NCBI GenBank assembly: GCA_903900705.1
Contig: CAIUOG010000029.1
Span: forward strand, 1 to 37,228
DNA length: 37,228 nucleotides
Direction: 5' to 3'
Source of the DNA: an uncultured Acidobacteriia bacterium
Lineage (GTDB): Bacteria; Acidobacteriota; Terriglobia; Bryobacterales; Bryobacteraceae
Position numbers and translations under genes: made by a program. The notes under the pieces were generated by a model. That model was not told the origin of the DNA and did no database searches. It saw nothing but the letters and a program-made list of their open reading frames with translations. This document shows positions 1 through 37,228 of this stretch, piece after piece; the stretch's first letter is position 1, and every line of letters begins with the position of its first letter.

Positions 1-278
1 AGATGCACGTGCAGCGTGGAGAGGATGTTCCGGTGATGATCGTGCTGAATGTCGGTGAGCTTCTCGCCAAGCATGCGCACGTGATGGTCGTACACCAGCG
101 TCACCGTGCCCACCACCTCCGTTTCCGCCGATTCCCAGGACTTCTGAACCAGTTCATCGCGGATCAGATCGCGGAAGGCTTCCGAACGGTTCGTGTAACC
201 GCGTCCGGCAATCAGGTCATCGAACCGCGCTAAAAGTTCGGAATCGATGGCTACGCCAATCCGGGCAAGGTCACTCAC
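1..278 (-). CDS. nikR: Nickel-responsive transcriptional regulator NikR, C-terminus cut off by window edge
   Basis: The reading frame runs from a GTG at 278 off the left edge, giving the first 92 residues. Residues 1-45 look like a ribbon-helix-helix DNA-binding domain ('RIGVAIDSELLARFDDLI', 'NRSEAFRDLIRDEL'). After it comes the metal-binding regulatory domain, with 'VGTVTLVYDHH' and the conserved nickel ligands His79, His90 and His92, spaced as His76, His87 and His89 of E. coli NikR. The fourth ligand, a cysteine, would lie outside the window. An in-frame TAA sits 12 nt upstream of the GTG and the nearby ATG is out of frame, so this start is well constrained. It diverges from a CbiM-type metal transporter operon, so I infer that it represses nickel uptake when Ni is abundant. 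Apart from the truncation nothing looks damaged. Confidence 0.92.
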   Translation of the reverse strand, partial: MSDLARIGVAIDSELLARFDDLIAGRGYTNRSEAFRDLIRDELVQKSWESAETEVVGTVTLVYDHHVRMLGEKLTDIQHDHHRNILSTLHVH

Positions 279-297
279 ACGTACATATTACACAGGC

Positions 298-355
298 GTA
301 ACACCCACCCCGACAGCCGCGCCGAATCGTGGCACGAATCCGGGGAACGTGTTAC
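298..355. promoter_or_regulatory. Candidate NikR half-sites between nikR and cbiM
   Basis: The 91-bp divergent gap holds GTAACAC at 298-304 and its exact reverse complement GTGTTAC at 349-355. These match the half-site sequence I recall for Geobacter-type NikR proteins. However, the two perfect halves are 44 nt apart and point outward, unlike the usual 13-15 nt inverted spacing. Each could pair with a degenerate partner overlapping the adjacent start codon. Function is inferred from location and half-site identity only. Confidence 0.4.
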
Positions 356-369
356 CGTGAAGACGTTTC

Positions 370-1290
370 ATGCACATCCCGGACGGATTTCTCAGAACGC
401 GGGTTTGGGTCACGCTGGACGTGGTGGCCGCGCCGGCCATCGGCTACCTCGCGCGCCGGGCACAGCGTGAATTTGACCATCATAAGGTCCCGCTGATGGG
501 CGTGATGGGGGCGTTCATTTTCGCCGCCCAGATGATCAATTTCCCGGTGGGCAACGGCACCAGCGGACACCTCGTGGGAGCGGCGCTGCTGTCGTTCACG
601 CTGGGTCCGGCGGCGGCGTCCATCGTGATGACGGCGATTCTGGCCACCCAGGCGCTCGTCTTTCAGGATGGCGGCCTGCTCGCGCTGGGAGCGAACGTTT
701 TCAACATGGCGATTGCGGGCGTGTGGCTGGGCTATCTGCCGTTCGCGCTGCTGGGCGGCAACCGCGCGGGCATCTTTCTGGGCGGCCTGATTTCGCTGCT
801 GTCGAGCGCCTTTCTCGCGCTCTCGGAACTGATGCTTTCCGGCGTGCCCATTCCCCCCGCAATCTTTGCGCTTTCCTGCGGACTGTTCCTGATTTCGGGC
901 ATCATCGAGGGTGCGCTGACGCTGGCCGTGGTGCAGGCGCTCGACCGCATTCAGCCGGGCGTGATGCGCCAGCCGAAGGGCATCACTCGGAACCTGGGTC
1001 TGGCGCTGGGCGCGGCGGCCGCGCTGCTCTCCGGGGCGGGCATCTTCGTCGCCTCCACGCATCCCGATGGCATCCAGAGCCTGGCGCTGCAGACCGGGAT
1101 CGCCGGGCAGGCCACGGCGCTGTTCCGCACGCCGCTGGCCGATTACCAGGCGGCGTTTGTGCGTTCGCCGTGGCTCACGAAGTCGCTGGCGGGCATCGCG
1201 GGCATTGTGATCATCTACGTGCTTTGCCTGGTGATCTCGCGGTTTCTGACCGCCGGACGGAGGCAGGCGATTGCGCCACGCCCGAATTGA
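370..1290 (+). CDS. cbiM: CbiM/NikM-type nickel/cobalt ECF transporter S component with fused C-terminal PDGLE domain
   Basis: This is the substrate-binding membrane component of a group I ECF importer for Ni2+ or Co2+. The N-terminus begins 'MHIPDGF', the hallmark in which the free amino group and His2 bind the metal; this also fixes the start. Several hydrophobic segments follow (roughly residues 50-210), with the CbiM signature 'FPVGNGTSGHLVGAAL'. The C-terminal ~75 residues, with 'HPDGIQSLA' near residue 231 and one last membrane helix, resemble the PDGLE domain that replaces the separate CbiN/NikN subunit. A fused MN protein would explain why no cbiN gene is present. It is the first gene of cbiM-cbiQ-cbiO-dtd and overlaps cbiQ by 20 nt. 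The divergent nikR makes nickel the more likely substrate, an inference from context. Confidence 0.93.
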   Translation: MHIPDGFLRTRVWVTLDVVAAPAIGYLARRAQREFDHHKVPLMGVMGAFIFAAQMINFPVGNGTSGHLVGAALLSFTLGPAAASIVMTAILATQALVFQDGGLLALGANVFNMAIAGVWLGYLPFALLGGNRAGIFLGGLISLLSSAFLALSELMLSGVPIPPAIFALSCGLFLISGIIEGALTLAVVQALDRIQPGVMRQPKGITRNLGLALGAAAALLSGAGIFVASTHPDGIQSLALQTGIAGQATALFRTPLADYQAAFVRSPWLTKSLAGIAGIVIIYVLCLVISRFLTAGRRQAIAPRPN

Positions 1291-1978
1291 ACGCTGGAGC
1301 CGGGTCGCGAGTCCGCTGCACCGGCGGCATGCGACGGCCAAGATCATCGCGGCGCTGGTGATGCTGGTCTGCATCGCGACGCTCACGCGGCAATCGCTCT
1401 GGTGCTGCGCGCTGTATCTGGCGTTGCTTGCAACCGCCGTGCCGCTCTCGAAGCTGCCACCCGCGCGGATCCTGCTGAGCGCCGCGGCGGTGTTGCCGTT
1501 CGCGCTGTGCTTCGCGCTGGTGAGCGCCATTTCCGGGGAGCCGGACCGCGCGGTGATGCTGCTGGTGCGCGGCTACCTTTCGTCCCTGACCGCGCTGCTG
1601 CTGATCGCGACCACACCGATGCCGGAACTGCTGGCGGGCTTTGAAGTCCTGCGCGCGCCCCGCTTTCTGCTGCAGGTGATGCAGTTCCTCTACCGGTATC
1701 TGGTGGTGCTGATGGAAGAAGCCTCCGCCATGCAGGATGCGGCGGGCAGCCGCGCCGGTTCCATCCGGGCGCTGCAACTCCGGCAGGCGACCGGCGCGGC
1801 CGGGGTGCTGTTCGCGCGGTCATACGGACGCGCGCAGGCCATCCACCGGGCGATGGTGGCGCGCGGTTTCGACGGCCACATCCCGGAGTTCCGCACGCAC
1901 CGCTTTCTTGTGCCCGATGCCCTGTTCGCCGCTGTTGCGGCCGGCCTCGCCATCAGCGTCCGGCTGGTGCTGCCATGA
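1271..1978 (+). CDS. cbiQ: CbiQ/EcfT-type transmembrane coupling component of the nickel/cobalt ECF transporter
   Basis: This is the T component that couples ATP hydrolysis by CbiO to the CbiM metal-binding subunit in the inner membrane. It has 235 residues with hydrophobic segments around 24-58, 64-85 and 100-115 and one near the C-terminus. The cytoplasmic region 'FARSYGRAQAIHRAMVARGFDG' contains the two Ala-Arg-X coupling motifs typical of EcfT proteins, here ARS and ARG. I use the TTG at 1271 because a strong GGAGG at 1259-1263 sits 7 nt upstream and no better in-frame start follows soon after. The gene begins inside the end of cbiM and its stop overlaps the cbiO start, indicating translational coupling through the operon. 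Confidence 0.9.
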   Translation: MRHARIERWSRVASPLHRRHATAKIIAALVMLVCIATLTRQSLWCCALYLALLATAVPLSKLPPARILLSAAAVLPFALCFALVSAISGEPDRAVMLLVRGYLSSLTALLLIATTPMPELLAGFEVLRAPRFLLQVMQFLYRYLVVLMEEASAMQDAAGSRAGSIRALQLRQATGAAGVLFARSYGRAQAIHRAMVARGFDGHIPEFRTHRFLVPDALFAAVAAGLAISVRLVLP

Positions 1979-2661
1979 GGAACATTGTGGAAGTGCGGGA
2001 GCTTCGCTACGTCTATGAGGACGGCACCGAGGCTCTGAAGAAGATCGACTTCGAACTGGAAGCGGGCGAGACCGTCGCGCTGCTGGGCGCGAACGGGTCA
2101 GGCAAGACCACCTTCGCGCTGCACCTGAACGGCATCCTGCGGGCGACCAGCGGCAGTGTTGTGATCGACGGCATTGCGATGTCGGACAAGACGCTGGCGG
2201 AGATTCGCCGCCGCGTGGGGCTGGTGTTTCAGGACTCCGATAACCAGCTGTTCATGCCGACGGTGCTGGAGGATGTGGCGTTCGGGCCGCTGGCCTCGGG
2301 CAAGTCTCCGGAAGAGGCGGCGGAGAAGGCGAACGCCGCGCTGACGCAGGTCGGCATGGCGCATAAGGCGGGGAAAGCGCCGTGGCATCTGAGCGCGGGC
2401 GAGAAGAAGCGGGTGGCGATCGCCGGGATTCTGGCGGGTGACCCGAAGCTGCTGGTGCTCGACGAGCCGACCACGTTTCTGGATCCTCCCGGTCAGCGCG
2501 GCCTGGCGGACCTGCTCGAAAGCCTGCCGCAGGCCAAGCTGCTGATCACGCATGATGTGCCGTTCGCGCAACGGCTGACGGAGCGGGGCGTGTTCTTCGA
2601 GGCCGGCGCCATCGCGGCGAAGGACCGCATTCCCGCCATTGTGGAAAGGTTCGGCTGGTAA
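1975..2661 (+). CDS. cbiO: CbiO/EcfA-type ATP-binding subunit of the nickel/cobalt ECF transporter
   Basis: This ABC ATPase energizes metal import with CbiM and CbiQ. All expected motifs are visible in its 228 residues: Walker A GANGSGKT at 38-45, Q-loop '[10 protein letters not shown]' at 84-93, signature '[12 protein letters not shown]' at 139-150, Walker B 'LLVLDEP' at 159-165 and the switch His in 'LITHD' near 193. The length is somewhat short for the family (about 250-280), with little beyond the nucleotide-binding core. The start ATG overlaps the cbiQ stop as ATGA, and the stop overlaps the dtd start as TAATG. Confidence 0.95.
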
Positions 2662-3098
2662 TGCGGGTTCTGATTCAGCGGGTGACGCGGGCGAGCGTCA
2701 CGGTGGATGGCGAGATCAGCGGAGAGATCGGGCCCGGGCTGCTGGCGCTGATCGGAATCGCCGTGGCCGATACGACCAAAGAGGCCGACTATCTGGCGGA
2801 CAAGATGGTCAACCTGCGCATCTTCGCCGACGAGCAGGGGCGCATGAACCGCAGCGCGCTCGATATCCAGGGCGAGTTGCTGCTGGTCTCGCAGTTCACG
2901 CTCTATGGCGACTGTCGCAAAGGCCGGCGACCGAGTTTCGACGCCGCCGCGCCGCCCGCCGCCGCGAAGGAACTGTATGAGTACTTCGTGCGCAAGGTCG
3001 CCGGGACGGGGCTGCGGGTGGCGACGGGCGTCTTTCAGGCGCACATGGAAGTCTCGCTGCTGAACGACGGCCCGGTGACGCTGCTGCTGGAAAGTTAG
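2661..3098 (+). CDS. dtd: D-aminoacyl-tRNA deacylase
   Basis: Dtd hydrolyses D-aminoacyl-tRNAs (and mischarged glycyl-tRNA-Ala), a chirality proofreading step in the cytoplasm. The 145-residue length is standard. The two active-site motifs are present: 'SQFTLYGD' at 77-84 and 'NDGPVT' at 135-140, whose Gly-cisPro dipeptide inserts into the partner subunit's active site in the known homodimer. The start overlaps the cbiO stop by one base (TAATG), so it is cotranslated with the metal transporter. This is an unusual partner for the gene and may be only operon hitch-hiking. No terminator is visible after it; 45 bp separate it from the sigma factor gene. Confidence 0.95.
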
Positions 3099-3143
3099 TC
3101 CGTTCGTAAACCCCGCCTGGTCGGTATCCGTCTATACAATCGA

Positions 3144-3707
3144 ATGGAAATGACGCTGGAAGCGGAACAGGCGCGGACGGCGACAGACTTCGAGTCTGTC
3201 GTCCGTGAGCACTGGCCGCGCGTGTTCCGGTTCATTCTGGTTTCCCTGCGCGACCGCAATGACGCGGAGAGCCTGACGCAGGACTGCTTTCTGAAGGCGT
3301 ATCAGGCGTGGGGACGGTTCCGGGGCGAGGCGAGCGTGAGCACGTGGCTGATGCGGATCGCGGTGAACCAGTTGCGCGACCATGCGCGAAACCGGCGGCT
3401 GCAGTTCTGGAAGCGGACGCGAACCAACTCCGACCAGTTCAACGACTTCCACGATATTCCGGCGGGCGTTTCCCCGGAGGCCTCGCCCGAGAAGCGGGCG
3501 GCGGCGAAGCAACAGGTGCGGGCGGTCTGGAAGGCGGCTGCCTCACTGCCGGAGCAGCAAAGGACGGTGTTCCTGCTGCGGTTTGTGGAGGACCTGGACC
3601 TGCTGGAGATCGCGGCGGTGACGGGCCTGAAGGAAGGCACCGTGAAGGCCCATCTTTTCCGGGCATTGCAGGCGGTTCGGGCGCGAATGAGCGAAGCATA
3701 TGAATGA
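3144..3707 (+). CDS. ECF-subfamily RNA polymerase sigma factor
   Basis: This 187-residue protein has the two-domain layout of sigma-70 ECF factors. Region 2 lies at roughly 15-85 ('FESVVREHWPRVFRF', 'DAESLTQDCFLKAY', 'STWLMRIAVNQLRDH'). A variable linker follows, then region 4 at about 130-182 ('LPEQQRTVFLLRFVEDLDLLEIAAVTGLKEGTVKAHLFRA'), the helix-turn-helix that reads the -35 element. It overlaps the next gene, a probable anti-sigma factor, by 8 nt. It should direct RNA polymerase to an envelope-stress or metal-type regulon, probably including its own operon; that is inferred from the neighbours. I could not pick out a convincing autoregulated promoter in the 45-bp gap upstream. Confidence 0.92.
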   Translation: MEMTLEAEQARTATDFESVVREHWPRVFRFILVSLRDRNDAESLTQDCFLKAYQAWGRFRGEASVSTWLMRIAVNQLRDHARNRRLQFWKRTRTNSDQFNDFHDIPAGVSPEASPEKRAAAKQQVRAVWKAAASLPEQQRTVFLLRFVEDLDLLEIAAVTGLKEGTVKAHLFRALQAVRARMSEAYE

Positions 3708-4107
3708 GCATCTGACGGAATCCGACATTTCGGCCTGGGTAATGGGCGACCGGTCCAACACCCATGTGACGGAGTGCGCCGAGTGCCGCATCGAGGTGGC
3801 AGCGATGGAGGCGGCGCTGCTGGAGTTCCGGGCGTCCGCGCATGAGCTGGCGGCCGGGCAGACGCCGGTGGTTCGGGTTGCCGAACCGCGGCCATGGTGG
3901 CCGCAACTGGCGCTGGCCGCGGCGGCGGTGGCGCTGCTGCTGGCGATTCCCGCCTGGCAGCGGGCGGAGCGGGAGCGGGTGGCAAAGCAGGAGGCCGCCG
4001 ATACGGCGCTGCTGCGTCAGGTGGATGCCGAAGTTTCGAGGGCGGTTCCGGGTCCCATGGAGCCGCTTGTATCACTGGTGAGCTGGGACGGCAGTAATAC
4101 CCAATAA
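3700..4107 (+). CDS. Probable membrane-bound anti-sigma factor with ZAS-like His-x3-Cys-x2-Cys motif
   Basis: This 135-residue protein follows the ECF sigma gene directly, with an 8-nt overlap, the usual place for a cognate anti-sigma factor. His22, Cys26 and Cys29 form the H-x3-C-x2-C zinc-binding motif of ZAS-domain anti-sigma factors. The cytoplasmic N-terminal part (1-65) is followed by one hydrophobic helix at about 67-86 and a short, charged periplasmic tail. The orientation fits a sensor that releases the sigma factor when the periplasmic side is perturbed. Sequence beyond the motif is not diagnostic, so function is inferred from motif, topology and context. Confidence 0.78.
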   Translation: MNEHLTESDISAWVMGDRSNTHVTECAECRIEVAAMEAALLEFRASAHELAAGQTPVVRVAEPRPWWPQLALAAAAVALLLAIPAWQRAERERVAKQEAADTALLRQVDAEVSRAVPGPMEPLVSLVSWDGSNTQ

Positions 4108-4116
4108 GGAAATCAC

Positions 4117-4758
4117 ATGAAAAACCGCATCATTTCGACAGGAATCACCCTGGCGTTTGTCGCCGTGTCCGCTTTGGCGCAGGGGCCGGGCGGGCCGCCG
4201 CGTCCACCGTCTCCGCCGGATGGACCGCCGTCTGGTGGTCCGCCGTCTGGTGGTCCGCCATCTGGTGGTCCACGGCAGGGTGGTCCGGGCAGGGGCATGG
4301 GCCCGGGCTTTCACGAAGCGCCGCGGGCGCCCCGGCCGGGACGTCCGCCGATGGAGCGCGCGTTCGGGCAGCCGGGCGGACGGTGGTGGAACAACCCGGA
4401 CATGGTTAAGAAGCTCGCCCTGACCAATGACCAGGTGAAGAAGATGGACGATGCTTTTCAGCAGAACAGGCTGAAGCTGATCGACCTGAACGCGACGCTG
4501 CAGAAGGAAGAGGTCACGATGGAACCGCTGATTGCGGCGGATACGCCGGATGAGGCGAAGATCCTGACGCAGATCGATAAGGTGGCGCAGGCGCGGGCGG
4601 AACTGGAGAAGGCGAATGCGCGGTTCCTGATGTCGATGCGGCGGGTGCTGACGCAGGACCAGTGGAAGAAGCTGCAGGCGGAGCGGGGTCCGGGTGGTCC
4701 GCCACCCGCTGCTCCCCGGGCGCCCGCGCCACCAGCGGCGCCCCGGAAGCAGGAGTAG
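4117..4758 (+). CDS. Spy/CpxP-like LTXXQ periplasmic protein with Gly-Pro-rich N-terminal segment
   Basis: The third gene of the sigma/anti-sigma operon encodes a 213-residue exported protein. A signal peptide covers residues 1-21 with a likely cut after 'VSALA'. A Gly/Pro-rich segment (to about residue 75) follows and includes three SGGPP units. The helical core (about 88-190) carries two LTxxQ-type motifs, 'LTNDQVKK' and 'LTQDQWKK', as in Spy, CpxP and CnrX-like sensors and chaperones. The C-terminus is again Pro/Ala-rich. AAGGA at 4106-4110 lies 6 nt before the ATG. By analogy with Cnr-type and Cpx systems it could sense metal or misfolded protein and control the anti-sigma factor. That role is an inference; the fold assignment is fairly safe. 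Confidence 0.75.
   Translation: MKNRIISTGITLAFVAVSALAQGPGGPPRPPSPPDGPPSGGPPSGGPPSGGPRQGGPGRGMGPGFHEAPRAPRPGRPPMERAFGQPGGRWWNNPDMVKKLALTNDQVKKMDDAFQQNRLKLIDLNATLQKEEVTMEPLIAADTPDEAKILTQIDKVAQARAELEKANARFLMSMRRVLTQDQWKKLQAERGPGGPPPAAPRAPAPPAAPRKQE
4216..4275 (+). repeat. In-frame 15-bp tandem repeat encoding SGGPP
   Basis: Units beginning at 4231, 4246 and 4261 (tctggtggtccgccg and close variants) repeat with a 15-bp period. A related half-unit encoding DGPP precedes them. Because the period is a multiple of three, copy-number change would lengthen or shorten the Gly/Pro linker without a frameshift. Confidence 0.85.
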
Positions 4759-4770
4759 CGTTTGGAACAC

Positions 4771-4794
4771 CTGGGCCGCTTACGGGCGGCCCAG
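4771..4794. terminator. Hairpin at the convergent end of the Spy-like gene and amidohydrolase operon
   Basis: A perfect 9-bp stem (CTGGGCCGC with GCGGCCCAG) encloses a 6-nt loop. It lies across the stop codon of the minus-strand amidohydrolase and just past the plus-strand gene. No strong T-run follows on either side, so termination is plausible but not certain. Confidence 0.5.
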
Positions 4795-6090
4795 ATACTT
4801 CTCGTAAAGGTCTTTCTGTTTGTTGGACAGATCGACCGGTTTGCCTTTGATGAACAGCATCCTGATCTGAGACCGGGCATCGAGTGGATCCCCGTCGGTG
4901 ATCATGAGATCCGCCCACTTCCCTTCCTCGACCGTTCCCATCAGATCGCCCACACCCCAGATTTCCGCCGCGTTCTTCGTGACGGCTTTCATGGCGTCCT
5001 CATGAGAGAGACCGAAAGCAACGGCCTGACCGGCCTGGAAGGGCAGGTTGCGGGAGGCGAGGTTCGCGCCGCCCGAGAGTGAGCCGAGGGAGAAGAGGAT
5101 GCCCGCTTTCTGCAGCACGGCCGGCGTGGTGAAGGAAATGTCGTAAGCTTCATCCTCATTGAGGGGCAGCGAGAGCATGGGGCCGAGGATCACGGGGATA
5201 TTGTGTTCCTTGATCTCCTTCGTGACCTTGTAGGCCTCGGTGGCATCGCAGAGGATGATCTTTACTTTTTGTTTATCCGCGAAGGCGATGGCGTCACGGA
5301 TCTCGCGTTCTTTGGTGGCGGTGACCATGATGGGTTCCTTGCCATCGATGACCGGGATCATGGCTTCGAGCTTGAGATCCGGTTTGAAATCGGGGAGTTT
5401 GGCTTCCTTCGCCTGTTTGTAGCGATGGGCGCTTTCGAAGAACTGGTTGAGTTCGGCGATCTCCTTATCGAGGTTGCGCTTCTGATCGGCAAAGCTGGTG
5501 CGGGCCGCGCCGCCGCCCGCATCGCCGCCGCCCGAATCCATCTGGAAACGGCCGCCGGACTGGATGGAGGGGAACTTCAGGGCGAGACCGGCGCGGGGTT
5601 TGACGCCCATTTCGTCAGTAGTCCAGCCATCGAGGTGCATGAGCGAGACCTGGCCGCCGATGACCTGCCCGAGGGGCATGGAAACGACGCTGGTGATGCC
5701 GTTATAGCGGGTCACCGGGATGTGCTCGCTGGAGGGGTTGACCGCCGTGAGGGCGACCAGTTGCGGGTTGTACTTGCCGATTTCGGTGGTATCGGAAGTT
5801 TCGCGAATGGAGTTGACTTCGACAAGACCGATTTCGGTGGCGGCGTCGATCATGCCGGGATAGACCTGGAGGCCTTTGCCGTCGATGACCTTGACGTCTT
5901 TCGGGACGGCGAGGTTCTTGCCGACGCCGGTGATCTTGCCGTTGCGGACGAGGACGGTGCCGCCTTCGATGGCCGCGCCGGACATGGTGTGAATGGTTGC
6001 GCCTTTGACGGCGAAGGTATCATCCGCCGCCGGAGCCGCGCTGAGTACCGCGGCAAGCGCCAGCGGCAGTGCAAATTTCAGAATTCTCAC
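4780..6090 (-). CDS. Secreted amidohydrolase-fold protein lacking the metal ligands (third of three)
   Basis: This 436-residue protein has a signal peptide (1-21, 'LAAVLSAAPA') and the layout of imidazolonepropionase-like amidohydrolases: a beta-sandwich start ('GATIHTMSGAAIEGGTVLVRNGKITGVG' split across 30-57), a TIM-barrel body, and a C-terminal 'VGDLMGTVEEGKWADLMI' strand set. The canonical His-x-His after 'YPGMID' is replaced by 'AATE'. Later positions that are His and Asp in the neighbouring paralogue are Thr, Asp or Ser here. It may therefore be a non-catalytic partner. It starts at a GTG that overlaps the previous stop as GTGA, with GGAGG 9 nt upstream. Substrate unknown; peptides or cyclic amides are typical for the family. 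Confidence 0.82.
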   Translation of the reverse strand: MRILKFALPLALAAVLSAAPAADDTFAVKGATIHTMSGAAIEGGTVLVRNGKITGVGKNLAVPKDVKVIDGKGLQVYPGMIDAATEIGLVEVNSIRETSDTTEIGKYNPQLVALTAVNPSSEHIPVTRYNGITSVVSMPLGQVIGGQVSLMHLDGWTTDEMGVKPRAGLALKFPSIQSGGRFQMDSGGGDAGGGAARTSFADQKRNLDKEIAELNQFFESAHRYKQAKEAKLPDFKPDLKLEAMIPVIDGKEPIMVTATKEREIRDAIAFADKQKVKIILCDATEAYKVTKEIKEHNIPVILGPMLSLPLNEDEAYDISFTTPAVLQKAGILFSLGSLSGGANLASRNLPFQAGQAVAFGLSHEDAMKAVTKNAAEIWGVGDLMGTVEEGKWADLMITDGDPLDARSQIRMLFIKGKPVDLSNKQKDLYEKYLGRP

Positions 6091-7442
6091 TGATTCGGTC
6101 CTCCCGTGGAACCCTGGCCGCCACGACCGCCCGCGGGGGCGGCTTTCTCGGTCAGAGCCTTCTTCTCGATTGCTTTCTTCGGACGTCCGGCTTCATCTTC
6201 ATCGCGATCGAAGTACTGATGGCCGTCGATCCAGACCTTTTCCACTTTGCTGAAGTTGGAGAGCGGATGTCCGTCGTAGAGAAGGACATCGGCATCTTTG
6301 CCGACTTCGAGCGAGCCCACGCGTTTGTCGATGGCGAGCTGTTTGGCGGGGTTGATGGTGACGAGCGAGAGCGCTTCGGTTTCGGTGAGTCCGCCGTACT
6401 TGACGGTCTTGGCGGCTTCTTTGTCGAGATGGCGCATGAGTTCGGCGTCGTCTGAATTGAGCGAGGTGAGCACGCCCTTCTTCACGAGGATGGCGGCGTT
6501 GTAGGGGATGGCATCCTGCGCTTCCATCTTGTAGGCCCACCAATCGGAGAAGGTGGACGCGCCCGCGCCGTGCGCCTGGATCTCTTTGGCGACCTTGTAG
6601 CCTTCGAGCACGTGCTGGAAGGTGCGGATTTTGAAGCCGTAGTCGTCGGCGACGTGGATGAGCATGAGGATTTCATCCTGCCGGTAGCAGTGGGCGTGGA
6701 CGAAGCGTTTGCCATCGAGGACTTCGACGAGGGCTTCGAGCTTGAGGTCACGGGCCGGGGGGATGGCGGGTTCGCCTTTGGCCAGCTTGGCCTGGTAGGC
6801 GGCGAGGGAGGCTTTGTAGGCCTTCGCATCATTGAACGCTTCCCGGATGACGTCTTCGACGCCCATGCGGGTGGCGGGGTAGCGGAGGTTGGTGGGAACC
6901 GCGCCGAAGCCGCCCTGGGAGGAACCGGCGCGCTTGGGGTTCTCGCCAAGAGCGAACTTGATGCCGGGCATGGCGCCTTCGAACTTCATGGCTTCCGCGG
7001 TGGCGCCCCAACGCATTTTGGTGACGACAGTCTTGCCACCGATGGAGTTGGCGCTGCCATGCAGGATGTTGGCCGTGGTGACGCCGCCCGCGAGAGCGCG
7101 GTAGATGGCGATGTCTTCCGGGTTGAGCACGTCTTCGATGCCGACCATGGAGGAGACCGAGACGGAACCCTCATTGATGGCTTCGGCCATGATGTGCGAG
7201 TGGCAGTCGATGATGCCGGGCATGACGAACTTGCCCGCGCCATCGATCACTTTCGCGCCGGGAGGCGCGAGGACCTTGTCACCGATGGCGGCAATCTTGC
7301 CATTCCGCAGCAGGATGGAGCCTTTGACGGTGCCGTTGGTGATGGTGAGAATGGTCGCGTTCTGAATGAGAACCGGGACGTCCGCCGCGAAGGCGGAAAG
7401 TGCCGACGCGAGAAGCAGAGCGATGAATACGGATCGCTTCAT
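6087..7442 (-). CDS. Secreted metal-dependent amidohydrolase (middle of three, ligands intact)
   Basis: This 451-residue exported protein has a signal peptide (1-18, cut near 'LSAFA'). It retains the catalytic outline of the amidohydrolase superfamily: 'DCHSHIM' supplies the first two metal His, 'FVHAHCYRQDE' and 'FQHVLEG' supply further His, and 'LNSDDAEL' the Asp. The tail is disordered and Gly-rich. I start at ATG 7442 rather than a longer upstream frame because AGGAGG precedes it at suitable spacing and the signal peptide begins there. It lies 4 nt after the previous gene and overlaps the next by 4 nt, so the three form one operon. Likely a periplasmic hydrolase of cyclic amides, dipeptides or similar C-N bonds; the exact substrate cannot be read from sequence. 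Confidence 0.88.
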   Translation of the reverse strand: MKRSVFIALLLASALSAFAADVPVLIQNATILTITNGTVKGSILLRNGKIAAIGDKVLAPPGAKVIDGAGKFVMPGIIDCHSHIMAEAINEGSVSVSSMVGIEDVLNPEDIAIYRALAGGVTTANILHGSANSIGGKTVVTKMRWGATAEAMKFEGAMPGIKFALGENPKRAGSSQGGFGAVPTNLRYPATRMGVEDVIREAFNDAKAYKASLAAYQAKLAKGEPAIPPARDLKLEALVEVLDGKRFVHAHCYRQDEILMLIHVADDYGFKIRTFQHVLEGYKVAKEIQAHGAGASTFSDWWAYKMEAQDAIPYNAAILVKKGVLTSLNSDDAELMRHLDKEAAKTVKYGGLTETEALSLVTINPAKQLAIDKRVGSLEVGKDADVLLYDGHPLSNFSKVEKVWIDGHQYFDRDEDEAGRPKKAIEKKALTEKAAPAGGRGGQGSTGGPNQ

Positions 7443-7446
7443 TGAT

Positions 7447-8856
7447 TTAGAATCCTCCTGATCTGCCGGCGCGGCCACCACGGCCACCGGCGGGTTCTTC
7501 GGGCAGCGGTTCGTACTTGCCGCCGTCGACAAAAACGTATTTCACACGGGTGCGGACGCCGAAGATGTCGCCATCGGAGACGACGAGGTTGGCGATTTTG
7601 CCTTTATCGATGCTGCCGACGCGGTTGGAGACGCCGTAGATTTCGGCGGCGTTGAGGGTGAGGGCTTTGATTGCGCCGTCCGGGGTGAGGCCGGCGTCGA
7701 CCGCCTTTTTCACGGCGGCCATGAGGTCCCGCGGGGTGCTCTGGCCATCGGAATAGAAGGCGAATTTGACGCCCGCTTTTTCGAGGGCGGCGGCGGCGGT
7801 GGGGGCTTTATCGCGGAGTTCGAGAACGCGGAGAGGTTCTTCGAGAGCAGGGTCGGAATCGGCGACGCGTTCGGGGTATTTGAGGCTGAGGAGGACGGGG
7901 AGGCCCGCCTTCTTAATGGCGTCGGCCGAGCGCCAGGCTTCATGGCCACCATAGAGGATGGCGTTGAGCTTCATCTCTTTAGCGAAGGCGATCATGCGCA
8001 GGATTTCGACGTCGCGGGTGGCCGGGAGGAGAACGCGGGGGCTGGCGATGACGCCTTCGAGAGCGCGGTCATAGGCGGGGCGCTGGAGTCCGTCGGGGTG
8101 CTTTTCGTAGATGGATTTGGCGAGCTTGTAGTGTTCGGCATCCATATAGATCTGGCGGATGTAGGCGATGACGCCCATGAGGGAGCCGGGATAACCGCGT
8201 CCGCCACCGCCGCCGCGACCGGAGGGGATGGTGATGTACTGACCGATGGCGTCGGCGAGGACCATGTCACCGGCGCGATCGCCGGCGAGGTCGATGACGC
8301 TGCCCTGCCCTGCGAAGATGTTGCCGGTGGGGAAGGTGACGGCCGAGGTGAAGCCGCCGTTGCGGGCGGTTTCGATGGCGCGGTCGGTGGGGAAGATCTG
8401 ATCGGCGGCCTTCAGCCAGGAGGCTGTGGAGGGGCGATCTTCCGGGCCGCGGGACGGGGGAGCGGTGGAAACAGCCGGGGTGGGGGTGGCGACCACGGGG
8501 GTGGCCACGACCGCGCCGCGACCACCGCCGCGTCCGCCGGCAGCAGCAGCAGCGGCGGCAGGCGGGGTGTTGGTGTTGCCCCAGGTGCTGAGAGAATCGA
8601 TGAGGCCCGGGTAGACGGTAAGACCTTTGCAATCAATGACCCAGGCATCGGCGGGGGGCGTGATGTTCGCGCCGACGGCCTCGATGAGGCCATCGCGCAC
8701 CACGACGGTGCCATGTTCGATGACGGGCCCGGAGACGCGGACGACACGCGCATCTTTCAGGGCATAAGTGCCGCGGTCCTGCGCCTGGAGGCTGGTAGTG
8801 GCCAGGGGTGCAAGTGCCAGCGGAATCAGTAGAATTCCGGCAAACTTCTGTTTCAT
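7447..8856 (-). CDS. Secreted amidohydrolase-fold protein lacking the His-x-His motif (first of three)
   Basis: This 469-residue protein has a signal peptide (1-25, cut near 'TSLQA') and an amidohydrolase fold, recognisable from 'ARVVRVSGPVIEHGTVVV', 'VIDCKGLTVYPGLID' and the C-terminal 'NRVGSIDKGKIANLVVSDGD'. The His-x-His expected after 'PGLID' reads 'SLSTW'. A low-complexity Ala/Gly/Arg/Pro insertion at about 98-130, encoded by GC-rich triplet runs, interrupts the normal barrel start. A second Gly-rich insert lies near residue 217, and the tail is Gly/Arg-rich. It heads the three-gene operon that diverges from purM. Loss of metal ligands suggests a structural or regulatory partner of the intact middle protein; that is inference. 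Confidence 0.82.
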   Translation of the reverse strand: MKQKFAGILLIPLALAPLATTSLQAQDRGTYALKDARVVRVSGPVIEHGTVVVRDGLIEAVGANITPPADAWVIDCKGLTVYPGLIDSLSTWGNTNTPPAAAAAAAGGRGGGRGAVVATPVVATPTPAVSTAPPSRGPEDRPSTASWLKAADQIFPTDRAIETARNGGFTSAVTFPTGNIFAGQGSVIDLAGDRAGDMVLADAIGQYITIPSGRGGGGGRGYPGSLMGVIAYIRQIYMDAEHYKLAKSIYEKHPDGLQRPAYDRALEGVIASPRVLLPATRDVEILRMIAFAKEMKLNAILYGGHEAWRSADAIKKAGLPVLLSLKYPERVADSDPALEEPLRVLELRDKAPTAAAALEKAGVKFAFYSDGQSTPRDLMAAVKKAVDAGLTPDGAIKALTLNAAEIYGVSNRVGSIDKGKIANLVVSDGDIFGVRTRVKYVFVDGGKYEPLPEEPAGGRGGRAGRSGGF

Positions 8857-8881
8857 AAGATTTTGACTCGAGACAACTCGA

Positions 8882-8887
8882 TATACT
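8882..8887 (+). promoter_or_regulatory. purM: Possible -10 element (TATACT) upstream of purM
   Basis: TATACT lies 36 nt before the purM ATG. The TTGACT at 8863-8868 is only 13 nt away, too close for a standard -35. Only the -10 is reasonable, and it is weak evidence alone. Confidence 0.25.
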
Positions 8888-8905
8888 GGTTCGTTTCCCT
8901 CTGAA

Positions 8906-8929
8906 ATGGTTACAACTCTGCAATGGTAA
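8906..8929 (+). promoter_or_regulatory. 7-codon upstream mini-ORF (MVTTLQW) overlapping the purM start
   Basis: An ATG at 8906 opens seven codons and a TAA at 927-929 of the 8900s block, which overlaps the purM start at 8923 by 7 nt. The first 12 nt (ATGGTTACAACT) match the purM start (ATGGTAACAACA) at 10 of 12 positions, so it looks like a 17-bp duplication of the initiation region. It could reduce purM translation or feed it by reinitiation. Expression has not been shown. Confidence 0.5.
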
Positions 8930-9960
8930 CAACAATTTCCTACAGCGACGCGGGCGTCAACATCGACGAGGCTGACCGCGCCGTCAGCGCCATCCGGAAG
9001 ATGGCGAAGTCGACCTTCACGAAAGGCGTCCTGACCGAGATCGGCTCGTTTGGCGGCATGTTCCAGCTGCCGAAGATGAAGCAGCCGGTGCTGGTGAGCT
9101 CAGTGGACGGGGTCGGCACGAAGCTGAAGATCGCGTTTGCGACCGGACGGCATGACACGATCGGCGAGGATCTGGTGAATCACTGCGTGAACGACATTGC
9201 GGTCCAGGGGGCGAAGCCTTTGTTTTTCCTGGACTACATGGCGACCGGGAAACTGGAAGCCAAAGTCGCGGCGCAGGTGATTTCCGGGATGGCGCGTGGC
9301 TGCAGGGCCAATGGGTGCGCACTGATCGGCGGGGAAACCGCTGAAATGCCCGGGATGTACCTTGACGGGGAGTACGATCTGGCCGGCACCATCGTGGGTG
9401 TGGTCGAGAAGTCCCAGATTATCACCGGGGCGAAGGTGAAGGCGGGGGACGTGCTGCTGGCGCTGGGATCGACGGGGCTGCACACGAACGGCTACTCGCT
9501 GGCGAGGAAGCTGCTGTTTGATGTGGCGCAGCTGAAGCCGGAATCGCGGCTGGCGGAGACGGGGTCGATTCTGGCGGATGAGCTGTTGCAGGTGCACCGG
9601 AGTTATCTGAAGCCTCTGACGCTGCTGGCGAAGAGCGGGAACCTGGTGGCGGCGGCGCATATTACGGGCGGCGGGATTACGGATAATCTGCCGCGGGTGC
9701 TGCCGAAGGGGATGGCGGCCGCGATCGACACGAATTCGTGGCAGGTGCCGCCGCTGTTCCAGATGCTGCAGAAGATCGGGCAGGTGCCGGATGACGACTG
9801 GCGGCGGACGTTCAACCTGGGGGTCGGAATGATTTTCGTGATCCCGAAGGCGAAGGCGAATGCGGCTGTGCGGTCGCTGAAGCGCGCGGGGGAAAAGAGC
9901 TGGGTGATTGGGGAGATTGTTCCACAGCGGCGCGGTAAGGGCCGGGTGGAGTACCGGTAG
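8923..9960 (+). CDS. purM: Phosphoribosylformylglycinamidine cyclo-ligase (AIR synthetase)
   Basis: PurM converts FGAM to aminoimidazole ribonucleotide using ATP, the fifth step of de novo purine synthesis. The 345-residue length and motifs are standard: 'YSDAGVNIDEADRAV' at the N-terminus, 'SSVDGVGTKLKIA' near residue 60, 'GGETAEMPGMY' near 137-148, 'TGLHTNGYSLAR', and 'ITGGGITDNLPRVLP' around 247. I chose ATG 8923 because 'MVTTISYSDAGV' matches the family's usual lead; the ATG at 8906 is out of frame and opens only a mini-ORF. It overlaps purN by one base (TAGTG), so the two consecutive or near-consecutive pathway enzymes are cotranslated. Confidence 0.97.
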   Translation: MVTTISYSDAGVNIDEADRAVSAIRKMAKSTFTKGVLTEIGSFGGMFQLPKMKQPVLVSSVDGVGTKLKIAFATGRHDTIGEDLVNHCVNDIAVQGAKPLFFLDYMATGKLEAKVAAQVISGMARGCRANGCALIGGETAEMPGMYLDGEYDLAGTIVGVVEKSQIITGAKVKAGDVLLALGSTGLHTNGYSLARKLLFDVAQLKPESRLAETGSILADELLQVHRSYLKPLTLLAKSGNLVAAAHITGGGITDNLPRVLPKGMAAAIDTNSWQVPPLFQMLQKIGQVPDDDWRRTFNLGVGMIFVIPKAKANAAVRSLKRAGEKSWVIGEIVPQRRGKGRVEYR

Positions 9961-10571
9961 TGCGACTGGGGATACTGATCTCGGGGCGCGGATCGAACTT
10001 CGAGGCGATTGCGAACAGCATTGCGCGGCGGAAGCTGGATGCGGAGATCGCGATTGTGATCAGCAACCGGGCGAATGCGGCGGGGCTGGAGATTGCGCGG
10101 GAGCGCGGGATTCCGGTGCGGGTGATTGCGTCGCAGGGGCTGGACCGCGAGGCGTACGACCGGATTGTGGTGGAGGAACTGAAGCTCCACGAGGTGGAAC
10201 TGGTGTGCCTGGCCGGGTTTATGCGGCTGCTGAGCGCGCATTTTGTGCGTTCGTTTCCGGACCGGGTGCTGAATATTCATCCGTCGCTGCTGCCGTCGTT
10301 TCCGGGGCTGGACGCGCAGCGGCAGGCGCTGGAGCACGGGGTGAAGATCACCGGGTGCACGGTGCATTTCGTGGATGAGTTTCTGGATTCGGGGCCGATT
10401 GTGCTGCAGGCTGCGGTGCCGGTGCTGGACGACGACTCGGTGGAGACGCTTTCGGCGCGGATTCTGGCGCAGGAGCATGTGATCTATTCCAGGGCGATTC
10501 AACTGCTGGTGGAAGAGCGGGTTTCGGTGGAAGGCCGAAGGGTCCGGATCCGGGAAATCGAAGCGGAGTAG
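9960..10571 (+). CDS. purN: Phosphoribosylglycinamide formyltransferase (GART)
   Basis: PurN transfers the formyl group of 10-formyl-tetrahydrofolate to GAR in purine synthesis. The protein has 203 residues, with the nucleotide-binding 'LISGRGSNFEAI' at 6-17, the folate and catalytic motif 'NIHPSLLPSFPG' (Asn and His of the active site), and 'VHFVDEFLDSGPI' with the catalytic Asp. GTG at 9960 is used as start because it overlaps the purM stop and gives the expected N-terminus. The last 73 nt are shared, in the opposite orientation, with the 3' end of the neighbouring hypothetical gene. Confidence 0.96.
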   Translation: MRLGILISGRGSNFEAIANSIARRKLDAEIAIVISNRANAAGLEIARERGIPVRVIASQGLDREAYDRIVVEELKLHEVELVCLAGFMRLLSAHFVRSFPDRVLNIHPSLLPSFPGLDAQRQALEHGVKITGCTVHFVDEFLDSGPIVLQAAVPVLDDDSVETLSARILAQEHVIYSRAIQLLVEERVSVEGRRVRIREIEAE

Positions 10572-11179
10572 GGTTCGGTTGAGGTGGTGGTTTCGGGAGT
10601 CGAAAAAGCGAAGCCATTTGCGGGGGTGGCAGCGGCTTTGAGGGGGGCTTGCGCGACCTGCGGTTCGGGGGTTTTCGCGGCTTCCGCTGCTTCGGCTTTG
10701 CGCTCGGCCTGAAGAGTTTTCAGACGCTCCTCATTGCGCAGGAGTTTCCGGGAAATGCGCTGTTCATAGATGGATAAGAGCGCGAATTTTTCGGGATTGC
10801 GCCAAAACGTGCGCGCGGTGGTGAGGGCGGCGTGAATCTGCGTGTTCCGGCATTCCATTTCCGCATCCATGGTGTGGTGACCTAAGGCGAGGACGCTGTT
10901 TTCGATGGAGCGGGCGCGGTTGAGACGCCATTCGTCCTCGGCGATGGACTGGGCGATCTGGAGTTCGAGGGGACCTTCGGGTTTGTAGGCTTTGCGGATG
11001 GCGGAGCAGAAGGTTTCGAAGGCCTGGCGGTCCTCATCGGGGAGAATCATGACCTGGCCGGTGAGGCCGTGACGCCAGGCGTTGAGGCTGGCGCGGATTT
11101 TGCCCTCCGGAGTTTTGGGGCCGGTGGACTTTTTGGCATTGCGGCGGTTGGCTTCAAGCTGCTTTTCGGTGGCTGGCAT
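10499..11179 (-). CDS. Conserved hypothetical protein with N-terminal STGPKTPEGK motif
   Basis: This 226-residue protein opens with 'RRNAKKSTGPKTPEGKIR' followed by 'SLNAWRHGLTG'. That short conserved motif is seen in many small acidobacterial and planctomycete proteins of unknown function, often present in several copies per genome. The middle (50-165) is predicted to be charged and helical ('EDRQAFETFCSAIRKAY', 'SIAEDEWRLNRARSIENS', 'EQRISRKLLRNEERLKTL'); the last 50 residues are Ser/Thr-rich and look disordered. No signal peptide, membrane helix or catalytic motif is visible. Its 3' end overlaps purN convergently by 73 nt, which is unusual. The N-terminal motif suggests nucleic-acid or phosphate contact, but I assign no function. 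Confidence 0.75.
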   Translation of the reverse strand: MPATEKQLEANRRNAKKSTGPKTPEGKIRASLNAWRHGLTGQVMILPDEDRQAFETFCSAIRKAYKPEGPLELQIAQSIAEDEWRLNRARSIENSVLALGHHTMDAEMECRNTQIHAALTTARTFWRNPEKFALLSIYEQRISRKLLRNEERLKTLQAERKAEAAEAAKTPEPQVAQAPLKAAATPANGFAFSTPETTTSTEPYSASISRIRTLRPSTETRSSTSS

Positions 11180-11610
11180 TCGAGGACCTTTCTGGATATT
11201 CCGATAGCAGGAGAAGGCGGGCGGAGCTGTGCCCGGGCGGGGGCGTTTCGGGGGTAAGTGGTTTGGTGTGAAGGGGTTGGGAATATTTTTTGGAGTTGTG
11301 AACGGCTATTCCGGAGCGACTTCGTCCGCGACTCAGGGTAACGGGATTCGATATTGCCGGGCACCCGAGGGATACAACCCATACTGTTCAGAAATTCCAG
11401 TTGATATCCGCGTTGTCCGGCGTGGAATTCGCCTTCGTGATGGAAAACCCACTTTTTACAGATAAAGAGAGGATTGACTCCGAGCGATAATTTCTTTATA
11501 CGGCTGGTATGGCAGCCGCACGGATTGAGCGGTCAGGTGTGGGCCGCCTACCTGATTTAGCCGGATGTCACGCCACTTCACCGAGAGGTTGGTTTAGGAA
11601 AGCAATAAAG
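11180..11610. other. Intergenic stretch with no recognisable gene
   Basis: About 430 bp separate the STGPK gene from the small secreted ORF. Base composition falls from about 65% GC to nearer 50% in its second half. A 78-codon frame (11229-11465) starts with GTG, has no ribosome-binding site and resembles nothing I know. I see no tRNA, transposase remnant, terminal inverted repeats or clear promoter. Confidence 0.5.
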
Positions 11611-11754
11611 ATGTTGGCGCTGGGATTGTTTATGTTCGTCACAGGGCAGACAGCGTCTGCTCTTTACGGCCAATCGTGCACTCCGACGGTGGGCCATGGC
11701 TATCCATACAATGGTGTCTTTACGTACGCTTCCTCCGATTGGCTGAAGAGATAA
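11611..11754 (+). CDS. Small putative secreted protein (47 aa), unknown
   Basis: From the ATG at 11611 the frame gives 47 residues: a hydrophobic signal-like stretch ('LALGLFMFVTGQTASA') and a short polar tail with one Cys. A purine-rich AGGAAAG lies upstream. The next gene starts 12 nt after its stop, and that gene is also exported, so the two could form an accessory operon. The frame stays open further upstream to 11509, but that part lacks a signal and reads like noise. I do not recognise a family; it could be the broken N-terminus of a larger secreted protein. Confidence 0.35.
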   Translation: MLALGLFMFVTGQTASALYGQSCTPTVGHGYPYNGVFTYASSDWLKR

Positions 11755-11766
11755 AAGGAGAACCTA

Positions 11767-12573
11767 ATGACGCTTAAAGCTATCCTCATCACAGTAATGG
11801 TTGCACTCGCGGGGCTTTGCATTGGCATGCGGCACCAAATTTCGGGTCTCTACGCGCAAGCTCAGTTTGGCGGAGCGACACTTGTTCTTAACGTCTACGA
11901 CAATTGCGATTTCGGGACAACCGGGTGTGTGGCAGACAGACAGCAGGTTGATGTCTATGGACCTGACTATACCCACAACAGTGAGGTTGTATGGCTGGGT
12001 GACAAAGCCGCAGCTGATCCACGGATCAGCACAATCACTACGGTCAACGGAGATGCTACCTACATTTTCGGAAATGTGGGCGAATATTCCTACTGGCCGA
12101 AGAGAAATCCAGCCCGCCCCAAAACACCGCTGAATCTTTCGGGCGATTGCGTGGAATTCAGTACACCTGAGCTAACCCGCACAGGCAATGTGACGAGTGT
12201 TTTGGGCTACCGCGCGGTAGAGTTTTCCAACGGCGCGGAGGTAGCCCGCGGGACTCAGGCTGTAGTCTACTACCTGCCGGAACTTGGCTGCGTATCGTAC
12301 AACGCCCGCTACCACAATGCCGACCATAAGGTGACGATGGTTCCAGTTCGTTTTACGCCGGGATTTGATGCCGCAAAGCTCGCGCTACGTCCGGCGGGTT
12401 TTGTGGAGAAGGCTCCCAGCCAAACGGAGCAGGACTCATCGGCACGATCATTGGCGTTGCAGGGTTACACACAGGCGCAGATTGATCAGGCGTGGCAAAC
12501 CTTCACCATGCATGGTGACAAAGCACTGGCAGATCAGCGGTGGCGGGAACTCAACCATATGCCTCAACCCTAA
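11767..12573 (+). CDS. Hypothetical exported protein (268 aa)
   Basis: A clear AAGGAG lies about 7 nt before the ATG. The product begins with a membrane-spanning or uncleaved signal helix ('AILITVMVALAGLCIG', residues 5-20). A probably beta-rich extracytoplasmic domain follows with five or so Cys, including 'DNCDFGTTGCVADRQ' and 'LSGDCVEF', which could form disulfides. The last 50 residues ('SARSLALQGYTQAQIDQAW') are helical. I recognise no catalytic motif or named family. Codon use and GC (about 52%) are clearly lower than in its neighbours, suggesting recent acquisition. It ends inside a 13-bp tandem repeat that also supplies its stop codon. Confidence 0.7.
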   Translation: MTLKAILITVMVALAGLCIGMRHQISGLYAQAQFGGATLVLNVYDNCDFGTTGCVADRQQVDVYGPDYTHNSEVVWLGDKAAADPRISTITTVNGDATYIFGNVGEYSYWPKRNPARPKTPLNLSGDCVEFSTPELTRTGNVTSVLGYRAVEFSNGAEVARGTQAVVYYLPELGCVSYNARYHNADHKVTMVPVRFTPGFDAAKLALRPAGFVEKAPSQTEQDSSARSLALQGYTQAQIDQAWQTFTMHGDKALADQRWRELNHMPQP

Positions 12574-12601
12574 GTCTCAACCGTAAGCCTCAACCGTGAA
12601 A
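12550..12601. repeat. 13-bp tandem repeat, four units, spanning the end of the exported hypothetical gene
   Basis: Four units begin at 12550, 12563, 12576 and 12589, each starting CTCAACC and differing by 1-4 bases. The first two code for the last residues and stop of the upstream gene; units two and three carry TAA and unit four TGA. It looks like slippage duplication of the gene's 3' end. Confidence 0.75.
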
Positions 12602-12696
12602 CCGACATGCCGGCTGCAAACAGAAAGCAAATCGGCACAATTCCGGAGGTTGGTTCCGGCCTCCGGTCATTCTCGCCTTAACGTGATTTGCCCGGG

Positions 12697-14379
12697 TCAG
12701 AATTCGAGGCGGCGGATGACGTCTCCGGCGTAGGTGACGGTGAGGTGGAAGGGTTTGGCCGGGCCGCAGTTCAGGGTGACGGTGCCTTCGCGGCTGGCGA
12801 GGATTTCGATGGCTTTCGCGTCCGGGACGATGAAGGCGAGGTTGCGCATGCCGGCCTGGAGGTGGAGGCGTTTGCCGGCGGCGGAGCATTCGAGGCCCTG
12901 CACCATGCCGTCGACCGTTTCGAGTTTCTCGCCGGGGCGGGGGGGCACGGGGAGGTGTTCGCGGGCGGTGATGAGGGCGAGCAACTGGCCGATTTTCTGC
13001 TGCGGGGCGGGGGCTTTCGCCCATTTCTGCGCGGTGAGGGCGTGTTCGCGGGCTTTGGCGACGTCGCCGGTCTGGAGCGTGGAGTAGGCGAGGTCGGCGA
13101 AGACTTCGGGGGCCTGTTCGGGGGTGACGTTCGGGATGGAGAGGAAGGCCTGGATGGCGGCGTCGTACTGGCGGGCCTGCATGCGCTGTTGTCCTAAGAA
13201 CATGAGCGCTTCGGGGAAGACGGGGCGGGTCTGGAGGGCGCGCTCGAGGATGGGGATGACCTTCGCGGGGGGCGTCTTTCCGTTGATTTCGAGAAGGGCG
13301 AGGGCGAGGCACATGGTTGGATCGGAGGAGCCGGCGTCGAAGGCCTGGGTGAAGTAGCGGCGGGCGAGGGCGGGGTCGCGCTGTTCGGCGGCGAGGTAGC
13401 CGAGGGAGAGCATGAGAGCGGGGTCGGCGGGGCTCTCGGCGAGGGCTTTGGCGTATTCGGCTTTGGCCTGGTCGGGGTGGTGGAGGGCGGCCTGGAGGTC
13501 GCCGAGGAGGAGGGCGGAGGAGAAGTCGGAGACGGGGGCGGAGCGGGGTTCGGCGTCGGATTTGGGGAGGCGGACTTCGAAGATGGCTCCCTGGAGTTTG
13601 CGGCGGTCGAAGTAGCGGTGGAGGTCGGCAAAGACCTGGTCGCCGGACTTGTTCCAGGCCTGCTCAAAGGCGGCTTCGGTGGTTGCGCCGCGGTGGAGGG
13701 CGATGACGAAGCGGCCGAAGTTGGCTTTGTAATCGGGGGCGAGGAAGAGCATGTGGGCGAGGGCCCAGCTTTGGGCGTAGAAGAGGCCGGTGCGGTCGCC
13801 TTCGTTGTAGATGGGGGAGTTGGCGTCGACGGAGGTGAGGGTGTGGAAGTCGAGCCAGGGGGAGGCTTCGAGGGCTTTCATACGGTCCGGGAGGAGGTCG
13901 CCCACGGCGACGCCGTCTTTGACGGTGCGCAGGGAGGAGTAGACATCGGCCCAGCCTTCGTTGAGCCAGACAGGGATGTGGAGGCCGCTGTGGCGCACGA
14001 TGAGGTGCATGTATTCGTGGACGGCGAAGCGGTTGCTTTCGGGTGAGAGGTCGGTCATGACGATGAAGTCATGGCGGGGGTTGGGGGTGTAGTAAGCGGC
14101 GGCGCGGGGGTTGGGGGTGTAGTTGACGAACTGTTCGCGGCCGCTGAAGGCGATGATGCGGGCGGGGGCGTCCTGAGAGGTTTTGACGGGGGAGGCCTGG
14201 AGGAAGAAGTTGCGGACCTGTTCGAAGTGGAGGATGCCGGCGCGGGCGGCTTTGTCGTTTTCGGTGGTGTAGAGCTCGAAGTGGGGGGAAGTGACGAGGG
14301 TCCACGGGGCGGCTGAGGCGGTGGCGGTCGAGGCGGCGAGGAGGGCGAGCAGGACCCGGGGGTTCATATCCACTTTCAT
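12697..14379 (-). CDS. Secreted HEXXH metallopeptidase (MA-like) with C-terminal TPR-like repeats
   Basis: This is a 560-residue exported protein. After a signal peptide (about 1-23, 'LLALLAASTATASA'), an N-terminal domain 'WTLVTSPHFELYTTE' leads to zinc motif 'HEYMH' at 121-125 and 'NEGWAD' at 140-145, whose Glu is the likely third ligand. This is the pattern of MA-clan peptidases found in DUF1570-type proteins. Residues ~230-480 are helical repeats of TPR type ('ALMLSLGYLAAEQRDPALARRY' split, 'EALMFLGQQRMQARQYDAAIQAF' split). The C-terminal ~80 residues form a beta-rich tail. I place the start at ATG 14379; ATG 14367 is almost as likely, and the longer open frame upstream is antisense to the next gene. 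Substrate unknown. It diverges from the Lgt-like gene with a 30-bp gap. Confidence 0.83.
   Translation of the reverse strand: MKVDMNPRVLLALLAASTATASAAPWTLVTSPHFELYTTENDKAARAGILHFEQVRNFFLQASPVKTSQDAPARIIAFSGREQFVNYTPNPRAAAYYTPNPRHDFIVMTDLSPESNRFAVHEYMHLIVRHSGLHIPVWLNEGWADVYSSLRTVKDGVAVGDLLPDRMKALEASPWLDFHTLTSVDANSPIYNEGDRTGLFYAQSWALAHMLFLAPDYKANFGRFVIALHRGATTEAAFEQAWNKSGDQVFADLHRYFDRRKLQGAIFEVRLPKSDAEPRSAPVSDFSSALLLGDLQAALHHPDQAKAEYAKALAESPADPALMLSLGYLAAEQRDPALARRYFTQAFDAGSSDPTMCLALALLEINGKTPPAKVIPILERALQTRPVFPEALMFLGQQRMQARQYDAAIQAFLSIPNVTPEQAPEVFADLAYSTLQTGDVAKAREHALTAQKWAKAPAPQQKIGQLLALITAREHLPVPPRPGEKLETVDGMVQGLECSAAGKRLHLQAGMRNLAFIVPDAKAIEILASREGTVTLNCGPAKPFHLTVTYAGDVIRRLEF
14074..14123. 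repeat. In-frame 30-bp duplication in the metallopeptidase gene
   Basis: The same 20 bases (gcgggggttgggggtgtagt) occur at 14074-14093 and 14104-14123, 30 bp apart. On the coding strand this repeats the residues YTPNPR at about 87-92 and 97-102, some 20-30 residues before the zinc motif. Confidence 0.8.
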
Positions 14380-14409
14380 GATACGAATTCGCGGGATAAT
14401 ACAGGGACT

Positions 14410-15144
14410 TTGATTCCACTCCGCCATTCCGACGTGCCGTGGCATTTTGTGTTTGAATCGCTGGCCTATGTGGTGGCGTTCCGATACTACATGCGGGACC
14501 GGGAGAGGCGGGGGGATTTCCTGCCGGATCCGGAGCGGAGTTCGCTGATGGTGGCGGCGATTGTGGGGGCGGCGGCGGGGAGCAAGATGCTGGACTGGCT
14601 GGAGGACCCGGCGGTGGTGCTGGCGCACTGGCGGGATCCGGCGATTCTGGTGGGCGGGAAGACGGTGGCGGGGGCGCTGCTGGGCGGGACGATGGCGGTG
14701 GAACTGGCGAAGCGGAAGCTGGGGATCGGGCGGCGAACGGGGGATTTGTTTGTGACGCCGCTGGCGCTGGGGATTGCGATCGGGCGGGTGGGGTGTTTTC
14801 TGACGGGGCTGGACGACCACACGTACGGGACCGCGACTTCCCTGCCCTGGGCGGTGGATTTCGGGGATGGGGTGGGCCGGCATCCGACACAGATTTATGA
14901 ACTGCTGGCGCTGGCGGCGGCCATTCCGCTGCTGCGGCGGTTCGATCGGGTAAAGCCGCGCGAGGGGGATGTGTTCCGGCTGTTTCTGTTCGGGTACTGC
15001 GGGTGGCGAGTGCTGGTGGACTTTCTCAAGCCGGACCCGCGATTCGGGGGGATGAGCGCGATCCAGTGGGCGTGCGCGGGGGCGATGGTCTGGTATGCGC
15101 GCGATATTCTGCGAATTCTGAGGGAAAGGCGGGGAAATGGCTGA
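14410..15144 (+). CDS. Divergent prolipoprotein diacylglyceryl transferase (Lgt) family membrane protein
   Basis: This 244-residue multispanning protein has Lgt-family landmarks: 'GRVGCFLTGL' at 125-134 (Lgt signature, with the conserved Arg126), 'RHPTQIYE' at 157-164, and a C-terminal 'WRVLVDFLKPDP'. Canonical Lgt moves a diacylglyceryl group from phosphatidylglycerol to a prolipoprotein Cys at the membrane. Two deviations stand out. The Asn of the 'GRxGNF' signature is Cys129, and the region matching the catalytic His segment reads 'VGGKTVAGALLGG' with no His. The protein is also shorter than typical Lgt. It starts at TTG 14410 with AGGGA upstream and overlaps the radical SAM gene by 8 nt. 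It could be a true Lgt, or a relative acting on another phospholipid headgroup; context favours lipid chemistry. Confidence 0.72.
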   Translation: MIPLRHSDVPWHFVFESLAYVVAFRYYMRDRERRGDFLPDPERSSLMVAAIVGAAAGSKMLDWLEDPAVVLAHWRDPAILVGGKTVAGALLGGTMAVELAKRKLGIGRRTGDLFVTPLALGIAIGRVGCFLTGLDDHTYGTATSLPWAVDFGDGVGRHPTQIYELLALAAAIPLLRRFDRVKPREGDVFRLFLFGYCGWRVLVDFLKPDPRFGGMSAIQWACAGAMVWYARDILRILRERRGNG

Positions 15145-16558
15145 TCGGGTGCGCCCTTATCTGTATTACGACATTGCGGTGTCGATCTGCTCGCAGTGTT
15201 TCCGGCGGGTGGACGCGAAGATCGTATTCGAGGATGGCAACGTTTACATGCTGAAGCGGTGCGCGCGGCATGGGTTTGAGCGGGTGCTGATTGCGGATGA
15301 CGTGGAGTATTACAAGCTGTGCCGGGAAGTGTTCCTGAAGCCGCCGGAGATGCCGAATGTGTACAACACGCCGGTGAAATGGGGGTGCCCGTACGATTGC
15401 GGGCTGTGTCCGGACCATGAGCAGCATTCGTGCCTGACGCTGCTGGAGATTACAGATCACTGCAATCTGCGGTGCCCGGTTTGTTACGCGTCGAGCGGAC
15501 CGGAGCGGACGGGATATCGGGATCTGGCGACGGTGGAGCGGATGCTGGACGCGATTGTGCGGAATGAGCGGCAGCCGGATGTGGTGCAGATATCGGGGGG
15601 AGAGCCGACGCTGCATCCGCAGTTTTTTGAAATTCTGGACATGGCGAAGCAGCGGCCGATTCAGCATCTGATGCTGAATACGAACGGGATCCGGATTGCC
15701 CGGGACCGCGAGTTTGCCGAGCGGCTGGCGGGGTATATGCCGGGATTCGAGGTGTATCTGCAGTTCGACTCGTTTCAGCCGGAACCGCTGCTGAAGCTGC
15801 GGGGGGCTGATCTGCGGTCGATCAGGGAGCAGGCGGTGGCGCGGTGCAATGAGCTGGGGATTTCGACGACGCTGGTGGTGACGCTGCAGAAGGGGCTGAA
15901 CGACGGGGAGTGCGGGGCGATTGTGGACTGGGGGCTGCGGCAGAAATGCGTGCGCGGGGTGGTGTTCCAGCCGATTCAGGTGGCGGGGCGGGTGGAGAGT
16001 TATGATCCGGCGAAGGACCGGCTGACGCTGACGGAGGTGCGGCGGCGGATTCTGGAGCAGACGACGGTGTTTCGGCCGGAGGATATTATTCCGGTGCCGT
16101 GCCATCCGGACAGCCTGGCGATGGCGTATGCGCTGAAGGTGGGCGACGGGGTGGTGCCGCTGACGAGTCTGGTGAAGCCGGAGGTGCTGATCGGGGCGGG
16201 GCGAAATACGATTGTGTTTGAGGCGGATGAGGGTCTGACGAAGGAGATTTTCCGGACGTTTGCGACGAATCATTCGCCTGAGAGCGGGGCGGAGAGCCTG
16301 AAGAGTCTGCTTTGTTGTCTGCCACAGGTAGAGGCGCCGGAGGAGATGGGGTATCAGAACGTGTTCCGGATCATCATTATGCAGTTTCTGGATGCTTATT
16401 CGTTTGATCTGCGGAGCGTGAAGAAGAGCTGCGTTCATATCGCGCATCCGGACGGGCGGATTCTTCCGTTCGATACTTATAACCTGTTCTACCGGGATGG
16501 TCTGGAGGCGGAGATTCTGGGGCCGCTGCGGGCAGAGAGGGAGCTTTCCGGTGTCTGA
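15137..16558 (+). CDS. Radical SAM protein of the tetraether lipid synthase (Tes/MJ0619-like) type
   Basis: This 473-residue cytoplasmic or membrane-associated enzyme has a core radical SAM motif CNLRCPVC with Cys109, Cys113 and Cys116, and 'SGGEPT' at 153-158 for SAM binding. The N-terminal region carries many extra Cys: C18 and C21 (CxxC), C42, C62, then 'GCPYDCGLCPDHEQHSC' (C84, C88, C91, C99). The C-terminus has 'FLDAYSFDLRSVKKSCVHI' and 'DGRILPFDTYN'. This arrangement resembles Tes, the archaeal enzyme that joins two phytanyl chains to make tetraether lipids and carries auxiliary iron-sulfur clusters. Archaeal members, as I recall, read 'PFCAYN' where this one has Asp. In an acidobacterium the plausible role is tail-to-tail coupling of fatty acyl or alkyl chains for membrane-spanning lipids. 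Family-level similarity is strong; the exact substrate is inferred. It overlaps both neighbours by 8 nt. Confidence 0.82.
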   Translation: MADRVRPYLYYDIAVSICSQCFRRVDAKIVFEDGNVYMLKRCARHGFERVLIADDVEYYKLCREVFLKPPEMPNVYNTPVKWGCPYDCGLCPDHEQHSCLTLLEITDHCNLRCPVCYASSGPERTGYRDLATVERMLDAIVRNERQPDVVQISGGEPTLHPQFFEILDMAKQRPIQHLMLNTNGIRIARDREFAERLAGYMPGFEVYLQFDSFQPEPLLKLRGADLRSIREQAVARCNELGISTTLVVTLQKGLNDGECGAIVDWGLRQKCVRGVVFQPIQVAGRVESYDPAKDRLTLTEVRRRILEQTTVFRPEDIIPVPCHPDSLAMAYALKVGDGVVPLTSLVKPEVLIGAGRNTIVFEADEGLTKEIFRTFATNHSPESGAESLKSLLCCLPQVEAPEEMGYQNVFRIIIMQFLDAYSFDLRSVKKSCVHIAHPDGRILPFDTYNLFYRDGLEAEILGPLRAERELSGV

Positions 16559-16871
16559 AAAAAAGCCAACAACGGTGGGACGGGGAATGGCCACAGGGTG
16601 CCTGCTGCATCTGCTGCTGATTCCCCTGGCGTTTGTGGCGGCGTTTATCGGGATGCTCTTCGATAAGCGGGAGGGTGCGCTGACGGGGTTGATGATCGGG
16701 TATTGGGGGCCGTTGGCGCAGTTACTGTATCTGGCGCCGGCGGCGATGCGGTATCACAGGCGCGGGGAGAGGGAAGGGGTGAAGGGCATCGTGATCGTGG
16801 GGGTGGTGACTGCCCTGGCCTGCGTGCCGTGCTGGCTGATCGCGTTGCAGGCGGTGATGCGGCATGTTTGA
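16551..16871 (+). CDS. Small three-helix membrane protein downstream of the Tes-like gene
   Basis: From GTG 16551 the product has 106 residues with three hydrophobic helices (about 15-37, 44-65, 78-100) and charged loops ('MRYHRRGEREGVKG'). GGGAG about 8 nt upstream and the 8-nt overlap with the radical SAM gene support this start over a longer frame opening at 16497. It is a paralogue of the next gene: both share a Gly-Cys-x-Leu lead, a central 'YxRRG-E-KG' loop and a late Cys-Trp. I do not recognise a family. Position suggests a membrane partner or lipid-handling subunit for the cassette. Confidence 0.7.
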   Translation: MSEKKPTTVGRGMATGCLLHLLLIPLAFVAAFIGMLFDKREGALTGLMIGYWGPLAQLLYLAPAAMRYHRRGEREGVKGIVIVGVVTALACVPCWLIALQAVMRHV

Positions 16872-17163
16872 TTCGCGGAAGGACAGTGTGAACACTGGGG
16901 TGGTGGCGGGATGTACGTTGAATGTGCTGCTGGGGCTTTTGCTGTTTATCGCGATGTTCCGGCAGGCAGGCAAGGGGGAGGCCGGGAAAGTGCTGGAGTT
17001 CGCGCTGGGGGGAATCGGAATCACACAGTGGGTGGCGCTGGGGCCGTGCATCTACCGGCTGCGGGGTAACGGGGAAGCAGAGATGGCGAAGGGGATGGCA
17101 ATTGCGGGAGGGATCACGATGCTGCTGAGCGGAGGCTGCTGGGCCCTGGTGCTGGTCCACTGA
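16864..17163 (+). CDS. Small three-helix membrane protein, paralogue of the preceding gene
   Basis: The product has 99 residues with hydrophobic helices at about 12-32, 43-62 and 76-97, linked by 'YRLRGNGEAEMAKG', which matches the loop of its neighbour. It begins 8 nt inside the previous gene (ATGTTTGA), repeating the overlap style of the whole cassette. No catalytic motif is visible. It is the last gene of the four-gene set; a weak hairpin (7-bp stem, 17175-17211) follows. Function unknown; a role beside the Tes-like enzyme is an inference from co-translation. Confidence 0.68.
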   Translation: MFDSRKDSVNTGVVAGCTLNVLLGLLLFIAMFRQAGKGEAGKVLEFALGGIGITQWVALGPCIYRLRGNGEAEMAKGMAIAGGITMLLSGGCWALVLVH

Positions 17164-17226
17164 AGAGATCTCGCCGGGGACTGTTGCGCGAAAGAGCGGA
17201 ACGGGTCCCCGACCGGAGGGTTGCGG

Positions 17227-17988
17227 TTAGCGGCGGCGGAGGAAACGGACGCCGGCGCCGAGGGCGAGGAGCATGAGGCCCGCGGTGGAGGGCTCGGGAG
17301 CGGCGGCGGCATCGGAGCCGACGAGCTGGAAGCCATTGAAGTCGCCTTCATACGAGTCGCCGGAATTGAAGGTGATGGTGAGGTTGCCGCTGCCATCGGC
17401 GAAGGTGTCGGCGAAGGCGTAGTTCTGGCCGAGGACGAAGGTATTCAGGTTGTCGGCATCGACCTGCGTGGTGCTGGTGGTGACGCCGTTGGCGTTGAAG
17501 TCGACGACGCGGCCGTTGGTGTTCTTGTTGGCCTGGGTATAGAAGTAGATGGAATATTCTCCGCCGGCGGTGAGGCCGGTGAGTGAGACGTTGCTGTTGC
17601 CCCGGCCCGCCACGAGGTACGAGGCCATGAGGTTTTCATAGGGCGTGCCGTGGAAGGCGGTGTCGTTGTAGTAGTTGTTGGCGCCGGAAGTGTCGTGTTC
17701 GTTCCACTGGCTGGCGGCGCTGTAGGTAAGGCCTACAGAAGTGGCTGCGCCGCCCGTGTCGAGCAGAGAGTTGAGCGAGCCGCTGCCGTTCTGGCTGGCG
17801 GCCATGTTCCAGTAGTCGCCGGCGCTGCCGATGACGGCGGCACCGGTCTGGGCGGATGTGCTGCCGCCGGCTCCATTACAGGACGCACCGGACTGGCAAC
17901 CGAACTGCACGTTGATGCTGGCGGCGTGGGCGGTGACGCCGAGGAAGAAGCAGGCAGCGATGCCTGCGAGAGTGTTGTTTCGTTTCAA
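17227..17988 (-). CDS. PEP-CTERM sorting-signal protein, secreted
   Basis: This 253-residue exported protein has a signal peptide (1-22, 'CFFLGVTAHA'), a Gly/Ser/Asn-rich beta-type body ('VGLTYSAASQWNEHDTSG', 'GEYSIYFYTQANKNTNGR') with a Cys pair near residues 30-37, and a C-terminal tripartite sorting tag: 'PEPSTAG', a hydrophobic stretch, and 'RFLRRR'. Such proteins are cleaved at PEP by an exosortase and linked to the cell surface or exopolysaccharide matrix. The start is TTG 17988 with GGAGG 6 nt upstream. No matching XrtA-type gene lies nearby; the exosortase at 21.6-23.2 kb is of another subclass. The 127-bp upstream gap contains inverted and direct repeats. Confidence 0.88.
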   Translation of the reverse strand: MKRNNTLAGIAACFFLGVTAHAASINVQFGCQSGASCNGAGGSTSAQTGAAVIGSAGDYWNMAASQNGSGSLNSLLDTGGAATSVGLTYSAASQWNEHDTSGANNYYNDTAFHGTPYENLMASYLVAGRGNSNVSLTGLTAGGEYSIYFYTQANKNTNGRVVDFNANGVTTSTTQVDADNLNTFVLGQNYAFADTFADGSGNLTITFNSGDSYEGDFNGFQLVGSDAAAAPEPSTAGLMLLALGAGVRFLRRR

Positions 17989-18015
17989 GTTATCCCTCCG
18001 AACCAGGTGGAAGTG

Positions 18016-18031
18016 GTCCGGCTATCCGGAC
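18016..18031. promoter_or_regulatory. Perfect inverted repeat upstream of the PEP-CTERM gene
   Basis: GTCCGG and CCGGAC flank CTAT, 28 nt before the PEP-CTERM start. Related TCCGG/TACCGG words recur between 18070 and 18111, including two tandem copies of a TAGTACC-type 11-mer. Could be an operator or the 5' leader fold; no function can be assigned. Confidence 0.35.
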
Positions 18032-18115
18032 AAGTGACACTACCACCAGTCGGGTAAGCGTAGCATCCGATACAGTCCGGCAACAGTCCTGTAGTACCGG
18101 ATAGTACCCGGTCAA

Positions 18116-19426
18116 TCAGTCGCCGAAGACGCGGTGGAAGATGGCGTCGACGTGTTTCAGCTGGCGCTCGACGGAGAAGGTCCCGGCGAGGGTTTCTTTG
18201 CTGACGAGCTTGGCGATTTCGGGGTCGGCTTCGATGGCGGCGCGGAAGTCGGACTCGTTATCCCACGCGTCCATGGCTTGTTTCTGGACGACGGCGTAGG
18301 CGGTTTCGCGGAGCATGCCGGCGGCGGCGAGGTCGAGGAGGAGCTGGCCGGAGAAGACGAGACCTTTGGTGGAATCGAGATTGCGGCGCATGCGCTCCGG
18401 GTAGACGAACATGGTGTCGACGAGGTTGGTGGTCTTGTCGAGCAGGTAGTCGGCGAGGATGGTGGAATCGGGGAGAATGACGCGCTCAACGGAGGAGTGG
18501 GAGATATCCCGCTCGTGCCAGAGGGCGATATCCTCAAAAGCGGCCTGGGCGTTAGCGCGGACGACGCGGGCGAGGCCGCAGATCTGTTCGCTGACGATGG
18601 GGTTCTTTTTGTGCGGCATGGCGGAGGAGCCTTTTTGGCCGCGGGCGAAGTATTCGCTGGCTTCACGGACTTCAGTGCGCTGGAGATGGCGGACTTCGAG
18701 GGCGATCTTTTCGCAGAGAGCCGTGGTGGTGGCGAGGGTGGCGACGAAGTGGGCGTGGCGGTCGCGCTGGATGACCTGGGAGGCGACGGGCGCGGGGAGC
18801 AGGCCGAGTTTGGCGCAGATGCGTTCTTCGGCGGCGGGGCCGATGTGGGCGAAGGTGCCGACGGCGCCGGAGATTTTGCCGACGCGGAGGTCTTCGGCGG
18901 CGGCGGAGAGTCGTTTGAGGTTGCGGCCGGCTTCCTCATACCAGATGGCGAGTTTGAGGCCGAAGGTGATGGGTTCGGCGTGGACGCCGTGGGTGCGGCC
19001 GATCTGGACGGCGTATTTGAACTCGTGGGCGCGGCGTTTGAGGACTTCGCGGAGCTTTTCGAGGTCGGCGAGGAGGATGTTCGAGGCCTGGACGAGCTGG
19101 AGAGCTTGGGCGGTATCGACGACGTCATTGGACGTCATGCCGTAGTGGAACCAGCGCGAGGAGCCGGCGTGACCGGCGGCGGCCATGGATTCGGCGACGG
19201 CGGTGGTGAAGGCGATGACGTCATGCCGGGTGGTGCGCTCGATTTCAAAGACGCGTTCGACGTTGAAGCCGGCGTGCCGGCGGAGCAGGGCCGCGTCTTC
19301 GGCGGGGACGACGCCCATTTCGGCAAGGGCTTCGGAGGCGGCGAGCTCGACTTCGAGCCACTGTTGGAACTTATTCTGATCGGTCCAGACGGCGCCCATG
19401 GCGGGGCGAGTGTAACGGGGAATCAA
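18116..19426 (-). CDS. purB: Adenylosuccinate lyase
   Basis: PurB makes AICAR from SAICAR and AMP from adenylosuccinate by eliminating fumarate. The 436-residue protein shows the fumarase/aspartase superfamily pattern: 'TRHDVIAF' with His68, 'TSND' at 98-101, 'GRTHG' with the acid-base His145, and the flexible signature 'SSAMPHKKNP' at 267-276. The N-terminus 'IPRYTRPAMGAVW' matches short bacterial PurB. It starts at TTG 19426, which overlaps the upstream stop as TTGA, so it depends on translation of the MBL-fold gene. purM and purN lie 9 kb away on the other strand. Confidence 0.97.
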   Translation of the reverse strand: MIPRYTRPAMGAVWTDQNKFQQWLEVELAASEALAEMGVVPAEDAALLRRHAGFNVERVFEIERTTRHDVIAFTTAVAESMAAAGHAGSSRWFHYGMTSNDVVDTAQALQLVQASNILLADLEKLREVLKRRAHEFKYAVQIGRTHGVHAEPITFGLKLAIWYEEAGRNLKRLSAAAEDLRVGKISGAVGTFAHIGPAAEERICAKLGLLPAPVASQVIQRDRHAHFVATLATTTALCEKIALEVRHLQRTEVREASEYFARGQKGSSAMPHKKNPIVSEQICGLARVVRANAQAAFEDIALWHERDISHSSVERVILPDSTILADYLLDKTTNLVDTMFVYPERMRRNLDSTKGLVFSGQLLLDLAAAGMLRETAYAVVQKQAMDAWDNESDFRAAIEADPEIAKLVSKETLAGTFSVERQLKHVDAIFHRVFGD

Positions 19427-20229
19427 TATGTAAAAACCTCAGTTGGAGTCTTTTGTTCCGCTATAACGAGACGCGGCGCGAGGCCGCGGCGTAACAGCGA
19501 TTGTTCGGCGCAGATGCGGACGATTTCGGGGTGGTTGTTGTGTTCGCTCAGGTGTCCGAGGACGAGGGCCTGGACGCCGCTGTCGAGGTCGTTCTCGACG
19601 AAGTCGCAGGTGACTTCGTTGGACAGGTGGCCGTTGCGGCCCATGACGCGCTGTTTGACGCTCCAGGGGTAGGGGCCGACCTTGAGCATTTCGATGTCGT
19701 GGTTGGATTCGAGGAGGAGAATCTGGACGCGCCGGAGGTGCATTTTGATGGAATCGGGGACGTAGCCGAGGTCTGTGGCGATGCCGACTTTGATGCCGCC
19801 CGCAAGGAAGGAGAAGCCGACTGGGTCGATGGCGTCGTGGGGGATGGTGAAGCTCTGGACGGCGATATTGCCAAGCATCCAGCCGGAACCGGCCTGGAAC
19901 TGTTCGACGGGGGGCGGGGTGTCGAAGCCTTCCCACTCGATCATGGGGGTGGTGAGGCGGGAGGCGTAGACGGCGACGGGCTTCTTTTTGCGGTTGCGGT
20001 AACGGATGAAGCGGGAGAGGCCGAGGACGTGATCGGAATGTTCGTGGGTGATGAGGACGGCATCGATGTCATCGGGCGATTCGCCGATACCCTCGAGGCG
20101 GCGGGTCAGTTCTTTGACGGAGAGGCCGGCGTCTATGAGGACGCGGGTCTGCCTGCCCTTCGAGTCCGTCGCGGACAGGAAGGCGGAATTTCCGGCGCTG
20201 CCACTGGCCAGTACGCAGAACTTAACCAT
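19423..20229 (-). CDS. MBL-fold metallohydrolase, YycJ/WalJ type
   Basis: This 268-residue cytoplasmic protein has the metallo-beta-lactamase fold: 'SGSAGNSAFL' at the start (YycJ hallmark), metal motif 'THEHSDHVLG' at 61-70, 'IPHDAIDPVGF', 'GIATDLG' and 'LGHLSEHNNHPE'. YycJ/WalJ relatives are 5'-3' exonucleases or phosphodiesterases linked to DNA repair and cell-wall stress; the activity here is inferred from family. The start at 20229 (ATGGTTAAG) is the last of six repeats of a start-like unit. It is translationally coupled to purB by a 4-nt overlap. The mdh gene upstream is separated from it by a hairpin. Confidence 0.88.
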   Translation of the reverse strand: MVKFCVLASGSAGNSAFLSATDSKGRQTRVLIDAGLSVKELTRRLEGIGESPDDIDAVLITHEHSDHVLGLSRFIRYRNRKKKPVAVYASRLTTPMIEWEGFDTPPPVEQFQAGSGWMLGNIAVQSFTIPHDAIDPVGFSFLAGGIKVGIATDLGYVPDSIKMHLRRVQILLLESNHDIEMLKVGPYPWSVKQRVMGRNGHLSNEVTCDFVENDLDSGVQALVLGHLSEHNNHPEIVRICAEQSLLRRGLAPRLVIAEQKTPTEVFTY

Positions 20230-20309
20230 GCAAGAACCTAACCATGCAAGAACCTAACCATGCCAGAACTCAACCATGCCGGAACCTAGCCATGCCAGAA
20301 CTCAACCAT
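20224..20309 (-). repeat. 16-bp tandem repeat of a start-codon unit, five 7-codon mini-ORFs ahead of the MBL-fold gene
   Basis: On the minus strand ATGs occur at 20309, 20293, 20277, 20261, 20245 and 20229, exactly 16 nt apart. Each of the first five opens seven codons and a stop: MVEFWHG, MARFRHG, MVEFWHG, MVRFLHG, MVRFLHG. Every stop (TAG, TGA or TAA) falls 6-8 nt into the next unit. The sixth ATG opens the 268-residue gene, whose ATGGTTAAGTTC is itself a near copy of the unit (ATGGTTAGGTTC). An AGG sits about 7 nt before most ATGs as a weak ribosome-binding site. The array looks like slippage expansion of the gene's own initiation region. Confidence 0.9.
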
Positions 20310-20377
20310 GCAAATCTTTCCGCGTGACAATTCTCCCTCAATTTGTTTTAGCAGATTGGCGTGGGGGCCGAAGGAAC

Positions 20378-20404
20378 GGGCAGGTGAGAGTGGCTCACCT
20401 GCCC
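20378..20404. terminator. Strong hairpin downstream of mdh
   Basis: GGGCAGGTGAG and CTCACCTGCCC form a perfect 11-bp stem with a 5-nt loop, 14 nt after the mdh stop. The minus-strand tail has only scattered T, so it may be a terminator or an RNA 3'-end stabiliser. Confidence 0.65.
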
Positions 20405-20417
20405 GGGGGGAAGCCGA

Positions 20418-21422
<1,005 letters not shown>

Positions 21423-21593
21423 TTAGTGGCTGTCGCCGTCATGGTCCGCATCTCCTCCAGCCTGGCTGAGGGCCTGAGCGCTCAGATGAACTGAATCCTG
21501 CGGCGCGTTCGCGGAGGAGGGACGCGGCTGCGGCTGGGATGTCGGCGCGGCGCTGGTGTAGACCGCCGGGCTGGAGGAGATCGGGTTGACCAT
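21423..21593 (-). CDS. Small Ser/Pro/Gln-rich protein (56 aa) under a sigma-28-type promoter
   Basis: A 56-residue frame begins with ATG 21593 ('MVNPISSSPAVYTSAAP') and ends '...GGDADHDGDSH'. It has no signal peptide or membrane helix and is probably disordered. The 'APQDSVHLSAQALSQAG' part faintly recalls the Ser-rich N-terminal region of FlgM-type or other flagella-associated small proteins. I do not assign a family. A very good sigma-28 promoter ends 7 nt before the ATG, so transcription would start at or almost at the start codon and the message would be leaderless; no ribosome-binding site is present. The His/Asp-rich tail could bind metal. It could be a small flagellar-regulon protein, or the promoter may mainly serve mdh. 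Confidence 0.6.
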   Translation of the reverse strand: MVNPISSSPAVYTSAAPTSQPQPRPSSANAPQDSVHLSAQALSQAGGDADHDGDSH

Positions 21594-21600
21594 GATTACT

Positions 21601-21627
21601 TTATCGGCCGTTCCAGGCGGAACTTTA
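21601..21627 (-). promoter_or_regulatory. Sigma-28 (FliA)-type promoter
   Basis: On the minus strand TAAAGTTC, an 11-nt spacer and GCCGATAA match the sigma-28 consensus (TAAAGTTT-N11-GCCGATAA) at 15 of 16 positions with ideal spacing. The -10 ends 7 nt before the ATG of the 56-aa gene. Motility genes are the usual targets. Confidence 0.8.
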
Positions 21628-21637
21628 GAAAAAAGAA

Positions 21638-23209
21638 TTACCAGAGGTGCCACTGACCAAAGAAAAGGACGAGAACGGCGAGCAGGGCGTTGGTGATGGC
21701 GTGGGCGACGATGGCGTCGGCCAGGCGTCCACGCCAGCCGGTGGCGAGGGCATAAATAAGACCGGCGAGGGAGCCTTCGAGCCAGTGGGCCCCGTGGAGG
21801 AGGCCGAAGCAGAGGGAGCTGAGGAGGAGGGCGAGCCAGAGCCGGGGAGTGGCGGGGGCGGGCCAGAGGGAGTGGAAGGGGACGGCTTCGAAATCCTCCG
21901 AGAGGAGGCGGCGCAGGAGGAAGCCACGGAAGGCCAGTTCTTCGGCGAGGGGGACGGTGAGAACAGCGCCGAGGGTGCGAAGGGAGAGCCAGAGCCAGCG
22001 GTCGGGCGGGATGGGGACGTCTGGGGTGGGATGGAGGTGGTCGAAGGCGAACCAGACCAAGAAGACGAGGATGCCGGCGAGGGGGGCGGCGGGGGAGAGC
22101 CGCCAGTCGAGACAGCGGTAGGAGCGACGAAAGAGGAAGAGGGTGCAGAGGGCGGCGAAGAAGCGGAGTGGATAGAGCCATTCGAAGCCGGCGGTGGCGG
22201 CGCGGGAGAGCATGCCCGCGGCAAGGATGGAGACGAGGGGGAGGAGCCAGGGGGCGACGGGATTTTCGGCAGGGGTGGTAGCGCGTGGGTGCTTGCGGAG
22301 CCAGGGGACGTGGAGGGCGACGGCGGAAAAGGCGGCGGCGACAAGGATGAAGATGATCCAGCCTGCCTGGGAGTGGAAGCCGCCGAGGGCGAGTTGTTCG
22401 GCGCCGGCATCCCCGATAAGGATGAGCGCGAAGATGCGGACGGCGTTGAGCAGGAACATGGCGACGAGGCCGATGGGGAGGAGCAGAAGCGCGTGGGGGA
22501 AGCGGCACTCGCGGCGAAAGAGAATCAGCCAGGTGATGCCGAAAGCCAGCATAAGGCCCATGCCTTCCAGGCCGGAGCATTGCGGGGCGATTTCGACGGA
22601 GAAGCGGGAAGTTCCGAGGATCAGTGAGGCGGGGAGGGAGACGACGCTGTTGCCGGTGAGGCGTAGCAGGGTGGAGACAAGGAAGAAAGTGGCGTGGGCC
22701 GCAAGGGGCCAGAGCTGACGGCTGGGGGCGGCGCCGAAGCAGACCGCCAGGGTGAGAGCGAGACAGAGGAGCCAGAGACGCCTGGTGATGAGGAAGAGGC
22801 TTTTCCAGATGGTGAGCGGGAGGAAGGCGAGCGCGCCGAGAAGAATGGCGGCACCGCCGGAGAGGAGCCAGACCAGGGCGGCCGGGCTGGAGGGGGAACC
22901 GAAATAGAGGCTGGTTGCGAGCGCTGCGAACAGGGCAAGCGCGGCAAAGTGGCCGGCCAGAAAAGGACGATGGAGCGGCGGTGGGGTGGTGGTGGCGAGT
23001 TGGTGGCGATGGCGGAGGAGGGCGAAGGTGGCGAGCAGCAGCGGGAAGAGAACCGCGGCGCGGAGGATGAGGGCGCCCTGACTGCCGATGAGTCCGAGGA
23101 GGCCGGATTGTCCGGCGAGAGCAGCGTTGTCGAGCCGGAGGGTGATGAGAAGAAGTTCGGCGGTGAAAAGCAGCGCGAGGAGAGAAAGACGGCGGAGGAG
23201 AGGGGTCAA
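21638..23209 (-). CDS. xrtE: Exosortase E / CPBP intramembrane protease fusion (XrtE-like)
   Basis: This 523-residue polytopic inner-membrane protein joins two domains. The exosortase part (about 1-310) has the catalytic triad expected for transpeptidase-like sorting: Cys211 in 'PQCSGLEG', Arg258 in 'NAVRIF' and His279 in 'GGFHSQAGW'. The C-terminal part (about 320-523) is a CPBP/CAAX-type protease with Glu423-Glu424 and Arg428 in 'EELAFRGF', His472 in 'FGLLHG', and 'HAITN' at 503-507. This fusion is the hallmark of XrtE, which handles VPEID-CTERM proteins, and a VPEID-like mini-protein is encoded next to it. The start at TTG 23209 is uncertain because no good ribosome-binding site precedes it. 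Substrates should be processed at the periplasmic face. Confidence 0.87.
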   Translation of the reverse strand: MTPLLRRLSLLALLFTAELLLITLRLDNAALAGQSGLLGLIGSQGALILRAAVLFPLLLATFALLRHRHQLATTTPPPLHRPFLAGHFAALALFAALATSLYFGSPSSPAALVWLLSGGAAILLGALAFLPLTIWKSLFLITRRLWLLCLALTLAVCFGAAPSRQLWPLAAHATFFLVSTLLRLTGNSVVSLPASLILGTSRFSVEIAPQCSGLEGMGLMLAFGITWLILFRRECRFPHALLLLPIGLVAMFLLNAVRIFALILIGDAGAEQLALGGFHSQAGWIIFILVAAAFSAVALHVPWLRKHPRATTPAENPVAPWLLPLVSILAAGMLSRAATAGFEWLYPLRFFAALCTLFLFRRSYRCLDWRLSPAAPLAGILVFLVWFAFDHLHPTPDVPIPPDRWLWLSLRTLGAVLTVPLAEELAFRGFLLRRLLSEDFEAVPFHSLWPAPATPRLWLALLLSSLCFGLLHGAHWLEGSLAGLIYALATGWRGRLADAIVAHAITNALLAVLVLFFGQWHLW

Positions 23210-23224
23210 AGGGAGAATCCAAAC

Positions 23225-23276
23225 AAAAAGGAGTAACGGTTTTGAAAACGACCGTTACTCCTCAGAGTTTTCAAAA
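23225..23276 (-). terminator. Intrinsic terminator between the CTERM mini-gene and xrtE, with loop complementary to upstream RNA
   Basis: On the minus strand GGAGTAACGGT and ACCGTTACTCC form a perfect 11-bp stem (23230-23261) around a 10-nt loop, followed directly by TTTTTGTTT. This is a convincing intrinsic terminator for the 52-aa gene. The sequence GTTTTCAAAA over the loop (23240-23249) is exactly complementary to TTTTGAAAAC just upstream in the transcript (23267-23276), which would allow a pseudoknot or an alternative fold that changes read-through into xrtE. Confidence 0.75.
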
Positions 23277-23288
23277 AACAGACGGGAA

Positions 23289-23447
23289 TTATTTCCGGCG
23301 GCGACCGCGAATGACGAGCACCGCGCCGGCAAGCAGCGCGAGAGCACTGCCGCCCGAAGCAGGATCGATTTCCGGCGCCGGCGGGACCGCCATGGCGACA
23401 ACGCCACAGCCGATGGTAAGAAGCAGCAGAGCAAGAATTTTTTGCAT
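23289..23447 (-). CDS. Minimal VPEID-type CTERM sorting substrate (52 aa)
   Basis: This short gene encodes 52 residues: a hydrophobic signal-like stretch (4-18, 'ILALLLLTIGCGVVA'), a short linker, and a C-terminal tag 'PAPEIDPASGG' followed by a hydrophobic helix (about 34-46) and 'RGRRRK'. PEIDPxS followed by a helix and basic tail is the VPEID-CTERM signature handled by exosortase E, whose gene lies immediately downstream. Almost nothing would remain as a mature protein between signal and tag. It may serve as a surface peptide, anchor or regulator rather than an enzyme. A strong terminator follows it, so it may be expressed well above xrtE. Confidence 0.82.
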   Translation of the reverse strand: MQKILALLLLTIGCGVVAMAVPPAPEIDPASGGSALALLAGAVLVIRGRRRK

Positions 23448-23558
23448 AGTTACGTCCTCTCTTTTATCCCCCGCCGTTTGGATCAGGAGGGGTGCGATTT
23501 GACAGGATTATAACACCAAAGCGGGCCGGGCAACCGATGTTTTTTCTGCTACCCGGGG

Positions 23559-24887
23559 CTATCCGTGTTTTTCCTGGGGGAGATTGCGGAGTTTCGCGAG
23601 GGCGAAGGCGAGGGCTTCGGCGGAAGTTTGGATGAGGCCTTCGAGCTGGGCGTCTTCGACTTCGGTGAGGACGGCGCGGAAGGACGGGCCGGGGGTGAAG
23701 CCGGCGGCGATGAGGTCGCGGCCGGTGATGAGGGGGGGCGGGCGGAGGGCGTCCGGGGGGACGTCGGCGAGTTTCTGCTGCACGAAGTGGTAGTTATCGA
23801 GCGCGCCGTGGCTGGAAGAGCAGTCGAGGCGGTGGAGTTCGAGGTGTTCGTCGAAATGGGGGAGGCGGAGGAAGCGTTTGAGGCGGCTTTCGCGCATCTT
23901 CGGGGCGTCGCGGAACTTCATGTGGTTTTCGACGAGGGCTTCGACGGCTTCGATGGTGGCGGTGGAGAAGCGGAGGCGGGTGAGGATGTTGCGGGTGAGG
24001 GTGACGCCGAGTTCGACGTGACCATCGAAGCGGATGCGGTCGGCGATGCGGAAGGCGCCGGGTTTGCCGACGTCGTGGAGGAGGACGCCGAGGGCGAGTT
24101 CGGGGGTGGGGTTGCGGAGGCCATCGAGCATGAGCATGGTGTGGACCCAGACGTCGCCTTCGGGATGGTACTGAGGCGGCTGTTCGACGCCTTTCAGGGC
24201 TTCGATTTCGGGGAGGATGTGGGCGAGGAGGCCGGTGGCGCTGAGGAGTTCGAAGCCGCGGCGGGGTGACCCTTCGGTGAGGATGCGGGTAATTTCGTCG
24301 CGGACGCGTTCGGCGGAGACGGATTGGATTTGGGGCGCGAGCAGGCGGATGGCGGCGAAGGTTTCGGGTTCGATTTCGAAGCCGAGGCGGGCGGCGAAGC
24401 GGACGGCGCGGAGGAGGCGGAGGTGATCTTCGGCGAAGCGTTGGGCGGGGTCGCCGATGGCGCGGAGGAGGCGGGCGTGGAGGTCGGCCTGGCCGGAGCA
24501 GAAGTCGAGGATTTCGCCGGATTGAGGGTCGAGGAAGAGGGCGTTGATGGTGAAGTCGCGGCGGAGGGCGTCGGCGCGGGGGGTGGATTCGAAGTGGACG
24601 GCTTCGGGGCGGCGGCCATCGAGGTAGTTGAGGTCTGAGCGGTAGGTGGCGACTTCGACGGTTGCGCCGTCTTCGTGGACGAGGATAACGCCGAAGTGTG
24701 CGCCGACCTGACCGGCGCGGGGGAAGAGGCGGAGGAGTTGTTCGGGGCGGGCGGAGGTGGCGACGTCGAAGTCTTTGGGGGCGCGGTGGAGGAGGAGGTC
24801 GCGGACGCAGCCGCCGACGAGGAAGGCGGAATGGCCGGCTTCGCGGAGGACGGCGACGATCCGGCGGGCCAGTAGTTCGGAATTCAT
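23559..24887 (-). CDS. cca: CCA tRNA nucleotidyltransferase / poly(A) polymerase family with HD domain
   Basis: This 442-residue enzyme should add or repair the CCA end of tRNAs. The nucleotidyltransferase head shows 'GGCVRDLL' at 25-32, the metal pair in 'DFDVAT' at 39-44, and 'RRDFTIN' at 109-115. RNA-binding helices follow ('LRLLRAVRFAARLGF' at 156-170). The C-terminal half has an HD phosphohydrolase domain with His271-Asp272 in 'LLHDVGKPG' and a second His in 'ENHMKFRD'. Start ATG 24887 is preferred because AGGA sits 5 nt upstream; ATG 24893 is two codons earlier. A longer open frame to 25715 is antisense to the receptor gene. It could be an A-adding or a full CCA enzyme; motif spacing alone does not decide. 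Confidence 0.93.
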   Translation of the reverse strand: MNSELLARRIVAVLREAGHSAFLVGGCVRDLLLHRAPKDFDVATSARPEQLLRLFPRAGQVGAHFGVILVHEDGATVEVATYRSDLNYLDGRRPEAVHFESTPRADALRRDFTINALFLDPQSGEILDFCSGQADLHARLLRAIGDPAQRFAEDHLRLLRAVRFAARLGFEIEPETFAAIRLLAPQIQSVSAERVRDEITRILTEGSPRRGFELLSATGLLAHILPEIEALKGVEQPPQYHPEGDVWVHTMLMLDGLRNPTPELALGVLLHDVGKPGAFRIADRIRFDGHVELGVTLTRNILTRLRFSTATIEAVEALVENHMKFRDAPKMRESRLKRFLRLPHFDEHLELHRLDCSSSHGALDNYHFVQQKLADVPPDALRPPPLITGRDLIAAGFTPGPSFRAVLTEVEDAQLEGLIQTSAEALAFALAKLRNLPQEKHG

Positions 24888-24897
24888 TTTCATCCTA

Positions 24898-24903
24898 TAT
24901 AAT
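24898..24903 (+). promoter_or_regulatory. Possible -10 box (TATAAT) in the cca/receptor divergent gap
   Basis: A perfect TATAAT lies 33 nt before the receptor GTG. No good -35 exists 16-18 nt upstream (GTTCGG), so this is only suggestive. Confidence 0.35.
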
Positions 24904-24935
24904 CCCTTTGATTTGTTCCGAGGGGGGACGACCAG

Positions 24936-27900
24936 GTGAAGATTCGCTTTGCAGGGTATGCGGTCTTGTGCTTTCTGCTGATGGGGACGGCGGGGTGGGC
25001 GCAGAGCGTGACCGGTGAAATTACGGGTACGATCACGGACTCGTCCGACAGCCCGATTGCGGGGGCGACGGCGGAGCTGACGAACAGCCTGACGAAGCAG
25101 GTGAAGGCCCTGACGACGGACACGTCGGGGTATTTCAGCTTCGCGAATCTGGTGCCGGGGGATTACTCGGTCCGGGTGAAGCACACGGGGTTCCGGACGT
25201 GGGAGCAGCAGACGGTGAATGTGAGCGCGGACGAGAAGGTGGCGCTGCACGACATCCGGCTGACGGTGGGCGATGTGGGATCGACGGTGACGGTGGTGGC
25301 GGAGGCGGCGCATGTGGCGACGGACAGTTCCGACCGCACGATTCTGGTGAACAGCACGCAGATTCAGAATACGCCGGTGCGGGGGCGGGACTGGATCGGG
25401 GTGCTGCAGACGCTGCCGGGGGTGGTGGATCTGAATAATCACGACGTGCCGGGGTGGAATTCGGGCATGCCGACGATCAATGGCGGGCAGACGGGGCAGG
25501 TGCTGATCACGATGGACGGGGTGGGGAGCCAGGACAGCGGGTCGCCGGCGAATAACGGGTATCTGGCGCCGAGCGTGGACGCGATTGCCGAGGTGAAAGT
25601 CCTGGTGTCGAATTTTTCGGCGGAGTACGGATCGCGGGGCGGCGGGCAGCTGGTGGTGACGGTGAAGAACGGGACGAACCAGTTCCACGGGAGCACCTAT
25701 TATTTTTACCGGCATGAACCGCTGAATGCGAACGAGTTTTTCAATAACGCGGCGAAGGTGCAGAAGCCGCTGTACCGGTACAGCAATGAGGGTGGGACGA
25801 TCGGGGGGCCGATTCTGCTGCCGTTTACGCGGTTCAACAAGAGCCGGACGCGGTTGTTCTTTTTCTTTTCGGAAGATTATCTGTCGTTTCTGACGCCGGG
25901 GTCGCTGAATAAGTTCACGATGCCGACGGCGCTGGAGCGGCAGGGGAACTTTTCGCAGACCACGACGACGACGGGGACGAAGATCACGATTAAAGACCCG
26001 GCGAACAACAATGCGGCGTTTGCGGGGAATGTGATTCCGACGAGCCGGATTTCACCAATCGGGTACGCAATGATGAACCTGTTTCCGATGCCGTTTACGA
26101 CGGACCCGACGGGGCAGCGGCAGTACAACGCGATTTATCAGTTCAGCCGGAGGGATCCGCATGAAGACCGGATTCTGCGCCTGGATTACAACGTTTCGGC
26201 GAATACGCAGGCGTTTGTGCGGCTGATCAATGATTATCAGGCGGACCGGGGGATCGGGTCGACGCTGAACAGTACGGGCGGATGGGGGCAGTTGCCGACG
26301 GATTACGGGATTCAGTCGGCGGGGGCGGTGCTGACGGTGATCCACACGTTCCGGGCGAATCTCATTAATGAATTCACGGCGGGGGTAAACCGGGCGCACC
26401 AGAGTGTGGCGGTGGAGAGCGCGACGTCACTGGCCGCGAACCAGACGGGGGCGCTGAAGGGACCGGACGGCCAGCCGCTGGTATTGCCGAAGATTTACGC
26501 GAATAACGAGTTCGGCCTGATGAAGAATCTGCTGCCGAATATCCGGCTGGGGACGCTGAATCCGCAGTCGGCGGGCCAGGGGATTACGAATGCGCCGGCG
26601 GTGACGTTTGACGCGCGGTTTCCGTTTGACGGGACCGACCAGGCGGAGAACGTGACGGACACGGTGACGTATCTGAAGGGCAAGCACACGGTGAAGGCGG
26701 GCTTTCTGCTGGAGCGGGTGGCGCGGAATGTGAGCGTTTACAGCCTGTACAACACGAACGGGAGCTACTACTTCGGTTCTGACACGGCGAATCCGCATGA
26801 CACGGGGTATGGGTATTCGAACCTGGCGATCGGGACGGTGCAGGCGTATGGGGAGGACAGCGGGCGGAGCGTGAACCATGCGCGCTACAACCAGTTTGAG
26901 TGGTTCGCGCAGGATTCGTGGCGGGTGAACCGGCGGCTGACGCTGGATGTGGGGATGCGGTTCCAGTGGATGGGGGCGCTGAGCGCGGCGGGGGCGACGC
27001 TGGGGTTGTTCGACGGGTCGGCTTATAGCGCGGCGAAGTCGGGAACGCTGCTGTATCCGGCGGTAGTGGGCGGGCAGAACGTGGCGGAGAACCTGCAGAC
27101 GGGGGCGACGTATCAGCTGGCGCGGGCGGCGTTTTTCGATCCGCTGACGTATGCGGCGAACGGAAGCCCGTACTCGGGGATGAGGCAGTTTCAGAATCAG
27201 GCGTTTCATAATCCGGGGCTGGCGTACGGGCCGCGGATCGGATTCGGGTGGGATGCGCTGGGGGATGGAAAGCTGGCGGTACGGGGCGGGTTCGGGATCT
27301 TCCATGACCGGGCGTTCGGGGTGGATACGGACGGGGCGACGGGAGCGGGGGTGGGACCGATTTCCGCGCCACCACAGTTTCAGGCGCCGATTTACTACAA
27401 CACGACGTTTTCGCAGCTGCTGACCGCGCAGGGCTTTCTGGGACCGGCGACGGTGTTCACGGGGCGGGATTACAAGAATCCCGGGACTTACAACTGGAGT
27501 TTCGGTTTCCAGAGGGATCTGGGGAAGGCGCTGATTCTGGATATCGCCTATGTGGGGAATTCCGTGCACCATAAGTTCGCGCAGGTGGACCTGAACGGGG
27601 TTGCGCCGTATACGGACTGGACGCCGACGGGCGGGGCGAACGCGAAGTATCTGGATCCGACGAGCGGGGGGAAGGCGTTTTATACGGCGAATCTGCTGCG
27701 TCCTTATGTGGGATATGGGGCGATTCAGTATTCGTGCAGTTGCGGGAGCGCCAATTACAACTCGCTGCAGACGCAGGTGAACCGGCGGTTCGGGAAGCGG
27801 CTGCAGTTCGGGGTGAACTGGAGCTGGTCGAAGACGCTGAGTTATACGCGGAACCCGTGGACGCCGGACTATCTGACGTATGCGGAGGTGAGCAGCGACC

Positions 27901-28517
27901 GGCCGCAGGTGGTGAACGTGAACTATTCGTATCAGGTACCGGACGGGAGCCGGTTGTGGAAGAACGCGGTGACGAAGGTGCTGCTGGACGGGTGGCATTT
28001 CAACGGGGTGGCGAAGTTTATGACGGGGACGCCGCTGACGGTGAGTTGCACGGCGTCGGGCGCGCCGATTGGATATTGGACGGGGACGCCGACGGGGGGC
28101 ATCCCGTTCCGGTGCCAGATGAATACGCCGGATGCGTTTTTATCGGCGCAGGCGGTGATACCGGCGAACGCGCCGAAGGGTTTGTATTATCCGCTGAACG
28201 CGGGAAATTTTGCGCTGCCGGCGGCGACGTCACTGGGGATTGGGAACACGCCGCCGACGCTGTTCCTGGGGCCGGGTTTTGAGAGCCTGGATTTCAGTCT
28301 GCTGAAGGACGTGCGGATGGGGCGGGAGCGAAACCGGGTGCTGGAACTGCGGGCGGAAGCGTTTAATGTGCTGAACCATTTCAATCCGGGGAATCCGAAC
28401 ACGTCACTGACGCTGACGTATGCGACGGGAACGAATACGAACGCGAATTTCGGAAGCATTACGACGGCGACGGGGCAGGCGCGGCATGTGGCTCTGGCGG
28501 CGAAGTTCCGGTTTTAG
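24936..28517 (+). CDS. TonB-dependent receptor-like outer-membrane protein, Oar type, with carboxypeptidase-regulatory-like domain
   Basis: This is a 1193-residue outer-membrane protein. It has a signal peptide (1-23, 'FLLMGTAGWAQ'), a carboxypeptidase-regulatory-like beta-sandwich (about 26-105, 'GTITDSSDSPIAGATAEL', 'GYFSFANLVPGDYSVRV'), a plug domain (about 115-230, 'VRGRDWIGVLQTLPGVVD', 'DGVGSQDSGSPANNGY'), and a long barrel ending 'HVALAAKFRF' with the C-terminal aromatic needed for Bam insertion. Such Oar-like proteins are numerous in Acidobacteria and are thought to import glycans or other large substrates; the ligand here is unknown. GTG 24936 follows a G-rich ribosome-binding region. 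Downstream, an amino-acid-type permease lies 108 bp away, which hints at uptake of an amino compound or peptide. Confidence 0.92.
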   Translation: MKIRFAGYAVLCFLLMGTAGWAQSVTGEITGTITDSSDSPIAGATAELTNSLTKQVKALTTDTSGYFSFANLVPGDYSVRVKHTGFRTWEQQTVNVSADEKVALHDIRLTVGDVGSTVTVVAEAAHVATDSSDRTILVNSTQIQNTPVRGRDWIGVLQTLPGVVDLNNHDVPGWNSGMPTINGGQTGQVLITMDGVGSQDSGSPANNGYLAPSVDAIAEVKVLVSNFSAEYGSRGGGQLVVTVKNGTNQFHGSTYYFYRHEPLNANEFFNNAAKVQKPLYRYSNEGGTIGGPILLPFTRFNKSRTRLFFFFSEDYLSFLTPGSLNKFTMPTALERQGNFSQTTTTTGTKITIKDPANNNAAFAGNVIPTSRISPIGYAMMNLFPMPFTTDPTGQRQYNAIYQFSRRDPHEDRILRLDYNVSANTQAFVRLINDYQADRGIGSTLNSTGGWGQLPTDYGIQSAGAVLTVIHTFRANLINEFTAGVNRAHQSVAVESATSLAANQTGALKGPDGQPLVLPKIYANNEFGLMKNLLPNIRLGTLNPQSAGQGITNAPAVTFDARFPFDGTDQAENVTDTVTYLKGKHTVKAGFLLERVARNVSVYSLYNTNGSYYFGSDTANPHDTGYGYSNLAIGTVQAYGEDSGRSVNHARYNQFEWFAQDSWRVNRRLTLDVGMRFQWMGALSAAGATLGLFDGSAYSAAKSGTLLYPAVVGGQNVAENLQTGATYQLARAAFFDPLTYAANGSPYSGMRQFQNQAFHNPGLAYGPRIGFGWDALGDGKLAVRGGFGIFHDRAFGVDTDGATGAGVGPISAPPQFQAPIYYNTTFSQLLTAQGFLGPATVFTGRDYKNPGTYNWSFGFQRDLGKALILDIAYVGNSVHHKFAQVDLNGVAPYTDWTPTGGANAKYLDPTSGGKAFYTANLLRPYVGYGAIQYSCSCGSANYNSLQTQVNRRFGKRLQFGVNWSWSKTLSYTRNPWTPDYLTYAEVSSDRPQVVNVNYSYQVPDGSRLWKNAVTKVLLDGWHFNGVAKFMTGTPLTVSCTASGAPIGYWTGTPTGGIPFRCQMNTPDAFLSAQAVIPANAPKGLYYPLNAGNFALPAATSLGIGNTPPTLFLGPGFESLDFSLLKDVRMGRERNRVLELRAEAFNVLNHFNPGNPNTSLTLTYATGTNTNANFGSITTATGQARHVALAAKFRF

Positions 28518-28625
28518 AAGGGGACGGCGGGGTGTTCAGGCAACCTGAATGCTAACCTGTGTGAGAGTCGGAAACAGTGTACGGCGGCTCACAGGCAGAA
28601 GCGGGAAAAGCAGAGCATCAAATTT

Positions 28626-30833
28626 ATGACATCACAACCGGCGAGCAGACCGGGCGCGAAGGTTGTTGTAGCAACAACGGTAGCGCTGGCATTCATCTCA
28701 TTCTGGCGGGCGGCGTCCATCGTACTGAGCGATCTGGCATCCTCGGCGTTTTATGCGGGGGGTATTGCGGAGAAGGCGATCGGGCCGACGGCGCCGTGGT
28801 TCGTACTGGGCGTCATGCTGTTCAGTTTCGCGGTGCGATCGGTGTATCTGGAAAGCTCGTCGATGTTTGTGCGCGGCGGCGTGTACGTGGTGGTGCGGGA
28901 CGCGATGGGGCCGTTTGTGGCGCGCGTTTCGGTATCGTCGCTGCTGTTCGATTACATATTGACGGGCCCGATCAGCGTGGTGAGCGCGGGGCAGTATCTG
29001 GCGGGGCTGATCAACGAAGTCAGCACGATGATGCATTTGAAGTTTGTGCTGTCGCCGAACTGGTTTTCGGCGGGCTTCGCGGTGCTGGTGACGGTGTATT
29101 TCTGGTGGGAGAACACGAAGGGGATGCATGAATCCAGCGGCAAGGCGCTGCGGATTATGCAGATCACGACGGTGATGGTGGTGATCTTCCTGATCTGGTG
29201 TCCGCTGACGCTGCTGATTCAGGGACCGGCGCAGATTCCACCGGCTCCGGTGGCGCACAATCTGAAGTTTAACGAGTCGTCACTGGGGTGGTTCCAGGGG
29301 ACGATATTCCCGACGATCCCGCTGATTGCGGTGATGATCGCCTTCGGGCACTCGCTGCTCTCGATGAGCGGATTTGAGACGCTGGCGCAGGTGTACCGGG
29401 AAATCGCGTATCCGAAGCTGAAGAACCTGCAGATCACGGGGAACATTGTCTGCGTGTATGCGGCGCTGAGCACGGGGCTGATTACGCTGTTTGCGGCGAT
29501 GATTATTCCGGACAAGATCCGCGGGAGTTACGTGGACAATCTGCTGGGCGGGCTGGCGATGCATCTGGCGGGGCCGGAGTATCTGCGGCTGGCATTCCAC
29601 GTATTCGTTGTGGTGGTGGGCGTGCTGATTCTGGCCGGCGCGGTGAATACGTCGATCATCGGCGGCAACGGCGTGATGAACCGGGTGGCGGAAGACGGCG
29701 TGCTGGTGGACTGGTTCCGCAAGCCGCATCGCCGGTTCGGGACGACCTACCGCATTATTAACCTGATTGCGCTGCTGCAGATTGTGACGATTATTCTGAG
29801 CGGCGGCGACGTTTATCTGCTGGGCGAGGCGTATGCGTTCGGCGTGGTGTGGAGCTTCTTCCTGAAGGCGCTGGGCGTGCTGGTGCTGCGGTATCACCGT
29901 CATGATCAGGAATACAAGTTCCCGGGCAATATTACGATTGGCGGGATTGAGTTGCCGATCGGGCTGGGAATGGCGACGCTGCTGCTGGGCGCGACGGCGA
30001 TTGCGAACCTGTTCTCAAAGAAGTGGGCGACGATTTACGGTCTGGCGTTCACGATTCTGCTGTTTGTGATCTTCACGGTGTCTGAGCACATTAACCGGAA
30101 GAAGATGCACGGGCAGAAGCATGCGCTGGAAGAGTTCAATCTGGACGTGCAGCCGGAGGTGGAAACTTCCATGCTGAAGGCGCGGCCGGGTTCGATTCTG
30201 ATTGCGGTGCGCGACGTGAATAATCTGACGCACCTGCGCAACGTGATTCAGAAGACGAATATGCGGCGGCATGACATTGTCGTGATGACGGTGCGGCAGC
30301 TGACTTCGGGCGATCACCAGCTGGGGCAGACGCAGTTGTTCACCGATTACGAGAGGGAGTTGTTCTCGAAGGTGGTGGAACTGGCGGAGAAGGAAGGCAA
30401 GACGGTGGAGCTGCTGGTGGTGCCGAGCTCGGATCCGTTTGATGCGATTGTGCAGACGGCGCAGAGGCTGCAGGTGTCGCGCGTGGTGACGGGCGCGTCG
30501 CTGCGTATGGAAACGGCGGAACTGGCGCGGCGTATTGGCCTGGCATGGGAGAATCTGCCGGATCCGAAGCATGCGTTCTCGCTGGAGATTCTGCAGCTGG
30601 ATAAGCCGTCATTCTTCGTGAACCTGGGTCCGCACCCGCCGCGTTTGTGGCCGGAGGATGTGGAACGGCTGCACGAGCTGTGGCTGCGGCTGAGCCAGGG
30701 CGAGTTCGGATCGAAGCTGCATCACCGGGATGTGCTGGGGACGGCGCTGCGACGGCTGGAGAAGGATCTGGAAGATCCTGCCCGGCGGGACGATGCGTTG
30801 TCTGACGTGGATTACGAAGTGAAGCACCACTAG
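28626..30833 (+). CDS. APC-superfamily permease with C-terminal universal-stress-like cytoplasmic domain
   Basis: This 735-residue inner-membrane transporter has about 12 hydrophobic helices within residues 12-480, starting 'VVVATTVALAFISFWRAASI'. 'SMSGFETLAQVYREIAYP' near 245-262 is typical of APC amino-acid transporters. After 'FTVSEHINRKKMHGQKHALEE' (about 485-505) a soluble tail of ~230 residues follows, containing 'PGSILIAVRDVNNLTHL', 'DIVVMTVRQL', 'VELLVVPSSDPFDAIVQTAQ' and 'RVVTGASLRM', reminiscent of a universal stress protein fold. It may regulate transport in response to nucleotide or stress. Substrate is not determinable. The start lacks a strong ribosome-binding site. Confidence 0.85.
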   Translation: MTSQPASRPGAKVVVATTVALAFISFWRAASIVLSDLASSAFYAGGIAEKAIGPTAPWFVLGVMLFSFAVRSVYLESSSMFVRGGVYVVVRDAMGPFVARVSVSSLLFDYILTGPISVVSAGQYLAGLINEVSTMMHLKFVLSPNWFSAGFAVLVTVYFWWENTKGMHESSGKALRIMQITTVMVVIFLIWCPLTLLIQGPAQIPPAPVAHNLKFNESSLGWFQGTIFPTIPLIAVMIAFGHSLLSMSGFETLAQVYREIAYPKLKNLQITGNIVCVYAALSTGLITLFAAMIIPDKIRGSYVDNLLGGLAMHLAGPEYLRLAFHVFVVVVGVLILAGAVNTSIIGGNGVMNRVAEDGVLVDWFRKPHRRFGTTYRIINLIALLQIVTIILSGGDVYLLGEAYAFGVVWSFFLKALGVLVLRYHRHDQEYKFPGNITIGGIELPIGLGMATLLLGATAIANLFSKKWATIYGLAFTILLFVIFTVSEHINRKKMHGQKHALEEFNLDVQPEVETSMLKARPGSILIAVRDVNNLTHLRNVIQKTNMRRHDIVVMTVRQLTSGDHQLGQTQLFTDYERELFSKVVELAEKEGKTVELLVVPSSDPFDAIVQTAQRLQVSRVVTGASLRMETAELARRIGLAWENLPDPKHAFSLEILQLDKPSFFVNLGPHPPRLWPEDVERLHELWLRLSQGEFGSKLHHRDVLGTALRRLEKDLEDPARRDDALSDVDYEVKHH

Positions 30834-30857
30834 AGCCCGGCAGGGCGGGAGGCCGCG

Positions 30858-31484
30858 GTGGAAATCGACCGGCAGTATGTGATTCAGGACGAGGCGGAGT
30901 TCGGGGAGTTATACGGACCGGCGCTCGAACGATCGGTGCGGAAGCAACTGGATCGCCTGGATGACTACTGCCGGTCTTTTATTGCGGCGTCGCCGATGGT
31001 GATGATCGGGAGCGGGAGCGGAGGAATGCAGGATGTTTCGCCGCGGGGGGATGTGGCGGGATTTGTGAAGGTGGCGGACGACCACACGCTGCTGATAGCG
31101 GACCGGCGGGGGAATAACCGGCTGGATTCGCTGCGGAATCTGGTGCGGAATCCGGCGGTGGGATTGTTGTTTCTGGCGCCGGGGGTGACGGAGACGTTCC
31201 GGGTGAACGGGGAGGCGGTGCTGAGCCGGGACCCGGCGCTGACGGGGCAGTTCGTGCATCAGGGCAAGACGCCGAAGACGGTGCTGGTGGTGACGGTGCG
31301 GGAAGCGTATGTTCACTGCGGCCGGGCGCTGGTGCGGGCGGATTTGTGGAATCCGGAGAAGTATGCGAAGCCGGGGGATGTGCCGACGTTCGGGATGATG
31401 CTGGAGGCGCATACGCGCGGGTTTGTAGAGGCGCGGGCGGTGGATGAGGAGCTGAAGACGCGGCTGCCGGCGACTTTGTATTAG
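30858..31484 (+). CDS. Pyridoxamine 5'-phosphate oxidase family (FMN-binding split-barrel) protein
   Basis: This 208-residue cytoplasmic protein has the split-barrel layout. A helical N-terminus leads to 'CRSFIAASPMVMIGSG' and 'QDVSPRGDVAGFVKVADDHTLLIADRRGNNRLDSLRNLVRNPAVGLLF' (split across 57-105), where FMN or another cofactor would bind. 'GVTETFRVNGEAVLSRDP' follows, then a C-terminal 'VREAYVHCGRALVRADLW' with a Cys. The pattern matches the DR2398/MSMEG_1061-type PPOX subfamily, whose substrates are mostly unknown. Start is GTG 30858, 24 nt after the permease. A hairpin terminator follows the stop. A role in detoxification or reduction of an imported compound is possible but unproven. Confidence 0.85.
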   Translation: MEIDRQYVIQDEAEFGELYGPALERSVRKQLDRLDDYCRSFIAASPMVMIGSGSGGMQDVSPRGDVAGFVKVADDHTLLIADRRGNNRLDSLRNLVRNPAVGLLFLAPGVTETFRVNGEAVLSRDPALTGQFVHQGKTPKTVLVVTVREAYVHCGRALVRADLWNPEKYAKPGDVPTFGMMLEAHTRGFVEARAVDEELKTRLPATLY

Positions 31485-31505
31485 GGGCGGCGGAGACTGA
31501 AAGCA

Positions 31506-31537
31506 AAGGGGGCCAGGCTTGCGCCGGGCCCCCTTTC
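31506..31537. terminator. Bidirectional hairpin between the PPOX gene and gyrA
   Basis: AAAGGGG and CCCCTTT pair across a GC-rich loop that can also pair internally, followed by CTTATT on the plus strand and AAAGC... read as GCTTT on the minus strand. It serves the convergent ends of both genes. Confidence 0.65.
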
Positions 31538-31557
31538 TTATTGCGTTGAGAAGCGGA

Positions 31558-34152
<2,595 letters not shown>

Positions 34153-34163
34153 GTATTTTAAGT

Positions 34164-34188
34164 TAACTCCCAGTATAGCAGGGAGTTA
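34164..34188 (-). promoter_or_regulatory. gyrA: Inverted repeat enclosing a -10 box upstream of gyrA
   Basis: TAACTCCC and GGGAGTTA form perfect 8-bp arms around a 9-nt centre that holds, on the minus strand, TATACT, a good -10 hexamer 20-25 nt before the gyrA ATG. The -35 region (TTCCGC at 17-nt spacing) is poor. An operator overlapping the -10, or a leader stem, would fit. Confidence 0.5.
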
Positions 34189-34272
34189 GGGGCTGCGGAA
34201 AGGCTCCGGGAGGGGGCTCCGGAGCGGCCGGAGCCGCAGGCGGCGCGGCCGGTGTGATCGTAGCGTCACCCC

Positions 34273-34300
34273 TACAGATTTTCACGTACTCTGCCGATCA
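34273..34300 (+). promoter_or_regulatory. Sigma-28-like promoter upstream of the chemoreceptor gene
   Basis: TACAGATT, a 12-nt spacer and GCCGATCA match the sigma-28 consensus at 6/8 and 7/8 positions. The spacer is one base longer than ideal. Chemoreceptor genes are frequent sigma-28 targets, which raises the likelihood. Confidence 0.45.
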
Positions 34301-34369
34301 CAGAATCACGGAGCAAGTGCCATGTCTGCCGAATCCGCTGATTATCGACGAAGTTTCAAGGAACAACAC

Positions 34370-36241
34370 ATGAAGAATCTGACACTCACCCAGCGGCTGT
34401 GCGCTGTTGGGGGTCTGGTCATGTTGACCGTCAGCATTGCGCTTTTCTATTTTGTGAGCAAGGGCTTTTCTCAGGACATCGCGATCGCGAAGCTGGAGCA
34501 GGAGGGAATCCGTTATCAGGAACCCCTGGCCGTGTTGCTCGAACGGATTTCGGAACATCAGTTTCTGGCGCGCACCGCGCTTGCGGGGCATGCGGAACTG
34601 AATGGGCAGGTAGCGGACTCGGAAAAAAGAGTGGATGCGGCGCTGGTGGCGCTGCAGGGAGTGGATAAGGAACTGGGCGGGGACTTACAGTTCACGCGTG
34701 AGGGACTGGCACAGAGACGACGGGAGCACGCGACGCACGAGAACCTGCAGCGGGAGTGGGTGGCGCTGAAGAATTCGCTGGCGGGGAAGAAGCCGGGGGA
34801 ATCTGACGAGGCGCACTCCCATCTGCTGGCCGATGTCTCAATGATGATCGCGCACGCGGCGGACACGTCGAATCTGACGCTCGATTCGGAACTGGACAGT
34901 TACTATCTGATGGACGCGATTGTGGTGGCTTTGCCCGCCGCGCTGGACCACCTGTCCACGATCCAGATGATGGCGCAGGATCTGCCGGCGGACCCCGGGG
35001 CGCTGGACGAGGGTAATCGGTTGCGACTGGCCGGGCTGCAGGCGCTGGCGAAGGAAGCGGACCTCGAGCGGATCAGCGGGGACCTGCAAACGTCGCTCAA
35101 TGAGGATCAGAACTTCCATGGCCTGAGCGTGACGCTGCAGCAGAGAGTGCTGCCCGCGAGTCTGGAGTACCGGAAGGCCAATGAGTCGGTGATTGAGTTC
35201 ACCCGGCAGGTGATGGAGAAGACGGAAGGGGTGCAGGGCGCGGCGGGCGCGGAACTGGCAAACCGTGCGCGGGAATCGGGATTCCGGCTGTGGCAGATGG
35301 GGTCGAAGGAGCTGATGGTGCTGCTGCAGATCCGGATTGATGAACTGGCTTCGAACCGGATGTGGGCACTGTTGCTGACAACGCTGGCGTTGACTGGTTG
35401 CTCACTGCTGGCTTTCTTTGTACTGCGGAACGTGACCGGTTTCCTGCGGGCTTCCACCCACGAACTGCATGACCACAGCGAAGCGATCACTCTGGCATCA
35501 CGGCAGATTGCGGCGGCGGCTCATGAACTGGCCAATGGCGCCACCGAACAGGCGGCGTCTCTTGAGGAGACGGCGGGTTCGAGTCTGCGCATCAACGCGG
35601 TCGCGAAGCGGAACAGCGAGAGTTCGCATGCGGCGGCGGAGCTGGTGACGCGGTCACGCAACACGTTTGCCGCGGCGAACCGGGCTCTGGACGATATGGT
35701 GAAGGCGATTGACCAGATTCACGCTGAAAGCGGCAAGATTTCCCGCATTATCAAAGTGATTGATGAAATTGCGTTCCAGACGAATATTCTGGCGCTGAAT
35801 GCGGCGGTGGAAGCGGCGCGGGCCGGGGAATCGGGGATGGGGTTCGGGGTGGTGGCGGACGAGGTGCGGAACCTCGCGCAGCGATGTGCGCAGGCGGCGC
35901 GGGACACGGCGGAACTGATTGAAGGGTCGATCTCGCTGTCGAACGATGGCAAGACGAAGGTGGATCAGGTGGCGGCGGCCATCCGGGCGGTGACGAACGA
36001 GGCGGCGAAGATCAAGGAGCTGGTGGACGACGTCAATCTGAGCAGCCAGGAACAGACGAGCGGGATTGATCAGGTAGTGCGGGCGATTACGCAGATTGAA
36101 CAGGTGACGCAGCGCAACGCCGCGACCGCGGAAGAGAGCGCTTCCTCGGTCGCGGAACTGAATGCGCAGTCCGAGATCCTGAAGGGGATCGTGGACCAGT
36201 TGACGGTGGTGGTGGGAGGCGCCACCCTTGCAAAGGCCTGA
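34370..36241 (+). CDS. Methyl-accepting chemotaxis protein without an evident HAMP domain
   Basis: This 623-residue inner-membrane chemoreceptor has a first helix at about 10-30 ('LCAVGGLVMLTVSIALFYF'), a ~300-residue helical periplasmic sensor, a second helix at about 325-348 ('LLLTTLALTGCSLLAFFVL'), and a long cytoplasmic coiled coil. The signalling hairpin tip is clear: 'EIAFQTNILALNAAVEAARAGESG' (split near 460-485) and 'FGVVADEVRNLAQR'. The coiled coil starts almost at the membrane, with no typical HAMP Pro or GD motifs, and there is no NWETF-type tail for CheR/CheB docking. Start ATG 34370 has AAGGA 8 nt upstream; ATG 34322 would add 16 residues before the first helix and is less likely. 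Ligand unknown. Confidence 0.9.
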   Translation: MKNLTLTQRLCAVGGLVMLTVSIALFYFVSKGFSQDIAIAKLEQEGIRYQEPLAVLLERISEHQFLARTALAGHAELNGQVADSEKRVDAALVALQGVDKELGGDLQFTREGLAQRRREHATHENLQREWVALKNSLAGKKPGESDEAHSHLLADVSMMIAHAADTSNLTLDSELDSYYLMDAIVVALPAALDHLSTIQMMAQDLPADPGALDEGNRLRLAGLQALAKEADLERISGDLQTSLNEDQNFHGLSVTLQQRVLPASLEYRKANESVIEFTRQVMEKTEGVQGAAGAELANRARESGFRLWQMGSKELMVLLQIRIDELASNRMWALLLTTLALTGCSLLAFFVLRNVTGFLRASTHELHDHSEAITLASRQIAAAAHELANGATEQAASLEETAGSSLRINAVAKRNSESSHAAAELVTRSRNTFAAANRALDDMVKAIDQIHAESGKISRIIKVIDEIAFQTNILALNAAVEAARAGESGMGFGVVADEVRNLAQRCAQAARDTAELIEGSISLSNDGKTKVDQVAAAIRAVTNEAAKIKELVDDVNLSSQEQTSGIDQVVRAITQIEQVTQRNAATAEESASSVAELNAQSEILKGIVDQLTVVVGGATLAKA

Positions 36242-36252
36242 AGACCCGGCCG

Positions 36253-37228
36253 CTAGATGACCTTGTCGAGCAGTTCGCCGGCGGCGCGGCTGAAGCGGAC
36301 CGGGTCCGGCAGTTCCGAGCCTTCGGCGAGAAGCGCGAGGCCGAGCACGAGATCCGCGGCATTGGTGAGCAGGGGATCTTCGGGCGAGGTGGTCTGGCGC
36401 TGCTGCATCTTCGCGATGAGCGGGTGCTTCGGGTTGAGTTCCATGACCCGCTTCTGTTTGGGAGCGCCCGCGCCGGTCTTCTGGAGCGCGCGTTCGAGCA
36501 TCGGGCTGTAGTCGTGTTCTTCGACCACCAGACAGGCGGGCGAAGTGGTGAGACGGGACGACAGGCGGACGGTGCGAACGCTGGCGTCCAGATGCTTCTG
36601 CAGGAAGTCGATGAGCGGCTGGAATTCGACCTTCTTCTCGTCGAGTTCCTTGTGAGCCGCTTCCTTCTCGGCTTCGGTGCCGAGTTCGAGGCCGCCTTTG
36701 CCCACGGATTTCAGCTTTTTGCCTTCGAATTCGGTGAGGTGCTGGAGCATGAGTTCGTCCACGGCATCGACCATGAACAGCACTTCGTAGTCTTTGGCGC
36801 GGACGGCTTCGAGGTGGGGTGAGTTTTCGATGAGCGCGCGGTTTTCGCCGGTGAGATAGAAGATCTGTTCCTGCTCCGGCTTCATGCGGGAGACGTAGTC
36901 TTTGAGCGAGGTGAGTTTCTCTTTATCGTTCGAGGACTGGAACAGCAGCAGGGGAATGATGCGGTCGCGGTTGTCGTAATCGGCGGCGACCCCCTCTTTG
37001 AGCGCGCGGCCGAATTCGATCCAGGCGGTGAGGTACTTTTCGGAATCCTTCTCGCACATCTCTTTGAGAGTGTCGAGAACCTTGTGAGTGAGGCGTTTGC
37101 GGATTTGCGTAAACTGCCGGTCCTGCTGGAGGCGCTGGCGGGAGATGTTGAGCGGGAGGTCGGAACCGTCCACCATGCCCTTGATGAAGCGGAGGTAGGA
37201 AGGCAGAAGATCCTCACACTTCTCCATG
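36253..37228 (-). CDS. htpG: Molecular chaperone HtpG (Hsp90), 3' part; N-terminus outside the window
   Basis: The frame runs from the stop at 36253 off the right edge, giving about 325 C-terminal residues. It begins inside the middle domain at the conserved 'MEKCEDLLPSYLRFIKGMVD' and 'SDLPLNISRQRLQ' segment, which in full-length HtpG holds catalytic-loop residues contacting ATP gamma-phosphate. Next come 'FYLTGENRALIENSPHLEA' and 'YEVLFMVDAVDE', then the C-terminal dimerisation domain ('MELNPKHPLIAKM', 'DLVLGLALLAEGSELPDPVRF'). The N-terminal ATPase domain is not visible because of the window boundary. It is convergent with the chemoreceptor gene, 11 nt away. Confidence 0.97.
   Translation of the reverse strand, partial: MEKCEDLLPSYLRFIKGMVDGSDLPLNISRQRLQQDRQFTQIRKRLTHKVLDTLKEMCEKDSEKYLTAWIEFGRALKEGVAADYDNRDRIIPLLLFQSSNDKEKLTSLKDYVSRMKPEQEQIFYLTGENRALIENSPHLEAVRAKDYEVLFMVDAVDELMLQHLTEFEGKKLKSVGKGGLELGTEAEKEAAHKELDEKKVEFQPLIDFLQKHLDASVRTVRLSSRLTTSPACLVVEEHDYSPMLERALQKTGAGAPKQKRVMELNPKHPLIAKMQQRQTTSPEDPLLTNAADLVLGLALLAEGSELPDPVRFSRAAGELLDKVI

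Follow-up and report, generated by a model that had tools for sequence, protein, structure and literature searches.

A clade of Tes-like radical SAM enzymes linked to a diverged Lgt paralog in bacteria

Is the Tes-like radical SAM protein of an uncultured Acidobacteriia bacterium a tetraether lipid synthase? The protein, P0001, is encoded in a 37,228-nucleotide stretch of DNA (contig CAIUOG010000029.1 of assembly GCA_903900705.1), here called the window. A preliminary description had proposed it as a bacterial homologue of the archaeal tetraether synthase (Tes), making iso-diabolic acid or branched GDGTs (brGDGTs). Lipids of the brGDGT class underlie soil and lake paleothermometers. Bacterial Tes homologues have been counted as candidate brGDGT makers, with 456 in one survey (PMC8941075, in the text available) and homologues in 281 MAGs in another (PMC11868695, likewise in the text available). 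If members of the clade described here sit in such surveys, the counts include an enzyme with a different partner and without the C-terminal cysteines of Tes. We find that P0001 belongs to a separate, widespread Tes-like group that is usually accompanied by an Lgt paralog, which points to an unrecognised modification of membrane lipids or lipid-anchored proteins.

Fold and phylogenetic placement of P0001

The open reading frame and the motifs originally quoted from it are real: C18xxC21, C109xxxC113xxC116 and the segment S431CVHI...DGRILPFD446 are all present (Table 1). P0001 contains a PF04055 radical SAM domain (E 3.7e-24 in a Pfam scan), and domain scans returned no SPASM or peptide-recognition domain above its own cut-off. 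Membership of the Tes superfamily is borne out by sequence and by structure. In a phmmer search of the PDB, the top match is 7TOL (GDGT-MAS/Tes; E 8.7e-70) and the runner-up has an E value of 6.5e-4. In a Foldseek search with the predicted model, 7TOM reaches a TMq of 0.80 and, 7TOL apart, the next of the 50 matches listed reaches 0.39. The predicted model carries the complete four-domain fold of archaeal Tes (MJ0619), and the rubredoxin-like, N-cluster and SAM-cluster sites are all retained; residues 373-402 form a low-confidence loop (pLDDT <50) that houses C393 and C394. The acidobacterial origin first suspected is also supported, as the closest named loci are Bryobacterales MAGs (77% and 75% identity).

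Although the fold agrees with Tes, the profile score does not: P0001 obtains 273.9 bits against the Tes model NF045702, below the equivalog cut-off of 450 bits, which the loci L081 and L082 exceed (573 and 565 bits). The phylogeny likewise places P0001 away from Tes. All 29 clade rows are set apart by a 100/99 branch, and a 100/98 branch separates the clade, TrsS and a methyltransferase-linked group from all four Tes rows. TrsS and the methyltransferase-linked group fall between the clade and Tes. Because the four Tes rows form a grade, descent of the clade from Tes is possible. Because P0001 scores below the cut-off and lies in its own strongly supported clade, it is not Tes by the tests run; with the replacement of C338, C455, C470 and Tyr459 described below, we reject its assignment to Tes proper.

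The highest NCBIfam score of P0001 is against TrsS (NF045646; 317.1 bits), below the 490-bit cut-off that the TrsS rows L155 and L156 pass with 561 and 548 bits. TrsS resembles the clade in having Cys or selenocysteine at position 322, where the selenocysteine of both TrsS proteins (TGA read as U) aligns with C322. However, TrsS occupies another branch (100/100 for its two rows, the only ones sampled), and both rows hold Cys at positions 326, 431 and 446, unlike P0001. The methyltransferase-linked group includes a protein from the same genome (L002) and is comparable to P0001 in length, with 30-39% identity. Its six rows (L002, L150-L154) all have C322 and C432, but five of the six hold Cys at all three Tes positions, and the partner observed is a methyltransferase.

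Table 1. Features of the locus in the window. Metal sites are predicted; fractions refer to rows of the clade alignment.
Feature	Coordinates	Strand	Details
Lgt-like integral membrane protein (PF01790), 244 aa	14410..15144	+	TTG start; Pfam E 2.7e-24
Tes-like radical SAM protein P0001, 473 aa	15137..16558	+	ATG start, TGA stop
Rubredoxin-like metal site C18, C21, C42, H45	15188..15271	+	74-75/75
N-terminal [4Fe-4S] site C84, C88, C91 with invariant His94, His97	15386..15427	+	75/75
Radical SAM CxxxCxxC: C109, C113, C116	15461..15484	+	75/75
C322, clade-invariant, 4 residues ahead of the altered Tes Cys position	16100..16102	+	75/75
S326 replacing Tes C338	16112..16114	+	A 41, S 23, C 11 of 75
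C393-C394, clade Cys pair in low-confidence loop	16313..16318	+	74/75
S431 replacing Tes C455, then near-invariant C432	16427..16432	+	S/T 70/72; C432 71/72
D446 replacing Tes C470 (PFD)	16472..16474	+	D 40, E 32 of 72
Small membrane protein, 106 aa, ends ...CVPCWLIALQAVMRHV	16551..16871	+	GTG start within end of radical SAM gene
Another small membrane protein in tandem (99 aa; C-terminal end ...LLSGGCWALVLVH)	16864..17163	+	Resembles first, E 1.3e-8

A clade-wide exchange of cysteines

The clade alignment comprises 75 rows, 72 of which have a residue at the C-terminal columns (431 and 446). For the archaeal MJ enzyme, the available text of PMC9433317 names C9, C12, C33 and H36 as ligands of the rubredoxin site, and C73, C77 and C80, plus a conserved His, as those of the N-terminal cluster. 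The N-terminal cluster motif of P0001 reads GC84PYDC88GLC91PDH.

Further towards the C-terminus, Tes C338, C455 and C470 are retained in 4/4 Tes rows aligned and are probably cluster ligands; the published text on Tes, so far as available, names Met439. This labile Met is matched by Met415 of P0001 (Met in 49/72 clade rows). The Tes Tyr459, which is strictly conserved across 1,000 archaeal homologues (PMC9433317, in the part available), is replaced by Ile435, with Ile in 68 of the 72 rows. In addition, a 29-residue Tes stretch is represented by 8 residues in P0001 and by 9 in TrsS. It is 21 residues shorter in all 75 clade rows, so the lipid pocket of Tes may be incomplete here.

The preliminary description had contrasted the PFD of P0001 with the PFC of archaeal Tes and had linked it to altered cluster ligation or a different substrate. 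The PFC is correct for MJ0619, where its Cys is C470, and PFD does accompany altered C-terminal cysteines: position 446 is Cys in 0/72 clade rows. We show that the clade as a whole has exchanged the three Tes C-terminal cysteines for another set (C322, C393, C394 and C432). Since the Tes Cys positions are changed and the four other cysteines are nearly invariant, PFD reflects a clade-wide rebuild; the alignment rules out a single-genome oddity. Judged by their alignment, the clade cysteines may themselves serve as ligands. PFC versus PFD/E, together with LLCC, provides a residue test that separates Tes from the clade. One clade member, L053 from Colwellia, is without the CC pair, and its genome has no Lgt-like paralog.

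The Lgt paralog and the small membrane proteins

The Lgt-like gene overlaps the P0001 gene by 8 bp. The interval first reported for the enzyme omits the accompanying genes (14410-15144 and 16551-17163), and the Lgt paralog went unreported there. The gene is a diverged second copy: the housekeeping lgt (G000:C87), encoded at another site in the genome, scores 191 bits versus 86 bits for the Lgt-like copy. At E <= 0.001, the AlphaFold model of the Lgt-like protein (pLDDT 92) has a single fold match, to E. coli Lgt (5AZB; TMq 0.59).

We find the paralog upstream of the enzyme and on the same strand in 73/78 clade loci, within 60 bp in 39 of these, and three of the five exceptions carry it elsewhere in the genome. 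Among 396 Acidobacteriota genomes surveyed, the paralog occurs in 20 of the 22 with the enzyme versus 1 of the 374 without (p 2e-30, although genomes are not independent). Survey counts may be low, as only the top few first-look candidates were scored in each genome (4 in one survey, 7 in another). As for the mismatches, the paralog frame reaches the contig end in G062, the radical SAM match of G401 lacks residues 1-40 at a locus cut at an end, and the radical SAM gene of G280 is broken over two frames. Survey and locus linkage together rule out a chance neighbour. An Lgt-type pairing also stands beside two remoter relatives (G240 and G266).

The paralog keeps many Lgt residues and has lost others. 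R143, G154 and E202 are conserved in 67/67 sequences, and Y235 and R239 in 66/67. In contrast, H103 is kept in 0/67 (V, M, L, A or I instead), Y26 is His and N146 is Cys in all 67, and E151 remains Glu in only two. Mutants of E. coli Lgt at H103, Y26 and E151 are inactive (PMC4728403, in the text available). Since H103, Y26 and mostly E151 are lost, the paralog may bind lipid without transferring it; 3 of 11 housekeeping-type Lgt copies are also without H103.

A small membrane protein is encoded directly downstream of the enzyme in 56/93 testable loci, taking the open reading frame with the most helices at each locus and with loci not independent; at the other 37, no such protein was found just downstream. 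The final 26 residues include a Cys in 55 of the 56 proteins, compared with a mean of 21.6 and a maximum of 34 in alignment-free shuffles. It falls in two adjacent columns in 49/56 (shuffled maximum 8), although that shuffle kept the original alignment, which favours the observed value and makes the alignment-free count the better control. At 12 acidobacterial loci, judged by eye, membrane proteins lie between the genes; a lenient scan returned such proteins in 19/30 loci but included unrelated membrane genes, and no count was taken from it.

Possible functions of the enzyme and its partner

We tentatively favor a reading in which the enzyme, working with the Lgt paralog, forms a bond at an unactivated carbon of a diacylglyceryl lipid or of a membrane peptide that carries a lipid. 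The module would consist of the paralog and the Tes-like enzyme, often with a small membrane protein that has a Cys close to where its last helix ends. Reductive cleavage of SAM by the enzyme would yield a 5'-deoxyadenosyl radical, which would abstract hydrogen from an unactivated carbon in a diacylglyceryl lipid tail. A C-terminal Fe-S cluster, bound by C322, C432 and the C393/C394 loop and perhaps by the carboxylate at 446, would hold the radical, as is thought for the Tes C-cluster, leading to a C-C or C-S bond. The paralog, which retains the two catalytic arginines and the phosphatidylglycerol-binding fold, would supply or move the diacylglyceryl group, with either another lipid or the Cys of the small protein as acceptor. 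Instead of a bulk tetraether, this would yield a phosphatidylglycerol derivative with a modified chain, or else a membrane peptide carrying a lipid.

A more specific version, which we consider doubtful, is that the paralog diacylglycerylates the small-protein Cys and that the Tes-like enzyme then welds the tail of that group (C-C or C-S) to another lipid or to the protein, giving a pinned membrane-spanning lipopeptide. A Cys at the outer end of the last helix would have lipobox geometry, provided the N-terminus is inside. The lipobox pattern is [LVI][ASTVI][GAS]C. The Cys contexts seen here (LLNAAC and LIGLGxC) fit it poorly, so the small protein as lipid acceptor stays a guess.

The small protein might instead be the substrate of a maturase. 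The enzyme would then install a thioether or other crosslink in it, as in RiPP-like systems, while the paralog lipidates or escorts it. The start of the small protein overlapping or abutting the end of the enzyme gene and its conserved terminal Cys are consistent with this, and a RiPP-lipoprotein hybrid offers a precedent (PMC12636315, in the text available). However, the lack of any SPASM or peptide-recognition domain above cut-off, the 37 loci where no small protein was found downstream and a top fold match to a lipid enzyme leave this a minor, though real, possibility.

It is also unlikely, though credible, that the paralog is a mere membrane anchor or sensor and that the enzyme alters a small molecule or cofactor unconnected to lipids. 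The loss of H103 and Y26 would suit such a role, as would the outside-clade relatives, which adjoin a methyltransferase gene and for which no function is known. Against it stand the catalytic arginines and Lgt fold of the paralog, and the Tes architecture of the enzyme with its lipid-binding precedent.

The original proposal, a true bacterial synthase of tetraether or membrane-spanning lipids that couples a pair of iso-C15 tails to give iso-diabolic acid or brGDGTs, is improbable. Carriers do include Bacillales and Bacteroidota, groups rich in iso-C15, and homology, the common fold and possible descent from the Tes grade also fit. A role in making brGDGTs has been proposed for bacterial Tes homologues (PMC8941075 and PMC10087280), and density in archaeal Tes has been read as phosphatidic acid (PMC9433317), in the parts of these sources available. 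Yet the score, the separate clade, the replaced residues and the shortened stretch all argue against this proposal, and the genomes G019 and G020 carry a separate Tes above the cut-off, with no match to the P0001 gene at E 1e-60. The enzyme is also sporadic. It occurs in 3/121 relatives (its own genome counted), 22/396 Acidobacteriota genomes and 18/150 genomes from a single family belonging to the same class (with fragments counted). Iso-diabolic acid, by comparison, made up 11.8-30.4% in 6/6 Edaphobacter strains of one study (PMC11354219, in the text available). Such patchy spread argues against a general role in iso-diabolic acid or brGDGT synthesis. Finally, P0001 as a TrsS-type (seleno)protein is very improbable despite the top score and the alignment of C322 with selenocysteine, and we reject that identity on score, tree branch and Cys positions, the P0001 gene having no internal TGA.

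The clade is present in at least five bacterial phyla, and its cultured carriers include Neobacillus, Paenibacillus, Flavobacterium and Hymenobacter. Many clade-carrying bacteria are aerobic. Through the linkage to Lgt, the function can be probed in such cultured bacteria. In Neobacillus pocheonensis (L073), the sole such case, Lgt-like and Tes-like domains share a single open frame, which could reflect a frameshift or an error in sequencing and is not counted as evidence. Pairing with a methyltransferase, similar to that of the methyltransferase-linked group, is also found on plasmids of Mycolicibacterium (L173) and Halorarius (L174), both outside the tree sample.

A distinct Tes-like clade paired with an Lgt paralog

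The window, one entire acidobacterial contig (G000:C29), carries four ORFs in tandem that encode an Lgt-like protein, a radical SAM protein, and two small membrane proteins. Nine ORFs between 8.9 and 19.4 kb were run through family scans; those outside the module are purine genes, genes for a TPR protein and a PEP-CTERM protein, and one ORF that matched no family, with no further lipid gene among them. The PEP-CTERM gene (17227-17988, reverse strand) adjoins the module.

Features of the Lgt-like/radical SAM module
Feature	Position	Strand	Remark
Lgt-like membrane protein	14410-15144	+	
Radical SAM protein, 473 aa	15137-16558	+	8 bp overlap with Lgt-like ORF
Small membrane protein, first	16551-16871	+	8 bp overlap with radical SAM ORF
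Small membrane protein, second, resembling the first	16864-17163	+	8 bp overlap with first

We find that the radical SAM protein belongs to a real, distinct, and widely spread Tes-like clade, whose C-terminal site is altered and whose partner is an Lgt-like protein. A single scan of genome contigs returned 77 relatives with 57-77% identity in the best segment, the nearest named loci being Bryobacterales MAGs. Their titles name Acidobacteria, Planctomycetota, Omnitrophota, Bacillota, Bacteroidota, and Pseudomonadota. The Omnitrophota MAG clusters with acidobacterial rows in our tree, which may reflect a binning error or transfer. Across 396 Acidobacteriota genomes, the best score for the enzyme is at least 478 bits in 22 and then drops to 316 or less.

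The preliminary description identified the enzyme as a bacterial homologue of tetraether lipid synthase (Tes). The resemblance is borne out: the protein matches Tes structure 7TOL (phmmer against PDB, 8.7e-70), and its AlphaFold model (alignment of 68 rows; mean pLDDT 85.6, pTM 0.88) matches 7TOM with a TMq of 0.80, the next value among the matches listed, 7TOL aside, being 0.39. Membership of Tes itself is not. The enzyme falls under the NCBIfam cut-offs for both Tes (274 versus 450 bits) and TrsS (317 versus 490 bits), and L021, L036, L057, and L053, the further clade members put to the same comparison, likewise stay under both. The two TrsS rows exceed the TrsS cut-off (561 and 548 bits). 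Nor does the enzyme group with Tes rows: in a 43-row tree (IQ-TREE, LG+C20; two 700-aa relatives as root), a 100/99 branch separates the 29 clade rows from all others. Outward from the clade lie first L151, then a group of Tes-like genes beside methyltransferases (L002 and L150-L154, here “x”), then TrsS, and finally archaeal MJ0619 with bacterial Tes rows. This outer order is less sure, because the branches of L151 and L154 are long and the program flagged L154 and TrsS as points where long branches meet. The four Tes rows form a grade and no clade; thus, on this tree, the clade may descend from Tes.

The C-terminal site

Ligand positions were compared among 75 clade rows, four Tes, two TrsS, six x, and two long (700+ aa) relatives; clade sequences no longer than 400 aa were excluded (6 of 78 in an earlier alignment), and three rows stop short of the last columns. 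At each of three sites, at least 74 of the 75 clade rows conserve the ligands: the rubredoxin site (MJ0619 C9, C12, C33, and H36), the N-terminal cluster (C73, C77, and C80), and the cysteines of the SAM cluster. C-terminal C338, C455, and C470 are present in Tes (4/4), TrsS (2/2), long relatives (2/2), and x (5/6), and are altered in the clade. Here, position 338 is A in 41, S in 23, and C in 11 rows (n = 75), position 455 is S or T in 70 of 72, and position 470 is D in 40 and E in 32 (n = 72). Conservation suggests that these three cysteines are cluster ligands in Tes; the accessible text of PMC9433317 names the remaining ligands and Met439. The ‘PFD’ for ‘PFC’ change, previously taken as altered cluster ligation or a different substrate, thus extends to D or E in 72/72 rows, with C338 and C455 altered too, and the change in ligation is as putative as the ligand role itself.

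The clade also carries its own cysteine set. By window-enzyme numbering, C322 occurs in 75/75 clade rows and in x (TrsS has Sec there), the C393-C394 pair in 74/75, and C432 in 71/72 as well as in x and TrsS; a cluster at the new cysteines is predicted in the window enzyme. Tyr459 of MJ0619 is replaced by Ile in 68/72 rows, and Met439 is Met in 49/72. From P319 to position 326 there are 8 residues in the clade (75/75), 29 in Tes (4/4), 33 in long relatives, and 8 or 9 in TrsS and x. As far as PMC9433317 is accessible, its authors assign an S-C intermediate to the C-terminal cluster, and the altered site would therefore bear on the core chemistry. Both the lipid substrate of the window enzyme and the bond it makes are putative.

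Linkage to an Lgt paralog and small membrane proteins

At 73 of 78 loci (the 77 plus Persicobacter plasmid L172), the enzyme gene is preceded on its own strand by an Lgt-like gene, with domain ends separated by 60 bp or less (39 loci), 61-600 bp (15), or more than 600 bp (19). L031, L050, and L061 lack an adjoining Lgt-like gene and carry the paralog elsewhere in the genome; L056, from a 2.2-Mb genome, lacks one and has a weak match only; L053 (Colwellia), close to a contig end, lacks both the paralog and the CC pair. Among the 396 Acidobacteriota genomes, 21 have the paralog (at least 267 bits), 22 the enzyme, and 20 both (Fisher P = 2e-30, for genomes that are not independent). The three mismatches are weak: in G062, the paralog frame reaches a contig end; in G401, the radical SAM match starts at residue 41 and the locus is cut at a contig end; and in G280, the radical SAM gene is broken across two frames. 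Split radical SAM genes also occur at L165 (G450) and L077, as at L170 (G280), reflecting either gene decay or assembly errors.

Weaker Lgt-like matches lie on the same strand as more distant Tes-like genes, downstream in G240 (174 bits) and upstream in G266 (121 bits). By eye, the G266 protein (L168, G266:C141:99500-105317) has C-terminal cysteines but seems to lack those of the N-terminal cluster; its position beside an Lgt-like gene suggests that the pairing may predate the clade. No Lgt-like gene was found within flanks of ~1.5 kb or less at seven outside relatives (L150 and L152-L157). Listings and passages from the open-access literature, the scope of our search, gave no report of the pairing. 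Four papers there mention both ‘diacylglyceryl transferase’ and ‘radical SAM’; the accessible part of one, PMC8939145, describes no pairing, and the other three were judged by their listings.

A housekeeping lgt is also present in the window's own genome, and among seven other carriers searched, six have two copies, one strong and one weak, and Colwellia has the strong one alone. We compared 67 Lgt-like rows with E. coli Lgt (NC_000913) and 10 housekeeping-type copies. R143, G154, and E202 are retained in 67/67 and Y235 and R239 in 66/67, while H103 and Y26 are retained in 0/67 and E151 in 2/67; E. coli mutants of R143, R239, H103, Y26, and E151 are inactive (PMC4728403, accessible text). The Lgt-like model (pLDDT 92) has Lgt 5AZB as its sole match with E ≤ 0.001 (TMq 0.59). 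Together, these residues and this fold suggest that the paralog probably still binds phosphatidylglycerol, with a different acceptor or a different base. In Hymenobacter (L128, G044:C14), the Lgt-type domain opens a 639-aa frame with a long C-terminal extension.

Of 99 loci examined, 6 lie at an edge; among the 93 that could be tested, 56 carry an ORF directly downstream of the enzyme (-14 to +70 bp) that encodes 55-175 aa and at least two hydrophobic stretches. All 56 proteins contain Cys, located within the last 26 residues in 55 (shuffled mean 21.6, maximum 34). At 12 acidobacterial loci, a membrane protein is instead encoded between the Lgt-like and enzyme genes, and Cys ends its first hydrophobic stretch (by eye). 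Six proteins of either kind (L004, L027, L026, L012, L016, and L018) had no Pfam match.

Iso-diabolic acid, brGDGTs, and other relatives

The proposed role in making iso-diabolic acid is not sustained. The enzyme is sporadic, occurring in 3/121 relatives (G000, G013, and, in pieces, G450), 22/396 Acidobacteriota genomes, and 18/150 genomes (three as fragments) of f4, a family of the same class that we guess to be Acidobacteriaceae; in contrast, the accessible text of PMC11354219 reports 11.8-30.4% iso-diabolic acid in 6/6 Edaphobacter strains, to none of which an f4 genome was matched. For brGDGTs, bacterial Tes homologues have been counted and proposed, as yet unproven, and Mss/Ger is another proposed route (accessible texts of PMC8941075, PMC10087280, and PMC11868695, and of PMC13274423, respectively). 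Two genomes of the window's family, G019 and G020, encode proteins above the NCBIfam Tes cut-off (L081, 573 bits; L082, 565 bits), which are candidates for brGDGT synthesis; neither genome matched the enzyme at E 1e-60.

Many of the 41 relatives searched encode a Tes/Grs-like protein of 700+ aa (L003, G000:C54:75571-77130, and others among L083-L110; Tes model score ~307-335 bits), which lacks the N-terminal cluster cysteines in both rows aligned. The window's own genome also encodes a 36% relative of the enzyme (L002, G000:C45:61491-62858) followed by a methyltransferase gene, an order repeated on Mycolicibacterium (39%) and haloarchaeal (30%) plasmids (L173/L174). All three proteins fall below the Tes and TrsS cut-offs, and the pair is perhaps another conserved two-gene system. 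At L156 (G305), a CoA ligase-like gene directly follows TrsS (by eye).
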